A stretch of DNA of 64,000 nucleotides. It comes from Alphaproteobacteria bacterium. GTDB taxonomy: Bacteria > Pseudomonadota > Alphaproteobacteria > ATCC43930 > CGMCC-115725. Under the pieces are notes generated by a model. The model saw only the letters and a program-made list of their open reading frames with translations, did no database searches and was not told where the DNA came from. Numbering within the stretch: position 1 is the first letter of the stretch; each line of letters opens with the position of its first letter. Positions 1 through 64,000 of the stretch are shown here, piece by piece. The DNA is taken from NCBI GenBank assembly GCA_028871055.1, contig JAGWON010000001.1, positions 1-64,000 on the forward strand, in the 5' to 3' direction. The translations under genes and the position numbers were made by a program.

Positions 1-1670
1 TAGAATTCATCGAATATTCGTTGACGCTGGTCGGCGGGAATGCCGGCCCCTGTGTCGTACACTTCGATGCGCAACGCTTTCCCTCGCCGACGGCAGCCGA
101 TGATCACGCCGCCGCGCGAAGTGTAACGGACGGCGTTGGCCGCGAGGTTCAACAGTATACGCTCAAGCAACCTTTGGTCGCTGTGAACCCAAGCCTCGCT
201 CGGCATGACACGAAACGACAGTCCTTTTTCGTGCGCCGCCTCGGCGAACGTCGTCTCGATTCTGGCGAGGAGAGACGCAATCGGAAATTCGCTGAGTGTG
301 GGCGCGACGACACCCGCGTCGAGCTTGGAAATATCCAATAGCGCCTCGAACAAATCATTCATTTCTGCGACGGCAATTCCGATGCGCTTTATGATCCGCT
401 GGCGGTCGGGAGCCGCCACTTTGCCACGCAGTTGAGCGACGAACAGGTCCAAGGCCTGTAGCGGTTGGCGGAGATCATGGCTCGCGGCCGCAATGAAGCG
501 GGATTTGGCAAGATTGGCGAGTTCTAGTTGATGCGTTCGCTCTTCCACCTTGCGCTCAAGGCCGGCATAGGACTCCTGAAGCTTGCTCGCCATGTCATTG
601 AACTGGTCGGCGAGCGCTTCGATCTCGTCGCCGGTGTGAACCACAATGCGCTGACTCAGGTCGCCGCTGCCGAGGCGCGTAGCGCCGGCGCCCAGTGCCT
701 GGATCGGCACGACCATGCGGCGTGCAAGGATTAGGCCGGCTGTAACGGCGAATGCGAGACCTGCCAACAGAATCAGCCCCGAGCGCAGCACCGACCTGTA
801 AAGCGGCGCGAACGCTTCGTCGGTCGGCAATTCGACGAAGACCAGCCAGTCAAGCGGCGCGATGCGCGCATACGCCGTCAGCACCCGCCGTCCTCTGGCG
901 TCCAAAGCTACTTCGACCGGCGCGCCGCCCGCCTCGGCCGCTTTGATCTGCGCAAGATCGGATAGATTGGTATGGCGAAGGACCAGATTGATTTCTGGAT
1001 GCGCAACGAGATTACCCTTGTCGTCGACGACGTAGGCGTAGCCGCGTCGCCCGACATCGATCTTGGAGACGACGGCCCAAATGAATTTGAGATTCACTTC
1101 CGCTGCGCTAACCTCGGAATGCGGGAGCGTGGTGGCGACGGCGATCGTCATGTAGGGTTCCGAGCCGTGCCGAAAGTAAACCGGTCCGTAATAGGCTTGG
1201 TGCACAATCGCTTCCTTGAAGCTGCGCTCTTGCGAGCGATCGATGCCGCTGCCGACCGCGTCCATGCTCAGGCGCGATACGCTCACCTCTTCGTGACCCG
1301 TGGAATCGAGTTCTCTAAGTTGAGTGATCGCCGGAACCCGCCGCAACAGCCATAACGCGTTGAGATATTTCGTCCGAAGGGTATCGGCGGACCAAGACCT
1401 TACTGTCATCCAGTGAAGTTGGCTCTGCACGCTCACGATGAATTGTTCGATTTTCTCCTCGGCAGCCACGGCCTGCTGGCGCTGGCTGCGCAGTAGCAAG
1501 TCCTTGCGTTCCTGCAATGAGGACCAGATTTGGAACGCACCGTTGATGACCAGGGCGATGCCAACAACACCCACGAGGACCACGGCATATTTGCGAAAGA
1601 GGCGGCTGCGGACGACCGCCAATCTTGCCAAGCGGACGCTGCCTTCGCGTCGTGCTGGCCTGAATCTCAT
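1..1670 (-). CDS. Membrane sensor histidine kinase (Cache-HAMP-HisKA-HATPase), 3' end missing
   Basis: This is a two-component sensor kinase cut by the left edge of the window; at least 556 codons are present. Reading the minus strand, an N-terminal membrane segment (about residues 25-48) is followed by a periplasmic Cache-type sensor region (about 50-285, containing YYGPVY and GYAYVVDD). A second membrane segment leads into a HAMP domain (PIQALGAGATRL, GDEIEALADQFN). The phosphoacceptor motif is SHDLRQPLQAL with His398. The N box (NLAANAVRYTS) and the G1 box (DTGAGIP) of the ATPase domain are visible at the edge. Its ATG overlaps the stop of the upstream binding-protein gene by 4 bp, so the two are translationally coupled. 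The cognate response regulator, or a C-terminal receiver, would lie outside the window. The ligand is unknown. Confidence 0.88.
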   Translation of the reverse strand, partial: MRFRPARREGSVRLARLAVVRSRLFRKYAVVLVGVVGIALVINGAFQIWSSLQERKDLLLRSQRQQAVAAEEKIEQFIVSVQSQLHWMTVRSWSADTLRTKYLNALWLLRRVPAITQLRELDSTGHEEVSVSRLSMDAVGSGIDRSQERSFKEAIVHQAYYGPVYFRHGSEPYMTIAVATTLPHSEVSAAEVNLKFIWAVVSKIDVGRRGYAYVVDDKGNLVAHPEINLVLRHTNLSDLAQIKAAEAGGAPVEVALDARGRRVLTAYARIAPLDWLVFVELPTDEAFAPLYRSVLRSGLILLAGLAFAVTAGLILARRMVVPIQALGAGATRLGSGDLSQRIVVHTGDEIEALADQFNDMASKLQESYAGLERKVEERTHQLELANLAKSRFIAAASHDLRQPLQALDLFVAQLRGKVAAPDRQRIIKRIGIAVAEMNDLFEALLDISKLDAGVVAPTLSEFPIASLLARIETTFAEAAHEKGLSFRVMPSEAWVHSDQRLLERILLNLAANAVRYTSRGGVIIGCRRRGKALRIEVYDTGAGIPADQRQRIFDEF

Positions 1671-2662
1671 TCGATCACTTTATCGGCCTGGATAATCAAC
1701 TCGCGCGGCACTTTGAGGCCGAGGGCCTTCGCCGTCCGCAGATTGATCGCGAGTTCGAGTTTGATCGGCGTAAGAACCGGCAAATCGCGGATGGGGGTGC
1801 CATGCAGGATCCGACCGATCTGCGTTCCTGCCCCACGGTATGCTTGGTAAACGTCGTTGCCGTAAGAGATGAGACCGCCGTCGGCGACGAAGAAGCGATA
1901 CGTATAAATGGCGGGCAATTTGTTCTTCGCCGCGAGCGCGATGACGAGTTTCCGCTTGACGACGCTGGGTGGGCTGGGCAGTACGATCAGCCCGTTCGAC
2001 GCGCCGGCAAATCCATCGATGGAAGACTCGATTTTCTGCACCGTGCTGCCGTCGAGGATCGTGACCTCAAGGTGGTAGGACTGGGCTGCCGTTTGGATCG
2101 CTGGTATCCAGCCTCGCTGGGTGACGATTTCCGGATCGACGAGCACGCCGACCCTTCTCACCCGGGGTGCAATTTCATGCAGAAATTGAATCCACTTACC
2201 GCCGACCGATTCTTCGAATCCCGCCGAACCCGTTACATTTCCCTTGGGATGGGCGGCGTCGGCGAACGACTTCGCGACCTGCACAAACACGATGGGTATC
2301 GTGTTTGTCTCCTGGCGCAGCGCCGTGAGCGCTGGCGGTGTGCTCGCAAGGATCGCATCGGGAGCCGATCGAACCAGTTGCGCAGCGCATGGACTGATCC
2401 GGCTGTGGTCGCCGTCGGTCCAACAAAAGTCGATCTGCAGATTTCTGCCGTCGATCCAGCCCTGCCCCGCGAGCCCCGACCGAAAGGCGGCCATGCGCGC
2501 TCGGCCTTCGTGGTCGTTGGCGATCGTCATCAGAACGCCGATCCGCCGCGTCGGTCGGGTTTGCTGCGCAACAGCGGCCGCGCTCCGGGCGAGCACCGCG
2601 CTGCCGAGTGTCGCGATAATGCTGCGACGTGAAAACCGCTTTTCCGCCACGGCCTTCCCCAC
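1667..2662 (-). CDS. ABC-type substrate-binding protein (ABC_sub_bind/TrpX-like family) with Tat signal
   Basis: This 331-aa exported protein has a twin-arginine-like leader (FSRRS, about residues 10-14, then a hydrophobic stretch ending in AAAVAQQ). The mature part resembles the ABC_sub_bind family: RRIGVLMTIA at the start, PDAILASTPPALTALRQ, IPIVFVQVAKSFADA, RRVGVLVDPE, and a C-terminal LRTAKALGLKVPRELIIQADKVIE. That last motif is very typical of the many orphan members found in Bradyrhizobium-like genomes. No permease or ATPase gene is adjacent. Instead the stop codon overlaps the start of a sensor kinase, so a periplasmic sensing partner is as likely as a transport role. The ligand cannot be inferred. 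Confidence 0.8.
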   Translation of the reverse strand: MGKAVAEKRFSRRSIIATLGSAVLARSAAAVAQQTRPTRRIGVLMTIANDHEGRARMAAFRSGLAGQGWIDGRNLQIDFCWTDGDHSRISPCAAQLVRSAPDAILASTPPALTALRQETNTIPIVFVQVAKSFADAAHPKGNVTGSAGFEESVGGKWIQFLHEIAPRVRRVGVLVDPEIVTQRGWIPAIQTAAQSYHLEVTILDGSTVQKIESSIDGFAGASNGLIVLPSPPSVVKRKLVIALAAKNKLPAIYTYRFFVADGGLISYGNDVYQAYRGAGTQIGRILHGTPIRDLPVLTPIKLELAINLRTAKALGLKVPRELIIQADKVIE

Positions 2663-2835
2663 TAGGCCATGAGACGCAATAAATTACTCTACCACGCAGG
2701 CGAAGCCATGAGCAATCTCACGTCAGTCGGCGCATTCCGGCGGTTGCTGTTGCTGCGCGAGTGAGGCGGAGGCCTCGTTTCTTCTCGACGCAGAAATGGC
2801 AGCCTTTCCGCTTGCGCGAGAATGACGCTAACGCG

Positions 2836-5538
<2,703 letters not shown>

Positions 5539-5557
5539 GGGGCTGCCTCTCTCTCGC

Positions 5558-5577
5558 TTAACGAGACGCGTCGTTAA
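5558..5577 (-). promoter_or_regulatory. Inverted repeat TTAACGA-N6-TCGTTAA upstream of acnA
   Basis: A perfect 7-bp inverted repeat with a 6-bp spacer lies 20-39 bp upstream of the acnA start codon. Size and position fit a dimeric repressor site. No regulator can be assigned from the sequence. Confidence 0.4.
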
Positions 5578-5773
5578 CCGTTGCTGCTACCGCTTCCGGC
5601 GCGCGAGATCAAGCGCAGCACGGCGTCCAAGCGCGCGGCGCAGGCGGCGGCACCGCGGCATCGGCGGCGTGGTTAATTGAGCCGTTACATTAACTCTGCC
5701 CGAATTTGGCGATATCGGCGTCGTGTATTATTATTGGCGCGCATCGAATACTGACGCGAGGCGATTTCCGCCC

Positions 5774-7243
5774 ATGGCGCTGTTGGCTGACCGCGCGACC
5801 GCACCCGCGGCGACGCGCGCTCCGACGATTCCCGCGGCGCTGCTGGCGTTGTCGATCGGCGCCATGTTCGCCGTGGTGGCCGGGCTGTGGCGCTTCACCT
5901 GGCCCGTGGCCGACGATTTCGTGCGCGCGGTCGAGGGCCGCGACTACGGCATCCTCGGCGGCGTCGTGATCGAGTACACGACCTGGTCGTGCCGCTGGGC
6001 CGCGGGGCTCGTCCATTTCGTTCTGGCGGCGCTGCTGCCGCTGACAAGGGCCTACGGCGCGAGCCTGGCGGCGATCGCGCTGCTGTCGCTGCTGATCCTG
6101 TCGCGGTTCATCGCCGGCGTGTTGGAGCTGCGCTGGCGCTCACTTGCGACCCTATTCGTCGTCAGTGCCTTCGCCGCGCTGTGGTGGGCGGGCTCGCCGA
6201 GCGTCAGCGAGCTTTTCTTCTGGCGCGCGGCGGCGGTCGAATACCAGCTCGGCTGGTCGGCGGCGATCGCGCTCGCCTATGCCGCCTGTCGGCTCGATTT
6301 TGCGCCGACGCCGGTGCGCGCGACGGCCGTCGCGGCGCTCGCCCTGGCGGCGTTCTTCGTCAGCGGGCTGCACGAGCTTGCCGCCGCGCTCGAGACCGGA
6401 CTTTTCGCCGTCGTCGCCGTCGCCGCGCGGCTGTCGTGCGGCCGGTGGCGGCCGGCCGCTTCCGTTGCGTTCGGCGCGTCGCTGATCGGCCTCGCCCTGG
6501 TGATCGCCGCGCCCGGCAACGGCGCGCGGGAAGCGGCCGTCGGCGGCAGCCACGCGCTGTGGCGCGATGCCGCCGCGGCGCTGTGGCAAGCCGCGCAAGA
6601 CGGCGCGCTCTGGCTCGCCGATCCCAAGACGCTCGCCGCCGCCGCGGCGCTGGTGGCGCTGCGCGCGCGCGGCGATATCGCGCCGCGCTGGCCCGAGCGG
6701 CTGCCGGCGCGGGCGCGCTGGGCGTTAACCGGCCTGCCGCCGGCCGCGCTCGCCGCGCTCTATGTCGTGCCGGCTGCCGCGCTGGCCGGCGCCGTGCCGG
6801 CGCGCACGCTCGCCGGACTCCATCTCGTCTTCCTGTGCGGCGGACTGGTCGTCGTCAGCGCTTGGGCGCCGTCCGCGGCCCGCTGGCTGGCACGCCGCCG
6901 CATCGACGGCGACCGGATGTTGCGCCTTGCGCTGGTCGCGCTCGCCCTGGCCTTGCCGGCGAGCCGCAACGTCGTCGCGGGCATCGCCGACCTGCGCGGT
7001 CCGGCGGAATCCTTCCACGCCTTCATGGCGGCGCGCGATGCCACGCTGCGCCGGCTGCACGCCGCCGGCATCGCCGACGCGAATCTGCCGGTCATCGCCA
7101 AGGCCGGCTATCCGCGCTCCTACGTGTTCCACGCCGACATCCGCGCCGACGCCGAATTCTGGATCAATCGCTGGTGGGCGCGCTACTACGGCCTTGCCGC
7201 GGTGCGCGCGCTTGACCCGCGCCCAGCCGATAGGTTTAGGTAG
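5774..7243 (+). CDS. Polytopic membrane protein of unknown function
   Basis: A 489-aa hydrophobic protein with roughly ten to twelve predicted membrane segments, very rich in Ala, Leu and Arg. The short motif WPVADDFVRA, just after the first membrane helix, recalls the acidic loop that follows TM1 in GT-C type glycosyltransferases and in DUF6056/GtrII-like proteins, so a lipid-linked sugar transferase is possible. A soluble C-terminal region (about 390-489) follows the last helix. I chose ATG 5774 because a purine-rich GAGGCGA lies upstream. An in-frame ATG at 5723 would add MYYYWRASNT, which looks less natural. The gene is unconnected to its neighbours. Function is not assigned. Confidence 0.6.
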   Translation: MALLADRATAPAATRAPTIPAALLALSIGAMFAVVAGLWRFTWPVADDFVRAVEGRDYGILGGVVIEYTTWSCRWAAGLVHFVLAALLPLTRAYGASLAAIALLSLLILSRFIAGVLELRWRSLATLFVVSAFAALWWAGSPSVSELFFWRAAAVEYQLGWSAAIALAYAACRLDFAPTPVRATAVAALALAAFFVSGLHELAAALETGLFAVVAVAARLSCGRWRPAASVAFGASLIGLALVIAAPGNGAREAAVGGSHALWRDAAAALWQAAQDGALWLADPKTLAAAAALVALRARGDIAPRWPERLPARARWALTGLPPAALAALYVVPAAALAGAVPARTLAGLHLVFLCGGLVVVSAWAPSAARWLARRRIDGDRMLRLALVALALALPASRNVVAGIADLRGPAESFHAFMAARDATLRRLHAAGIADANLPVIAKAGYPRSYVFHADIRADAEFWINRWWARYYGLAAVRALDPRPADRFR

Positions 7244-7323
7244 CTCAAGGCGCTAAACGCTTAGAAAACGACCGAAAGCGCCGGGTTTGCGGGCGGTGCG
7301 TGCCGCCCCAGGGGAGGGTGCCG

Positions 7324-9306
7324 ATGGCGCTGGCCGAGATGCAGACACGGTCGGAATCCGCCTCCGCCGAGGCGGCCGACACCTTTCCCAAGCTGCTCTT
7401 CGGCCACGCCGTGCAGCGCGGCGACCGCCGCGCCTTCCGCGAGAAGGATCTCGGCATCTGGCAAAGCTGGACGTGGGCGCAAGCGGCCCGCGAGGTGACA
7501 GCCTTCGCCGCCGGGCTGCACGCCTTGGGTTTCAGGCGCGGCGACAAGCTGGCGATCATCGGCGACAACCGGCCGCGGCTTTACTGGGCGATCGTCGCGG
7601 CGCAATGCCTCGGCGGCGTGCCGGTGCCGGTCTATCAGGATTCGGTCGCGGCCGAGATGCAGTTCGTGCTCGACCACGCCGAGGCGCATTTCGCGGTCGC
7701 CGAGGATCAGGAACAGGTCGACAAGCTGCTCGCCGTGCGCGACAAGCTGCCCGGCCTCAAGGCCATCGTCTACGACGAAGCCCGCGGCTTGCGGCATTAC
7801 GCGCACGACTTCCTCGTGTCGTACGAGGGCGTCCAGGAAAAGGGCCGGGCGCTGCTGGCCAAGGATCCCGATCTGGTCGCGCGCGAGACCGCGCAGGGCA
7901 AGGGCAGCGACCTCGCGGTCATTCTCTACACCTCGGGCACCACCGGCGTGCCCAAGGGCGTCATGCTCACCTACGACAACGTGCTCAAGACCGCCGCCAA
8001 CGCCGTCGCCTTCGACCACCTGACCGAACGGGAGGAGATGATGTCCTACCTGCCGATGGCCTGGGTCGGCGACCATGTCTTCTCCTTCGGCCAAGCTTAC
8101 GTCGCGGGCTATTGCATCTCGTGTCCGGAATCGAGCACCACGGTTATGACCGACCTGAAGGAGCTGGGCCCGACCTATTTCTTCGCGCCGCCGCGCATCT
8201 GGGAGACCATCCTGACCCAGGTGATGATCCGCATCGAGGATGCCGGCTGGCTCAAGCGCAAGCTGTTCCACTATTTCATGGGCGTGGCGCGCCGGGCTGG
8301 CGGCGCGATCCTCGACGGCGCGCCGGTCGGGTTCAAGGACCGGCTGCTCTATCGGATCGGCGGATGGCTGATCTATGGGCCGCTCAAGAACGTGCTCGGC
8401 ATGAGTCGCATCCGCGTCGCCTATACCGCGGGCGAAGCGATCGGTCCCGACATCTTCAACTTCTTCCGTTCGCTCGGCATCAACGTCAAGCAGCTCTACG
8501 GCATGACCGAGGCGGCGGTGTTCCTGTGCATGCAGCCCAACGGCGGGGTGAAGCTCGACACGGTCGGCATGCCGATCAAGGACGTCGAACTACGGATCGC
8601 CGACAACGGCGAGGTTCTCTATCGCAGCCCCGGCGTCTTTGCGGGCTATTACCGCAACCCCGAGGCGACGGCCGAGACCAAGCGCCCCGACGGTTGGACC
8701 CATTCGGGCGACGCCGGCTTCCTCGGCGCGGACGGCCACCTGCGCATCATCGATCGTGCCAAGGACGTGGGCAAACTCAAGGACGGCACGCTGTTCGCGC
8801 CCAAGTTTCTCGAGAACAAGCTCAAGTTCTTCTCCTACATCAGGGAGGCGGTCGTGTTCGGCGCGGACCGCGACGACGTCACCGCGATCATCAACATCGA
8901 TCCCCAGGCGGTCGGCAATTGGGCCGAGAAGCGCGGCCTCGCCTCGGCGAGCTATCAGGAACTCGCCGCGCTCGATCCGGTCTACGATCTGATCGCCGGG
9001 TGCGTCACTCAGGTGAACCGCGACCTTGCGGCCGAGCCGCACCTCGCCGGCTCGCAGATCCGACGCTTCCTCATCCTGCACAAGGAGCTCGACGCCGACG
9101 ACGGCGAGCTCACGCGCACGCGCAAGGTGCGCCGGCGCATCATCGGCGAACGCTTCAAGTCCCTCGTCGACGCGCTCTATTCCGGCGCCACCGTGGCGCA
9201 GGTCGAGACGGCCGTCAGGTTCGAGGACGGTCGCACCGGCACCATGCGCGCCACCCTCAAGATCCGGGACGTCGAACCGGCTGGGCCGCTCCGGAAGGCA
9301 GGCTGA
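7324..9306 (+). CDS. Long-chain acyl-CoA synthetase-like AMP-forming ligase
   Basis: A 660-aa member of the ANL superfamily. It would activate a carboxylic acid to an acyl-adenylate and then an acyl-CoA. The ATP-binding P-loop YTSGTTGVPKG lies near residue 202, the adenine motif LYGMTEAA near 396, and the hinge motif (THSGDAGFL, IDRAKD) near 460-480. Size and the motifs FFAPPRIWE and LKDGTLFAPK match the FadD15/long-chain class. The start is ATG 7324, directly after a GGGGAGGG ribosome-binding site; an upstream in-frame GTG at 7300 is less likely. It is the first gene of a seven-gene operon with a complete Liv-type ABC transporter and ends 4 nt before livG. The link implies that the imported substrate is a carboxylic acid activated on entry. 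Confidence 0.9.
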   Translation: MALAEMQTRSESASAEAADTFPKLLFGHAVQRGDRRAFREKDLGIWQSWTWAQAAREVTAFAAGLHALGFRRGDKLAIIGDNRPRLYWAIVAAQCLGGVPVPVYQDSVAAEMQFVLDHAEAHFAVAEDQEQVDKLLAVRDKLPGLKAIVYDEARGLRHYAHDFLVSYEGVQEKGRALLAKDPDLVARETAQGKGSDLAVILYTSGTTGVPKGVMLTYDNVLKTAANAVAFDHLTEREEMMSYLPMAWVGDHVFSFGQAYVAGYCISCPESSTTVMTDLKELGPTYFFAPPRIWETILTQVMIRIEDAGWLKRKLFHYFMGVARRAGGAILDGAPVGFKDRLLYRIGGWLIYGPLKNVLGMSRIRVAYTAGEAIGPDIFNFFRSLGINVKQLYGMTEAAVFLCMQPNGGVKLDTVGMPIKDVELRIADNGEVLYRSPGVFAGYYRNPEATAETKRPDGWTHSGDAGFLGADGHLRIIDRAKDVGKLKDGTLFAPKFLENKLKFFSYIREAVVFGADRDDVTAIINIDPQAVGNWAEKRGLASASYQELAALDPVYDLIAGCVTQVNRDLAAEPHLAGSQIRRFLILHKELDADDGELTRTRKVRRRIIGERFKSLVDALYSGATVAQVETAVRFEDGRTGTMRATLKIRDVEPAGPLRKAG

Positions 9307-9310
9307 GCCG

Positions 9311-10105
9311 ATGGCGGCGGCGAAGCGCATCGGCGAGCCCGTCCTCGAGGTGCGCGACATCACGCTGTCCTTCGGCGGCGTCAGGGCGCTGCTCGACGTC
9401 AGCCTCGAAATCCGCGCGCGCGAGATCCTCGCCATCATCGGCCCCAACGGCGCCGGCAAGACGTCGATGCTCAATGTCATCAACGGCTTCTACCACCCGC
9501 AGGAAGGCACCATCGCCTACAAGGGACGGGTGCGCCAGCGCATGCGGCCGCACGAAGCGGCCGAACAGGGCATCGCCCGCACCTTCCAGAACGTGGCCTT
9601 GTTCCGCGGCATGACGACGCTCGACAACATCATGACCGGCCGGCTCTTGAAGATGCGCCGCAATTTCTTGTGGCAGACGATCCACTGGGGCCCGGCCCTG
9701 GCCGAAGAGCTCGAGCACCGCGTCTTCGCCGAGCGTATCATCGACTTTCTCGAGATCGAGTCGATCCGCCGGACACCGGTCGGCCAGCTGCCTTACGGTT
9801 TGCAGAAGCGCGTCGAACTGGGCCGCGCCCTCGCCATGGAGCCCGAGCTGCTGCTGCTCGACGAGCCGATGGCGGGCATGAACGTCGAGGAGAAGGAGGA
9901 CATGTCGCGCTTCATCCTCGACGTCAACGACGAGTTCGGCACGACGATCGCGCTGATCGAGCACGACATGGGCGTCGTGATGGACATCTCCGACCGCGTC
10001 GTGGTGCTCGATTACGGCCGCAAGATCGCCGACGGATCGCCCGACCAGGTTCGGCGCGATACGGCAGTGATCGACGCCTATCTCGGCGTGGCGCATGAGG
10101 CATAG
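9311..10105 (+). CDS. livG: Branched-chain amino acid-type ABC transporter ATP-binding protein LivG
   Basis: This 264-aa cytoplasmic ATPase of a HAAT-family importer contains Walker A GPNGAGKTS (about 44-52), a Q-loop region (ARTFQNVALF), the divergent signature LPYGLQKRVELG, Walker B LLLLDEPMAGMN, and the H-loop IEHDMG. The LivG-type long insert (RLLKMRRNFLWQTI) and C-terminal tail (DTAVIDAYLG) separate it from LivF. The start ATG 9311 follows the ligase stop by 4 nt. It should pair with LivF (13721-14530) to power the LivH/LivM channel. The true substrate need not be an amino acid, given the flanking CoA ligases. Confidence 0.92.
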   Translation: MAAAKRIGEPVLEVRDITLSFGGVRALLDVSLEIRAREILAIIGPNGAGKTSMLNVINGFYHPQEGTIAYKGRVRQRMRPHEAAEQGIARTFQNVALFRGMTTLDNIMTGRLLKMRRNFLWQTIHWGPALAEELEHRVFAERIIDFLEIESIRRTPVGQLPYGLQKRVELGRALAMEPELLLLDEPMAGMNVEEKEDMSRFILDVNDEFGTTIALIEHDMGVVMDISDRVVVLDYGRKIADGSPDQVRRDTAVIDAYLGVAHEA

Positions 10106-10169
10106 CGGCTCGATGAGTGGTCTGGCGCGACGCCGCCCGGACGACTCGGCCGCAGAGGAGATCTAGCTC

Positions 10170-11114
10170 ATGGAAATCGTCGCGTTCCTCCACGCCCTGC
10201 TCGTCGAGCCCTTCGTAGCGATGTGGCAGAACCCCGAATTCCTGCTCGAGGTCGCGATCGGCGGCCTGCTGACCGGCGTGATGTACTCGCTGGTCGCGCT
10301 CGGATTCGTGCTGATCTACAAGGCGTCGGGCGTGTTCAATTTCGCCCAGGGCACCATGGTGCTGTTCGCCGCGCTGACCTTCGTCGGCCTGCTCGAGCGC
10401 GGCTTTCCGGTCTGGGCGTCGTTCCTGCTGACGGCCCTCGCCATGATCGCCATGGCTTTCGTGATCGAACGGCTGGTGCTGCGGCCGCTGGTCAACCAGG
10501 ACCCGATCATCCTGTTCATGGCCACGATCGGCCTCACCTATTTCCTCGAAGGCTTCGGTCAAATTGTCTGGGGCGGCGACGTCCATCCGCTCGACATCGG
10601 CATCCCCAAGAGCCCGCTGATCATCGGCGGCGTGCTGATCAACGAATTCGATCTGGTCGCCGCCGCGGTTTGCGGCGTGCTGGTGACGGTATTGGCGGTA
10701 TTCTTCCAGCGCACCGCGATCGGCCGCGCGCTGCGCGCCGTCGCCGACGACCATCAGGCGGCGCTGTCGGTCGGCATTCCGCTGAAGAACATTTGGGTGA
10801 TCGTCTGGGCGGTCGCTGGAATCGTCGGACTGGTGGCCGGCATCCTGTGGGGCAGCAACCTCGGCGTGCAGTTCTCGATCTCGCTGGTGGCATTGAAGGC
10901 CTTGCCCGTGCTGATCCTCGGCGGGTTCACCTCGGTGCCGGGTGCGATCGTCGGCGGGTTGATCATCGGTGTCGGCGAGAAGGTTGCCGAGGTGTTCTGG
11001 ACGCCCGCGACCGGCGGCGCGATCGAGGACTGGTTCGCCTATGCGCTGGCGCTGGTCTTCCTGCTGATCCGGCCGCAAGGCCTGTTCGGCGAGCGCATCA
11101 TCGAGCGGGTGTAG
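10170..11114 (+). CDS. livH: Branched-chain amino acid-type ABC permease LivH
   Basis: A 314-aa inner-membrane permease with about eight membrane spans. Family landmarks are LTGVMYSLVALGFVLIYKASGVFNFAQG near residues 34-61, the conserved cytoplasmic loop RTAIGRALRAVADDHQAA, and the C-terminal RPQGLFGERIIERV. It forms the membrane channel with LivM, whose gene starts 9 nt downstream. In HAAT transporters these subunits move amino acids, aromatic acids, urea or short-chain acids, and the family alone does not fix the substrate. Confidence 0.93.
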   Translation: MEIVAFLHALLVEPFVAMWQNPEFLLEVAIGGLLTGVMYSLVALGFVLIYKASGVFNFAQGTMVLFAALTFVGLLERGFPVWASFLLTALAMIAMAFVIERLVLRPLVNQDPIILFMATIGLTYFLEGFGQIVWGGDVHPLDIGIPKSPLIIGGVLINEFDLVAAAVCGVLVTVLAVFFQRTAIGRALRAVADDHQAALSVGIPLKNIWVIVWAVAGIVGLVAGILWGSNLGVQFSISLVALKALPVLILGGFTSVPGAIVGGLIIGVGEKVAEVFWTPATGGAIEDWFAYALALVFLLIRPQGLFGERIIERV

Positions 11115-11123
11115 GCGGCGACG

Positions 11124-12203
11124 ATGCTCTACCGCGAAGCCGGCCAGTTCAAGTCGAGCTACGGCGCCGACGAGGCGATTTTTCCGATCCGCCAGGATCG
11201 CTGGCTGTTTGCCGCCGCGCTGATCGTCGCCTATGTTGTCGTGCCGCTCATCGCGTCGGAGTATTGGCTGCTGAGCATCTTGATACCGTTCCTGGTGTTC
11301 TCGCTCGCCGCGATCGGCCTCAATATCCTGACCGGATACGCCGGCCAGGTATCGCTCGGCACGGGCGGTTTCATGGCGGTCGGCGCCTTCGCTACCTACA
11401 AGCTCGCGACCAGCTTTCCCGACCTCAACATCGTGGTCGTCTTCATCCTGGCCGGCCTGATCACCGCTATGGTCGGCGTCCTGTTCGGCTGGCCGAGTCT
11501 GCGCATCAAAGGCTTCTACCTGGCGGTGGCGACCCTCGCCGCGCAGTTCTTCCTGATCTGGATGTTCAACAAGTTCCCGTGGTTCAACAACTACACGCCC
11601 TCGGGCGTGATCAGCGCGCCGCCGCGCGCCGTCTTCGGTCATGTGTTCGTCACCGGCGCCGAGGCCAATTCCGTCGACAAGTATCTCTTCGTCCTGAGCG
11701 CCGTGACGCTGCTCGCGCTCGCCGCGAAGAACCTGGTGCGCGGTCGCGTCGGCCGCGAATGGATGGCGATCCGCGACATGGACATCGCCGCCGAGATCAT
11801 CGGCATCCGTCCCCTCAAGACCAAGCTGCTGGCGTTCGCGATCAGCTCGTTCTATTGCGGCATCGCCGGCGCGATGTGGGCCTTCATCTACACCGGCGGC
11901 GTCGAGGCGCTCGCCTTCGACATCGACCGCTCGTTCCAGATCCTGTTCATGATCATCATCGGCGGCCTCGGCAGCATCCTGGGCTCGTTCCTGGGCGCCG
12001 CCTTCATCGTGCTGCTGCCGCTCCTGCTCGAGCGCACGCCGATGGCGCTCGGCTTCGACGTTCCGGTCAACTACCTCAGCAACATGCAGTCGATGATCTT
12101 CGGCGCGCTGATCATCTTCTTCCTGATCGTGGAACCGCGCGGCCTGGCGCGCCTCTGGCAGATCGGCAAGGAGAAGCTGCGGATGTGGCCGTTCCCCTAT
12201 TGA
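11124..12203 (+). CDS. livM: Branched-chain amino acid-type ABC permease LivM
   Basis: A 359-aa permease with about nine to ten membrane segments. The diagnostic LivM motif AAIGLNILTGYAGQVSLGTGGFMAVGAF is centred near residue 70, and the ATPase-coupling loop GREWMAIRDMDIAAEIIGI sits near 210. The C-terminus VEPRGLARLWQ matches the usual LivM ending. It lies between livH and the binding-protein gene, within one transcription unit. Confidence 0.93.
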   Translation: MLYREAGQFKSSYGADEAIFPIRQDRWLFAAALIVAYVVVPLIASEYWLLSILIPFLVFSLAAIGLNILTGYAGQVSLGTGGFMAVGAFATYKLATSFPDLNIVVVFILAGLITAMVGVLFGWPSLRIKGFYLAVATLAAQFFLIWMFNKFPWFNNYTPSGVISAPPRAVFGHVFVTGAEANSVDKYLFVLSAVTLLALAAKNLVRGRVGREWMAIRDMDIAAEIIGIRPLKTKLLAFAISSFYCGIAGAMWAFIYTGGVEALAFDIDRSFQILFMIIIGGLGSILGSFLGAAFIVLLPLLLERTPMALGFDVPVNYLSNMQSMIFGALIIFFLIVEPRGLARLWQIGKEKLRMWPFPY

Positions 12204-12357
12204 ACGGCGAAAACGGGGCCGCGGCCGCTGCCTTCGACGCGTCACGGGTCCCGTCCGGCGAGCATTTGCGCAATGCCGCGCCGGGAGGTAGTCTTTCAGG
12301 CGGCCGGGAAAACAGCCAAAAAGCCGGCCCGCAAACAGCGTCTCCGGGAGGATAAAG

Positions 12358-13695
12358 ATGATTCATCGCAAAGCGTGGCTTGCGACCGCCGTAACCGTTG
12401 CCTTGGCCTTCGGCCTGGCGGCGGGACCGGCGCTCGCGCAGAACGAACAGTTCGTGCCGCGGCTGGTCTATCGCACCGGCCCCTATGCGCCGAACGGAAT
12501 CCCTTTCGCCAATGGGTATGGCGACTATCTCGACATGATCAACGCGCGCGACGGCGGCGTCGGCGGCGTCAAGATCGTCTACGAGGAATGCGAGACAGGC
12601 TACGACAACGACAAGGGCGTCGAGTGCTACGAGCGCCTGAAGCACAAGGGTCCGACCGGTGCCGGTTGGGTCGATCCGCTCTCGACCGGGATCACCTACG
12701 CGCTGATCGAGCGCGCCACCGCCGATCACATCCCGGTCGTCTCGATGGGCTACGGCCGCGCCGACGCGAGCTACGGCGCCGTGTTCCCCTATGTCTTCAC
12801 GCTGCCCGCGACCTACTGGGCGCAAGCCGACGCGTTCATCAAATACGTGGCGCAACAGGAGGGCGGATTCGCGAAGCTCAAGGGCAAGAAGATTGCCCTG
12901 GTCTATCACGACAGCGCCTACGGCAAGGAGCCGATCGCGACGCTCGAAAAGCTGTCGCAGAAGTACGGCTATACCTTCCTCAAATACCCCGTCTCGCCGC
13001 CAGGCATCGACCAGACGGCGACGTGGCTCGAGATTCGCCAGCAACGGCCCAACTGGGTGTTCATGTGGGGCTGGGGCGTGATGAACTCGACCGCGATCAA
13101 GGACGCTGCATCCGTCGGCTATCCGATGGATCATTTCATCGGTGTGTGGTGGTCGGGCTCCGAACCCGACGTGGTGCCGGCGGGCGCTGCGGCCAAGGGC
13201 TACAAGTCGGGCACGTTCCACGGCGCGGGCCAGAATTACCCGGTGATCCACGACATTCTCAAATACGTCTATGACAAGGGCAAAGGCCATGGCACGCGCG
13301 ATAAGGTCGGCGAGGTGCTCTACAACCGCGGCGTCGTCAATGCGATTTACGACACCGAGGCGTTACGCACCGCGCAGGCCAAGTATGGCGCCAAGCCCTT
13401 GAAGGGCGAGCAGATCCAGTGGGGCTTCGAGCACCTCAACATCACCACCGCGCGCATCGCCGCGCTCGGTGCCGAAGGGTTGGTGGTGCCGATCCACTTG
13501 AGCTGCGCCAACCACGAGGGCCAGGGCAACGTCCGCATCCAGCAATGGGACGGCAAGCACTGGCACTTCGTCTCCGATTGGATCCAGCCCGATCGCGACA
13601 TGCTGGATGCCATGTACAAGGAGTCGGCGCTGGCCTACGCCAAGGAGAAGGGGATCACACCGCGCAACTGCGCCCAGGTGTCGCAGGCGCAGTAG
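12358..13695 (+). CDS. Periplasmic substrate-binding protein of the Liv-type transporter
   Basis: A 445-aa exported protein, a type I periplasmic binding protein of the HAAT family. A Sec signal peptide covers residues 1-28 (Lys/Arg start, hydrophobic core, ending AGPALAQ). The mature protein has GPYAPNGIPFANGYGDYLDMINARDGGVGGVKI, typical of LivK-like proteins whose genes sit beside acyl-CoA ligases. It also has the hinge segment KIALVYHDSAYGKEP. A GGGAGGA ribosome-binding site precedes ATG 12358. A GGCCGG/CCGGCC inverted repeat in the 154-bp gap after livM might allow higher expression of this subunit. At 445 aa it is longer than true LivK (about 370), which argues against a simple branched-chain amino acid ligand. 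Confidence 0.88.
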   Translation: MIHRKAWLATAVTVALAFGLAAGPALAQNEQFVPRLVYRTGPYAPNGIPFANGYGDYLDMINARDGGVGGVKIVYEECETGYDNDKGVECYERLKHKGPTGAGWVDPLSTGITYALIERATADHIPVVSMGYGRADASYGAVFPYVFTLPATYWAQADAFIKYVAQQEGGFAKLKGKKIALVYHDSAYGKEPIATLEKLSQKYGYTFLKYPVSPPGIDQTATWLEIRQQRPNWVFMWGWGVMNSTAIKDAASVGYPMDHFIGVWWSGSEPDVVPAGAAAKGYKSGTFHGAGQNYPVIHDILKYVYDKGKGHGTRDKVGEVLYNRGVVNAIYDTEALRTAQAKYGAKPLKGEQIQWGFEHLNITTARIAALGAEGLVVPIHLSCANHEGQGNVRIQQWDGKHWHFVSDWIQPDRDMLDAMYKESALAYAKEKGITPRNCAQVSQAQ

Positions 13696-13720
13696 CGATC
13701 CCGGACCCCAAGGCGCGGCG

Positions 13721-14530
13721 ATGGCGGCGGCGGATCTCCTCGACGTCAACAACATCGAGGTCATCTACAACCGCGTCATCCTCGTGCTCAGAGGCGTGTC
13801 GCTGAAGGTTCCCGAGGGGGGCATCGTCGCCCTCCTCGGGGCCAACGGCGCCGGCAAGACCACCACCCTCAAGGCGATTTCGAACCTGCTGCGCGCCGAA
13901 CGCGGCGAGGTGACCAAGGGCACCATCACCTATGCCGGCGAGCGCGTCGACCGGCTCACGCCGCACGAATTGGTGAAGCGCGGCGTGGTCCAGGTGATGG
14001 AAGGTCGGCGCTGCTTCGGCCATCTCACGGTCGAGGAGAACCTGCTGACCGGCGCCTTCACCCGCCGCGACGGCCACACCAAGCTGCGCGACGCGCTCGA
14101 GCGGGTTTACGGGTATTTCCCGCGGCTCCGTGAGCGGCGCCAATCGCTCGCCGGCTACATCTCGGGCGGCGAACAGCAGATGACGGCGCTCGGCCGCGCC
14201 CTCATGGCCAGCCCCAGGATGATCCTGCTCGACGAGCCTTCGATGGGTCTCGCGCCGCAGATCGTCGCCGAGATCTTCGAGATCGTGCGGCGCCTCAACC
14301 GCGAGGCGCGGGTGAGCTTCCTGCTCGCCGAGCAGAATACCAACGTCGCGCTCAATTACGCCGATTACGGCTACGTGCTCGAAAACGGCCGCATCGTGAT
14401 GGACGGCGCCGCCAAGAACCTGCGCGCCAACGAGGACATCAAGGAGTTCTATCTCGGCCTGTCGGCCGGCGGCCGGCGCAGCTATCGCGACGTCAAGCAT
14501 TATCGCCGGCGCAAACGCTGGCTCGCCTGA
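13721..14530 (+). CDS. livF: Branched-chain amino acid-type ABC transporter ATP-binding protein LivF
   Basis: A 269-aa second ATPase of the importer. It has Walker A GANGAGKTT, LivF-type VVQVMEGRRCFGHLTVEENL, the signature ISGGEQQMTALGRAL, Walker B MILLDEPSMGLAP and H-loop LLAEQNTNVAL. The C-terminal tail KEFYLGLSAGGRRSYRD is typical of LivF from clusters containing PaaK-like ligases. ATG 13721 is chosen because the upstream in-frame region overlaps the binding-protein gene in another frame. The stop TGA is followed directly by the ATG of the next ligase gene. Confidence 0.92.
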   Translation: MAAADLLDVNNIEVIYNRVILVLRGVSLKVPEGGIVALLGANGAGKTTTLKAISNLLRAERGEVTKGTITYAGERVDRLTPHELVKRGVVQVMEGRRCFGHLTVEENLLTGAFTRRDGHTKLRDALERVYGYFPRLRERRQSLAGYISGGEQQMTALGRALMASPRMILLDEPSMGLAPQIVAEIFEIVRRLNREARVSFLLAEQNTNVALNYADYGYVLENGRIVMDGAAKNLRANEDIKEFYLGLSAGGRRSYRDVKHYRRRKRWLA

Positions 14531-15763
14531 ATGGCGGGGCCGTTTTTCGACGCCCTCGAGACCCGCGCGCCGGTGGAACGCGAGCGGGCGCTGCTGGCCG
14601 CCCTGCCGGAGCAGATCGCCTACGCCAAGGCCTGCACGCCCTATTACGCCGACACGCTCGCCGCGGTCGAGCCGCGCGACATCGCCAACCGGAGCGCGCT
14701 CGCGCGCCTGCCGGTGACGCGCAAGAGCGCGCTGATCGAGCTTCAGAAGTCGGCGCCACCCTTCGGCGGCCTCGCCGCGGCCAAGCCGGGCGCGATCGCG
14801 CGGATCTTCATGTCGCCGGGCCCGATCTACGAACCCGAGGGCAAGGCGGCCGATTTCTGGCGCATGGCGCGCGCCCTCCATGCGGCCGGGTTTCGCCGCG
14901 GCGATCTGGTGCACAACAGCTTCGGCTATCACCTGACGCCGGCGGGCGCGATGCTCGAAAGCGCGGCGGTGGCGCTCGGCTGCGCGGTGGTGCCGGGCGG
15001 CACCGGCCAAACCGAGCTCCAGCTGCGCGCGATCGCGGATCTGAAGCCCGTTGGCTATGCCGGCACGCCGTCCTTCCTCAGAATCCTGGTCGAGAAGGCA
15101 CGCGAGACCGGAGTCGACATATCGTCCGTGAAGCGCGCGCTGGTCTCGGGCGAGGCGTTCCCGCCGGCGCTGCAGGCAATGATGCGCGACGCCGGCATCG
15201 ACGCCTACCAATGCTATGCCACCGCCGAGCTGGGCTTGATCGCCTATGAAAGCGCCGCGCGCGAGGGACTGATCCTCGGCGAGAACATCCTCGTCGAGCT
15301 GCTGCGGCCAGGGACCGGCGACCCCGTGGGCGAGGGCGAGGTCGGCGAGGTCACGGTGACGCTCTTCGACAAGGTCTATCCGCTGATCCGCTTCGCCACC
15401 GGCGATCTCTCGGCGCTGTTGCCCGGGCAAAGCGCCTGCGGACGCACCAACGCGCGCCTCAAGGGCTGGCTCGGCCGTGCCGACCAAGCCACCAAGGTCA
15501 AGGGGCTGTTCGTCCACCCGGCGCAGATCACAGACGTCGCCCGGCGCCTCCCGGGCGTCGGCCGCGTGCGTCTGGTCGTCACCCTGGGCGACAAGGGCGA
15601 CGCAATGACGCTCGAAGCCGAGGCCGCCGACGTCGCGCTGAGCCCGCGCTTGGCCGAGGCACTTGCTGCGGTCACCAAACTGCGCGGCGCCGTCGTCATC
15701 GTACCGCCGGGTACCCTGCCGGATGACGGAAAAGTGATCGACGATCGGCGCAAGCCGGCCTGA
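14531..15763 (+). CDS. Phenylacetate-CoA ligase-like AMP-dependent ligase (PaaK family)
   Basis: A 410-aa ANL-superfamily ligase resembling PaaK. It has the shortened N-terminal domain of that group (KACTPYYADTL, LPVTRKSALIELQ), the core GGTGQTELQLRAIADLKPVGYAGTPSF, the AMP-binding YATAELGLIAYE and the C-terminal RADQATKVKGLFVHPAQI. PaaK enzymes activate phenylacetate and other aryl acids, but the substrate here is unknown. It is the last gene of the transporter operon, with no gap after livF. Together with the first-gene ligase it suggests uptake and CoA activation of an aromatic or fatty acid. Two tandem terminators follow 165-228 bp downstream. Confidence 0.85.
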   Translation: MAGPFFDALETRAPVERERALLAALPEQIAYAKACTPYYADTLAAVEPRDIANRSALARLPVTRKSALIELQKSAPPFGGLAAAKPGAIARIFMSPGPIYEPEGKAADFWRMARALHAAGFRRGDLVHNSFGYHLTPAGAMLESAAVALGCAVVPGGTGQTELQLRAIADLKPVGYAGTPSFLRILVEKARETGVDISSVKRALVSGEAFPPALQAMMRDAGIDAYQCYATAELGLIAYESAAREGLILGENILVELLRPGTGDPVGEGEVGEVTVTLFDKVYPLIRFATGDLSALLPGQSACGRTNARLKGWLGRADQATKVKGLFVHPAQITDVARRLPGVGRVRLVVTLGDKGDAMTLEAEAADVALSPRLAEALAAVTKLRGAVVIVPPGTLPDDGKVIDDRRKPA

Positions 15764-15928
15764 ACCCGCGCGATTGCGGATTTTCCCGGGATAAATGCGT
15801 GATCGGTCGTGGTGCTCCCCACATATCTTGCTTTCGCCACATTTCGATCCAAATCGGGTCTCATTCCCGGGCTTTCATCGCCCGCGGTGAGAGACATCTG
15901 GCTTTTGGCTTGTCTCGCATCTCCATGA

Positions 15929-15955
15929 AGCGGTCGCCCCCCGACCGCTGATTTT
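15929..15955 (+). terminator. Intrinsic terminator 1 after the transporter operon
   Basis: Perfect 8-bp stem AGCGGTCG (15929-15936) with CGACCGCT (15942-15949), 5-nt loop, followed by GATTTTT. It is oriented to end plus-strand transcription. Confidence 0.65.
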
Positions 15956-15958
15956 TCC

Positions 15959-15999
15959 GACGGCCTCGGTACCTCCCCCACCGAGGCCGTCACTTTTTT
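15959..15999 (+). terminator. Intrinsic terminator 2 after the transporter operon
   Basis: Perfect 12-bp stem GACGGCCTCGGT (15959-15970) with ACCGAGGCCGTC (15980-15991), 9-nt loop ACCTCCCCC, then ACTTTTTT. This is a very strong rho-independent terminator separating the transporter operon from ccmA. Confidence 0.85.
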
Positions 16000-16059
16000 A
16001 ATCCGGCCGCGGCGTTTTGCCGGAGCGAGCACGCTTCGGCCATGGCATAGTGCGCCCCC

Positions 16060-16707
16060 ATGGCCGCCGGGGAATTGCGGAAATCGTTTATAGGTGAAGG
16101 GCTTGCATGCCGTCGCGGCGAGCGCCGGGTGTTTCAGGGCGTTGCCTTCGCGCTGGCGCCGGGCGGGGCGTTGGTGCTCGCCGGACCCAACGGCAGCGGC
16201 AAGACCAGCCTGCTCCGGCTGATGGCCGGCCTGGCGCGGCCGGAACAAGGCCGCGTCGACTGGGACGGCGCCCCGATCGCCGATGACCCCGCGGCGCATC
16301 GCGCCCGCCTCCATTATGTCGGCCACCAGGAAGCGGTGAAGCTCGCCCTCTCGGCCGAAGAGAACCTCGGATTCTGGGCGCAAATGCGGGGCAGCGCGGC
16401 AGGCACGACGGCGGCGCTGCGCCGTTTCCGCCTTGATCCGCGCGCGAGCTGGCCGGCGCGCTATCTATCGGCCGGCGAGCGTAAGCGGCTTGCGCTGGCC
16501 CGGCTGCTGGCCTCGCCCGTTGCGCTCTGGCTGCTCGACGAGCCGACCACCGGCCTCGACGCGGAATCGGTCGAGATCCTCCTCGCCGTGATTGCCGAGC
16601 ATCGCCGCGGCGGCGGCTGCCTCGCCGTAGCGACCCATGCGGCGCTGCCGCTGCCCGGCGCACGCACCCTCTCGCTTGCCGGGCACACGACCTGGAGGCA
16701 GGCGTGA
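16060..16707 (+). CDS. ccmA: Cytochrome c biogenesis heme exporter ATP-binding protein CcmA
   Basis: This 215-aa ATPase of the CcmABCD complex uses ATP hydrolysis to release holo-CcmE from CcmC during System I cytochrome c maturation. It has Walker A GPNGSGKTS (residues 42-50), signature LSAGERKRLALARL, Walker B LWLLDEPTTGLD and an H-loop at ATHAALP. Length matches the family. It is the first gene of a nine-gene ccm operon that follows a double terminator, and it overlaps ccmB by 4 bp. No clear Shine-Dalgarno sequence precedes ATG 16060. Confidence 0.94.
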   Translation: MAAGELRKSFIGEGLACRRGERRVFQGVAFALAPGGALVLAGPNGSGKTSLLRLMAGLARPEQGRVDWDGAPIADDPAAHRARLHYVGHQEAVKLALSAEENLGFWAQMRGSAAGTTAALRRFRLDPRASWPARYLSAGERKRLALARLLASPVALWLLDEPTTGLDAESVEILLAVIAEHRRGGGCLAVATHAALPLPGARTLSLAGHTTWRQA

Positions 16708-17369
16708 GCAGCTTTTCCGCGCTGGTGACGCGCGACCTCCGTCTCGCCTTCCGCCAGGGCGGCGACGTCGCCAACGTCGTCGCCTTCTTCGCCCTCGCCG
16801 TTATTTTGTTTCCCTTCGGCGTCGGCCCCGATCCTGATTTGCTGGCGCGCATCTCCGCCGGCGTGTTGTGGGTGACGGCGCTGCTGGCGGCGCTGTTGTC
16901 GCTCGAGCGGCTGTTCGACGCCGACTACCACGACGGCAGCCTTGAAGCGCTGTCGCTCATGCCGGTGCCGCTCGAGGTCCAGGTGCTGGCAAAATGCGCG
17001 GCGCACTGGCTCACCACCGGCTTGCCGCTGACCATCGTGGCGCCGGTCCTGGCGCTGGTGCTGCATTTCGACGCGGCGGGCTATCCGGCGCTGATCGCAG
17101 CGCTGTTGCTCGGCACGCCGGTGCTGAGCCTGATCGGCGCCATCGGCGCGGCGCTGACGCTGGGTGCGCGCCGCGCCGGCGTACTGTTGTCGCTGCTCGT
17201 TCTGCCGCTTTATATTCCCGTGTTGATCTTCGGCGTGGCCGCAAGCGAAGCGGCCGCCCTGGGACTTGAATCGCGGCCGCATCTGCTGCTGCTGGCCGCG
17301 TTGTTCGCAGCGTCGCTCGCGTTGGCCCCCTGGGCGGCCGCGGCGGCCTTGCGTCAGGCGCTCGAATAG
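16704..17369 (+). CDS. ccmB: Heme exporter membrane protein CcmB
   Basis: A 221-aa inner-membrane protein with six predicted spans, the membrane partner of CcmA. It has the family signature FSALVTRDLRLAFRQGGD at the N-terminus and FDADYHDGSLEALSLMPVPLE in the first cytoplasmic loop, near residues 71-91. The GTG start at 16704 overlaps the ccmA stop. The gap to ccmC is 14 nt. Confidence 0.94.
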   Translation: MSSFSALVTRDLRLAFRQGGDVANVVAFFALAVILFPFGVGPDPDLLARISAGVLWVTALLAALLSLERLFDADYHDGSLEALSLMPVPLEVQVLAKCAAHWLTTGLPLTIVAPVLALVLHFDAAGYPALIAALLLGTPVLSLIGAIGAALTLGARRAGVLLSLLVLPLYIPVLIFGVAASEAAALGLESRPHLLLLAALFAASLALAPWAAAAALRQALE

Positions 17370-17383
17370 CCGAAAAACCGCCC

Positions 17384-18094
17384 ATGCATCGATTTGCCAA
17401 TCCCACCCGGTTTATGCGCATTTCGGCTGTGTTGCTGCCCTGGTGCGCGATCGCCGCGGCGGTCTTCGTTGCCATCGGCCTCTACGGCGCGCTGTTCGTG
17501 GCGCCGCCCGATTATCAGCAAGGCGAGGCGGTGAAGATCATGTACGTCCACGTGCCGTCGGCATGGCTGGCGAGTCTGGTCTATGCCGTGGTGGCGCTCG
17601 CCAGCGCGGTGGCCCTGATCTGGCGGCATCCGCTGGCCCATATCGCGGCCGAGAGCGCGGCACCGGTGGGAGCGGGTTTTACCTTCGTCTGTCTGGTGAG
17701 CGGCTCGCTCTGGGGCGAGCCGATGTGGGGCACCTGGTGGGTGTGGGACGCGCGCCTCACATCGGTGCTGGTGCTGTTCTTCCTTTATCTCGGCTTTATC
17801 GCCCTCGCCAACGCTTTCGACGACCGCACGCGCGGCTCGCGCGCCGCGGCGATCCTCGCCATCGTCGGCGTCATCAACCTTCCGATCATCAAGTTCTCGG
17901 TCGACTGGTGGAACACGCTGCACCAGAAGTCGAGCGTATTCCGCATGGGCGGTCCGACGATCGCGACGTCCATGCTGTGGCCGCTCCTGGTGATGGCGAC
18001 GGGGTTCCTTTTCTTCTTCGCGACGCTGCTGATGCTGCGCATGCGCGCGGCACTGTTGCGCGCCAAGGTGCGGGCGCTTCGTTTCGGGATGTGA
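17384..18094 (+). CDS. ccmC: Heme exporter/handling protein CcmC
   Basis: A 236-aa protein with six membrane spans that loads heme onto CcmE. The periplasmic tryptophan-rich WWD motif reads WGTWWVWD at residues 115-122. It is flanked by the two heme-ligand histidine regions YVHVPSAW (His56) and WWNTLHQKSS, as in the family. The stop overlaps the start of ccmD (TGATG). Confidence 0.96.
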   Translation: MHRFANPTRFMRISAVLLPWCAIAAAVFVAIGLYGALFVAPPDYQQGEAVKIMYVHVPSAWLASLVYAVVALASAVALIWRHPLAHIAAESAAPVGAGFTFVCLVSGSLWGEPMWGTWWVWDARLTSVLVLFFLYLGFIALANAFDDRTRGSRAAAILAIVGVINLPIIKFSVDWWNTLHQKSSVFRMGGPTIATSMLWPLLVMATGFLFFFATLLMLRMRAALLRAKVRALRFGM

Positions 18095-18243
18095 TGGAAC
18101 GCTTTTTAGCCATGGGCGGTTACGCCCGGTTCGTCTGGCCGGCCTATGCGGTGGCGGTGCTGGTGCTCATCGGATTGCTGGTCGAGAGCCTGGCGGCCTA
18201 CCGCCGGGCGCAGCGCGATCTCGAGGCGGAGGAGCGGCGATGA
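18094..18243 (+). CDS. ccmD: Heme exporter protein CcmD
   Basis: A 49-aa single-span protein, small enough to be missed by gene callers. The sequence has a short periplasmic start (MERFLAMGGYARFVWPAY), one hydrophobic helix (about 19-34) and a charged cytoplasmic tail (RRAQRDLEAEERR). The pattern GGYA.FVWPAY is typical of CcmD. It overlaps ccmC by 1 bp and ccmE by 4 bp, which fixes the reading frame. CcmD is needed for release of holo-CcmE from CcmABC. Confidence 0.92.
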   Translation: MERFLAMGGYARFVWPAYAVAVLVLIGLLVESLAAYRRAQRDLEAEERR

Positions 18244-18734
18244 CGCGCAAGCGGCGGCGGCTCTATTTCGTGCTCGGCGGCGTTGCGCTGCTCGGCCTAG
18301 CGGTCGGCCTGACCTTGTCCGCGCTCAACGACAACCTGGTCTTCTTCTATAGCCCGTCGGACCTCTACGCCAAGGACATCGCGCCCGGCCGCCTGGTGCG
18401 CATCGGCGGCCTGGTCGCGGCCGGCAGCGTCAAGCACGAGGCCAACGGCACAACGCTCGATTTCACCGTCACCGACGGCAGGAAATCGGTGCCGGTGACC
18501 TATACCGGCACGGTCCCCGACCTATTCCGCGAGGGCCAGGGCGTGGTGGTCGAAGGCCGCCTCGCAGCCAACGGCGTCTTCGGAGCGACGACGCTGCTCG
18601 CCAAGCACGACGAGCGCTATATGCCGCCCGAGGTGGTAGAGGCGCTGAAGAAGGCTGGCCGCTGGAAGGAAGGCGCGAATGGCGCGACGGTCCCGTCCGT
18701 GGCACCGGCCAGCGCCGCCGGAGCATCGCGATGA
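18240..18734 (+). CDS. ccmE: Cytochrome c-type heme chaperone CcmE
   Basis: A 164-aa membrane-anchored periplasmic heme chaperone with one N-terminal membrane helix (about 8-28). The OB-fold contains RIGGLVAAGSV and DLFREGQGVVVEG. The covalent heme-binding His is His123 in the HxxxY motif HDERY, followed by MPPEV. It overlaps both neighbours by 4 bp. Confidence 0.96.
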   Translation: MTRKRRRLYFVLGGVALLGLAVGLTLSALNDNLVFFYSPSDLYAKDIAPGRLVRIGGLVAAGSVKHEANGTTLDFTVTDGRKSVPVTYTGTVPDLFREGQGVVVEGRLAANGVFGATTLLAKHDERYMPPEVVEALKKAGRWKEGANGATVPSVAPASAAGASR

Positions 18735-20719
18735 TCATCGAGCTCGGCCATTTTGCCCTCATCCTGGCGCTCGCCGTGGCGATGCTGCAGGCGGGCCTGT
18801 CCCTCGCCGGCGCGGCGCGCAGGGACCTCAATCTGATGACCGCCGGACGGCTGGCGGCGCTGGCGCAGTTCGCACTCATCGCGCTCGCCTTCGCCACGCT
18901 GGTCCACGCCTATTTCATCTCCGATTTCTCGGTCGCCAACGTCGCCGAGAACAGCAGCACCGCGAAGCCGCTGCTCTACAAGCTCACCAGCGTCTGGGGC
19001 AACCACGAGGGCTCGATGGTGCTGTGGGTGCTGATCCTCGCGCTCTACGGCGCGGCGGTGGCGTGGTTCGGCGACGCCATGCCGCCGCGGCTGTGCGCCC
19101 GCGTGCTGGGCGTCATGGCGCTGATCTCGCTGGGATTTCTGCTGTTCATCCTGCTGACGTCGAATCCGTTCCTGCGGCTGTCGCCGGCGCCGGAGAACGG
19201 CATGGGCCTCAATCCGATCCTGCAGGACCCCGGCCTCGCCTTCCATCCGCCGTTCCTCTATCTGGGCTATGTCGGAAACGCCGTCGCCTTTGCCTTCGCC
19301 GTGGCGGCGCTGATCGACGGCCGCGTCGACGCCGCCTGGGCGCGCTGGGTGCGACCGTGGACGCTCGCCTCGTGGTGCTGCCTCACCCTCGGCATCGCGA
19401 TGGGAAGCTGGTGGGCCTATTACACGCTCGGCTGGGGCGGCTGGTGGTTCTGGGATCCGGTCGAGAACGCGTCGCTGATGCCGTGGCTCGCCGGCACCGC
19501 GCTGGTCCACTCGGCGATCGTGGTCGAGCGCCGCGACACGCTCAAGAGCTGGACGATCCTGCTCGCGATCCTGACCTTCTCGCTGTCGCTGGTGGGCACC
19601 TTCCTGGTGCGCTCCGGCGTGCTGACGTCGGTCCATGCCTTCGCGCTCGACCCGCGCCGCGGCGTCTTCATCCTGGTGCTGCTGTTCATCGCCATCGGCG
19701 GCTCGCTCGCGCTCTATGCCTGGCGCGCGCCGGCGCTGGAGCCCGGCGGCGTCTTCGCGCCGATCTCGCGCGAGGGCGCACTGCTGCTCAACAACCTGAT
19801 CCTGGCGAGCTGCTGCGCGACCGTGTTCATCGGCACGCTCTATCCCCTCTTCCTCGACGCGATCGGTGGACCCAAGCTGTCGGTCGGCTATCCGTTCTTC
19901 GACCGCACTTTCGTGCCGCTGATGATCCCGCTGCTGATCGCGATCGGCATCGGCCCGCTGCTGGCGTGGAAGCGCGGCGATTTTCTCGGCGCGTTGCAGC
20001 GTCTGTGGGCGGCGTTCGCCGCCGTTATCGTCGCCATGCTGATCGCGTTCTACCTGAGCCATGGCGGTCCGGTGCTGTCGGTGCTCGGCATCGGCCTCGC
20101 CGCCTGGATGGGCATTGCCGCCTTGGTCGAGTTCGCCGACCGGCTGCATTTGTTCCGCGCGCCGTGGGCCGAGGTGCTGCGTCGCGCTCTCGCCCAGCCG
20201 CGCGCCTCCTATGGCATGACGCTCGCCCATTTCGGCCTGGCGGTGACGGTCGCCGGCATCGCCGCCTCGGGCTTTCAGCAACAGCGCATCGCGCTCGTCC
20301 ACCTCGGCGAGGCGCTGCCGGTGGCGGGCTACACCCTGCGGTTCGACGGCATCGGCAAGCACGAGGGCATGAACTACACCGCCGACCGCGCCGAGTTCAC
20401 GCTGCTCAGCGGCCAGCGCGTCGTCGCCCAACTCGCGCCCGAGCGCCGGTTCTTTCCCCTGCAGCAGCAGACGGTGAGCAAGACCGCGATCCACACCAAT
20501 TTTCTGGCCGATTTCTACCTCGCGCTCGGCGATCCCGACGGCAAGGGCGGCTGGGCGGTGCGCGCCTATTGGAAGCCGCTGGTGCCGTTCATCTGGATCG
20601 GCGGCGTGATCATGGCCTTCGGCGGCGCCGTCAGCCTGAGCGACCGGCGGTGGCGCGTCGGCGTTGCGGCGCGCCGGGTGGCCAAAACCGCGCTGCCCGC
20701 GAGCCGGAGCCGCGCATGA
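18731..20719 (+). CDS. ccmF: Heme lyase subunit CcmF
   Basis: A 662-aa polytopic protein, the catalytic core of the CcmFHI holocytochrome c synthase. It contains the WWD domain GWGGWWFWDPVENASLMPW (about residues 234-252), GNHEGSMVLWVLIL near residue 94, FHPPFLYLGYVG near 173, and conserved histidines for the structural heme. The C-terminal periplasmic domain is followed by a last membrane helix ending in GGAVSLSDRR. Its stop overlaps the ccmG start (ATGA). Confidence 0.96.
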   Translation: MIIELGHFALILALAVAMLQAGLSLAGAARRDLNLMTAGRLAALAQFALIALAFATLVHAYFISDFSVANVAENSSTAKPLLYKLTSVWGNHEGSMVLWVLILALYGAAVAWFGDAMPPRLCARVLGVMALISLGFLLFILLTSNPFLRLSPAPENGMGLNPILQDPGLAFHPPFLYLGYVGNAVAFAFAVAALIDGRVDAAWARWVRPWTLASWCCLTLGIAMGSWWAYYTLGWGGWWFWDPVENASLMPWLAGTALVHSAIVVERRDTLKSWTILLAILTFSLSLVGTFLVRSGVLTSVHAFALDPRRGVFILVLLFIAIGGSLALYAWRAPALEPGGVFAPISREGALLLNNLILASCCATVFIGTLYPLFLDAIGGPKLSVGYPFFDRTFVPLMIPLLIAIGIGPLLAWKRGDFLGALQRLWAAFAAVIVAMLIAFYLSHGGPVLSVLGIGLAAWMGIAALVEFADRLHLFRAPWAEVLRRALAQPRASYGMTLAHFGLAVTVAGIAASGFQQQRIALVHLGEALPVAGYTLRFDGIGKHEGMNYTADRAEFTLLSGQRVVAQLAPERRFFPLQQQTVSKTAIHTNFLADFYLALGDPDGKGGWAVRAYWKPLVPFIWIGGVIMAFGGAVSLSDRRWRVGVAARRVAKTALPASRSRA

Positions 20720-21258
20720 CGGGGCGTCGCCTGCTCTATCTCCTGCCGCTCGTCGGCTTCCTCGCGCTCGCCGCCTACTTCCTTCGCGGCCTCGCACCCG
20801 GCTACGATCCACAGGTTCTGCCGTCCGCCTTGATCGACAAGCCGGCGCCGAATTTCACTCTCGCCGGATTCAAGGGCGGGGCGCCGCTGAGCAACGCCGA
20901 TTTCGCCGGCGAGCTCGTCCTGGTCAATTTCTTCGCCTCGTGGTGCGTGCCGTGCCGCGCAGAGAGCCCGGTGCTGATGGATTTGGCGCGGCGCAACGTC
21001 GTCCAGCTCTACGGCATCGACTACAAGGACAAGCCCGAGGACGCCGCCAAGTTCCTGCAGACCTTCGGCGACCCCTATCGCCGCATCGGCGTCGACGAGA
21101 CCGGCCGCACGGCGATCAATTTCGGCGTCTATGGCGTGCCCGAGACCTACGCCATCGACCGCGCCGGCCGCATCCGCTGGCGCCACGTCGGGCCGCTGAG
21201 CGAGCAGGTGGTGCGGACGGAAATCATGCCCCTGCTCAAGCAATTGGGGGCGTCTTGA
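20716..21258 (+). CDS. ccmG: Thiol:disulfide interchange protein CcmG/DsbE
   Basis: A 180-aa thioredoxin-fold protein tethered by an N-terminal membrane helix (about 5-24). The active site is WCVPC with Cys77 and Cys80. GVYGVPETYAIDRAGRI near residue 136 carries the cis-proline loop typical of CcmG. It keeps the CXXCH cysteines of apocytochromes reduced. ATG 20716 overlaps the ccmF stop, and the stop overlaps the start of ccmH. Confidence 0.95.
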   Translation: MTGRRLLYLLPLVGFLALAAYFLRGLAPGYDPQVLPSALIDKPAPNFTLAGFKGGAPLSNADFAGELVLVNFFASWCVPCRAESPVLMDLARRNVVQLYGIDYKDKPEDAAKFLQTFGDPYRRIGVDETGRTAINFGVYGVPETYAIDRAGRIRWRHVGPLSEQVVRTEIMPLLKQLGAS

Positions 21259-21713
21259 TCCGCGCGCTCGCCGCCGCGGCGATCCTGGTCGGCCTTGTCC
21301 ATGTCGCGTTCGCGGTCGAGCCGAGCGAGATGCTGTCCAATCCGACGCTCGAAGCGCGGGCCGAGGCGATCGGCAGGCAGCTACGCTGCCTGGTCTGCCA
21401 GAACGAATCGATCGAGGATTCGGGCGCGGACCTCGCCCATGATCTGCGCGTGCTCATCCGCGAGCGACTGAAGGCCGGCGATACCGACGCCCAGGCGGTC
21501 AAATACGTCGTCGACCGCTACGGCGATTTCGTCCTGCTGAAGCCGCCGGTCGAGCCCGCCACCTACGTTCTGTGGTTCTCGCCCTTCGCGATCCTGGCGA
21601 TCGGAGCCGCCGGCGCGTGGCTCTACCTGCGCCGCCGGCCGGTGCCACCGGACGAGCCGCTCGACCTCAACCAGCGCCGCAAGCTCGAGCGCCTGCTGCT
21701 CGACGACCAATGA
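21255..21713 (+). CDS. ccmH: Cytochrome c maturation protein CcmH
   Basis: A 152-aa thioredox protein: signal helix, short helical domain, C-terminal membrane anchor (about 98-120). The conserved redox pair lies in LRCLVCQNESI (Cys45, Cys48). I place the start at TTG 21255 because it overlaps the ccmG stop (TTGA), as the rest of this operon does, and no ATG or GTG fits before the signal sequence. The protein ends in RRKLERLLLDD. The TTG start predicts low initiation. Confidence 0.88.
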   Translation: MIRALAAAAILVGLVHVAFAVEPSEMLSNPTLEARAEAIGRQLRCLVCQNESIEDSGADLAHDLRVLIRERLKAGDTDAQAVKYVVDRYGDFVLLKPPVEPATYVLWFSPFAILAIGAAGAWLYLRRRPVPPDEPLDLNQRRKLERLLLDDQ

Positions 21714-22534
21714 TCTTCGCGTTCGTCCTGCTGTTCGTCACGCTGGCCGTGCTCGGCACAATCCTGTCGCCGCTGTGGCAGCGCGGCGGTGGGGCGCCGT
21801 CGCGCGGGCGCTACGACCGCGCGGTCTATCGCGACCAGCTCAAGGAGATCGAGCGCGACGTGGCGCGCGGCATCGTCCGGCCCGAGGACGCGGCGGCGGC
21901 GCGGCGCGAGATCGAGCGGCGCATCCTGGCCGCGGCGGAAGAAACCGAGGCCCCGGCGCCGGCCGGGCCGAGACGCGGCCTCGCCGCGATCCTGGCGGCG
22001 GTGGCGGCGGCCTTCGGGTTCACGGCTTATCTCGCGCTCGGCTCGCCCGGCCTGCCCGACCTGCCGTTCGCCAACCGCATGGCGCCCGAGGCCCGGGAGG
22101 CGGTGATCCAGAACATGGTGACCGGCCTCGCAGCCAAGCTGCAAACCAGCCCCAATGACGTCCAAGGCTGGCTGATGCTCGGCCGCTCCTACGTCGTGCT
22201 GGGCGAGAGCGACAAGGCGGCTGACGCCTACGAGCACGCGCGGCGGCTCAAGCCCGACGATCCGACCATCGCCCTGGCTGAGGCGGGCGCGCTGCTGGCC
22301 GGACGCAAGGTCGACGATCCGGTGCCGACGCAAGCGGTCGAGCTGCTCAAATCGGTGGCCGCGCGCCAGCCCGACCAGCCGATGGTGCTGTGGTTCCTCG
22401 GCCTGGCCGCGGCGCAGCAACGCGATTTCGTGCAAGCGCGCGATTACTGGCATCATCTGCTCCAGGTGATGCCGGCCGATGCGCCCGAGCGCGACACCGT
22501 CACCGCGGCGCTGGCGGCGATCCATTCGAAATAG
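21710..22534 (+). CDS. ccmI: Cytochrome c maturation protein CcmI (TPR apocytochrome chaperone)
   Basis: A 274-aa protein with two N-terminal membrane helices (about 2-20 and 90-110) separated by a cytoplasmic loop with a leucine-zipper-like run (DRAVYRDQLKEIERDVARG). A periplasmic TPR domain follows (VQGWLMLGRSYVVLGESDKA). CcmI binds the C-terminal helix of apocytochromes and delivers them to CcmFH. ATG 21710 overlaps the ccmH stop. It closes the ccm operon; 75 bp separate it from the next gene. Confidence 0.92.
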   Translation: MIFAFVLLFVTLAVLGTILSPLWQRGGGAPSRGRYDRAVYRDQLKEIERDVARGIVRPEDAAAARREIERRILAAAEETEAPAPAGPRRGLAAILAAVAAAFGFTAYLALGSPGLPDLPFANRMAPEAREAVIQNMVTGLAAKLQTSPNDVQGWLMLGRSYVVLGESDKAADAYEHARRLKPDDPTIALAEAGALLAGRKVDDPVPTQAVELLKSVAARQPDQPMVLWFLGLAAAQQRDFVQARDYWHHLLQVMPADAPERDTVTAALAAIHSK

Positions 22535-22609
22535 CGCCCGTGCCGGACGCGGCGACCGGCTTGGCCGCGAGCGCGAACCCGCGGTAGAGTTTGGCCCAGG
22601 GAGAAAACG

Positions 22610-24574
22610 ATGGACGCGCGGCACGACGCGCCGCTCTGGGAACCCGGCCCGGAGCGCATTGCAGCGAGCAATCTTCGCCGTTTCATGGACGACGCTGGAA
22701 GGCGCGCTGGACGGCGGTTCGCCGATTTCGCCGCCGTCCATCGCTGGTCGGTCGAGGACCGCGACGCGTTCTGGCGCCTGGTCTGGGACTGGGGTCGGGT
22801 GATCGGCGAGCCGGGCGCGGTGACGATCGCGGGCGGCGATCGGATGCCCGGCGCGCGGTTCTTTCCTGGGGCGCGGCTCAACTACGCCGAAAACCTGCTG
22901 CGTAAGCGCGACGGCAGCGACGCGCTGGTCTTCCGCGGCGAAGACAAGGTGCGAAGACGCCTGTCCTGGGCCGAGCTCTACGACCAGGTCTCGCGGCTGG
23001 CGCAGGCGATGAAGGCCGACGGCATCGGTCCCGGCGACCGCGTCGGCGGCATCGTCGCCAACATGCCCGAAGCGATCATCGGCATGCTGGCCACATCCGT
23101 CCTCGGCGCGGTGTGGTCGTCGTGCTCGCCCGATTTCGGCGTCAAGGGCGTGCTCGACCGCTTCGGCCAGATCGAGCCCAAGCTCATGCTGGCGGTCGAC
23201 GGCTATTTCTACAACGGCAAGGCGTTCGACGGGATCGACAAGACGCGCGAGATCGCCGCGGCTTTGCCGTCGCTCAAGCGCACCGTGATTGTGCCCTATA
23301 TCGACAGCAAGACGCCGCTCGACGCGCTGCCCAACGCGCAGAGCTACGCCGCCTATATCGCGCCTTACGCAGCGCGCGACATCGAATTCGCCCGGCTGCC
23401 GTTCAACCATCCGCTCTACATCCTGTATTCGTCGGGCACGACCGGCGCGCCCAAGTGCATCATCCACGGCGCGGGCGGCGCGCTCCTGAAGCACATCGTC
23501 GAGCAGCAGTTCCATTGCGACCTCAAGGACGGCGACCGGCTGTTCTATTTCACCACTTGCGGCTGGATGATGTGGAACTGGCTTGCCTCGGGCCTCGCTT
23601 CGGGCGCGACGCTGCTGCTCTACGACGGCTCGCCGTTCCATCCCTCCGGCAACGCGCTGTTCGATTACGCCGACGACGAGCGCATGACTCATTTCGGCAC
23701 CTCGGCCAAGTACATCGACTCGGTGCTCAAGGCCGGGCTCGAGCCGGTCAAGACGCACAAGCTTTCGACGGTGCGGTATCTGAGCTCGACCGGCTCGCCG
23801 CTGTCGCCCGAAGGCTTCGACTTCGTCTATCGCGGCATCAAGCGCGACCTGTTCCTGGCGTCGATCTCGGGCGGCACCGACATCATGGGCTGCTTCGTCA
23901 TGGGCAACCCGATCGGCCCGGTGTGGCGCGGCGAGATCGCGGCGCCGGTGCTCGGCATGGCGGTCGACGTGTTCCGCGACGACGGCAGCCGGGCGGCCGA
24001 TGACGAGAAGGGCGAGTTGGTATGCACGCGCGCCTTTCCATCGATGCCCCTCGGCTTCTGGAACGATCCCGGCGAGGTCAAATATCGCGCCGCGTATTTC
24101 GAGCGCTTTCCGAACATCTGGTGCCATGGCGATTATGCCGCGCGCACGCGGCACGGCGGCTTCGTCATCTATGGCCGCTCCGACGCGGTGCTCAATCCCG
24201 GCGGCGTGCGCATCGGCACCGCTGAGATCTATCGCCAGGTCGAGCAGATTCCGGAAGTGCTCGAATCGCTGGTCGTCGCCCAGGAGTGGCAGAACGATGT
24301 GCGCGTGGTGCTCTTCGTCAAACTGCGCGACGGTGTGACGCTCGACGAGGCGCTGATCAAGCGCATCAACCAGCAAATTCGCGCCAACGCCAGCCCGCGC
24401 CACGTGCCGGCGCGCACGATCCAGGTCGCCGACATCCCGCGCACCAAGAGCGGCAAGATCGTCGAGCTCGCGGTGCGCGAAGTGGTGCACGGAAGGCCGG
24501 TCAAGAATCTCGAGGCCCTAGCCAATCCCGAGGCGCTCGCCTATTTCCGCGACCGGACGGAGCTGCGGAGCTAA
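22610..24574 (+). CDS. Acetoacetyl-CoA synthetase
   Basis: A 654-aa AMP-forming ligase that converts acetoacetate, ATP and CoA to acetoacetyl-CoA, used for ketone or polyhydroxybutyrate carbon. The N-terminus ([14 protein letters not shown]) and [15 protein letters not shown] are typical of AacS rather than acetyl-CoA synthetase. The P-loop is [10 protein letters not shown] near residue 273, [15 protein letters not shown] lies near 422, and the catalytic lysine is in TKSGKIVE near 616. A GGGAGAAAACG ribosome-binding region precedes the ATG. It may share transcription with ccm, since no terminator is visible between them. Confidence 0.93.
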
Positions 24575-24597
24575 CCGGCCACTGACGTCTTTCGTTC

Positions 24598-24728
24598 CGT
24601 CATCGCGAGGCCGCGAAGCGGCCGTGGCGATCCGCCCCCTCCCTTCCCTCCCCCTCGAGGAGGGAGGGTTAGGGTGGGGGTGATTCTCTGGATTGCCGCG
24701 TCGGCCTTCGGCCTCCTCGCAATAACGC
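24598..24728. repeat. Composite palindromic repeat element A (nested inverted repeats)
   Basis: Outer arms start GTCATCGCGAGG and end CCTCGCAATAAC, with secondary arms GGCGATCC and GGATTGCC. Inside them, 24635-24680 is a second, independent C-rich/G-rich palindrome (CCCCCTCCC...GGGTGGGGG). The outer arms resemble element B at 28438-28526, so this is a dispersed family. It lies between convergent genes and could form a cruciform or a bidirectional terminator. Confidence 0.7.
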
Positions 24729-24734
24729 GTTTTG

Positions 24735-25025
24735 CTAGCCCGCCAGCTTGTCGATGATCTTCGCCAGCTCGACGTCGCGGCTCGAGAGGCCGCCAGCGTC
24801 GTGCGTCGACAGCGTGATTTCGACCTTGTTATAGACGTTGAACCATTCGGGGTGGTGGTCCATCTTTTCCGCCGCGAGCGCGACCTTGCTCATAAATCCC
24901 CAGGCAGCGTTGAAATCCTTGAACTGGAAGCTCTTCTTGATCGCGTCGCGGCCCGCGACCTCGGCCCAGTCCTTGAGCGACTGGAGCGCCGCCGCGCGGG
25001 TCGCGCCCGCCAGTTTTTCTGTCAT
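24735..25025 (-). CDS. phhB: Pterin-4-alpha-carbinolamine dehydratase
   Basis: This 96-aa enzyme recycles the 4a-hydroxytetrahydropterin made by aromatic amino acid hydroxylases. The family signature is complete: [20 protein letters not shown], then [16 protein letters not shown], with the active-site histidine pair in DHHPEW. A GGGAGG ribosome-binding site sits 6-11 nt upstream. The start codon is only 12 bp from the divergent start of the zincin gene. No phenylalanine hydroxylase gene is nearby. Confidence 0.94.
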
Positions 25026-25037
25026 CTGCCGCCTCCC

Positions 25038-25433
25038 ATGACCGCGCCCACCGCGCCCTCGCTCGCCGAGCTCGACGATCTCGCGCAGCGCGCGCTCGCG
25101 ACCATTCCGGCGAAATTAAAGCGCCATCTCGGCGCGGTTGTCATCCGGGTCGAGGAGTTTCCCGACGAGGAGACCGAGCGCGAGATGGAGCTCGAAAGCC
25201 CGTTCGACATTCTCGGCCTCTATCGCGGCGTGGGATTGCCACACAAGAGCGTCAGCGACCCACGACCCGCGATCGACATGATCTTCCTCTATCGCCGGCC
25301 GATTCTCGATTACTGGTGCGAGACCGGCGACGACCTCTATATCGTGGTGCGCCACGTGCTGATTCACGAGATCGGCCATCATTTCGGCTTCTCCGACGCC
25401 GACATGGAGCGCATCGAGGCGGAGGGCGGATGA
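25038..25433 (+). CDS. Small metallopeptidase-like protein (minimal zincin, PF06262-type)
   Basis: A 131-aa cytoplasmic protein with the zincin motif [11 protein letters not shown]: His110, Glu111, His114, third ligand Asp120. An upstream acidic segment ([16 protein letters not shown]) and [12 protein letters not shown] match the DUF1025/possibly zinc metallopeptidase family, whose substrates are unknown. ATG 25038 lies inside the region that holds the ribosome-binding site of divergent phhB and has no Shine-Dalgarno of its own, so it may be leaderless. It overlaps the methyltransferase start by 4 bp. Confidence 0.85.
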
Positions 25434-26281
25434 GCGATCTTGGCGTTCCCGATCTCGCGTACTGGAGCGGTCCAGGCGGCGAGCAATGGGCGCGCAATCA
25501 GGAATACGGCGACCGGCAGTTTGCGCCGGTGGCCGAGGCGCTCTTCAAGATCGCCACGGTGCGCGCGAGCGAGCGTGTCGTCGACATCGGCTGCGGCTGC
25601 GGCACGACGACAATCGCATTGGCGCGAATGGTCGGGCGACAAGGGCGCGTACTCGGCATCGACGTCTCCGCCGCGATGTTGGCGCTGGCGCGCAACCGTG
25701 CGCCGCAGGGTGCGCCGGTCGAATTCGTACGCGCCGACGCGACGAACTATGCCTTTCCGCGCGGCGCGTTCGACCTGCTGTTCTCGCGCCACGGTGTCAT
25801 GTTCTTCGCCGAGCCGGTGCGCGCCTTCGCCAATTTGCGCACCGCGTTGGCGCCCGGCGGCCGCCTCGCCTTCAGTTGTTTCCGCGCGCCGCGCGACAAT
25901 CCCTGGGCGATGACGCCGCTCCAGGCCGCCTATCGCTTCGTGCCGCCCTTGCCCAAGCTCGGCCCCGAGGATCCGGGCCCGTTCTCCTTCGCCGACGAGA
26001 CACGCGTGCGGCGCATCCTCGGCGCCGCCGGTTTTGCCGATATCGCACTGCAGCCGGTCGACCTCGAATTCGATCTCGCCGTCGGGCGCGGCCTCGACGC
26101 GGCGGTGGCGAACGTGGTCGAGCTCGGACCGACCAGCCGCGCCGTCCAGGGTCAGAGCGCCGAAATCCGCGCCAAGGTCGCGGCGGCGATGCGCGAGACG
26201 CTGGCGCCGCACGTCAAGGGTGAGACCGTGCAGCTCGGCGCAGCAGTATGGCTGGTGACGGCGCATAATCCCGAGTCGTAA
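25430..26281 (+). CDS. Class I SAM-dependent methyltransferase
   Basis: A 283-aa Rossmann-fold methyltransferase. Motif I is VDIGCGCG at residues 51-58, an acidic residue follows in GIDVSAAML, motif II/III is FVRADATNYAF, and FDLLFSRHGVMFFAEP and LAPGGRLAFSCF follow. It resembles the UbiE/Methyltransf_11 group; the substrate is unknown. The ATG overlaps the stop of the zincin gene, so the two are probably co-translated. Confidence 0.88.
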   Translation: MSDLGVPDLAYWSGPGGEQWARNQEYGDRQFAPVAEALFKIATVRASERVVDIGCGCGTTTIALARMVGRQGRVLGIDVSAAMLALARNRAPQGAPVEFVRADATNYAFPRGAFDLLFSRHGVMFFAEPVRAFANLRTALAPGGRLAFSCFRAPRDNPWAMTPLQAAYRFVPPLPKLGPEDPGPFSFADETRVRRILGAAGFADIALQPVDLEFDLAVGRGLDAAVANVVELGPTSRAVQGQSAEIRAKVAAAMRETLAPHVKGETVQLGAAVWLVTAHNPES

Positions 26282-26308
26282 TTGACGTTGGGCCCGTTTT
26301 CGTATAGC
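26282..26308 (+). promoter_or_regulatory. Possible promoter for the AIPR-like gene
   Basis: TTGACG (26282-26287) followed after 15 bp by TATAGC (26303-26308), about 80 bp upstream of ATG 26389. The spacer is shorter than ideal, so this is only suggestive. Confidence 0.3.
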
Positions 26309-26388
26309 AACAAACCGTCATCGTCGCCGGTGGCCGGGGAAGCCTCCTCGTGCTGCGAGACGGCGCGATAAAGCTAAGGAGACTACCC

Positions 26389-27552
26389 ATGTCGCAAGAC
26401 CATGGCGCAGTCGTGCGCCTTTCTTACCGAAAAATCCGTGACGTTTCGACGCCCGAGGAGGAAAAAAACTCCGCGGCGACGTATTTTGCAGTCGTTCCGG
26501 CGCCTGAAATCTTGAAAATCGGGACCGAAGGTAACCTACGCAGCTATATCCCGGCGCATCCGGGCAAGAAGCGCTCTCTGGTTCACAAGGCGATCGGCGA
26601 GACGATCGCCAACAAACCAGACCGATTCTCGCAATTCAACTCCGGGTTCCTCGTCGGCGCTTCGAAGGTCGTCGTCGACGACCAAAAGAAGATTGTCACT
26701 CTATGGGACGCTTCGATCAATAACGGCGCCCAGTCCCAAGGTGAGGTCGATCTATACTTCACGCAGTGCAAAGAAACCGATGCGGAGCCGAACGACTTCA
26801 ATGTGCGGGTTGAGATCTCCGTCGAGCCGGATGCGCCGACCCGGACAGAAATTGCGATCGCACGCAATACGACCACCCGTATCCAGGACCTCTCGCAAGC
26901 AGGCAAGCGGGGCTACTTCGACGAGATCGATACAGAATTTCAAAAATTGCACCCCCGTTACAAGCTTGCGCGATCTGAAACGGACATCGGCGATGAGTTC
27001 ATCAACACGCGGCTGCTGTTGCAGGTTTTGTGGGCGATGATGCCGGACGCCCTAATGCCTGAAGGCCGCACCTCGATCGAAGCTCGTATGAAGGCGTACA
27101 AGAACGCGGCCCAGTGCCTCGCCGACTTCGAGCATGCATACCTCAAACGCAACTCCGGCGGCACAGACGCCGGGCGGTACCGCTATTTTTGCGATATGGC
27201 AGGTGAGGCGTGGCGTGTCTACACGCACTGGCGGAGCCACTCGGCTTGGGAAGGACAATACCTGCGGGCTGACGCCAAGCAGATTCGGCGGAAGAGCGGG
27301 GAAATCGTCGTCGCTGACGGCCTTGTGTTCCCTGCGCTTGCCGCGTTGTCCAATTTCGTGAAAAAGAACGAAGGTTCCGGCAAATGGCAGATGACGGTCC
27401 CCGGCGTTTTCCGGGAAGAGCATTTGGTTGAAGCAGCGCGCCGCCAGCTCAAGCAGCATTCAGGAAAGCCGATGCTGATGGGCCGCTCTGGCGCCGCGTA
27501 TGAGGCCTTGATGTTGCTGACGGAGATGGCCAACCAGTACGCTAACGCGTAA
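26389..27552 (+). CDS. AIPR-like protein (putative abortive-infection/phage-resistance family)
   Basis: A 387-aa cytoplasmic protein. Three motifs resemble the AIPR family: FNSGFLV (83-89, compare FNNGITI), INNGAQSQGE (110-119, compare INGxQT) and IARNTTTRIQDLSQA (about 162-176, compare NSQNxVxxxDL). AIPR proteins are linked to phage abortive infection, sometimes with restriction systems, but many are orphans of unproven role. The start is ATG 26389, preceded by AAGGAG. It has its own putative promoter and a strong terminator, no partner gene, and a more Lys/Asn/Thr-rich composition than its neighbours, which suggests acquisition. No clear nuclease motif was seen. The family call is by motif resemblance only. 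Confidence 0.5.
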   Translation: MSQDHGAVVRLSYRKIRDVSTPEEEKNSAATYFAVVPAPEILKIGTEGNLRSYIPAHPGKKRSLVHKAIGETIANKPDRFSQFNSGFLVGASKVVVDDQKKIVTLWDASINNGAQSQGEVDLYFTQCKETDAEPNDFNVRVEISVEPDAPTRTEIAIARNTTTRIQDLSQAGKRGYFDEIDTEFQKLHPRYKLARSETDIGDEFINTRLLLQVLWAMMPDALMPEGRTSIEARMKAYKNAAQCLADFEHAYLKRNSGGTDAGRYRYFCDMAGEAWRVYTHWRSHSAWEGQYLRADAKQIRRKSGEIVVADGLVFPALAALSNFVKKNEGSGKWQMTVPGVFREEHLVEAARRQLKQHSGKPMLMGRSGAAYEALMLLTEMANQYANA

Positions 27553-27573
27553 TTTTTCGTTCCTTCGGCTTTC

Positions 27574-27606
27574 CGCCACGCTCGCCAACGAGCGTGGCGA
27601 ATTTTT
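27574..27606 (+). terminator. Intrinsic terminator after the AIPR-like gene
   Basis: Perfect 11-bp stem CGCCACGCTCG (27574-27584) with CGAGCGTGGCG (27589-27599), CCAA loop, followed by AATTTTT. It isolates the AIPR-like gene as a monocistronic unit. Confidence 0.85.
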
Positions 27607-27615
27607 CTCTAGATT

Positions 27616-28224
27616 CTAGACCAGTGCGGCGACGCGGCGGCGCAACGCCGGCACGAGCGCGCGGCGGAACCAGGGGTTCTTCTTCTCCCATGCCGTCGTG
27701 CGCCACGACGGATGCGGCAGCGGCAGCATCGTCGCCGGCGCCGCGCGCCAGGCCTTGACCGTTTCGGTCATGCTCTGCCGCCGGGCCGCCGGCATGTAGT
27801 AGTCGATCGCATAGGAGCCGACCAGCAACGTCAATTCCACTGTCGGCCAATGCGCCAGCACGCGCGCATGCCACAGCGGCGCGCATTCCGGCCGCGGCGG
27901 CAGGTCGCCGCCCTTGGCGTCGCGGCCGGGATAGCAGAAGCCCATCGGCATGACGGCGACGCGGCGCTCGTCGTAGAACGTGGCGCGGTCGATGCCGAGC
28001 CAGTCGCGCAGGCGGTCGCCGCTGCGGTCGTTGAACGAGAGACCGGTCTCGTGCACGCGGGTGCCCGGCGCCTGGCTGATGATGAGCAGGCGCGCCGCCG
28101 GCAGACCGCGCACCACCGGCCGCGGACCGAGCGGCAGATGCGCGGCACAGACGCGGCAGCCGCGGAGCGCGGCGAGCAACTCGTCGAGCGTCTCGGCTTG
28201 CGGCTTGAGCGCGGCGCGGGTCAC
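27616..28224 (-). CDS. Uracil-DNA glycosylase family protein
   Basis: About 202 aa if translation begins at GTG 28224; an open frame continues upstream to an ATG at 28347. Family motifs are IISQAPGTRVHETGLSFNDR (active-site loop, SQAPG instead of GEAPG), MPMGFCYPGRD, and the C-terminal HPSWRTTAWEKKNPWF with the conserved HPS. RACRVCAAH-type cysteines are not arranged as an Fe-S ligand set. It could excise uracil or another damaged base, or bind without cutting. I prefer the shorter start because homologous sequences begin near LDELLAALRGCRVC, and because a terminator-like hairpin lies immediately upstream. Confidence 0.75.
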   Translation of the reverse strand: MTRAALKPQAETLDELLAALRGCRVCAAHLPLGPRPVVRGLPAARLLIISQAPGTRVHETGLSFNDRSGDRLRDWLGIDRATFYDERRVAVMPMGFCYPGRDAKGGDLPPRPECAPLWHARVLAHWPTVELTLLVGSYAIDYYMPAARRQSMTETVKAWRAAPATMLPLPHPSWRTTAWEKKNPWFRRALVPALRRRVAALV

Positions 28225-28240
28225 GGCGCCGAGCGTAGCC

Positions 28241-28279
28241 CAAAAAAGAAAGCGGCGCCTCTTGGCGGGCGCCGTCTTT
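28241..28279 (-). terminator. Terminator-like hairpin reading leftward, just upstream of the glycosylase gene
   Basis: On the minus strand a GC stem CGGCGCC/GGCGCCG (28274-28268 with 28259-28253) is followed by CTTTCTTTTTT. It would end leftward transcripts coming from the aldolase/dehydrogenase gene or from an unannotated transcript in 28280-28535. Confidence 0.5.
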
Positions 28280-28535
28280 CCGTCCTCGGGCCGCCCAAAC
28301 TGGATCGTCGAACACTGCGGGGCGTGGCCTCGCTCTCTAAAAAGCAAAGCCCGTGCCGCGGACGAAATATGAGGAGTTTCAATGGATTAACCCGGCAGCC
28401 AGCCGACGGCTGTAAGCCTTTGCGACGGTTAAACGCCGTCATTGCGAGGCGGTGCTGGCGCCGCCGAAGCAATCCAGTTTTAGGCACAGCAACTCTGGAT
28501 TGCTTCGCCTGCCGGCTCGCAATGACACGGATAGG
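28280..28535. other. Intergenic stretch without a recognised gene
   Basis: This holds repeat element B near the right side and the approach to a leftward terminator. The two small overlapping open frames do not look like genes. No promoter stands out. Confidence 0.5.
28438..28526. repeat. Palindromic repeat element B
   Basis: Terminal inverted repeats GTCATTGCGAG (28438-28448) and CTCGCAATGAC (28516-28526) are perfect. Inner arms GAAGCAATCCAG (28466-28477) and CTGGATTGCTTC (28495-28506) are also perfect. The outer arms match those of element A, marking a dispersed REP/MITE-like family. It lies just 3' of the aldolase/dehydrogenase gene. Confidence 0.75.
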
Positions 28536-30593
28536 TTAGCGCAGCGCCGCGGCAATATTGCCGCCGTCGACGGTGGTGACGTCGCCCGTCGTCTTGAGCG
28601 CGGTCGCGTGATAGAGGAACGCCGCCGCTACGTCCGCGGCGGTGACCTCGCGGCCCAGGAGATTGCCGCGCATATAATCTTGCTCGCTGACGCCACGGGC
28701 CATGGCGCGCGAGGCGATCATGTCCTTGGTGAGCAGGCCGCTGCGCACCCGATCGGCGTTCACCGCATTGGCGCGGATGCCGTCCTTGCCGTATTCGAGC
28801 GCGTATTGGCGCACGAGCAGCAGCGTCGCCGCCTTGGGCAGTCCGTAAGGCCCGAAATCGGCGCCCGGATTGATCGCCTGCTTCGAGACGTTGAACAGCA
28901 GCGCGCCGCCGAGGCCCTGCGCGCGCATCACCTTGACCGCCGCGCGCGCCACGCGCTGATGGGCGAAGAAATTGAGCTCGAAGCTCTGGCGCAGGATCTT
29001 GTCGTCGAGCTCGCCGATGGCGCCCTGCCAGGCGGCGCCGGCATTCGAGACGACGACGTCGACGCCGCCGAGCGCGGCGCAGCATTCGGCGAACGCCGCA
29101 TGCACCGCGCCGTCGTCGGTCACGTCGCATGCGAGGCCGAGCGCGCCCAGCGATTGCGCCAGCGCCTCGACCGCCTTCTTGTCCTTGTCGACGAGCGCGA
29201 GCTCGGCACCCGCGTCGCGGAAGGCGCGCGCGGTTGCCGCACCGATGGCGCCGGCGGCGCCGGTGATCAGCGCGATCTGGCCGGCCAGCGGCTTCTCCGC
29301 CGCCTTGCCGAGCTTGGCCTGCTCGAGCGACCAGTACTCCATCTCGAACAGCTTGGCCTCGGACAGCGCTTCGAAGCGCCCCAGCGCCTCGGCGTCGGTG
29401 ATCACCGCAATGGCATTTTCGGCGATATCGGCGGCGACGTTCGCCTCCTGGCGGCTGCGCCCCATGCCGAAGAGCCCGAGACCCGGCGCCAGCGCGACGC
29501 GCGGCAACGGATCGAGCGCCCGCTTGGGCGGATCGCAGCGCGCGTTGTTGCGTGCGAAATAGGCGCGGTAGCGCTCGATGAAGCCCTTGGCGGCGGCGAA
29601 GGCGTCCTTGTGGAATTGGGTGAGATTGGCGGTGTCCGGCGGCGGCAGCAGCAGCGGCACGTTCTTGGTGCGGATGGTGTGATCGGGCGTCACCACGCCG
29701 ATCTGGGAATAGCGCATGACCTCGCGGCCGTTGACATAGGCGAGGATCGCGGGCGACGAGCGGAACTCGAGGATCAGGCGGCGGTAGGCGCCCTCGATGC
29801 GCTCGTCCTTGACCGCGCAGGCGCCGCGCAAGATGGGCGCGACATCGGCGATGGTGGCGACGCGCTGCGGCAGCGTGATCGCTGGAAAGACACGCCGCGT
29901 GCCCTTCTTCTGGATGCGCGCTTCGGCGGCGCTGACCGCGGCGATCATGCGTTCATAGGCCTCGCGCGCGTCGGCGCCGAACGTAAAGATACCGTGCTTC
30001 ATCAGGATCAGGCCCTCGACGCGCGGATCGATCTCGAACACGCGCGCCGCCTTCTTGGCGAGGTCGAAGCCCGGCATGACATAAGGCACGATGCCGAAGC
30101 GGCCGTCATAGACTTCGCGGCAGATCTTCTCGCCGTCGGGCTGGTCGACGAGGCTCAGCACCGCGTTGGCGTGGGTATGGTCGACGAACCTGACCGGCAG
30201 GAAAGCGTGCAGCAGCGTTTCGACCGACGGATTGGGCGCGCCCGGATCGAGCAGGTTGGCGCGCTGGACGCGCACCATGTCGTCGTCCGCGAGGTGGTTG
30301 AGCGCGCGCAGCTTGAGGAGCGGCGCGAGGCGCACCGCCGGCAGTCCGGCGGGCTCGATATTCGCCATGTCCCAGCCGCTGCCCTTGACGCAGAGCACGT
30401 CGACCTCGTCGCCGAGCAGGTCGCGCAGCCGCAGCTTGACCGAGGTGTTACCGCCGCCATGCAGGACAAGCCGCGGATCCTGGCCGAGGAGGCGCGACGA
30501 GTAGACGCGCAGCGCCAAGTCGCGATCGACGCCCTGTTGGGCGTAACGCGCGGCCAGCGCCTCGGCCTCGTCGTCGTTCCAGCGGCTTTTCAT
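28536..30593 (-). CDS. Bifunctional class II aldolase / short-chain dehydrogenase
   Basis: A 685-aa fusion. The N-terminal half is a class II aldolase/adducin domain with zinc ligands in DHTHAN and MKHGIF and the phosphate loop HGGGNTSVK. The C-terminal half (from about residue 425) is an NAD(P) short-chain dehydrogenase: GAAGAIGAAT nucleotide loop, SNAGAAW, and the catalytic YGLPK (YxxxK). Such fusions are annotated as rhamnulose-1-phosphate aldolase/lactaldehyde dehydrogenase. No rhamnose or fucose genes are nearby, so the sugar is uncertain. ATG 30593 is chosen over 30623 because CCGGAGCC lies 6-13 nt upstream. It is divergent from the DapA-family gene with 108 bp between. Confidence 0.88.
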   Translation of the reverse strand: MKSRWNDDEAEALAARYAQQGVDRDLALRVYSSRLLGQDPRLVLHGGGNTSVKLRLRDLLGDEVDVLCVKGSGWDMANIEPAGLPAVRLAPLLKLRALNHLADDDMVRVQRANLLDPGAPNPSVETLLHAFLPVRFVDHTHANAVLSLVDQPDGEKICREVYDGRFGIVPYVMPGFDLAKKAARVFEIDPRVEGLILMKHGIFTFGADAREAYERMIAAVSAAEARIQKKGTRRVFPAITLPQRVATIADVAPILRGACAVKDERIEGAYRRLILEFRSSPAILAYVNGREVMRYSQIGVVTPDHTIRTKNVPLLLPPPDTANLTQFHKDAFAAAKGFIERYRAYFARNNARCDPPKRALDPLPRVALAPGLGLFGMGRSRQEANVAADIAENAIAVITDAEALGRFEALSEAKLFEMEYWSLEQAKLGKAAEKPLAGQIALITGAAGAIGAATARAFRDAGAELALVDKDKKAVEALAQSLGALGLACDVTDDGAVHAAFAECCAALGGVDVVVSNAGAAWQGAIGELDDKILRQSFELNFFAHQRVARAAVKVMRAQGLGGALLFNVSKQAINPGADFGPYGLPKAATLLLVRQYALEYGKDGIRANAVNADRVRSGLLTKDMIASRAMARGVSEQDYMRGNLLGREVTAADVAAAFLYHATALKTTGDVTTVDGGNIAAALR

Positions 30594-30701
30594 CGTGTGG
30601 CTCCGGCCGCCAGCATAGAACAAGCCCGGTTGGGCCGCGAGGGCCGGGATTTATTTCCGCGCGCCCGACGCGTAAAATACGCATCGAACCAGCGAGGACC
30701 C

Positions 30702-31625
30702 ATGGCCGAAAATCCGCGCGGCGTCTATGCCGCCATCCTGACGCCGCTCACCGCGAACTTCGAGCCCGACCTCGGCGCCTTCGTCGCGCACGGCCAATGG
30801 CTGCTGGCCAACGGCTGCGACGGGCTGGCGCCGCTCGGCACCACCGGCGAGGCGAATTCGCTGTCGCTGAAACAGCGCATGCGCATCATCGAGGCGACGC
30901 TGACCAAGCTGCCGATCGAACGCTGTATCGTCGGCGCCGGCTCCTGCGCGCTCGCCGACGCGGTGCAATTGGCGCGCGAAGCGACCCGCGCGGGCGCCGG
31001 CGGCGTGCTGATGCTGCCGCCGTTCTACTACAAGAATCTGAGCGAGGACGGCCTCTACAATTTCTTCGCCGCCGTGGTCGAGCGCATCGCCGATCCGCGC
31101 CTGCGACTCTACCTCTACCACTTCCCGCAGCTTTCGGCGGTGCCGATCACGCCGGCGTTGATCCGCCGCCTGCGGAACGCGTTCGGCGACACCATCGCCG
31201 GCTTGAAGGACAGCGGCGGCGATTGGAATTTCTCGGCGGCGCTGCTGAAGGAATTTCCCGGCTTCGGCGTGTTCTCGGGCAGCGAGCAGTATCTGCTGAA
31301 CAACCTGCGCGCCGGCGGCGTCGGCACGATCTCGGCATCGGTCAACGTCACCGCGCCGCTGGCCCAGCCGGTCTATCGCCACTGGCAGAACACCGAGGCC
31401 GACGATCTCCAAGCGACGCTCACCGCGGTGCGCGTGCTGTTCCAGGATTATCCGCTGGTGCCTGCGCTCAAGGAGACGATGGCGCTGGTCACCGGCAACC
31501 CGGTATGGCACACGCTGCTGCCGCCGAACGCGCCGCTGGGACCGGCGCAGGCCGCCGCGCTCAAGGCGAAGCTCGCCGCGCTGCCGGCGATGCAGCCGGT
31601 GATCGCAGCGGCGCGCGCCGCGTGA
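30702..31625 (+). CDS. Dihydrodipicolinate synthase (DapA) family aldolase
   Basis: A 307-aa TIM-barrel class I aldolase. The Schiff-base lysine is Lys169 in AGLKDSGGDW, the proton-relay tyrosine is Tyr139 in YLYHFPQ, and the pyruvate carboxylate loop is PLGTTGEANSL (44-54). Family members include DapA, N-acetylneuraminate lyase, KdgD and hydroxy-oxo-acid aldolases. The divergent sugar aldolase/dehydrogenase next door favours a catabolic sugar-acid role over lysine synthesis. The substrate is not determined. Confidence 0.85.
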   Translation: MAENPRGVYAAILTPLTANFEPDLGAFVAHGQWLLANGCDGLAPLGTTGEANSLSLKQRMRIIEATLTKLPIERCIVGAGSCALADAVQLAREATRAGAGGVLMLPPFYYKNLSEDGLYNFFAAVVERIADPRLRLYLYHFPQLSAVPITPALIRRLRNAFGDTIAGLKDSGGDWNFSAALLKEFPGFGVFSGSEQYLLNNLRAGGVGTISASVNVTAPLAQPVYRHWQNTEADDLQATLTAVRVLFQDYPLVPALKETMALVTGNPVWHTLLPPNAPLGPAQAAALKAKLAALPAMQPVIAAARAA

Positions 31626-31628
31626 GGT

Positions 31629-31832
31629 TCAGGTCGTCTGCGCGCGGCGGACCGCCGGCCAGCGGCTGAAGGCGAAGACCCAGAGCACCACCAGGTTCAC
31701 CAGCGGCACGAACCACAGGATGGTCCACCAGCCGCTGTAGCCGGCCTGCCGCAAGATCTTGACGATTGGGATCGCGATGATTGCGACGACGACGAGCACG
31801 ACGATCAAATTCAAGACCGAAATTACCACCAT
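31629..31832 (-). CDS. Small two-span membrane protein
   Basis: A 67-aa protein made of two hydrophobic helices (about 4-24 and 36-56) joined by ILRQAGYSGWW. It ends in a short basic tail, RWPAVRRAQTT. The pattern AGYSGWWxILWFVPLVNLV recurs in small bacterial membrane proteins of unknown function. The start ATG 31832 is preceded by a run of six G residues. It lies 35 nt downstream of the HtrA-like gene on the same strand, so the two may be one operon. It converges on the DapA-family gene with 3 bp between stops. Confidence 0.65.
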   Translation of the reverse strand: MVVISVLNLIVVLVVVAIIAIPIVKILRQAGYSGWWTILWFVPLVNLVVLWVFAFSRWPAVRRAQTT

Positions 31833-31867
31833 GAATGCCCCCCTGTTGGAACGCATCAGCAAATCGA

Positions 31868-32842
31868 TTATTGCAGCCGCGCCTTCTTCAAGAGCGCGGC
31901 GCGATCGGTCGAGCGCGCCGTGAGCGCGAGCGTGTGGCCGTCGCGCTGCACCGTTAGCGGCACCTCGACCCCCGCCCGGCCCAGCGACCAGATGCGACGG
32001 TAGAGCGCGGCGAGATTGTCGACCTCCTGGCCGGCGACCGACAGCAGGATGTCGCCGACGCGTAAATCGGCGCGGCGCGCCGGGCCGTCGGTGGCGAGGC
32101 CGGCGATCACCACGCGGTCCTCGATCTCGGTCGCGTAGAAGCCGAGCCACGGCCGCGGCGGCTTGTTGGGCCGGCCGAGCGTGAGCAGGTCGTCGTAGAT
32201 CGGCTTCAGAAGATCGATCGGCACGTTCATGTTGAGATGCTCCGGCCGACCGTTCTCGCGCGCCTGCTGCAAGTGGAGTGAGCCGATGGCGACGAGCCGG
32301 CCGGCGGTGTCGAGCACCGCGGTGCCGCCCCAATTGGGATGGGCCGGCGCGGTGAACAGCGCCTCGTCGAGGAGGTACTCCCAATAGCCGGCGAATTCCT
32401 GCTTGACGGCGATGCGGGCCGCGAGCGAGCGGGCGCGGCCGCCGGCGCCGCCGACCACCACGTCGTCGCCGACGCGCGTCGTCGCCGACTGGCCGAGCGG
32501 CACCGCCGGCAGGTTGAGCCGGCCCAGCGCTTGGACCAGGCCGAATCCGGTTTCCTGATCGTAGGCGACGACGTGGCCCGGCACGGCGCGGCCGTCGCCG
32601 GTGTTGAGCCAGAGGCTCTCGGCCTCGGTGACGAGATAGCCGATGGTGAGGACGATGCCGTCCTCGCGAATCACCACGCCGTTGCCGGCGCGCTCGGTGC
32701 CGAGGGTCTGGGCGGTGAAGGCATCCTCGGGCACGGTGGCGCGCAATCCCACCACCGACGACAGCGCGCGCTCGAGATCGTAGGCGTAGTCGGCCGGGTT
32801 CGGCTGCACCTGGGGCGGCATTTCCCAATCGGTCTGCGCCAT
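31868..32842 (-). CDS. HtrA-fold S1C protein with PDZ domain, predicted proteolytically inactive
   Basis: A 324-aa protein: trypsin-like domain (about 20-215) followed by a PDZ domain (about 225-310, WLGFYATEI, ADLRVGDILLSVAG). At the expected catalytic positions, His is replaced (LTIGYLVTEAE where HtrA has TNxHVV), Asp is replaced (DQETGFGLVQAL where HtrA has D..xDLAVL) and the nucleophile loop reads HPNWGGTAV instead of GNSGGP. All three triad residues therefore appear lost while the fold remains. There is no signal peptide, unlike periplasmic Deg proteases. It is probably a binding or scaffold protein, and is co-directional with a small membrane protein. Confidence 0.75.
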   Translation of the reverse strand: MAQTDWEMPPQVQPNPADYAYDLERALSSVVGLRATVPEDAFTAQTLGTERAGNGVVIREDGIVLTIGYLVTEAESLWLNTGDGRAVPGHVVAYDQETGFGLVQALGRLNLPAVPLGQSATTRVGDDVVVGGAGGRARSLAARIAVKQEFAGYWEYLLDEALFTAPAHPNWGGTAVLDTAGRLVAIGSLHLQQARENGRPEHLNMNVPIDLLKPIYDDLLTLGRPNKPPRPWLGFYATEIEDRVVIAGLATDGPARRADLRVGDILLSVAGQEVDNLAALYRRIWSLGRAGVEVPLTVQRDGHTLALTARSTDRAALLKKARLQ

Positions 32843-32906
32843 GGCTGCCTCGTCCGAGAACCCCGTCCAGGATACACCAGCGACCGCACCGGCGCGAGAC
32901 GACGGG

Positions 32907-33341
32907 CTATTCCTCGCCTGGCGCGATGTGCCTGAGGCGCTTTAGCCGGCCGTGGACGCGCTTGTCCTCGACGCGCTTGCGCACCGCGGCGAGCGACGGT
33001 CCGACCGGCAGGCGCGGCTTCGGCTTGAGCGCGGCGCGGCGCAGCAGCTCGATCAGCCGCGCGCGCGCATCCATGCGATTGCGATCCTGCGAGCGAAAGC
33101 GCTGGGCGGTGATGACGACGACGCCATCGCGACGCAGCCGCTTGCCGGCGATGGTCTTGAGGCGGCGGCGCATGTGATCGTCGATGCCGCCGGCGCGATT
33201 GAGATCGTAGTGCAGCTTGACCGCCGTCGCCTGCTTCTGCACGGCCTGGCCGCCGGGGCCGGAGGCGAGGATGAAATCCTCCTCCACCGCGCCTTCGTCG
33301 ATGGCGACCGTGATCTGCCGCAGGCGCTTGGACATCTTCAT
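32907..33341 (-). CDS. arfB: Alternative ribosome-rescue factor B (peptidyl-tRNA hydrolase)
   Basis: A 144-aa RF-1-like hydrolase that frees ribosomes stalled without a stop codon. The catalytic GGQ lies in ASGPGGQAVQKQATAV (about 26-41), slightly divergent from the usual GPGGQNVNK. The basic C-terminal tail that threads the mRNA channel is present (KRVEDKRVHGRLKRLRH). The start overlaps the stop of the efflux outer-membrane gene (ATGA), so it is the last gene of the RND operon. An internal Met at codon 3 is an alternative start. Confidence 0.92.
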   Translation of the reverse strand: MKMSKRLRQITVAIDEGAVEEDFILASGPGGQAVQKQATAVKLHYDLNRAGGIDDHMRRRLKTIAGKRLRRDGVVVITAQRFRSQDRNRMDARARLIELLRRAALKPKPRLPVGPSLAAVRKRVEDKRVHGRLKRLRHIAPGEE

Positions 33342-34804
33342 CGCGTCTCCTTCGTCTCGGCGGCCGGCGGAAAGCCCGGCGGCGGCACCGGCAGCGACCG
33401 GTCCGGGAGCTCCGCCGCGCTCCAGCCGCCGCCCAGATTCTCGATCAGCAGCACGCTTGCGTTCAAGCGGCTTTGCCGGATGTTGAGCGCGGTCTGGCGG
33501 TCACCGAGGGCGGTCGTCTCGGCGGTCACCACGCTCGTGTAATCAACGGTGCCGGCACGGTACTGGTTCAAGATCAGGCGCTCGGCCTCACTCGCCGCCG
33601 CAACCGCGGCGTCCTGCACCGTCGCCTGGTCCTGTAGGACCTTGAGTGCGGCGAGATTGTCCTCGACGCCCTGGAAGGCGGTGAGCACGGTCTGGCGGTA
33701 ATTCGCCACCGCCTGGTCATGGCCGGCACGCGCCGCCGCGACCTGGGCAGTGGTGAGGCCACCATTGAAGACGTTGGCGGCGATCTGGGGTCCGGCGGAC
33801 CAAGTGAGGCTGGAGGCGTGCAGCAGCGTGTCGAGCAGGGCGCTGCTGAAGCCATAGGTGCCGGTGAGCGTCAGCGTCGGGAAATAGCCCGCGACCGCGA
33901 CGCCGATCTGCGCGTTGGCGGCAGCCATCTGCCGTTCGGCCTGCGCCACGGTGGGATTGCGCTCCAAGAGCGCCGACGGCACGCCGGCGGGTGGCACCGG
34001 CACCGACATGGCGACGGGCGCCGGCGCCAGCGCGAATTCGGCCGGCGGCTTGCCGACGAGCACGGCGATGGCGTGCTCGAGCTGGGCACGCGCCACGCCC
34101 AGCGCCACCATCTGCGAGCGCGCATTCTCGAGCGTCGCCTGGGCCTGGGCCATGTCGGATTTCGCGACATTGCCGGCGTTGTATTTGTTCCGGGTGATGC
34201 GGAGCTGCCGGCTATAGGCCGCGACGGTATCCTCAAGCAGCTGCCGCTGCGCGTCGTTGACGCGCAGTTGGAAATAATCCTGGGCCAGGGTCGCCTGGGC
34301 CGAAAGCTGGGCGGCGGCGAGCTGCGCCGCGTCGGCCTGTGCGGTGGCGGTGGCGCTTTCGACCGTGCGGCGGACCTGGCCCCAGACGTCGATCACCCAG
34401 CTGGCGTCGACCGGCAGGCTGAAATCGTTGCGGATGCGGCCGCCGCCGAACGATCCGGTGGCGGGTTTGGAGCGCGTCATCGCCGGATCGATGCCGAACG
34501 ACGGGAAATAACTGGCGCGATTCTCGGCAACGATGGCGACCGCCTGACGATAAGTCGCTTCGATAGCCTTCAGATTCTGGTTCGAGACCACAACCTGGTT
34601 TTCGAGGCCGTCGAGCACGGGATCGTCGTAGACTGACCACCACGGCTGGCCGGAGGCCGCGGCCTTCGGCTCGGCCGGCTTCCAGCCCGCGTTTTCCTTG
34701 TACGCAGCCGGTGTCTCGACCGGCGGCCGCCGGTAGTCGGGCCCGACGGTGCAGGCGGCGGCAAGCGCGGCAAGCAGCAGGACGACGGCGCGGCGCATGA
34801 TCAT
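33338..34804 (-). CDS. Outer-membrane efflux lipoprotein (NodT/OprM family)
   Basis: A 488-aa TolC-like channel subunit. The leader ends in a lipobox [14 protein letters not shown] with the lipidated Cys near residue 20. The two outer-membrane-efflux repeats are visible: [14 protein letters not shown] and [15 protein letters not shown], each followed by long helices rich in Ala, Gln and Glu. The start ATG 34804 overlaps the stop of the RND gene upstream; a second ATG at 34798 is possible. It provides the outer-membrane exit duct for the two RND pumps. Confidence 0.93.
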
Positions 34805-37800
34805 TCTCCCGGCGCCGGCGCGCCGCCCGGCAGGCGCGCAGCGCGGCGGTCCCACTGCCGCTGGCACCACAGGCGGAAGCGATCGAGATAGAGATAGATC
34901 ACCGGCGTCGTGTAGAGCGTCAGCACTTGGCTGACCATCAGGCCGCCGACGATGGCGAGGCCCAGCGGCCGGCGCAGCTCGCCGCCCTCGCCGGCGCCGA
35001 TGGCGAGCGGCACCGCGCCCAGCATTGCCGCCATGGTCGTCATCATGATCGGCCGGAAACGCATCAGGCATGCCTGGAAGATCGCGTCGCGCGACGACAG
35101 GCCGAGGCTGCGCTCCGCGTCGAGCGCGAAGTCGATCATCATGATCGCGTTCTTCTTGACAATGCCGATCAGCAGGATGACGCCGATCAGCGCGATGATG
35201 CTCAACTCGGTGCGGAACAGCATCAGCGCCAGTATGGCGCCCACGCCGGCCGACGGCAGGGTCGAAAGGATGGTGATCGGGTGGACATAGCTCTCGTAGA
35301 GTATGCCCAGCACGATATAGACCGCGGCCAGCGCGGCGACGATCAGGAAGGGCTCGGCGGCGAGCGACTGCTGGAAGACCTGGGCGGTGCCCTGGAAGCT
35401 GCCGATGATGTTGGACGGCGCGCCGAGCTCGAGCATCGTGCGGTTGACGACCGAAGCTGCTTGGCTCAAGGCTACACCCGACGCCAGGTTGAACGAGATC
35501 GTCGAGGCGACCGAAAGGCCTTGGTGATTGACCGCAAGCGGCGTGGCGCCCGGCTGGAAGCTGGCGAAGGCGGCGAGCGGCACCATCGTCTCCTTGACCG
35601 TGCTAACCGCGGTGCCGGTCGAGGCCGGGCCGTGGCCGATCGCGGTGATCGAATTGGTCGCGAGATTGCGCGCGGCGTCGGCGGCGATCGTCGCCGCCTT
35701 GGTGCTCTGGCCCTTGAGCACGACCGTGCCCGCGACGGCGTTGGTCGCCTGGGTGCCGCCGACGGCGCCGCCGACCGTACTGACACGGAGATCTTTCAGC
35801 GTGTCGGGGCTTTGCCAGAACTGCGGCGCCACCTCCATGATGACGTGATACTGGTTCAGCGGATTGAAGATGGTCGACACCTGGCGCTGGCCGAAGGCGT
35901 CGTAGAGCGTATTGTCGATCGCGCTCACGCCGAGCCCGAGGCGCGCGGCGGTTGCGCGGTCGATCGCCAGATCGGTCTCGAGCCCCTTGTCCTGCTGATC
36001 GGAATTGACGTCGGCGAGCTGCGGGACCTTCTGCAGCGCCGCGGTGATCCGGGGCACCCACTCATTGAGCGCCCGCAGGTCGTCGCTGCGCAGCGTGTAC
36101 TGGTATTGCGCGTTCGATGGCCGGCCGCCGACCCGGATGTCCTGCACCGGCTGGAGGAAAAGCGTAGCGCCGGGCACGACCGAAAGCTCGCGCCGCAGCC
36201 GCGCGATCACTGAATCGATGGCGGGCCGCCGGTTCAGCGGCTTGAGTGCGGCGAAAACGAAGCCCGAATTCGTCTGGAAACCGCCGGTGAAGCCGACGAC
36301 GTTTTCGACCGCCGCGTCCTTGCGCATGATAGAGATGAACTGAGCGAGCTTCTTCTGCATGAGCTGGAACGAGATGCTCTGATCGGCCTGGATGAAGCCG
36401 ATTAGCCGTCCGGTGTCCTGCTGCGGGAAGAAGCCCTTGGGCACGACGACGAATAGCAGCACGTTGAGGCAGAGCGTCGCGCCGAGGATGGCGAGCACCA
36501 GCGGCGAATGGCGCAGCGACCAGGTGAGCGAGCGGCGATACCGCTCCTTGAGCCAGTCGAAGCCGCGCTCGCTCCAGCGCAGGATGCGGTGCGGCGGCGG
36601 ATCGTCCGCGCGCGGCCGGCGCAGCAGGCGGGCGCACATCATCGGTGTGGTGGTGAGCGACAGCAGCAGCGAGACCATGATCGCGATCGACAGCGTCATG
36701 GCGAACTCGCGGAACAGGCGGCCGATGAGCCCGCCCATCAGCAGGATCGGCGTGAACACCGCGATGAGCGAAAGGCTCATGGACAGCACGGTGAAGCCGA
36801 CCTCGCGCGCGCCCAAGAACGCCGCCTGGAGGCGCGGCATGCCCGCCTCCAGATGGCGTGTGGTGTTCTCGAGCACGACGATTGCGTCGTCGACGACGAA
36901 GCCGGTCGCCACGGTGAGCGCCATGAGCGAGAGGTTGTCGAGGCTGTAACCCAAGAGATACATGACGCCGAAGGTGCCGATCAGCGATACCGGCACCGCG
37001 ACCGATGGGATCAGCGTGGCGCGGCCGTTGCGCAGGAACAGGTACACCACCGCGATCACCAGCAGGGTCGAGATCATCAACGTGCGCTCGACCTCCTTGA
37101 GGGACGCGCGGATCGTGGTCGAGCGGTCGACCGGAATGCCAATGTGGATCGCGGCCGGCATTTCCGCCTGGAGGACCGGCAGCTCGGCTTTGACGCCGTC
37201 GACGGTGTTGATGATGTTGCCGCCGGGCTGGCGATAGATGATCACCAGCACCGCCGGTTTGCCGTTGGCGAGGCCGGCATTGCGCAGATTCTCGACCGAA
37301 TCGACGACCTGCGCGATTTCGGACAGCGTCACCGCCGCGCCGTTGCGATAGGCGACGACAAGGTCCTTGTACGCGGCAGCAGCGCGCGCCTGGTCATTGT
37401 CGTAGATCTGATAACGCTTGCCGCCGTCCTCGATCGCACCCTTGGGCGCATGCGCGTTGGCGGCGGCAAGCGCCGCACGCACGTCTTCGAGCCCGATACC
37501 GTATTGCGACAGCGCCAGGGGATTGAGCTCGACGCGCACCGCGGGCAGCGCCGAGCCGCTGACATCGACCTCGCCGACGCCCGGCAGCTGCGACAGCTTC
37601 TGCGCCAGCACGGTGCTGGCGGCGTCGTACATCTGGCCGCGGTCGAGCGTATCCGAGGTCAGCGCCAGCACCATGATCGGCGCGTCGGCCGGATTGACCT
37701 TCCGGTAGGTCGGATTCTGGCGCAGGCTGGTCGGCAGGTCAGCGCGCGCCGCGTTGATCGCCGCCTGGACGTCGCGCGCGGCGCCGTCGATGTCGCGATC

Positions 37801-38091
37801 GAGGCCGAATTGCAGGGTGATGCGCGTGCTGCCGACCGTGCTCGTCGAGGTCATCTCGGTAACGTCGGCGATCTGCCCGAGATGCCGCTCGAGCGGTGTC
37901 GCCACGCTGGTCGCGACCACCTCGGGGCTGGCGCCGGGCAGCGTCGCGCGTACCGAGATGGTCGGGAAATCGACTTGCGGCAGCGGCGCGACGGGCAGCA
38001 GGAAGAACGCGACCGCGCCGGCAAGCGCGATGCCGAGCGTCAGCAGCGTCGTCGCCACGGGCCGGCGAATGAAGAGCGCCGAGAAGTTCAT
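34801..38091 (-). CDS. mdtC: RND multidrug efflux permease (MdtC-like)
   Basis: A 1096-aa inner-membrane RND transporter with twelve spans and two large periplasmic loops. The proton-relay residues are visible in TM4 ([13 protein letters not shown], two Asp) and TM10 ([19 protein letters not shown], Lys). The N-terminus [20 protein letters not shown] is typical of the MdtB/MdtC branch. It overlaps the partner RND gene by 4 bp. The MdtB/C type is inferred from the tandem arrangement; drugs or bile-salt-like substrates are likely but unproven. Confidence 0.92.
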
Positions 38092-41000
38092 TCCGCCGGA
38101 TTCTCCCCCGACCGATCACCGGCCTCGCGGTTGAAGAAACAGGCGGTGCGCCGGCGGAAACGCGCCGCCACGCGGTCGAAGGCGAGGTAGATCACCGGCG
38201 TGGTGAACAGGGTCAGCATCTGGCTGACGATCAGGCCACCGACGATGGTCAGGCCCAGCGGATGGCGCAGCTCCGAGCCGACGCCGGTGCCGACCGTCAG
38301 CGGCAGGGCACCGAGGATCGCCGACATGGTGGTCATCATGATCGGCCGGAAGCGCAGCAGCGAGGCCTGGAAGATCGCGTCGCGCGGCGGCTTGCCTTCG
38401 TTGCGCTCGGCATCGAGCGCGAAGTCGATCATCATGATCGCGTTCTTCTTGACGATGCCGATCAGCAGCACGATGCCGATGATGGCGATGACCGTGAGAT
38501 CGTCGCGCACCAGCATGAGCGCCAGCAACGCGCCGATGCCGGCCGACGGCAGGGTCGAGAGGATGGTCACCGGATGGATGTAGCTCTCGTAGAGCACGCC
38601 CAGCACGATGTAGACCGTGACCACCGCGGCCAGGATCAGGAACAGCTCGTTGCCGAGCGAGGCCTCGAAGGCGAGCGTCGCGCCCTGGAACACGGTGATG
38701 ACGCCGCGCGACATGCCGATCGCGGTCTCGGCGGCCTTGATCGCATCGACCGCGGCGCCGAGCGAGGCGCCCGGCGCCAGGTTGAACGAGACGGTATTGG
38801 ACGGAAACTGGCCGAGGTGATCGATCTGCAGCGGCGCGGTTTCCGCAGTGACCCTGGCGATGGCCGAAAGCGGCACCTGGCCGCCGCCCGCCGACGGCAG
38901 GTAGACCGAATTGAGCGCGCCGAGCGACCCTTGGTAGCCCTTGTCGGCCTCGAGGATGACCCGGTACTGGTTCGACTGGGTGAAGACGGTCGAGACGATG
39001 CGCTGGCCGAACGAATCGTAGAGCGCGTTGTCGATGGTCGCCGGAGTGATGCCGAAGCGGGACGCGGTGGCGCGATCGATGTCGAGGTAGACCGAAAGCC
39101 CGTCATTCGCCTGGTCGCTGACGACATCGGCGAAGCCGTCCGTGTGGTCGAGGCGATCGACCAGCTTCGGAACCCAGGCCGCGAGCTCGTCGGGATTGGC
39201 GTCCTCGAGCGCGAATTGGTACTGCGTTCGGCTTACCAGCGTGTCGATGGTCAGGTCCTGCACCGGCTGGAGATAAAGCGTCATGCCGGGCACGCCCGTT
39301 GTCTCCTGCTCCAGGCGGCGGATCACGGTCTCGACGTCGCTGCGCTGACTCTTCGGCTTCAGATTGATGAGCAACCGGCCGCTGTTGAGCGTGGTGTTGG
39401 TGCCGTCGACGCCGATGTAAGACGAGACGCTGGCGACGGCGGGATCCTTGAGCACCGCCTCGGCCAAGGCGCGCTGGCGCTCCGCCATCGCGGGATAGGA
39501 CGCGCTCTGCGGACCCTCCGAGATGCCCTGGATCAAGCCGGTGTCCTGCACCGGAAAGAAACCCTTGGGGATGACGACGTAAAGCAGCACGGTCAGCACC
39601 AAGGTTGCGACCGCGATCAGCAGCGTTGCCCGCTCGTGGTCGAGCACCCAGGACAGCGCGCGGGAATAGGCGCGGACGATGGCGTCGAATTTCTCGCGGT
39701 TCCAGCGCTGGAAGCGGGTTTCCGGCACCTCGCCGGGGCGGCGCAACAGCTTGGCGCAGGCCATCGGCACCAGGGTCAGCGACACCACCGCCGAGATCAG
39801 GATGGTGACCGCGAGGGTCAAGGCGAATTCGCGGAACAGCCGCCCGACCACGTCGCCCATGAACAGGAGAGGAATGAGAACCGCAATGAGCGAGATGGTC
39901 AGCGACATGATGGTGAAGCCGACCTGCTCCGAGCCGCGCAGCGCCGCGCGCAGCGGCGTCTCGCCTTGCTCGAGATAGCGCGAGATGTTCTCGATCATCA
40001 CGATGGCGTCGTCGACGACGAAGCCCGAGGCGGTCGTCAGCGCCATCAACGACAAATTGTTGAGGCTGAAGCCGAGGAGATACATCGCGCCGAACGTGCC
40101 GACGAGCGAGAGGGGAACCGAAAGGCTCGGGATGATGGTGGCCCGGGTCGAGCGCAGGAAACCGAAGATCACCAGCACGACGAGGATCACAGCCAGCGTC
40201 AGCTCGAACTCGACGTCGGCGACCGAGGCGCGGATGGTGATGGTGCGGTCGGTGAGCACTGCAACGTCGACGGATTGCGGCAGCGACGCCTGAAGTTGCG
40301 GCAGCAGCGCCTTGATGCCGTCGACCACGGCGATGACGTTGGCGCCGGGCTGTCGCCTGACGTTGAGGATCACCGCCGGCGTGACGTTCATCCAGGCGCC
40401 GAGCTTGTCGTTCTCGGCGCCGGCGACGACGCGGGCGACGTCGCCCAGATGTACGGGCGCGCCGTTCTTGTAGGCGACGACGAGCCCGAGATAGGCGTTG
40501 GGGTCCTGGATCTGGTCGTTGGCGTTAATGGTGTAGGCGCGCGACGGCCCGTCGAAATTGCCTTTGGGCGCATTGACGTTGGCGTTGGCGATGGTCGTGC
40601 GCAGGTCGTCGATGTTGAGCCCGTAGGCGGCGAGCGCGCGCAAATCGGCCTGGACGCGCACCGCAGGCCGCTCGCCACCGGCGATGCTGACCAGGCCGAC
40701 GCCGGGAAGCTGGGAAATCTTTTGCGCCAGCCGCGTGTCGGCGAGATCCTCGACCTGCGGCAACGGCATGGTCGCCGAGGTGACGGCGAGCGTCAGCACC
40801 GGCGCGTCGGCGGGATTGACCTTGGCGTAGATTGGCGGCGCCGGCAGATCGGCCGGCAGCAGGTTGCCGGCAGCGTTGATCGCCGCCTGGACCTCCTGTT
40901 CGGCGACGTCGAGGCTGATGTTGAGGCCGAATTGCAGCGTGATCACCGAGGCGCCGGTCGAGCTGGTCGATGACATCTGGACCAGATTGGGCATCTGGCC

Positions 41001-41219
41001 GAACTGGACCTCGAGCGGTGCGGTCACCGACGACGTCATCACGTCGGGCGAGGCGCCAGGATAGAAGGTAGTCACCTGGATAGTCGGATAATCGACCTCG
41101 GGCAGCGCCGACAGCGGCAGGAAATGGAAGGCGACAATGCCGACCAGCATGATCGCCGCCATGAGCAGCGACGTGGCAACCGGCCGCAGGATGAATGGGC
41201 GCGACGGGCTGAACGCCAT
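38088..41219 (-). CDS. mdtB: RND multidrug efflux permease (MdtB-like)
   Basis: A 1043-aa RND transporter, about 45-50 percent similar by eye to the downstream one. The proton-relay motifs are [16 protein letters not shown] (TM4) and [19 protein letters not shown] (TM10). Conserved N-terminal [18 protein letters not shown] and the porter-domain [11 protein letters not shown] are present. With its partner it probably forms a B2C1 heterotrimer, as known for MdtBC. It lies 18 bp after the membrane-fusion gene. Confidence 0.93.
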
Positions 41220-41237
41220 GTCACCCCGCCGCCGCGG

Positions 41238-42431
41238 TCATTGGCGAACCGGCGCGGTCGTGCGGGCGTTCGCCGGCGGCGACGCGGCAGCGGTGCTCGT
41301 TGACGACGGCCGTAAGACCACCTTGGCGCCATTCTTGAGCTTGTCGGCACCGTCGACCACGACCGACTCACCGGCCTGCAGCCCCTTGAGCACCGCGACG
41401 CGATCCGCAGTCGACGGTCCCAGCGTCACCGGCCGCACCGCCACCGTGTTATCGTGATTCACGGTGTAGACGAAAGTGCCCGGTGCGCCCCGCTGGATGG
41501 CTGCGCTCGGAATCACCACGACATTCTTCAGCACGTCGACGGTGATCTGGACGTTTACGAACTGGTTCGGAAAGAGTTTTTCGTCCGCGTTGGCGAAGGC
41601 GGCGCGCACCTGGAACGTGCCGGTGCTGGTATTGATGGTGTTGTCGATGCTCTCGAGCATGCCGTCGGCCAGCTTGGTGACGCCGGTGCGATCATAGGCG
41701 GCGACCGGGAGCTTCGCCCCGCCCCGGCTTCCTTTCAGTACCGCTTCGAGATCGTCCTGCGGCAGCGAGAAGAGCACCGAGATCGGCTGCATCTGATTCA
41801 AGAGGACGAGGCCGTTGGTATCCGACGGCGTGACGTAATTGCCGGGATCGACCTGGCGCAGGCCGATGCGGCCCGCGACCGGCGCGACGATGTGGCAGTA
41901 GGAGAGGTTGACCCGCGCACTCTCGACCGCCGCCTGATCGAGCTTCACCGTGCCCTCGAGTTGGCGCACGGTCGCCGCTTGGTCGTCGTAGGTCTGCTTG
42001 GCGATCGAGTCCTGCTTCATCAGGACGGCATAGCGCGCAAGGTCGACGCGCGCGCCGGCGAGCTGCGCCTGATCGCGCGCGAGCTGGCCATCGGCCTGAT
42101 CGAGCACAGCCTGATATGGGCGCGGATCGATCTGCGCCAAGAAGTCGCCGATCTTGACCTCTTGCCCCTCGGTGAAGCCGACGGCAACGAGTTGGCCGCT
42201 GATCTGCGTGCGCACCGTCACCGAAGCGAGCGGTGTCACGGTGCCGAGCGCGGAATAGACGACGGGCATCGCGCCAGTCGACGCCGTCGCCACGACGACC
42301 GGCAATGGAGGCGTCGTGCGCGGCGCAGTGCCGGGACGCAATGCGATCCACAGCCCGATGACGATGAGTGCGGCGAGCGCGACGCCACCCCAGAACAGCG
42401 GGCGGCGCCCGCCGAGGCGCTGCTCAAGCAT
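41238..42431 (-). CDS. mdtA: RND efflux membrane-fusion protein (MdtA-like)
   Basis: A 397-aa periplasmic adaptor: an N-terminal membrane anchor (about 14-32), lipoyl half-motifs (VTVRTQISGQLVAVGFTEGQ and VNLSYCHIVAPVAGRIG), a coiled-coil hairpin (about 105-175), a beta-barrel region and a membrane-proximal domain ending in VVVDGADKLKNGAKV. It is the first gene of the efflux operon (mdtA, mdtB, mdtC, outer-membrane channel, arfB). No TetR or two-component regulator gene is adjacent. Confidence 0.92.
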   Translation of the reverse strand: MLEQRLGGRRPLFWGGVALAALIVIGLWIALRPGTAPRTTPPLPVVVATASTGAMPVVYSALGTVTPLASVTVRTQISGQLVAVGFTEGQEVKIGDFLAQIDPRPYQAVLDQADGQLARDQAQLAGARVDLARYAVLMKQDSIAKQTYDDQAATVRQLEGTVKLDQAAVESARVNLSYCHIVAPVAGRIGLRQVDPGNYVTPSDTNGLVLLNQMQPISVLFSLPQDDLEAVLKGSRGGAKLPVAAYDRTGVTKLADGMLESIDNTINTSTGTFQVRAAFANADEKLFPNQFVNVQITVDVLKNVVVIPSAAIQRGAPGTFVYTVNHDNTVAVRPVTLGPSTADRVAVLKGLQAGESVVVDGADKLKNGAKVVLRPSSTSTAAASPPANARTTAPVRQ

Positions 42432-42758
42432 CAGCGCCGCCGCTTCGGGGCGAGCAGGGAACGATCAGCGTGGCGCTCGCGTGCATCCTGCCATTCATGC
42501 CCGAGCCCGGTGGCTGTGGCCGCGGGAGCGGCGCCGTTCGCACGGCCCCTTCTCGCGTGCCGCGCCAGGGTATAAAACCGCGGCAGACTTTGGGAAAGCT
42601 TTCGACCATGCACCGATCCCACCGCAGATTGCGCCCGTTCGTGAAGCGGCGAAATCCGAATGGGAACCGCCGCGACGGTTATAGGCGGTTCCGACGGCCG
42701 CAATCCCCTGGAACGGCAGGGAAACAGCCGATTTTCTCGGTAATCGCGCGGCGGGCCC
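42432..42758. promoter_or_regulatory. Divergent intergenic region between efflux operon and methyltransferase, with a 9-bp inverted repeat
   Basis: This 327-bp stretch contains no convincing gene. It holds GGAACCGCC (42663-42671) and GGCGGTTCC (42684-42692), a perfect 9-bp inverted repeat with a 12-bp spacer and no T tract, so an operator is as likely as a terminator. A TATAAA also occurs near 42572. Promoters for both flanking genes must lie here. Confidence 0.4.
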
Positions 42759-43385
42759 ATGCACGCGGGTGAGGCGCTGGCGCGCTGGAACGCGCGGTTC
42801 CAGGGCGAGGACTATCTGTTCGGTACTGCCCCGAACGCGTTCCTGGTGGCGCAGGACGCACGCCTGAAGCCCGGTCAGCGCGCGCTCGCCATCGCCGATG
42901 GCGAGGGCCGCAATGGTGTGTTCCTCGCCAAGCAGGGGCTCAAGGTCCTGTCGGTCGATTTCTCGCCAGTCGCGCTCGCCAAGGCGCGGCGCCTTGCCGC
43001 GCGCGAGGGCGTCGAGCTCGAGACCGAATGCGTCGACCTCGCGCACTGGGACTGGGGAAACGAGCGCTTCGACGTCGTCGTCGGAATCTTCTTCCAGTTC
43101 GCCGACGCGGCGCTGCGGTCAAGCGTATTTCGCTGCATCCGCGAGACGCTCAAGCCCGGCGGCCTTGTCCTCATTCAGGGCTACCGGCCCGAGCAGCTCC
43201 GCTACGGTACCGGCGGACCGAAGGAGATCGATCATCTCTACACCGCCGCGATCTTGCGCGAGGCATTCGCCGGCTTCGAAATCCTCCACCTCGCCGAGCA
43301 CGACGAGGTGATCCGCGAGGGCACCGGGCACAACGGCATGTCGGCGCTGATCGATCTGGTCGCACGCAAGCCACCGGCGCGCTGA
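42759..43385 (+). CDS. Class I SAM-dependent methyltransferase (TehB/thiopurine-type)
   Basis: A 208-aa methyltransferase with an N-terminal WNARFQGEDYLFGTAPNAFL, a modified motif I AIADGEGRNGVFLA, LSVDFSPVALAKARR and the post-motif FDVVVGIFFQFAD. LKPGGLVLIQGYRPEQL and GPKEIDHLYTAAIL are typical of the group related to TehB and to thiol/chalcogen methyltransferases. The substrate is unknown. Its stop lies just before the HU terminator hairpin, which is shared by the two convergent genes. Confidence 0.85.
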   Translation: MHAGEALARWNARFQGEDYLFGTAPNAFLVAQDARLKPGQRALAIADGEGRNGVFLAKQGLKVLSVDFSPVALAKARRLAAREGVELETECVDLAHWDWGNERFDVVVGIFFQFADAALRSSVFRCIRETLKPGGLVLIQGYRPEQLRYGTGGPKEIDHLYTAAILREAFAGFEILHLAEHDEVIREGTGHNGMSALIDLVARKPPAR

Positions 43386-43390
43386 AGCGC

Positions 43391-43431
43391 AAAAAGCCGC
43401 GGCACCGGCAACGCTTTCGCCGGTGCCGCGG
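43391..43431 (-). terminator. Intrinsic terminator of the HU gene
   Basis: A 13-bp perfect stem CCGCGGCACCGGC (43397-43409) with GCCGGTGCCGCGG (43419-43431). Read on the minus strand it is followed by CTTTTT. It may also slow rightward transcription, but the plus-strand flank has no T tract. Confidence 0.85.
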
Positions 43432-43452
43432 TCTGCGCGAAGAATTCGGTTG

Positions 43453-43719
43453 CTAAAGCGAGCCCTTGAGCTTCGCGCCGGCCTTGAAGCGCACGCCCTT
43501 GCTTGCCTTGATCTTGATCTCTTCGCCGGTGCGCGGGTTGCGACCCATGCGGGCGGCGCGGTGACTCACGGCGAATGTGCCGAAGCCGGGGATGCTGAAC
43601 TTCTGGCCCTTTCTGAGTTCCTTCGCGATCGTGTCGGTAATGGTATCGACGGCCTCCGCGGCAACCGACGTGCGCATGCCGCCTTTCTTCAGCGCATCGA
43701 CCAGAACTTGTTTGCTCAT
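43453..43719 (-). CDS. HU-family DNA-binding protein
   Basis: An 88-aa nucleoid protein. It has the full bacterial HU/IHF fold: helical N-terminus (SKQVLVDALKKGG), the core GFGTFAVSHRAARMGRNPRTGEEI with the beta-arm RNPRTGE, and the basic C-terminus. ATG 43719 has an AAGGGG ribosome-binding site at the usual distance; the longer open frame upstream has none. The 381-bp region upstream contains its promoter. Confidence 0.95.
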   Translation of the reverse strand: MSKQVLVDALKKGGMRTSVAAEAVDTITDTIAKELRKGQKFSIPGFGTFAVSHRAARMGRNPRTGEEIKIKASKGVRFKAGAKLKGSL

Positions 43720-44100
43720 AGCGTAATCCCCTTCCCTTCGCTGGACCACGGTCCCCGTTTGGGCGCGGCCATGTTGGCGAAATCCGTTTGAGTGACCTTC
43801 CACCCCTGTGCTCCGCCGCGAGGCGGACACTGAGACTTGCACCGGTACGCCACGGCGATCAAGGATTTCGCAGCGCGCCGTACAACTTACCGCGGCAACG
43901 AAAACCGCGCATTGTCAAGACCGTTGTCGCGGCGGTCTCGTGTCACGCCCGCCCGGACCCCGTGGGCGGTTCTTCAGCGGGATGATCAGCGGGCCGCCAG
44001 GACAAAAACCATCCCTCCGCGCGGCACCATAAGCAGCTGCAAGGCGGCGGCGCGCGCGATGCCGGCTTGCAGCGTGCGAACGGCGCGACGGTTTGAGCCG
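43720..44100. other. Intergenic region between fdsA and the HU gene
   Basis: No gene was recognised. On the minus strand a consensus-like TTGACA (near 43912-43917) could be the -35 of the HU promoter, but no good -10 follows at the usual spacing. A tiny ORF (MVFVLAAR, near 44017-43991) has a strong GGAGGG before it and could be a leader peptide or chance. Short GC-rich hairpins are present, with no clear terminator after fdsA. Confidence 0.4.
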
Positions 44101-46893
44101 CTATTCCGCCGCAGCCGTGGCGGCAATCGGATCGAGCCGCGCGGCGCAGAACTTGAACTCCGGAATCTTGCCCATCGGATCGAGCTGCGGATTGGTCAGC
44201 ACGTTGGCCGCCGCCTCGGCATAGCAGAACGGAATGAAGATCATGCCCGGCGGCACCGCGTTATCCGGACGCGCGCGCAGCTCGATCGTGCCCCGCCGCG
44301 TCGAGACCCGCACCATCGCGCCGCTCGATATCCCCATCCGCGCCATATCGCCGGGCGACAGCGAGGTATGCGCCTCGGGCTCGATCGCGTCGAGCACGCT
44401 GGCGCGGCGTGTCATCGCGCCGGTGTGCCAGTGTTCGAGCTGCCGTCCCGTGGTCAGCACCATCGGATACTGCTCGTCGGGCTCCTCGGCTGGCGGACGG
44501 ATCTCGACCGGGACCAGCCGGCCGCGGCCGCTCTTGGTCGGGAAGCCGTCGCTGAACACGATGTCATCGCCCGGCTTGTCGGGCGCGCTGCACGGATAGG
44601 TGACCGAGCTTTCGCGGTCGACACGCTCCCAGGTGATGTTGTCGAGCGACGGCATGCCCTGCTTCATCTCGGCGAAGACGTCGGCCGGGCCGGCATAATT
44701 CCAGCCGAGGCCAAGGCGGCGGGCGAGTTCCTGGATGATCCACAGGTCGTGCCGCGCGTCGCCGGGCAAGGGCAGCGCCTGGCGGCCCATCTGCACCTGG
44801 CGGTTGGTGTTGCTGACCGTTCCGGTCTTCTCCGGCCAGGCCGATCCCGGCAGGAAGACGTCGGCGTAATAGGCGGTCTCGGTCAGGAACAGGTCCTGCA
44901 CCACGAGATGGTCGAGCTTGGCGAGCGCCTCGCGCGCGTGTTGCACGTCGGGGTCGGACATCGCCGGGTTCTCGCCCATGATGTACATGCCGTGAATTTC
45001 GTCGGCATGAATCGCATTCACGATCTCGACCACGGTCAGTCCGCGCTTCGGATCGAGCTTGGCGCCCCACAATTTCTCATAGAATGCCCGCCGCGCCGGG
45101 TCCTCGACCGACATGTAATCGGGAAAGAACATCGGGATGAGGCCGACGTCCGACGCGCCCTGCACGTTGTTCTGGCCGCGCAGCGGATGAAGGCCGGTGC
45201 CCGGGCGACCGACCTGGCCGGTGATCAGCGACAGCGCGATCAGGCACCGGGTGTTATCGGTACCGTGGACGTGCTGCGAGATGCCCATGCCCCAGAAGAT
45301 GATCGCCGCCTCGGCGCGCGCGAACTTGCGCGCCACGGTCCTGAGCGTCTCCGCGTCGATGCCGCAGACCGGCGCCATCTTCTCCGGCGTGCGGTCCTTG
45401 ACGCTTTCGGCGACCTTGTCGAAGTCCTCGGTATGCGCCTGGACATACTGCTTGTCGGCGAGGCCCTCGCTGATGATCACGTTGAGCATCGCCGACAGCA
45501 TGGCGACGTCGCGGCTCGGCTTGAACTGCAGCATGTGGGTCGCGTGACGCTTGAGCGCCTGGCCGCGCGGATCCATGACGATCAGCGTCGCGCCGCGCTT
45601 GACCGCGTTCTTGAAGAAGGTCGCGGCGACGGGGTGGTTTTCAGCCGGGTTGGCGCCGATGATGACGATCACGTCGGCGTCTTTTGCTGCCATGAACGGC
45701 GCCGTCACCGCGCCCGAGCCGATGCCCTCGAGCAGTCCGGCGACCGACGAGGCGTGGCACAGCCGGGTGCAATGGTCGACGTTGTTGGTGCCGAACCCTG
45801 CGCGCACCAGCTTCTGAAAGAGATAGGCCTCCTCGTTGGAGCCCTTGGCCGAGCCGAAACCGGCGAGGCCCTTGGGGCCGTGCGCGTCGCGGATCTTCTT
45901 CAGGCCTGCGGCGGCAACGTCGAGCGCCTCGTCCCAGGTGGCCTCGCGGAAATGGCTCCACGGGTTGCTCGGGTCGAGCGGCGCGTGCGCATCCTTCTTC
46001 ATGCCCGGCTTGCGGATCATCGGCTTGGTCAGCCGCTGCGGATGGCTGACGTAGTCGAAGCCGAAGCGCCCTTTGACGCAGAGCCGATTGAGATTCGACG
46101 GACCGGTGCGGCCGTCGACATAGAGCAGCTTGTCGTCCTTGATCTTGTAGGTGATCTGGCAGCCGACGCCGCAATAGGGGCAGACGCTGTCCACCTCGCG
46201 GTTGGGCTTCTGTGCCTGGACGCCGCGCTCGTCGACCAGCGCCGATTCGATCAGCGCGCCGGTCGGGCAGGCCTGGACGCATTCGCCGCAAGCGACGCAG
46301 GTGCTCGCGCCCATCGGGTCGTCGAAATCGAAGATGATCTTGGCGTCATGATTACGCGCCGCCATGCCGATCACGTCGTTGACCTGGACCTCACGACAGG
46401 CGCGGACGCACAGATTGCATTCGATGCAGGCGTCGAGCCGCACCGCCATCGCCGGATGGCTGCGGTCGGGCTTGGGATGGTGCGTCGCCGGAAACCGGCC
46501 GGCGGCGACGCCGACCTTGTCGGCCCAGCGCCAGAATTTCGAGTCGGGGTCGGGATGGGCGTTCCGCGACGGCTGATCCGAGACCAGCAGATCGAACACC
46601 ATCTTGCGCGAGAACTTCGCCCGCTCCGATGCGGACCTTACCTTCATGCCTGCCGCAGGCTTGCGGACGCACGAGGCGGCGAGCACGCGCTCACCCTCGA
46701 TCTCAACCATGCAGGCGCGGCAGTTGCCGTCCGGGCGATAACCCGGCTCGGGGCTATAGCAGAGATGCGGGATCTCGACACCGTTGCGCTGTGCAACCTG
46801 CCAAATGGTTTCGCCCGGGAGAGCCTCGACCTCGGCTTCGTCGAGGAAGAACTTGATCGTGCGCCCCGCCAATCCGCCGCCGCCGTCGCTCAT
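44101..46893 (-). CDS. fdsA: NAD-dependent formate dehydrogenase, molybdenum catalytic subunit
   Basis: A 930-aa cytoplasmic enzyme that oxidises formate to CO2. Domains in order: NuoG-like [2Fe-2S] ferredoxin (CYSPEPGYRPDGNCRACMVEIEG), His-ligated cluster region, two [4Fe-4S] motifs (CIECNLCVRAC and CVACGECVQACP), the proximal cluster CPYCGVGC, then the bis-MGD domains. The metal ligand is Cys379 followed by His380 in TRLCHASSVAG, so it is a cysteine rather than a selenocysteine enzyme. ATG 46893 follows GAGGAGG, and it overlaps the diaphorase stop by 4 bp. Maturation genes (fdsC/fdhD, fdsD) are not beside it, which is unusual for fds operons. Confidence 0.95.
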   Translation of the reverse strand: MSDGGGGLAGRTIKFFLDEAEVEALPGETIWQVAQRNGVEIPHLCYSPEPGYRPDGNCRACMVEIEGERVLAASCVRKPAAGMKVRSASERAKFSRKMVFDLLVSDQPSRNAHPDPDSKFWRWADKVGVAAGRFPATHHPKPDRSHPAMAVRLDACIECNLCVRACREVQVNDVIGMAARNHDAKIIFDFDDPMGASTCVACGECVQACPTGALIESALVDERGVQAQKPNREVDSVCPYCGVGCQITYKIKDDKLLYVDGRTGPSNLNRLCVKGRFGFDYVSHPQRLTKPMIRKPGMKKDAHAPLDPSNPWSHFREATWDEALDVAAAGLKKIRDAHGPKGLAGFGSAKGSNEEAYLFQKLVRAGFGTNNVDHCTRLCHASSVAGLLEGIGSGAVTAPFMAAKDADVIVIIGANPAENHPVAATFFKNAVKRGATLIVMDPRGQALKRHATHMLQFKPSRDVAMLSAMLNVIISEGLADKQYVQAHTEDFDKVAESVKDRTPEKMAPVCGIDAETLRTVARKFARAEAAIIFWGMGISQHVHGTDNTRCLIALSLITGQVGRPGTGLHPLRGQNNVQGASDVGLIPMFFPDYMSVEDPARRAFYEKLWGAKLDPKRGLTVVEIVNAIHADEIHGMYIMGENPAMSDPDVQHAREALAKLDHLVVQDLFLTETAYYADVFLPGSAWPEKTGTVSNTNRQVQMGRQALPLPGDARHDLWIIQELARRLGLGWNYAGPADVFAEMKQGMPSLDNITWERVDRESSVTYPCSAPDKPGDDIVFSDGFPTKSGRGRLVPVEIRPPAEEPDEQYPMVLTTGRQLEHWHTGAMTRRASVLDAIEPEAHTSLSPGDMARMGISSGAMVRVSTRRGTIELRARPDNAVPPGMIFIPFCYAEAAANVLTNPQLDPMGKIPEFKFCAARLDPIAATAAAE

Positions 46894-48593
46894 GACACCT
46901 CCTCGGGAAAATGCTTGAGGACCAGTTTCACCGGGTTCATCGCCGCCTGTCCCAGGCCGCAGATCGAGGCGTCGGTCATCACGCGCGTCAGCTCCTCGAT
47001 CAGGGGGCCGTCCCACTTGGGCCGCGACATCAGCATCACCGCCTTCTCGGTGCCAACGCGGCAGGGCGTACATTGGCCGCAGCTCTCGTCGGCGAAGAAT
47101 CGCAGCAGATTGAGCGCCACGGCTTTCATGTCGTCCTTGTCGGAGAGAACAACAACCGCCGCCGAGCCGATCAGCGCCCCGTGCGCTTCGAGGGTACCGA
47201 AATCCAGCGGCAGATCGCCCATCGACGCGGGCAGGATTCCGCCCGAAGCGCCGCCCGGCAGGTAGCCCTTGAAGGCGTGACCGTCAGCCATGCCGCCGCA
47301 GTATTCGTCGATCAGCTCGCGCACCGTGATGCCCGCCGGCGCGACCTTGACACCGGGATTCTTGACGCGGCCCGAGACCGAAAAGCTGCGCGGGCCCTTG
47401 CGGCCGCGCCGGCCTTGCGAGCCGAACCACGCCGGACCCTTTTCGACGATGTCGCGCACCCACCATAGCGTCTCGACGTTGTTGATCAGCGTCGGGCGGC
47501 CGAACAATCCGACTTGTGCGGGATAAGGCGGCTTGTGCCGCGGCAGGCCACGCTTACCCTCGATCGATTCGAGCATCGCGGACTCCTCGCCGCAGATATA
47601 GGCACCAGCGCCACGGCGCAGATGAATCCGCACATGCTTGGCAAGCCCTGCCTTCTCTACCGCGGCGATTTCGCGCTGGAGCAGCTCGCGGCACTGCGGA
47701 TACTCGTCACGCAGATAGATGTAGACCTCGGGCGCCTCGATCGCCCAGGCGCCGATCAGCGTGCCTTCGAGGAAACGATGCGGATCGGTCTCGAGGTAGT
47801 AGCGGTCCTTGAACGTTCCGGGCTCGCCCTCGTCGGCGTTGACCGCCATCATGCGCGGCGCCTTTTCGGCGCGCACCAGCCGCCACTTGCGGCCGGTTGG
47901 AAAACCAGCTCCCCCAAGCCCGCGTAGATTCGAATCCTCGAGCGATTTGAGAATGTCCTCGAGCGGCTTCTTGCCGGCAAGGCAGGCTTCGAGCAACGCG
48001 TAGCCGCCGGCCTTGCGATAGACGGCGAGATCTGGATAGGCGGGCAGGTGCGGATGGGTTGCCTTTGCCGCGACCGCTTTGGCGACGCTGTCGAGCGTCG
48101 CGTGCTCGTGCAGCGCGTGGCCGATGGCCGCGACCGGCGCGTTGTGGCAGCCGCCCATGCAGGGCGCGCGCACCACGCGCACGCCGGATCCGAGTTTCGC
48201 CGGCAGCTCGGCCAGCAGCTTCTGCGCGCCGAACAGCTCGCAAGTCAACGAATCGCAGACGCGCACGGTCAAGGCGGGCGGTGGCGTCTCGCCATCGAGC
48301 ACGATGTCGAAATGGGCGTAGAAGCTCGCGACCTCGTAGACCTCGACCAGGGCGAGCTTCATCGCTTCGGCGAGCGCCGCCAGATGCCGCGCGTGCAGGC
48401 AGCCGTACTTCTCCTGCAGCAGATGGAGATGCTCGATCAGCAGGTCGCGCCGACGCGGTCTCTCACCGAGGAGTTTCGTAATCTCGTTGCGCGCGACGGG
48501 ATCGACCTGACGGCCTTTGGGCAGGTCGCGGCCGCGGCGCCGGCCGGAACCGGGCTGGATGGAGCGTGGCGGCGTGCGTCCGGAATCGGCCAT
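46890..48593 (-). CDS. Formate dehydrogenase diaphorase: fused gamma (NuoE-like) and beta (NuoF-like) subunits
   Basis: A 567-aa fusion. Residues about 35-170 are the thioredoxin-like [2Fe-2S] domain with Cys113, Cys118, Cys145 and Cys149 (VCDSLTC and APCMGGC). Residues about 180-560 are the NuoF-like NADH/FMN domain with GLGGAGFPTGRKW (225-237), NADEGEPGTFKDR and the [4Fe-4S] ligands Cys505, Cys508, Cys511 and Cys545 (CGQCTPC, SICGLG). It passes electrons from FdsA to NAD. In Cupriavidus and Rhodobacter fdsG and fdsB are separate genes, while fused forms occur in some alphaproteobacteria. It begins 12 bp after sucD. Confidence 0.93.
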   Translation of the reverse strand: MADSGRTPPRSIQPGSGRRRGRDLPKGRQVDPVARNEITKLLGERPRRRDLLIEHLHLLQEKYGCLHARHLAALAEAMKLALVEVYEVASFYAHFDIVLDGETPPPALTVRVCDSLTCELFGAQKLLAELPAKLGSGVRVVRAPCMGGCHNAPVAAIGHALHEHATLDSVAKAVAAKATHPHLPAYPDLAVYRKAGGYALLEACLAGKKPLEDILKSLEDSNLRGLGGAGFPTGRKWRLVRAEKAPRMMAVNADEGEPGTFKDRYYLETDPHRFLEGTLIGAWAIEAPEVYIYLRDEYPQCRELLQREIAAVEKAGLAKHVRIHLRRGAGAYICGEESAMLESIEGKRGLPRHKPPYPAQVGLFGRPTLINNVETLWWVRDIVEKGPAWFGSQGRRGRKGPRSFSVSGRVKNPGVKVAPAGITVRELIDEYCGGMADGHAFKGYLPGGASGGILPASMGDLPLDFGTLEAHGALIGSAAVVVLSDKDDMKAVALNLLRFFADESCGQCTPCRVGTEKAVMLMSRPKWDGPLIEELTRVMTDASICGLGQAAMNPVKLVLKHFPEEVS

Positions 48594-48605
48594 CGTTAGC
48601 TCTTA

Positions 48606-49480
<875 letters not shown>

Positions 49481-49481
<1 letters not shown>

Positions 49482-50677
49482 CAGGCCGCTTCCTTCACCG
49501 CTTTCACCACCTTCTCCGCCGCGTCGCCGAGATCGTCGGCGGCGAGGATGGGTAGGCCGGATTCGGCCAGGATCTTCTTGCCCAGCTTGACGTTGGTCCC
49601 TTCGAGGCGGACGACGAGCGGCACCTCGAGGCTGACCTCGCGCGCCGCGGCGACGACGCCCTCGGCGATGACGTCGCAACGCATGATGCCGCCGAAGATA
49701 TTGACCAGGATGCCTTCAACGTTCTTGTCGGAGAGGATCAGCTTGAAGGCGGTGGCGACGCGCTCTTTGGTGGCGCCGCCGCCGACGTCGAGGAAGTTGG
49801 CCGGCTCGCCGCCGTAGAGCTTGATGATGTCCATCGTCGCCATGGCAAGGCCCGCGCCGTTGACCATGCAGCCGATATTGCCGTCGAGCTTGACGTAGTT
49901 GAGCGCATGCTTCCCGGCCTCGAGCTCGATCGGATCCTCCTCGGCCTCGTCGCGCATCGCCTCGATGTCGGGATGGCGGAAGAGCGCGTTGTCGTCGAAG
50001 TTCATCTTGGCGTCGAGCGCGAGCACGTCGCCGCCGCCGGTAACCACCAGCGGATTGATCTCGACGATCGAAGCGTCGAGCGCGGCGAACGCCTTGTACA
50101 TGCCGAGCATGAATTTGGCGGCGGCGTTCACCTGCTTGCCCTCGAGCTTGAGCCCATAGGCGAGGCGCCGGGCGTGAAAGCCCTCCATCCCGGTCGCCGG
50201 ATCGATCTCCACCTTCAGGATCTTTTCCGGAGTCTTGGCCGCGACCTCCTCGATCTCCATGCCGCCCTCGGTCGAGGCCATCACGGTGACGCGCGAGGTC
50301 TTCCGGTCGATCAGCATGCCCAGATAGAGCTCGCGCTTGATGTCGCAGCCCTCCTCGACATAGATGCGCTTCACCTCGCGGCCCTTTTGCCCCGTCTGCT
50401 TGGTGACGAGGACGTGGCCGAGCATGGCTTGGGCCTGGTTCGCGGCGTCGGCCGGCGACTTGACCAGCCGCACGCCGCCCTTGCCTTTCGCGTCGCCCTT
50501 GAACTTGCCGGCGCCGCGGCCGCCGGCGTGGATCTGGGCCTTCACCACATAGACCGGTCCGGCGAGCGATTTCGCCACCGTCTCGGCCTCCTGCGGCGTG
50601 TAGGCGACGCCGCCCTTAGGGACGGCGACGCCGAACTTGGTCAGCAGGCTCTTCGCCTGGTACTCGTGGATATTCAT
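49481..50677 (-). CDS. sucC: Succinyl-CoA ligase (ADP-forming) subunit beta
   Basis: A 398-aa ATP-grasp subunit: [17 protein letters not shown] start, [15 protein letters not shown] nucleotide loop, EINPLV, and [14 protein letters not shown] near the C-terminus. All family landmarks are present and the length is standard. It begins 4 nt after the stop of the NDP-forming ligase, which strongly suggests one transcript. With SucD it would interconvert succinate and succinyl-CoA and could balance CoA pools in the oxalate/formate pathway encoded around it. Confidence 0.93.
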
Positions 50678-50681
50678 CGAA

Positions 50682-52853
50682 CTACTTCACCAGCCCGGCG
50701 CCGCGCGCCCACCGGTATTTCGCGCCCAGCACGGCGACCGGAATCTCGGTCGAATAGGCGTAGGACGGAATGCCGTGGTCGTAGAGATGCTCGGCCGCCT
50801 GCTCCACTTCCACGTCGCCGGCAAGCGATGCGACGATCGGCTTGTCGATACCCTTGGCCCTCAGCTCCTCGACCACTTCGACCACCACCTTGGCAAACAC
50901 CATCGGCGGCGTGATGATGGTGTGCCAGTAGCCGAGGATGATCGCGTGGATGCGCGGTTCCTCGAGCCCCAGACGGATGGTGTTGGCGTAGGTCGAGGGC
51001 GGCTGGCCGCCGGTGATGTCGACGGGATTACCGGCGGCGCCGAACGGCGGGATGAACTTGCGGAACGCCTGGTCGAGATCGGCCGGCATCTTCATCAGAT
51101 TGAGCCCGTAATCGACGCAGGCATCCGACAGCAGCACCCCCGAGCCGCCGGCGCCGGTGATGATGACGACGTTCTCGCCCTTGGGCGTCGGTAGTTTCTG
51201 GAGGCCGCGCGCATAGTCGAGCATGTCGCGCAAGCCCGGCGCGCGGATGACGCCCGACTGCCGGAGGATGTCATCATAGATCTTGTCGTTGCCGGCAAGC
51301 GCGCCGGTGTGCGAACCGGCCGCTTTGGCGCCCGCCGCGGTGCGGCCGGCCTTGAGGACGACCACGGGCTTTTTCTTCGAGACGCGCTTTGCGACCTCCG
51401 CGAAGGAACGGCCGTCCTTCAGGTCCTCGAGATGCATGGCGATGACCTGGGTGTTGTCGTCCTGCTCGAAGAAGGTCAGTAGATCGTCCTCGTCGAGGTC
51501 GCACTTGTTGCCCAAGCCGACGATCGCCGAGACGCCCATCTTGGCCGAGCGCGAGAAGCCGATGATCGCCATGCCGATGCCGCCCGACTGCGACGACAAG
51601 GCTGCGGCGCCCTTGTAGTCGTAGGGCGTGCAGAACGTCGCGCATAGGTTCATCGGCGTGTAGTAGTAGCCGTAGATGTTCGGGCCCATCAGACGCACGT
51701 TGTACTTGCGGCCGATCTCCTGGATTTCCTTCTGACCGGCGACGTTGCCGGTTTCGGCGAAGCCCGACGGAATCAGTACCGCGCCGGGAATCTTCTTCTC
51801 GCCGACCTCGATCAGCGCACCGGCGACGAATTTGGCGGGGATGCAGAACACGGCGACGTCGATCTCGCCCGGCACGTCCTTCACCGACTTGTAGGCCTTG
51901 CGGCCCATAATCTCGCCGGCGGAAGGATGGATCGGCACGATCTGTCCCTGGTATCCGCCGTTGATCAGGTTCTTCATCACCGAGTTGCCGATCTTGCCGT
52001 CCTCGGCCGAGGCGCCGATCACGGCGACCGATTTCGGCCGCATGATGCGGTTCATGGCGCGCAGGATCTCGTCCTGCGACGGGCGGTAGCGCTGCAACGG
52101 CGGCTTCCAATCGAGGATGATGCGCACGTCGGCCGCGACCGCGCCCTTCTTCGAGGCGAAGATCGGGTTCAGGTCCATCTCGACGATCTCGGGGAAATCG
52201 GCGATCAGTTTCGCGACGTTCTCGATCAGTCCGGCGAGCGCCGCTCGGTTGATCGCCTCGCCGCCGCGTACACCCTTGAGGATTTCGGCCGCCTTGATGC
52301 CGTCGAGCATGCCGAGCGCCTCGTCGCGCGTCACCGGCGCCAGGCGGAAGGTGACGTCCTTCAGCACTTCGACCAGGATGCCGCCCATGCCGAAAGCGAC
52401 CAGCTTGCCGAAGCTCGGATCGGTGACGGCGCCGACGATGACCTCCTGGCCGCCACCGACCATCTGCTGGACCTGGACGCCCTCGATCTTGGCCTTGCGG
52501 TTGTACTTCTTGGCGTTGGCGACGATCGTGCGATAGGCCTTCTGCGCCTCCTGCGGCGTCTTGACGCCGACAATGACGCCGCCCGCCTCGGTCTTGTGGA
52601 GGATGTCGGGTGACACGATCTTGAGCACGACCGGGAAGCCGATCTTCCGAGCGAGCTTCGCCGCCGCCGCGGCGCTCGTGGCGAGGCCCTCCTTGGGCAC
52701 GGATATGCCATAGGCCTCGCAGATCAGTTTGCCTTCGGGCGCCGTCAGCGCGCTGCGCTTGTCGGCCTTGACGCGATCGAGCACCTTGCGCACCGCTGCC
52801 TTGTGTTTCGGCATCGCTTCGTGTTTCGGCATTGCTTCGCCATTTCCCCGCAT
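50682..52853 (-). CDS. NDP-forming acyl-CoA ligase (acetate-CoA ligase family), permuted domain order
   Basis: A 723-aa ligase of the ADP-forming acetyl-CoA synthetase superfamily. The ATP-grasp domain comes first (about 20-245: [43 protein letters not shown]). The CoA-binding domain follows (about 260-390: [20 protein letters not shown]), then the succinyl-CoA-ligase-like domain ([21 protein letters not shown] with the conserved His). PatZ/Pka-type enzymes have the reverse order. Start ATG 52853 follows a perfect AAGGAGG. Codons 7-18 are a tandem 18-bp duplication ([12 protein letters not shown]). The acid substrate is unknown; the Frc neighbour suggests oxalate, formate or a short acid. Confidence 0.85.
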
Positions 52854-52954
52854 GATTTGCCTCCTTCTGCGCGTGGCACCGCGGCGCCGCGCTCTTTTAT
52901 GGAAAACGGGGCGGATGGATTATCCAACCGCCCCGCAAAAGGTATCCGTCCGAG

Positions 52955-54232
52955 TTATTCGGCAGCCATCGGCTTGGCGCCGCCGAGCGCACCGGACTCC
53001 TTGAACTCGCGCACCTTCTTGTCGTCGAAGCCGAGCACCTGGGTCAGGATCTCCTCGGTATGCTCGCCCAACAGCGGCGCGCGTTTCACATCGCTCGGGC
53101 TGTCGCTGAGCTTGATCGGGTTGCCGACCGTTAGGTACTTGCCGCGCTTGGGGTGGTCGACCTCGACGACGGTGCCGGTCTTGCGCAGCGATTCGTCCTC
53201 GGCCAATTCCTTCATCGACAGGATCGGGCCGCAGGGGATGTCGTATTTGTTGAGGATCTCCATAGCCTCGAACTTGGTCTTGGTCATGGTCCATTTCTCG
53301 ATGCGGTCGAAGATCGCCTTGAGCTTCGACAGCCGCGCGTCGGGCGTGGCGTAGCCGGGATCGGTGATCCAGCCTTCCTCGCCGATGACCTTGCAGATCG
53401 CTCCCCACACCGGCGCCTGGGTGATGAAGTAGAGATAAGAATCGGGATCGGTCTCCCAGCCCTTGCATTTCAGGATCCAGCCAGGCTGGCCGCCGCCGGA
53501 ATCGTTGCCGGCGCGCGGAACCGCGACGCCGAAGGAGACGCCCTCGCCGTATTGCCGATATTCCTTCAAGGGTCCATGCGCAAGGCGTTGCTGGTCCCGG
53601 AGCTTGACGCGGCATAGGTTGAGCACGCCGTCCTGCATCGCCGCGGTGACGCGCTGGCCCCGGCCGGTCTTGGTGCGCTGATAGAGCGCGGTGACGATGC
53701 CGAGCGCCAGATGCAGGCCGGTGCCGGTGTCGCCGATCTGGGCGCCCGTCACCAGGGGCGGGCCTTCGCGGAAGCCGGTGGTCGACGCCGAGCCCCCGGT
53801 GCATTGCGCGACGTTCTCGTAGACCTTGCAATCCTCGTAGGGACCGGGACCGAAACCCTTGACCGAGGCCAGGATGATCCTGGGATTGAGCTGCCGCACG
53901 CGCTCCCAGCTGAAGCCCATGCGGTCAAGCACGCCGGGGCCGAAATTCTCCACCATCACGTCGCAAACCTTGACCAGGCCCTCGAGCAGCTCCTTGCCCT
54001 TGGGATGCTTGGTGTCGATGGTGATCGACCGCTTGTTGCCGTTGAGCATGGTGAAATAGAGGCTGTCCGCGTTCGGCACGTCGCGCAGCTGGCCCCGGGT
54101 GATGTCGCCGGTGCCGGGGCGCTCGACCTTGATGCAGTCGGCGCCGAACCACGCGAGCAGCTGCGTGCAGGTCGGGCCCGATTGCACGTGCGTGAAATCG
54201 AGAATGCGAACGCCGTCGAGTGCTTTGCCCAT
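52955..54232 (-). CDS. frc: Formyl-CoA:oxalate CoA-transferase
   Basis: A 425-aa class III CoA-transferase that moves CoA from formyl-CoA to oxalate. Similarity to Oxalobacter Frc is high along the whole chain: PLDG-like start, [77 protein letters not shown] and GEHTEEIL. The catalytic aspartate is Asp168 in [12 protein letters not shown], and the flexible glycine loop is GGGQPG. ATG 54232 follows AGGAGG. Its usual partner, oxalyl-CoA decarboxylase, is not in the window. The gene lies between a 65-aa protein and the NDP-forming ligase in one run. Confidence 0.94.
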
Positions 54233-54255
54233 TGTATCCTCCTATCGCTTTTCTT

Positions 54256-54453
54256 TTACTTGTACATAGTCTGGGCCTTGGTCCCGGGCGCATATTCGCG
54301 CGGGTCGACCCAGACGTCGATTGCGGCCGACTTGCCGGTCTTGGCGACCGGATCGCCGCCCGAAACGACCTTGGCGTCGCGGCTCTTCTGCCGGAGCGTA
54401 TCGGCCGTCGTGGTTTGCGGCTTGGCCGCGGTCTTAATGTCGTCTGCCATCAT
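54256..54453 (-). CDS. 65-aa protein of unknown function in the oxalate/formate operon
   Basis: A hydrophilic small protein without signal peptide or membrane segment. The N-terminal half is Ala/Thr/Lys-rich and probably disordered, and the C-terminal part ends DVWVDPREYAPGTKAQTMYK. It lies 23 bp before frc and 27 bp after the regulator gene on the same strand, so it is almost certainly co-transcribed with frc. An AAAAGAG sequence precedes tandem ATG codons (54453 and 54450). I do not recognise a family. Confidence 0.6.
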   Translation of the reverse strand: MMADDIKTAAKPQTTTADTLRQKSRDAKVVSGGDPVAKTGKSAAIDVWVDPREYAPGTKAQTMYK

Positions 54454-54480
54454 GGTGCTCTTTTCGGATTCCCTCTCGTC

Positions 54481-55170
54481 TCAATTGAGATAGTCGCAAT
54501 GCCGCTCCACGTGGTCGGCAAGATCGAGCGCATGCTTGAACACCAGCGCGGCGGCGCGGTCGGTGTCGCGCCGCTCCAGCGCTTCGATGATGTTCATGTG
54601 GTCGGTGATCGAGCGCTTGGCGCGGTCGTCCTGGCTGATGGTCGCGTGGCGAATGGCGCGCATGTGAATGAACAGGTCGCGCGTCATGTCGACCAGCACC
54701 GGATTACCCGACAGCTGGATGATCGCCGAATGGAAGCGGATGTTGGCCTCGGAGTATTCGTCGAGATGGCCCTCGGGCGACTCGTTGCGGAAGCCATCGA
54801 AAAGGTGGCGCAGCGTGGCGATCTCGCGGTCCGAGGCGTGCTGCGTGGCGAGGCGCGCGGCGAGGCTCTCGAGCGCCGCCCACACCTGGATCATGTGCAC
54901 GATCTCCTGCTTGCTCTTGCGCACCACGATGACGCCGCGGCGCGGCACCGTACGCACGAAGCCCTCGCGCTGGAGCATGGTCAGCGCCTCACGGATAGGC
55001 GTGCGCGATACGCCGAGTTCCTGCGACAAGCGCCGTTCGTCCAAGCGGATTTCTTCGGCCTGGCCATAGACGTTCATCGTCGTGATCGCCTCTTTGAGCT
55101 TCCGATAAGCCTGGAGACGAAAGCTCGCCGGTGAATCGATTGGCTTGATCGCCAGACGCGTGGCCGTCAT
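54481..55170 (-). CDS. GntR-family transcriptional regulator with FCD domain
   Basis: A 229-aa regulator. The winged helix-turn-helix is at about residues 18-85 (LDERRLSQELGVSRTPIREAL, GFVRTVPRRGVIVV). The all-helical FCD ligand domain spans about 90-225 with metal-binding-type acidic and His residues (FHSAIIQLSGNPVL, HMNIIEALERRD). FCD regulators usually respond to small organic acids. ATG 55170 has GGGAGGG at the right distance; the upstream in-frame start at 55239 would overlap the operator. It is the first gene of the oxalate/formate run and probably autoregulated. Confidence 0.92.
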   Translation of the reverse strand: MTATRLAIKPIDSPASFRLQAYRKLKEAITTMNVYGQAEEIRLDERRLSQELGVSRTPIREALTMLQREGFVRTVPRRGVIVVRKSKQEIVHMIQVWAALESLAARLATQHASDREIATLRHLFDGFRNESPEGHLDEYSEANIRFHSAIIQLSGNPVLVDMTRDLFIHMRAIRHATISQDDRAKRSITDHMNIIEALERRDTDRAAALVFKHALDLADHVERHCDYLN

Positions 55171-55220
55171 CGAGGCAACCCTCCCGCTGGCGCCATTTTG
55201 CCCGGCACCATTCGGCGGGC

Positions 55221-55249
55221 ATGGTATCTGGTATACCACAACTGGTCAA
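55221..55249 (-). promoter_or_regulatory. Promoter with embedded GntR/FCD operator for the oxalate/formate operon
   Basis: On the minus strand TTGACC (55249-55244) and TACCAT (55226-55221) are separated by 17 bp. Inside this spacer lies the perfect palindrome TGGTATACCA (55229-55238), the classical form of an FCD-GntR operator. Binding would block RNA polymerase directly. The transcription start would fall about 40 bp before the regulator ATG at 55170. Confidence 0.7.
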
Positions 55250-55512
55250 AGGGTTTCCGGCAACGCGTCCCACGGCAGATGTCGGACCGGAGCGGTTGCG
55301 CCGACGGCGGCATGGCGATTGAGCATGCTTAATCATCACGCGATGTCGATTAACGTTAATTTCGCCCAATTTACCTATTATTATGAAGTATTTACCATAG
55401 TCTTGAATTGTCTTTGGCGAATACTCCGGTTACACGTGGATACAACTAATAAAGACTGACCGGCGCCCCGCGGTGAACAGCGGAAACCGGTCGCCCCCGA
55501 AGGAGTTGAGCC
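55250..55512. promoter_or_regulatory. AT-rich intergenic region upstream of the PEP-CTERM gene, with ATTAACGTTAAT palindrome
   Basis: Between the divergent regulator and PEP-CTERM genes the sequence turns AT-rich (about 55320-55460). It contains the 12-bp perfect palindrome ATTAACGTTAAT at 55349-55360, a possible operator. I could not find a convincing sigma-70 promoter. Confidence 0.4.
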
Positions 55513-56157
55513 ATGTCCCGAAGCTTGTGCGGCGTTTCCGCCCGTATTCTGTCCGTCGCCGCGGTCGCGGCGGCTGCGATTTTCGCTGGCGTTTTGGCGA
55601 CCCCCGCCTACGCCATCGTCGTGCCGTGGTCGGGCGCCGGATCGGGTGGCACGCCCGATCTCGACGGCCAGCCCTTCCTGCCGCCGCCGGCCTTGGGCGA
55701 CACTTGGCAGCTCGTCAACTCCAACACGACCTGGCAGATCCAGCTCAACAGCGGCGCGACGCCCTCGATCTTCAACCAGACGCTGTTCAGCAACAGCTTC
55801 GGTACCTTCGCCACCGCCTTCCAGTTCACCATCAATTCCGGTGTCGCCGGCATCGGCTCCGCGCAGTTGGTGGATGTGACCACCGGCAAGACTTGGGCCT
55901 CGAGCCTGTCGCTCGGCAGCCCGGCGCAGCGCGCCACCTTGGATGCGCCGGCGGGAACTCAGCTCGGCGCCCTCGACCAATACACGCTCGACATCAACTT
56001 CACCGGCGCGGCCGATCCGGGCACCTTCAGCTTCGCGGCGTTGTGGTCGGACTCGCCGATCTCGTCGAGCGTTCCCGAACCCGCGACGTGGTCGCTCTTC
56101 GGCGCGGCGGCGCTCGCCTTGGTCATGATGCGCCGGCGCGGTTTCGCGGCGATCTGA
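55513..56157 (+). CDS. PEP-CTERM sorting domain protein
   Basis: A 214-aa exported protein: Sec signal peptide (about 1-34, ending TPAYA), a low-complexity beta-rich mature part rich in Asn, Ser, Thr and Gly, and the C-terminal tripartite signal VPEPATWSLFGAAALALVMMRRR. PEP-CTERM proteins are processed by an exosortase and usually associate with extracellular polysaccharide. No exosortase is in the window. An AAGGAG ribosome-binding site precedes the ATG, and a strong terminator follows. The role of the mature domain is unknown. Confidence 0.88.
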   Translation: MSRSLCGVSARILSVAAVAAAAIFAGVLATPAYAIVVPWSGAGSGGTPDLDGQPFLPPPALGDTWQLVNSNTTWQIQLNSGATPSIFNQTLFSNSFGTFATAFQFTINSGVAGIGSAQLVDVTTGKTWASSLSLGSPAQRATLDAPAGTQLGALDQYTLDINFTGAADPGTFSFAALWSDSPISSSVPEPATWSLFGAAALALVMMRRRGFAAI

Positions 56158-56180
56158 ATTCGTTTCGATTTTTCCAGCGG

Positions 56181-56214
56181 GTCGCGACTCGATCGAGTCG
56201 CGACTCGTTTTTTT
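56181..56214 (+). terminator. Intrinsic terminator after the PEP-CTERM gene
   Basis: A 24-bp perfect palindrome (56181-56204, half-site GTCGCGACTCGA) followed by TCGTTTTTTT. Confidence 0.85.
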
Positions 56215-56306
56215 GACTCGCGAATTCTGGAAATTGTCAAGTACGCCGCGCGCAGTGGCGTCGATTTGCTTGAAAAATGGCCAGTATCCGCTTATTTATT
56301 TTTGTC

Positions 56307-57728
56307 ATGGCGCGCGATCAAAAACACATTTCCTTTTCCGGCCGCATGGTGATTGTTGGTTTCGGCAGTATCGGACAAGGCGTATTGCCGCTGCTGCTTC
56401 GCCACATCGCGATGAAGCCAGAACAAATCGTCATCGTCACGGCGCACGACATGGGCCGCAAGGAAGCGGATTCTATGGGCGTGAAGTTCATCAAGAAAGC
56501 GCTGACCCGCGAGAATCATCGCAAGGTTCTCGAGCCGATGCTCGGCAAGGGCGATTTCCTGATGAACGTCTCGGTCAACGTGTCGAGCATCGAGCTGATC
56601 GAGCTGTGCCGAAAGAAGGGCGCGCTCTATCTCGATACCTGCATCGAGCCGTGGCCCGGCGGCTACACCGATCCCAAGCTTTCGCCCTCCGCGCGCTCGA
56701 ACTACAAGCTGCGCGAGGAAGCGCTTGCGCTCCGCAACAAGTACGAGGGCGGACCGACCGCGGTCGTCACCCACGGCGCCAATCCCGGCCTGGTCTCGCA
56801 TTTCGTCAAGGATGCGCTGATCAATGTCGCCAAGGCGGTGAAGCACAACGCGGACAAGCCGAAGAGCCGCACCGACTGGGCGGAGCTCGCGCGCAATCTC
56901 GGCGTCAAGGTCATCCACATCGCCGAGCGCGACACGCAGGTCTCGACCGTGCCGAAGGCGGTGGGCGAGTTCGTCAACACCTGGTCGATCGAAGGCTTCG
57001 TCAGCGAAGGCATGCAGCCGGCCGAGCTTGGCTGGGGCAGCCACGAGCTCGATTTTCCGCCGGACGGCGGCCGGCACGATTTCGGCTGCGGCGCGGCGAT
57101 CTATCTGACGCGTCCGGGCGCGGGCACGCGCATGCGGTCGTGGACGCCGCTCGAAGGTCCGTATCACGGCTATCTCGTCACCCACGGCGAGTCGATCTCG
57201 ATCGCCGACTATCTGACGCTGGCGGCCAACGGCAGGCCGGCCTATCGCCCGACGGTGCACTACGTCTATCACCCGTGCGACGCCGCGGTGCTGTCGCTGC
57301 ACGAGATGGCGGGCAAGAACTGGCGCGTGCAGAAACGCCTGCGCCTGATCATGGACGACATCGCGCCGGGCGGCATCGACGAGCTCGGCGTCTTGCTGAT
57401 GGGGCACGACAAGGGCGCCTACTGGTACGGCTCGCGCCTGTCGATCGACGAGGCGCGCCGGGTGGCGCCCTACAACAACGCCACCTCGCTGCAGGTGACC
57501 GCCGCCTGTCTCGCCGGCGCCATTTGGGCGATGGAGAATCCGGAATCGTTCGTCGTCGAACCCGACGAGTTGGATTACGAGCGGATCCTCGAGATCGCCC
57601 GTCCTTACCTCGGCGAGGTCGTCGGTGAATTCAGCAACTGGACGCCGTTGCGCGACCGTCATCGCCTGTTTGCCGAGGACGTCGACAATCGCGATCCCTG
57701 GCTGTTCAAGAATTTCCGCGTTTCCTAG
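56307..57728 (+). CDS. hss: Homospermidine synthase
   Basis: An NAD-dependent enzyme making sym-homospermidine from putrescine, the main long polyamine of many alphaproteobacteria. It has a Rossmann loop VIVGFGSIGQG near the N-terminus, HGANPGLVSHFVKDAL, the substrate-site region GSHELDFP, and YHPCDAAVLSLHE; these match the Blastochloris/Rhizobium family. With ATG 56307 it is 473 aa, close to the roughly 477 aa of characterised enzymes; an upstream ATG 56277 would add ten hydrophobic residues. Neither has a clear Shine-Dalgarno. The stop codon TAG at 57726-57728 shares CTAG with the stop of the convergent Rieske gene. Confidence 0.92.
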   Translation: MARDQKHISFSGRMVIVGFGSIGQGVLPLLLRHIAMKPEQIVIVTAHDMGRKEADSMGVKFIKKALTRENHRKVLEPMLGKGDFLMNVSVNVSSIELIELCRKKGALYLDTCIEPWPGGYTDPKLSPSARSNYKLREEALALRNKYEGGPTAVVTHGANPGLVSHFVKDALINVAKAVKHNADKPKSRTDWAELARNLGVKVIHIAERDTQVSTVPKAVGEFVNTWSIEGFVSEGMQPAELGWGSHELDFPPDGGRHDFGCGAAIYLTRPGAGTRMRSWTPLEGPYHGYLVTHGESISIADYLTLAANGRPAYRPTVHYVYHPCDAAVLSLHEMAGKNWRVQKRLRLIMDDIAPGGIDELGVLLMGHDKGAYWYGSRLSIDEARRVAPYNNATSLQVTAACLAGAIWAMENPESFVVEPDELDYERILEIARPYLGEVVGEFSNWTPLRDRHRLFAEDVDNRDPWLFKNFRVS

Positions 57729-58063
57729 TCCGGATCGTCCAGGATCAGCAAGCCGTCTTCGACGCGCACCGGCGTGGGCGTGAGGTTGCGCCCGAGGCAG
57801 GGGCCGGCAACGCAGGCGCCATCCGACGGCCGGAACCGCGCGCCGTGCGTGCGGCAGAGCAGATGGCGGCGCGCGCTGTCGAAGAACTGATCGGGGACGA
57901 TTTCGAGCGGCGTGCCCTGATGCGGACAGGCGTTGCGATAGGCACGGATCGCGCCGCCGTGGCGCAGCACGAACAGCGCGCGCCGCTCCGCGCCGGCGCC
58001 GAAGACGAAGCCGCGTGCCGTGCCCTCGGCGAGTTCGTCGGCGCGGCAGAGCCGCCGGCGCAT
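57725..58063 (-). CDS. Rieske [2Fe-2S] domain protein
   Basis: A 112-aa single-domain Rieske ferredoxin-like protein. Cluster ligands are CPHQG (Cys46, His48) and CRTHGARF (Cys70, His73), with the usual GxPLE-type sequence between them and a hydrophobic C-terminal strand. It has no catalytic dioxygenase domain and could be an electron carrier or a small regulatory subunit. The start overlaps the stop of the EVE gene by one base, suggesting co-translation. The gene end overlaps hss on the opposite strand by 4 bp. Confidence 0.85.
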   Translation of the reverse strand: MRRRLCRADELAEGTARGFVFGAGAERRALFVLRHGGAIRAYRNACPHQGTPLEIVPDQFFDSARRHLLCRTHGARFRPSDGACVAGPCLGRNLTPTPVRVEDGLLILDDPD

Positions 58064-58476
58064 CAGGGCTTGAGCCCCGCCATGCGACAGAGGATAGCCC
58101 ATTCCGCGGCCGCGACCGGCGATACCGAAAGCCGCCCCTGGCGCACCAAGGCAAGCGACTTCAGCCGGGGCTCGGCCTTGATCTGCGCCAGCGTCACCGG
58201 CGTCTTCGCGGCCATGACCGGCACGACGTCGACCGTGACGAACCGGCCGGTCTTGTCGTCGGGATCGGGATAGGCTTCGCGCACGATCTCGACCACGCCG
58301 ACGATCGCGAGCCCTTCGTTCGAGTGATAAAAGAAGGCGCGATCGTCCGCCTTCATCGCTCGTAGATTGTTCGCCGCCTGAGCATTGCGCACGCCGTTCC
58401 ACGCCGTGCGCCGGTCGCGTTCCAGATCGGCCCAGGAATAGGCGGCGGGCTCGGATTTCAGCAACCAATGGCGCAT
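58063..58476 (-). CDS. EVE domain protein
   Basis: A 137-aa PUA-like EVE-domain protein: MRHWLLKSEPAAYSWADL at the start, WNGVRNAQAANNLRAM, FFYHSNEG, and FVTVDVVPV. EVE domains bind modified bases, such as 5-methylcytosine in DNA or modified RNA, and appear in some restriction-like systems, but stand-alone forms like this one are widespread housekeeping genes of unclear role. It is co-directional with the Rieske gene. Confidence 0.9.
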   Translation of the reverse strand: MRHWLLKSEPAAYSWADLERDRRTAWNGVRNAQAANNLRAMKADDRAFFYHSNEGLAIVGVVEIVREAYPDPDDKTGRFVTVDVVPVMAAKTPVTLAQIKAEPRLKSLALVRQGRLSVSPVAAAEWAILCRMAGLKP

Positions 58477-58583
58477 GGCGGCAAAGGCTAGCGGGAATCA
58501 GCCCGTTTGTCCCGTGCGCGGCTTTGCATTAAGTTGGCCGCCATTCGTCGATTGCTCTCCATGTCGATCGAGGGTGCCGCACG

Positions 58584-58892
58584 ATGACAGGACGACGTTC
58601 GGGCTGGATCGCGTGGTCCGGGATTTCGTTCGCCGGTCTCAGCCTGTTGCTGGTGGTGGTCAACGTCGCGCTGGCGGTGGTGAACGCGCGCACCCAGGCC
58701 GAGGTCACGGCCCGCCAGCAATTCATCGCCGACGGGCCGCAGTACAATCAGATCGGCGAGGCCCTGGTCCACAGCCTGAACGCGGCGGCCACGGCGACCA
58801 ACGATGGGGCCTTGATCGCCATGATGCAGCGTCACGGCTTGAACCCGTCCGGCGCCGCGGCGGCTCCGACGCCGGGGAGGCGGACGCGATGA
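58584..58892 (+). CDS. Small membrane protein of unknown function
   Basis: A 102-aa protein: cytoplasmic basic start, one membrane helix (about 13-35), then a soluble region (ARTQAEVTARQQFIADGPQYNQIGEALVHSLNAAA) with helical character. ATG 58584 is not preceded by a clear ribosome-binding site. It overlaps the next gene by 4 bp. The paired small membrane proteins could form a complex. No family recognised. Confidence 0.65.
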   Translation: MTGRRSGWIAWSGISFAGLSLLLVVVNVALAVVNARTQAEVTARQQFIADGPQYNQIGEALVHSLNAAATATNDGALIAMMQRHGLNPSGAAAAPTPGRRTR

Positions 58893-59218
58893 GCGATCAG
58901 CCGACGCCGGACGCTCGCCGCCCGCCCCTCGAAGTCGGTCTGGCGCTGCTGGCGCTCGGCTTCCTCCTCGCGGTGGCGTTCCAGACGGTGCAACTGGTCC
59001 GCGAGCGCATCAATTTCGCGACCATCTTGCTCAATCAGCAGGCGCCGCTCGAGAGCACGCTCAAGCTGCGCGACCGGATCAATGCGCTCGCCAGCGATAC
59101 TGCACAGCTCGCGCAGACCGGCAACGCCGCGGCCAAGCAGGTCGTCGACGATCTCGCGCGCCAGCACATCGCCCTGCACCCGGCCAACGCGGCGGGTTCG
59201 TCGGCGCCATCGCCCTAA
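58889..59218 (+). CDS. Small membrane protein of unknown function
   Basis: A 109-aa protein with one membrane helix (about 14-34) followed by a predicted helical, possibly coiled-coil periplasmic part (RERINFATILLNQQAPLESTLKLRDRINALASDTAQLA). Its ATG overlaps the stop of the previous gene, and the two share the plan of one helix plus a soluble helical tail, so they may be partners. No family recognised. Confidence 0.65.
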   Translation: MSDQPTPDARRPPLEVGLALLALGFLLAVAFQTVQLVRERINFATILLNQQAPLESTLKLRDRINALASDTAQLAQTGNAAAKQVVDDLARQHIALHPANAAGSSAPSP

Positions 59219-59315
59219 CGCGCGATTCCGAAGCGGCCGATCTCGTCCGGCACTGGCGCGGCTGTCCTTGCCGCCGAAGCGGCGAGATATTGAAACGAGC
59301 GATATAGAACACCAG

Positions 59316-59346
59316 ATATAATGTATATTATAATAAATTCCTTATT
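59316..59346 (+). promoter_or_regulatory. AT-rich control region with TAATAA-N5-TTATTA inverted repeat
   Basis: Within 59290-59370 the sequence is strikingly AT-rich. It contains TATAAT-GTAT-ATTATA (59316-59331) and TAATAA-N5-TTATTA (59330-59346). Both lie 90-125 bp upstream of the siroheme/sulfite reductase block and look like a promoter with an operator. Confidence 0.45.
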
Positions 59347-59438
59347 ATGCAGCGTTAAATATGATATAAATACACCGACAGCGCGTGGCACGTTGCCGGA
59401 TCGGGTGATCCGGTGCTGCGTGCATCGAGGTTTGCCGC

Positions 59439-60077
59439 ATGCTTCCAATGACGCTCGATCTGACCGGTCTCCGCCTAGCGCTCGTCGGCGCCGGCGCGCC
59501 GGCATTGCGACGGCTCGAGCGGCTCGACGCCGCGGCAGCGGTCGCCCTCGCCGTCTATGCGCCGAGGCCGAGCCATGCCCTGGCGGCGGCGGCTGGCCGG
59601 CGGCTGGTCGCGCGTCTTCCGGCCGACGGCGAGCTCGCCGCCGCCCAGATCGTATTCGTTTCCGGACTGGCCGCCGCCGATGCGGGGCTGGTCGCGGCCC
59701 GGGCGCGCACCGCCGGCGCCATCGTCCATGTCGAGGACGCGCCTGAAATCTCCGATGCGCAGCTGCCGGCGGTGCTCCATCGCGGCGACCTGGCGATTGC
59801 GGTCTCGACCCGCGGTCGGTCGCCCGGCCTGGCCGCCGAGCTGAAACGCGCACTCGGCCGGATCATCGGCCCGGAATGGGCCGCGCGTCTCGACGAAGCC
59901 GCCGACGAGCGCCGCCGCTGGCGCGATGCCGGCCTCGGCCCGGCCGTGGTTGCCGAGCGCACCGCCGCCTGGCTCGGCGCGCGTCGCTGGCTCGCCTCGG
60001 CGACTGTTTTCGAGTCACACTGGGCGCCCGGCGCCGCGGCCAATGATGCGGCCCCGCGCCGCGTCGGCGAACGCTGA
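59439..60077 (+). CDS. Precorrin-2 dehydrogenase/sirohydrochlorin ferrochelatase-like protein (siroheme synthase N-terminal domain)
   Basis: A 212-aa protein matching the N-terminal CysG/Met8p module: NAD-loop VGAGAPALRR (16-25), the catalytic Asp100 in HVEDAPE, and the ferrochelatase-associated Ser128 in STRGRSPGLA. It lacks the uroporphyrinogen methyltransferase domain, so it must use precorrin-2 made elsewhere. It would supply siroheme to the sulfite reductase encoded downstream. The sequence is divergent, with many Ala/Arg substitutions, so the activity is probable but not certain. Confidence 0.8.
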   Translation: MLPMTLDLTGLRLALVGAGAPALRRLERLDAAAAVALAVYAPRPSHALAAAAGRRLVARLPADGELAAAQIVFVSGLAAADAGLVAARARTAGAIVHVEDAPEISDAQLPAVLHRGDLAIAVSTRGRSPGLAAELKRALGRIIGPEWAARLDEAADERRRWRDAGLGPAVVAERTAAWLGARRWLASATVFESHWAPGAAANDAAPRRVGER

Positions 60078-60100
60078 AACGCATCAAGAGGAGGCATCCC

Positions 60101-60760
60101 ATGTCACTCAGGATTGGCGATACCGCGCCTGATTTCGAGGCGCAGACGACGGAAGGCAAGATCAAGTTCCACGACTGGCTCGGCAACGCCTGGGGCGTTC
60201 TGTTCTCGCACCCCAAGGACTTCACGCCGGTCTGCACCACTGAACTCGGTACCATGGCGCGGCTGAAGCCGGAATTCGACAAGCGCAACGTCAAGATCAT
60301 CGGTCTTTCGGTCGACGCCCTCGACGATCACAAGCGCTGGGCCAACGACATCAAGGAGACGCAGGGCGCCGCGCCGAATTATCCGATCATCGCCGACTCC
60401 GACTTCAAGGTGGCGAAGCTCTACGGCATGCTGCCCGCCGAGGCTTCGGGCGACCCCGCCAAACGCACGCCGGCCGACAACCAGACCGTGCGCACCGTCT
60501 TCGTCGTCGGTCCCGACAAGAAGATCAAGCTCATGCTGATCTATCCGATGGCGACCGGCCGCAACTTCGACGAAGTGCTGCGCGTCGTCGACTCGCTCCA
60601 ACTCACGGCGAAGCACCGCGTCGCGACGCCGGCCAACTGGAAGCCGGGCCAGGACGTGATCATCACGTCGGCCGTCTCCGACGACGAAGCGGCCAAGATC
60701 TTCCCCGGCTTCAGGAAGGTGAAGCCCTATCTGCGCATCACGGCGCAGCCCCGGGGCTAG
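60101..60760 (+). CDS. 1-Cys peroxiredoxin (Prx6-like)
   Basis: A 219-aa thiol peroxidase. The peroxidatic Cys45 lies in DFTPVCTTELG, the conserved Arg in NQTVRTVFVVGP, and the Prx6-type C-terminal domain in TPANWKPGQDVIITSAVSDDEA. No resolving cysteine is seen. A GAGGAGG ribosome-binding site precedes the ATG. It is inserted between the siroheme gene and the DUF2849-cysI genes, 23 bp after the former and 8 bp before the latter, suggesting co-expression with sulfur assimilation. Confidence 0.93.
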   Translation: MSLRIGDTAPDFEAQTTEGKIKFHDWLGNAWGVLFSHPKDFTPVCTTELGTMARLKPEFDKRNVKIIGLSVDALDDHKRWANDIKETQGAAPNYPIIADSDFKVAKLYGMLPAEASGDPAKRTPADNQTVRTVFVVGPDKKIKLMLIYPMATGRNFDEVLRVVDSLQLTAKHRVATPANWKPGQDVIITSAVSDDEAAKIFPGFRKVKPYLRITAQPRG

Positions 60761-60768
60761 GCGAGGCC

Positions 60769-61056
60769 ATGGACGATCCGACGTTCAAGCTCGTGACCGG
60801 CAACCGGCTGCGCGACGGCGCGGTGGTGTACTTCGCCAGCGCCGGCATCTGGACGCCCCGGATCGACGACGCACGCCTGGTCGAGGAGAAGGACGGCGCG
60901 GCCCTGCTGGCGGAAGCGCAAGCGGGGCCGCCGCCCCATCCCGCGGTCGGCCCGGCGCTGATCGACGCGGTGCGCGACGGCGATCGCGTCGTGCCGGCGA
61001 CGCTACGGGAGAAGATCCGGGCCTCCGGCCCGACCGTCGCCTATCGCGCCGCGTGA
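60769..61056 (+). CDS. DUF2849 domain protein linked to sulfite reductase
   Basis: A 95-aa cytoplasmic protein (FKLVTGNRLRDGAVVYF, LREKIRASGPTVAYRAA) of a family found almost only between cysG-like and cysI genes in alphaproteobacteria. Its role in sulfite reduction is unproven; a protein-protein or electron-transfer accessory function is plausible. It begins 8 bp after the peroxiredoxin stop and ends 19 bp before cysI. Confidence 0.85.
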   Translation: MDDPTFKLVTGNRLRDGAVVYFASAGIWTPRIDDARLVEEKDGAALLAEAQAGPPPHPAVGPALIDAVRDGDRVVPATLREKIRASGPTVAYRAA

Positions 61057-61075
61057 CAACGAAGGATCGCCTGCC

Positions 61076-62731
61076 GTGTATCGTTACGACGAATTCGACC
61101 GGAAATTTCTCGCCGAGCGCGTCGCCCAGTATCGCGACCAGGTGCGCCGCCGGCTCGCCGGGCAACTGAGCGAGGACGAGTTCCGCAGCCTGCGGCTGAT
61201 GAACGGCCTCTATCTTCAGCTGCACGCCTACATGCTGCGCATCTCGATCCCGTACGGCACGCTGTCGAGCGCGCAACTGCGCGGCCTGGCCGAGGTCGCG
61301 CGCCGCTGGGACAAGGGCTACGGCCACTTCACCACGCGGCAGAACATCCAGTTCAACTGGATCAAGCTCGAGGAGACGCCCGACATCCTGGCGCATCTCG
61401 CCGCGGTCCAGCTGCACGGCATCCAGACCAGCGGCAATTCGTTCCGCAACATCACCACCGATCCCTTCGCCGGCGTCGCCGGCGACGAGATCGAGGATCC
61501 GCGGCCCTATTGCGAGATCGTGCGCCAATGGGCGGCGTTGCATCCCGAGTTCTCGTTCCTGCCGCGCAAATTCAAGATCGCGATCAACGCCGCCGACGCC
61601 GACCGCGCCGCGGTGAAGATCCACGATCTGGGCCTCTATCTGCGCCGCAGCGACCGGGGCGAGATCGGCTTCGCGGTGACGGTCGGCGGCGGCCTCGGCC
61701 GCACGCCGATCCTGGCCCAGACCGTGCGCGACTTCGTGCCGCGGCGCGAGCTACTCGCCTATATCAGTGCCTGCCTGCGCGTCTACAACCAGTACGGACG
61801 GCGCGACAACCTGTTCAAGTCGCGGATCAAGATCCTGGTTCAGGCGCTCGGCATCGAGAAGATGCGCCAGGAAGTCGAGGACGAATACGCCGCGATGGGC
61901 GACGAGCGCGAGGCGCTGGCGTTGCCCGACGAGGCGGTGGCCGCGATGCAGGCGCAGTTCGCGCCGCCGGCTTATGCGGACGCCGCCGGCGACGATGCGG
62001 AATTGGCGCAGGCGGCCGCATCCGAGCCGGATTTCGCGCGCTGGATCGAGCGCAACACCCGACCGCACAAGCAGGCGGGCCACGCCAGCGTCGTCATTTC
62101 GCTCAAGCCGGTCGGCCGGCCGACCGGCGATTGCAGCGCGAGCCAGATGCGCACCGTCGCCGATCTCGCCGACGAATTAAGCTTCGGCGAGGTGCGCGTG
62201 ACGCACGACCAGAACCTGGTCCTGCCGCACGTGCGCAAGAGCGCGCTCTACGATCTGTGGCTGCGCCTCGGCGCGGGCGACCTGGCGACGCCCAATATCG
62301 GCCTCGCCAGCGACATCATCGCCTGCCCGGGACTCGATTATTGCGGCCTCGCCACCGCGCGCTCGATTCCGGTCGCGCAGGCGCTGGCGGTCCATCTGGC
62401 CGGGCGCGAGGCGGCGATCGGCCCGCTGCAGATCAAGATCTCGGGTTGCATCAACGCCTGCGGCCACCACCATGTCGGCCACATCGGCATTCTCGGCCTG
62501 GAGAAGAACGGCGCCGAGTCCTATCAGATCACCGTCGGCGGCAGCGACGGCGAGCAGGCGGCGCTCGGCGGCATCATTGGCCCGGCGGTGGCGGCGCACG
62601 AGATCACCGCGACGGTCGACCGGCTGATCGACGCCTATCTCCGCCTGCGGCGCGACGGCGAGCAGTTTCCCGACACCTATCGCCGCGTCGGCTTGGCGCC
62701 GTTCAAGGAGGCCCTTTATGTTGCTCGATAG
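61076..62731 (+). CDS. cysI: Sulfite reductase hemoprotein subunit (nitrite/sulfite reductase family)
   Basis: A 551-aa siroheme/[4Fe-4S] enzyme reducing sulfite to sulfide. Cluster and siroheme ligands are Cys417, Cys423, Cys458 and Cys462 (ACPGLDYCGLA, SGCINACGHH). The two ferredoxin-like repeats begin IPYGTLSSAQLRGLAEVA and VVISLKPVGRPTGDCSA. The start is GTG 61076 (gtgtatcgttacgac). The context of siroheme synthase-like, DUF2849 and DUF934 genes makes sulfite the probable substrate. No CysJ flavoprotein is present, so the electron donor may be ferredoxin. Confidence 0.92.
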   Translation: MYRYDEFDRKFLAERVAQYRDQVRRRLAGQLSEDEFRSLRLMNGLYLQLHAYMLRISIPYGTLSSAQLRGLAEVARRWDKGYGHFTTRQNIQFNWIKLEETPDILAHLAAVQLHGIQTSGNSFRNITTDPFAGVAGDEIEDPRPYCEIVRQWAALHPEFSFLPRKFKIAINAADADRAAVKIHDLGLYLRRSDRGEIGFAVTVGGGLGRTPILAQTVRDFVPRRELLAYISACLRVYNQYGRRDNLFKSRIKILVQALGIEKMRQEVEDEYAAMGDEREALALPDEAVAAMQAQFAPPAYADAAGDDAELAQAAASEPDFARWIERNTRPHKQAGHASVVISLKPVGRPTGDCSASQMRTVADLADELSFGEVRVTHDQNLVLPHVRKSALYDLWLRLGAGDLATPNIGLASDIIACPGLDYCGLATARSIPVAQALAVHLAGREAAIGPLQIKISGCINACGHHHVGHIGILGLEKNGAESYQITVGGSDGEQAALGGIIGPAVAAHEITATVDRLIDAYLRLRRDGEQFPDTYRRVGLAPFKEALYVAR

Positions 62732-63230
62732 GGACGGCGCCTTCCGCGCCGATTCCTGGCGCCATCTCGCCGACGACGAAGCCGACGACGACGGCGAGTC
62801 GGTCACGATCTCGCTCCGGCGCTGGCAGGCGGAACGCGAGCGCTGGCAGGACCGCAGCACACCGCTGGGCCTGCGGCTGCCCAACGACGTGCCGCCCGCG
62901 GCGATCGGCGCCGCGGTCGACCGCTTTGCGCTGATCGTGCTGAATTTCCCCCGCTTCGTCGATGGCCGTGCCTATTCGCAGGCGCGGCTGTTGCGCGGCC
63001 GGCTCGGCTTCCGGGGCGAATTGCGCGCCGCCGGCAACGTGCTGCGCGACCAGCTCCTGTTCATGGCACGCTGCGGCTTCGACAGCTTCGCGGTCGACGC
63101 CGCGCGCGCGCGCGCTGAGGATTGGCCCCGCGCCTTCCGCGAGTTCGACTTGTTCTACCAGCCGGCCAACGACCGCCGGTTGCCCATCCTGAGCCAACGC
63201 CTGCGCGCCTGGCAGGGCGCCGCCGAATAG
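62718..63230 (+). CDS. DUF934 domain protein linked to sulfite reductase
   Basis: A 170-aa cytoplasmic protein: VTISLRRWQAERERW, LPNDVPPAAI, FPRFVDGRAYSQARLLRGRLGFRGELRA, and FDSFAVD, typical of DUF934. It always accompanies cysI in alphaproteobacteria and is thought to be an oxidoreductase-associated partner, but no activity is proven. The start overlaps the cysI end by 14 bp. A cysH gene, often next, is absent within the window. Confidence 0.9.
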   Translation: MLLDRDGAFRADSWRHLADDEADDDGESVTISLRRWQAERERWQDRSTPLGLRLPNDVPPAAIGAAVDRFALIVLNFPRFVDGRAYSQARLLRGRLGFRGELRAAGNVLRDQLLFMARCGFDSFAVDAARARAEDWPRAFREFDLFYQPANDRRLPILSQRLRAWQGAAE

Positions 63231-63284
63231 GCGGCGATTTGCAGTATTCGGCAGCAGTTGCACAAGAGCCGGATTAACCCGGAC

Positions 63285-63431
63285 ATGCCGGAATTCTATT
63301 TTCTCGTCTTTTCCGGCGTTGTTGGCTTCATGGCGTGCGATTGCGCTCCAAGGCCGTTTGAATGGACTGACCAGGCGGCGAACTCACAAACGTCCGCAGC
63401 CGCCTTACCTGAGTTCGCTTCCGAACCGTAA
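63285..63431 (+). CDS. Possible 48-aa small lipoprotein-like ORF
   Basis: This ORF encodes MPEFYFLVFSGVVGFMACDC followed by a polar tail to residue 48. The hydrophobic start followed by Ala-Cys resembles a lipoprotein signal with an imperfect lipobox (FMAC). There is no clear Shine-Dalgarno sequence. It could be a chance ORF upstream of the riboswitch. Confidence 0.25.
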   Translation: MPEFYFLVFSGVVGFMACDCAPRPFEWTDQAANSQTSAAALPEFASEP

Positions 63432-63511
63432 GCATCCCCCCTCACGGGACCCGTTCAATACGCGAGAGGCCACCTTGCATAGGCTGATCGGGCCCCTGTA
63501 CTCTTTCTCAC

Positions 63512-63699
63512 GTGATGGTTCCCCGACGGATAGATTCCAGGGGATTAATAGGGAACACGGTGCGGACGACCCAAAAGGGGCCTAAGCCGTGGCTGCCCCC
63601 GCAACTGTGAGCGGTGAGCTTGTTGCCAATTCTGACCACTGGGAACCCGGGAAGGTCCGCAACAAGCAACGACCCGCAAGCCAGGAGACCTGCCATCAC
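63512..63699 (+). ncRNA. Cobalamin riboswitch
   Basis: The conserved core is evident: AATAGGGAACACGGTG, GCTGCCCCCGCAACTGT with AGCGGTGAG, CCACTGGGAACCCGGGAAGG, and GCAAGCCAGGAGACCTGCC. Paired P1 arms are GTGATGG (63512-63518) and CCATCAC (63693-63699). The aptamer controls the downstream cobalt/nickel transporter gene. An expression-platform hairpin follows. Confidence 0.95.
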
Positions 63700-63762
63700 A
63701 GGCGGTGACGCGATCTGCGGCGGGTTGGATCAATGAGACAGTCCCAGAGCCAAGCGATTGAG

Positions 63763-63805
63763 CCCTCGCGCGCGGTGACCGCTTCATGTCAATCACATGC
63801 GAGGG
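63763..63805 (+). promoter_or_regulatory. Riboswitch expression platform: hairpin covering the ribosome-binding site
   Basis: CCCTCGC (63763-63769) can pair with GCGAGGG (63799-63805). The second arm contains the GAGGG ribosome-binding site of the following gene, so the paired state would block translation. Confidence 0.55.
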
Positions 63806-63814
63806 TCGTCAATC

Positions 63815-64000
63815 ATGTTTGGCATCATCTCGGGTATTTGCGACGACGGCGCCGAGAACTTACGCGGCCGGATCGTTAGCACCTATACGCTGCTCATCGC
63901 GGCAACCATTCTGGTGTGGGTTTGGGCGCTCGCGGCGCTCTACCATCATCCCGTTCTGCTCGGAACGGCGGTACTCGCATACACCTTCGGTCTGCGGCAC
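63815..64000 (+). CDS. NiCoT-family nickel/cobalt transporter, 3' end missing
   Basis: The first 62 codons are present: a short polar start (MFGIISGICDD), one complete membrane helix (YTLLIAATILVWVWALAAL) and the start of the second helix, ending TFGLRH. NiCoT proteins (HoxN, NixA, NicT) have the signature LGLRHAVDADHI at exactly this position, so the window stops just inside the metal-binding motif. Control by a cobalamin riboswitch indicates cobalt uptake for B12 synthesis rather than nickel. Confidence 0.85.
   Translation, partial: MFGIISGICDDGAENLRGRIVSTYTLLIAATILVWVWALAALYHHPVLLGTAVLAYTFGLRH

Follow-up and report, generated by a model that had tools for sequence, protein, structure and literature searches.

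An alphaproteobacterial family of HtrA-descended pseudoproteases with a conserved, triad-less cleft and a probable role in binding

The window (the whole 64,000-nucleotide stretch of DNA analyzed here) encodes a protein, called pseudo-HtrA below, with the predicted fold of an HtrA protease and with all three catalytic residues replaced. We judge it probable, at roughly 60%, that this protein is an HtrA-derived pseudoprotease of the cytoplasm and acts by binding, not cutting. A preliminary description of the window had proposed a PDZ scaffold or sensor derived from a protease, and a scaffold of this kind remains the best reading. The analysis extends that proposal in four respects, as the protein belongs to a widespread family, its protease domain is most conserved at the dead site, its C-terminal tail is fixed, and the family includes a branch with predicted export signals.

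The reading frame is real and under purifying selection. Six pairs drawn from the window gene and the three closest relatives listed, which are 85 to 88% identical, gave dN/dS values of 0.094 to 0.195, and three Bradyrhizobium pairs gave 0.081 to 0.114. These values, together with the confirmation of at least 574 of 590 candidate stretches as relatives, rule out a pseudogene or a chance reading frame. The arrangement that characterizes HtrA/Deg proteins (MEROPS S1C), a trypsin-like barrel with a C-terminal PDZ domain, is present both by Pfam and in the predicted fold (Table 1). A sequence search of the PDB returned DegS, DegP, and AlgW among its matches, the best at 4.1e-16, and scores against the NCBIfam HtrA models lay far under their cut-offs (83.7 bits versus 422.95 for the DegS equivalog, TIGR02038). 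The window genome (3.07 Mb, 99% complete) carries one copy of pseudo-HtrA and three HtrAs with intact triads; pseudo-HtrA is therefore probably not their replacement.

Table 1. Pseudo-HtrA, its parts, and neighboring genes, in positions of the window
Feature	Residues	Position	Strand	Remarks
Class II aldolase domain fused to short-chain dehydrogenase		28536-30623	minus	
Two-helix membrane protein, downstream		31629-31856	minus	Weak DUF805/DUF5684 resemblance, below cut-offs
Pseudo-HtrA gene	324 aa	31868..32842	minus	ATG 32842 to stop 31868
C-terminal tail	315-324	31871..31900	minus	10 residues past conserved Arg314
PDZ domain	228-310	31913..32161	minus	Pfam PDZ_2 3.1e-11; carboxylate loop RPWLGFY retained
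Trypsin-like barrel	53-186	32285..32686	minus	Pfam Trypsin_2 5.7e-16, whole model covered
Former Ser/oxyanion loop L1 and preceding strand	148-174	32321..32401	minus	
G172 codon	172	32327-32329	minus	
W171 codon	171	32330-32332	minus	
Former Asp loop	95-106	32525..32560	minus	Gly99 at Asp position, codon 32546-32548
Former His loop	64-73	32624..32653	minus	Tyr69 at His position, codon 32636-32638
ArfB ribosome-rescue gene, directly upstream		32907-33341	minus	131.1 bits vs cut-off 100
Genes for an outer-membrane efflux protein and an AcrB-type transporter, farther upstream than ArfB		33338-38091	minus	

The HtrA fold of pseudo-HtrA is a high-confidence prediction. An AlphaFold2 model built with 58 family sequences reached a mean pLDDT of 91.5 and a pTM of 0.89; block means were 81 for residues 151-160, 93 for 161-170, and 96 for 171-180, the last two blocks containing the former Ser loop, and only 59 for 321-324. 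This model superseded one from a 26-row alignment (pLDDT 74.7, former Ser loop below 50), and HtrA matches were obtained with both alike. From Foldseek's top list, 991 chains were aligned, and every one had a Z of at least 8. The best VIA match from that list was Deg1 (3qo6; Z 25.5, rmsd 5.8, 282 aligned), tied within 1 Z with Mycobacterium tuberculosis HtrA (7vyz; Z 25.1, rmsd 5.8, 276 aligned) and DegS (6ew9; Z 24.7, rmsd 6.2, 285 aligned). Single-domain chains (3tjo and 6z0e) superposed at rmsd 2.3 to 2.6, and the high whole-chain rmsd probably arises because the PDZ domain is placed differently. Structure prediction and superposition, which the preliminary description had put forward as a check, thus returned the fold it had named, with barrel and PDZ domain retained; the triad comparison was made by sequence alignment, not on model coordinates.

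For that comparison, 181 family rows were aligned with 11 triad-bearing HtrAs; 180 of the family rows were readable in the triad columns (row L117, mis-extracted, has a gap there), and row L187, cut at its N terminus, has a gap in the His column. At the His position, family rows carry Tyr (179) or Phe (1), versus His in all 10 active rows readable there, and at the Asp position all 180 carry Gly, versus Asp in all 11 active rows. Relative to the active HtrAs, the alignment of the L1 region contains a four-residue insertion and a shortened loop before it, and which residue takes the Ser position hinges on one gap: as computed, the Ser aligns to G172 (Gly 156, Ser 13, Ala 9, Gln 1, Asn 1), and with N-x-G-G matched it aligns to W171 (Trp 170, Phe 7, His 2, Tyr 1). 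Where residue 172 is Ser, in 13 rows, His and Asp are absent all the same. The His-Asp-Ser triad of the S1C family was accordingly found in none of the 180 readable rows, and from these residues the family appears to have lost catalysis. The motifs that had first drawn attention to the protein, LTIGYLV, GFGLVQAL, and HPNWGGT, are all present as quoted, and the replacements they contain recur across homologues. No column of His, Cys, or Lys conserved at 95% or above was found across the 181 family rows, and the lack of a conserved His rules out a displaced classical triad elsewhere in the fold.

Family rows are not independent, many of them being from Bradyrhizobium, so a set of 77 A-like rows, thinned at 80% identity, was used to assess conservation; the labels A-like and B-like record the best BLAST query, not tree position. 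Within the protease domain, conservation is highest in the former active-site loops, with information contents of 3.84 (His), 3.65 (Asp), and 3.69 bits (Ser) and a mean of 3.71, compared to 2.74 for the rest of the domain and 2.66 for the whole PDZ domain. None of 5000 random placements of three same-size blocks within the protease domain reached 3.71 bits. Among all readable family rows, W154, E155, Y156, and G173 are each present in 180 of 180. The PDZ carboxylate loop reaches 3.74 bits in the reduced set, and over all readable rows P231 is present in 179 of 180, W232 in 176 of 179, and G234 in all 179. Since the loops are conserved above the rest of their domain, the dead site seems to have been repurposed and not to be decaying, and it has probably been given a new binding job; folding constraints of a core filled with Trp and Tyr could account for part of the conservation.

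The end of the protein is likewise constrained. Arg314 is conserved in all 178 readable rows, and a tail of exactly 10 residues follows it in 144 of the 148 A-like rows that are complete and in 22 of 29 B-like rows, the latter set wrongly including L117 (row L200 is truncated where its stretch ends). Of the 148 A-like tails, 138 have Pro at -4 and 126 have Leu at -2, and the last residue is His in 124 and Gln in 16; the window tail ends A-R-L-Q and so lacks the Pro at -4. Among the 29 B-like tails, with L117 counted in, the last residue is Tyr in 12 and Phe in 4, and 15 of these 16 aromatic residues follow Ser or Thr. Among the 75 A-like rows that are complete and non-redundant, the final residue has an information content of 3.16 bits, above the 2.66 averaged over the PDZ domain. 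Adjoining a PDZ domain, such a fixed and free C terminus suggests that the tail may be read as a ligand, by the protein's own assembly or by a partner.

From the confirmed relatives, 80 of 60 to 88% identity were kept, many of them from Bradyrhizobium and other Hyphomicrobiales, and 25 of 41 genomes (the window's and 40 relatives) match pseudo-HtrA at 1e-20. A sample of 387 alphaproteobacterial genomes yielded 106 with matches at 1e-25, of which 105 carry the family, all at 4e-60 or better; the remaining match, at 1.4e-26 in genome G065, is L185, which belongs to the active HtrAs and was excluded. With no match at 1e-25 in the other 281 genomes and one matching only through an active HtrA, the family does not serve a core function. 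Two separate matches, one of them partial, were seen in 38 of the 105 genomes. Across 397 genomes of the phylum, 61 matched at 1e-20 and fell on either side of a gap, 41 at 1.2e-75 or better (39 within the class and 2 outside) and 20 at 1.1e-27 or weaker; in the 7 weak matches examined, the triad was present as far as covered. Two genomes of about 1.2 Mb (G112 and G342) retain a family copy, and the similar-sized G049 gave no match. The copies in the former two (L133 and L134) are of the exported form, and each of these genomes has only three HtrA-like candidates.

A tree was computed from 94 rows (56 A-like, 27 B-like, and the 11 active HtrAs). The 83 homologues form one clade apart from the active HtrAs at 100/100, which suggests that the triad was probably lost once and does not favor repeated loss, in a tree whose active rows number only 11, whose stem is long, and whose bootstrap values were not fully stable. 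Nested in this clade, at 99/97, is a branch that joins 27 B-like rows with 5 A-like ones, 32 in total; L183 and L184, family members fetched from outside the class, fall within it.

The N terminus of pseudo-HtrA is conserved and hydrophilic and has no signal peptide by sequence, in agreement with the preliminary description. Starts were scored as signal-like when a 12-residue hydrophobicity window reached a mean of at least 2.0, a simple test and not a dedicated signal-peptide predictor; by it, 18 of 30 B-like rows passed versus 1 of 151 A-like rows. The one A-like row (L079) passed through an upstream Met before the conserved start, some B-like rows stayed under the threshold, and three had no Met from which to start. 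The periplasmic export signal or anchor of HtrA/Deg proteins is thus apparently missing from the window form and represented by such starts in the nested branch, which is predicted to be largely exported. The cytoplasmic form was probably ancestral in the family and export regained, with many forks near the family's base still open. Near the start and ahead of the barrel, at least five members (L127, L141, L146, L151, and L153) carry an N-G-H-K/R motif.

Reading frames were called and clustered at 148 loci chosen by homology, some with short flanks. No neighbor common to the whole family was found at these loci, and there is no family-wide neighborhood pointing to a pathway. The commonest neighbor cluster, hydrolase-like by eye, occurs at 36 of 148 loci, and the six loci listed for it are from Bradyrhizobium. 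ArfB lies upstream at five loci, those of the window, the three closest relatives listed (L006 to L008), and L009. The two-helix membrane protein had been offered as a candidate PDZ ligand; its gene does follow pseudo-HtrA in the window, but it was found at none of the other 147 loci, some with short flanks, and so does not stand as a natural partner. The likely start of this small gene is ATG 31832, preceded by an AGGGGGG ribosome site. A gene for a uracil-DNA-glycosylase superfamily protein was also identified near pseudo-HtrA, beside those for RND efflux, ArfB, and the aldolase/dehydrogenase fusion.

As a binding protein, pseudo-HtrA would assemble like other HtrAs, probably into a trimer. 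Its PDZ domain may capture the C terminus of a protein, and a second peptide or a tail segment would lie in the remodelled cleft (Tyr69, Gly99, Trp154-Glu155-Tyr156, and Trp171), so that pseudo-HtrA could act in the cytoplasm as an adaptor or holdase; the branch that later gained signal peptides would do an equivalent job in the periplasm. A bolder version, which we advance only tentatively and with low confidence, is that one ancient triad loss founded the alphaproteobacterial family, in which cleft and PDZ domain make a two-point grip on C-terminal tails, its own included, and that one branch moved to the periplasm, often changing its tail to S/T-Y/F. The gripped tail of the protein itself would then typically be F-L-K-x-P-x-L-H in the cytoplasm, with the A-R-L-Q end in the window, and the periplasmic tails would mimic the ends of outer-membrane proteins. 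Such a grip, if true, would be a switch with a built-in ligand made from a stress-sensing protease.

Other roles were weighed against binding through a specific cleft. HtrA proteins have chaperone activity besides proteolysis, according to the available part of PMC6892219, and the retained fold and PDZ domain would suit a general holdase, in which a proteolytically inactive HtrA would keep unfolded chains in solution with no specific ligand. However, a few cleft residues are conserved almost without exception and the tail has a fixed length, which suggests something specific. The window protein also has a single PDZ domain, whereas the cage-forming DegP type has two, and we consider a general holdase unlikely. 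Alternatively, a pseudoprotease could co-assemble with an active HtrA, or act as its ligand, and tune it as MamO does for MamE. MamE-dependent processing requires the HtrA pseudoprotease MamO in a manner independent of MamO's own triad (PMC4794232, in the part available), and the Y/F ends of 16 of the 29 complete B-like tails resemble the YQF and YYF peptides named in the titles of DegS co-crystal structures. The window tail, however, ends LQ and is not aromatic. Bacterial HtrAs act mostly in the periplasm and the window protein has no signal peptide, so the two would not meet, and such a regulator appears improbable. A further alternative is an enzyme whose old cleft holds a new active site of non-serine type, which might draw on the nearly invariant polar residues Arg51, Thr66, Tyr69, Glu73, Asp95, Glu155, Tyr156, and Ser188. 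But no His, Cys, or Lys reaches 95%, Ser188 is the only Ser column that does (178 of 180), and Thr66 and Asp95 are conserved in active HtrAs too, at positions we take to be non-catalytic there; a new enzyme is very hard to credit.

Read as a binding protein, pseudo-HtrA, with a dead site that exceeds the remainder of its domain in conservation, offers a clear and testable case of active-site repurposing, and the cytoplasmic and exported branches allow the same fold to be compared across two compartments. Public plasmid records of 26 relatives name five as 'S1C family serine protease' and one as 'signal protein PDZ', with 20 unannotated there; five of the six annotated relatives are thus counted as proteases, although by their residues they should be incapable of the serine mechanism. 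The earlier impression that the protein is little described is consistent with a literature search, with subscription papers and supplements outside its scope, which found no paper dedicated to the family; MamO and a 2008 survey were the only close matters, some listings being partial.

Compared with DegS, DegP, DegQ, and Deg1, pseudo-HtrA shares the predicted trypsin-type barrel followed by PDZ (Z of about 23 to 25), but the window form lacks the triad, the signal peptide, and the membrane anchor, and has a remodelled L1 region and a short fixed tail past the PDZ domain. The 2008 prokaryotic survey, in the part available, designated 42 of 966 homologues in 91 genomes, Bradyrhizobium and Rhodopseudomonas included, as putatively catalytically inactive serine protease homologues (SPHs), a class to which the pseudo-HtrA family may belong; no function for a family of this kind was found in that part (PMC2605481). 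MamO keeps His116 and Asp149 and has Thr225, whereas all three positions are replaced in the pseudo-HtrA family; it also differs from the window form in the latter's lack of a signal peptide, and it binds metal through His148 and His263, whereas the family has no His column at 95% or above (a comparison by column conservation). MamO is nonetheless the nearest described kind, an HtrA-type fold that has lost proteolysis and has been kept for another role (PMC4794232, in the part available); in the pseudo-HtrA family, the residues point to a like loss of catalysis.
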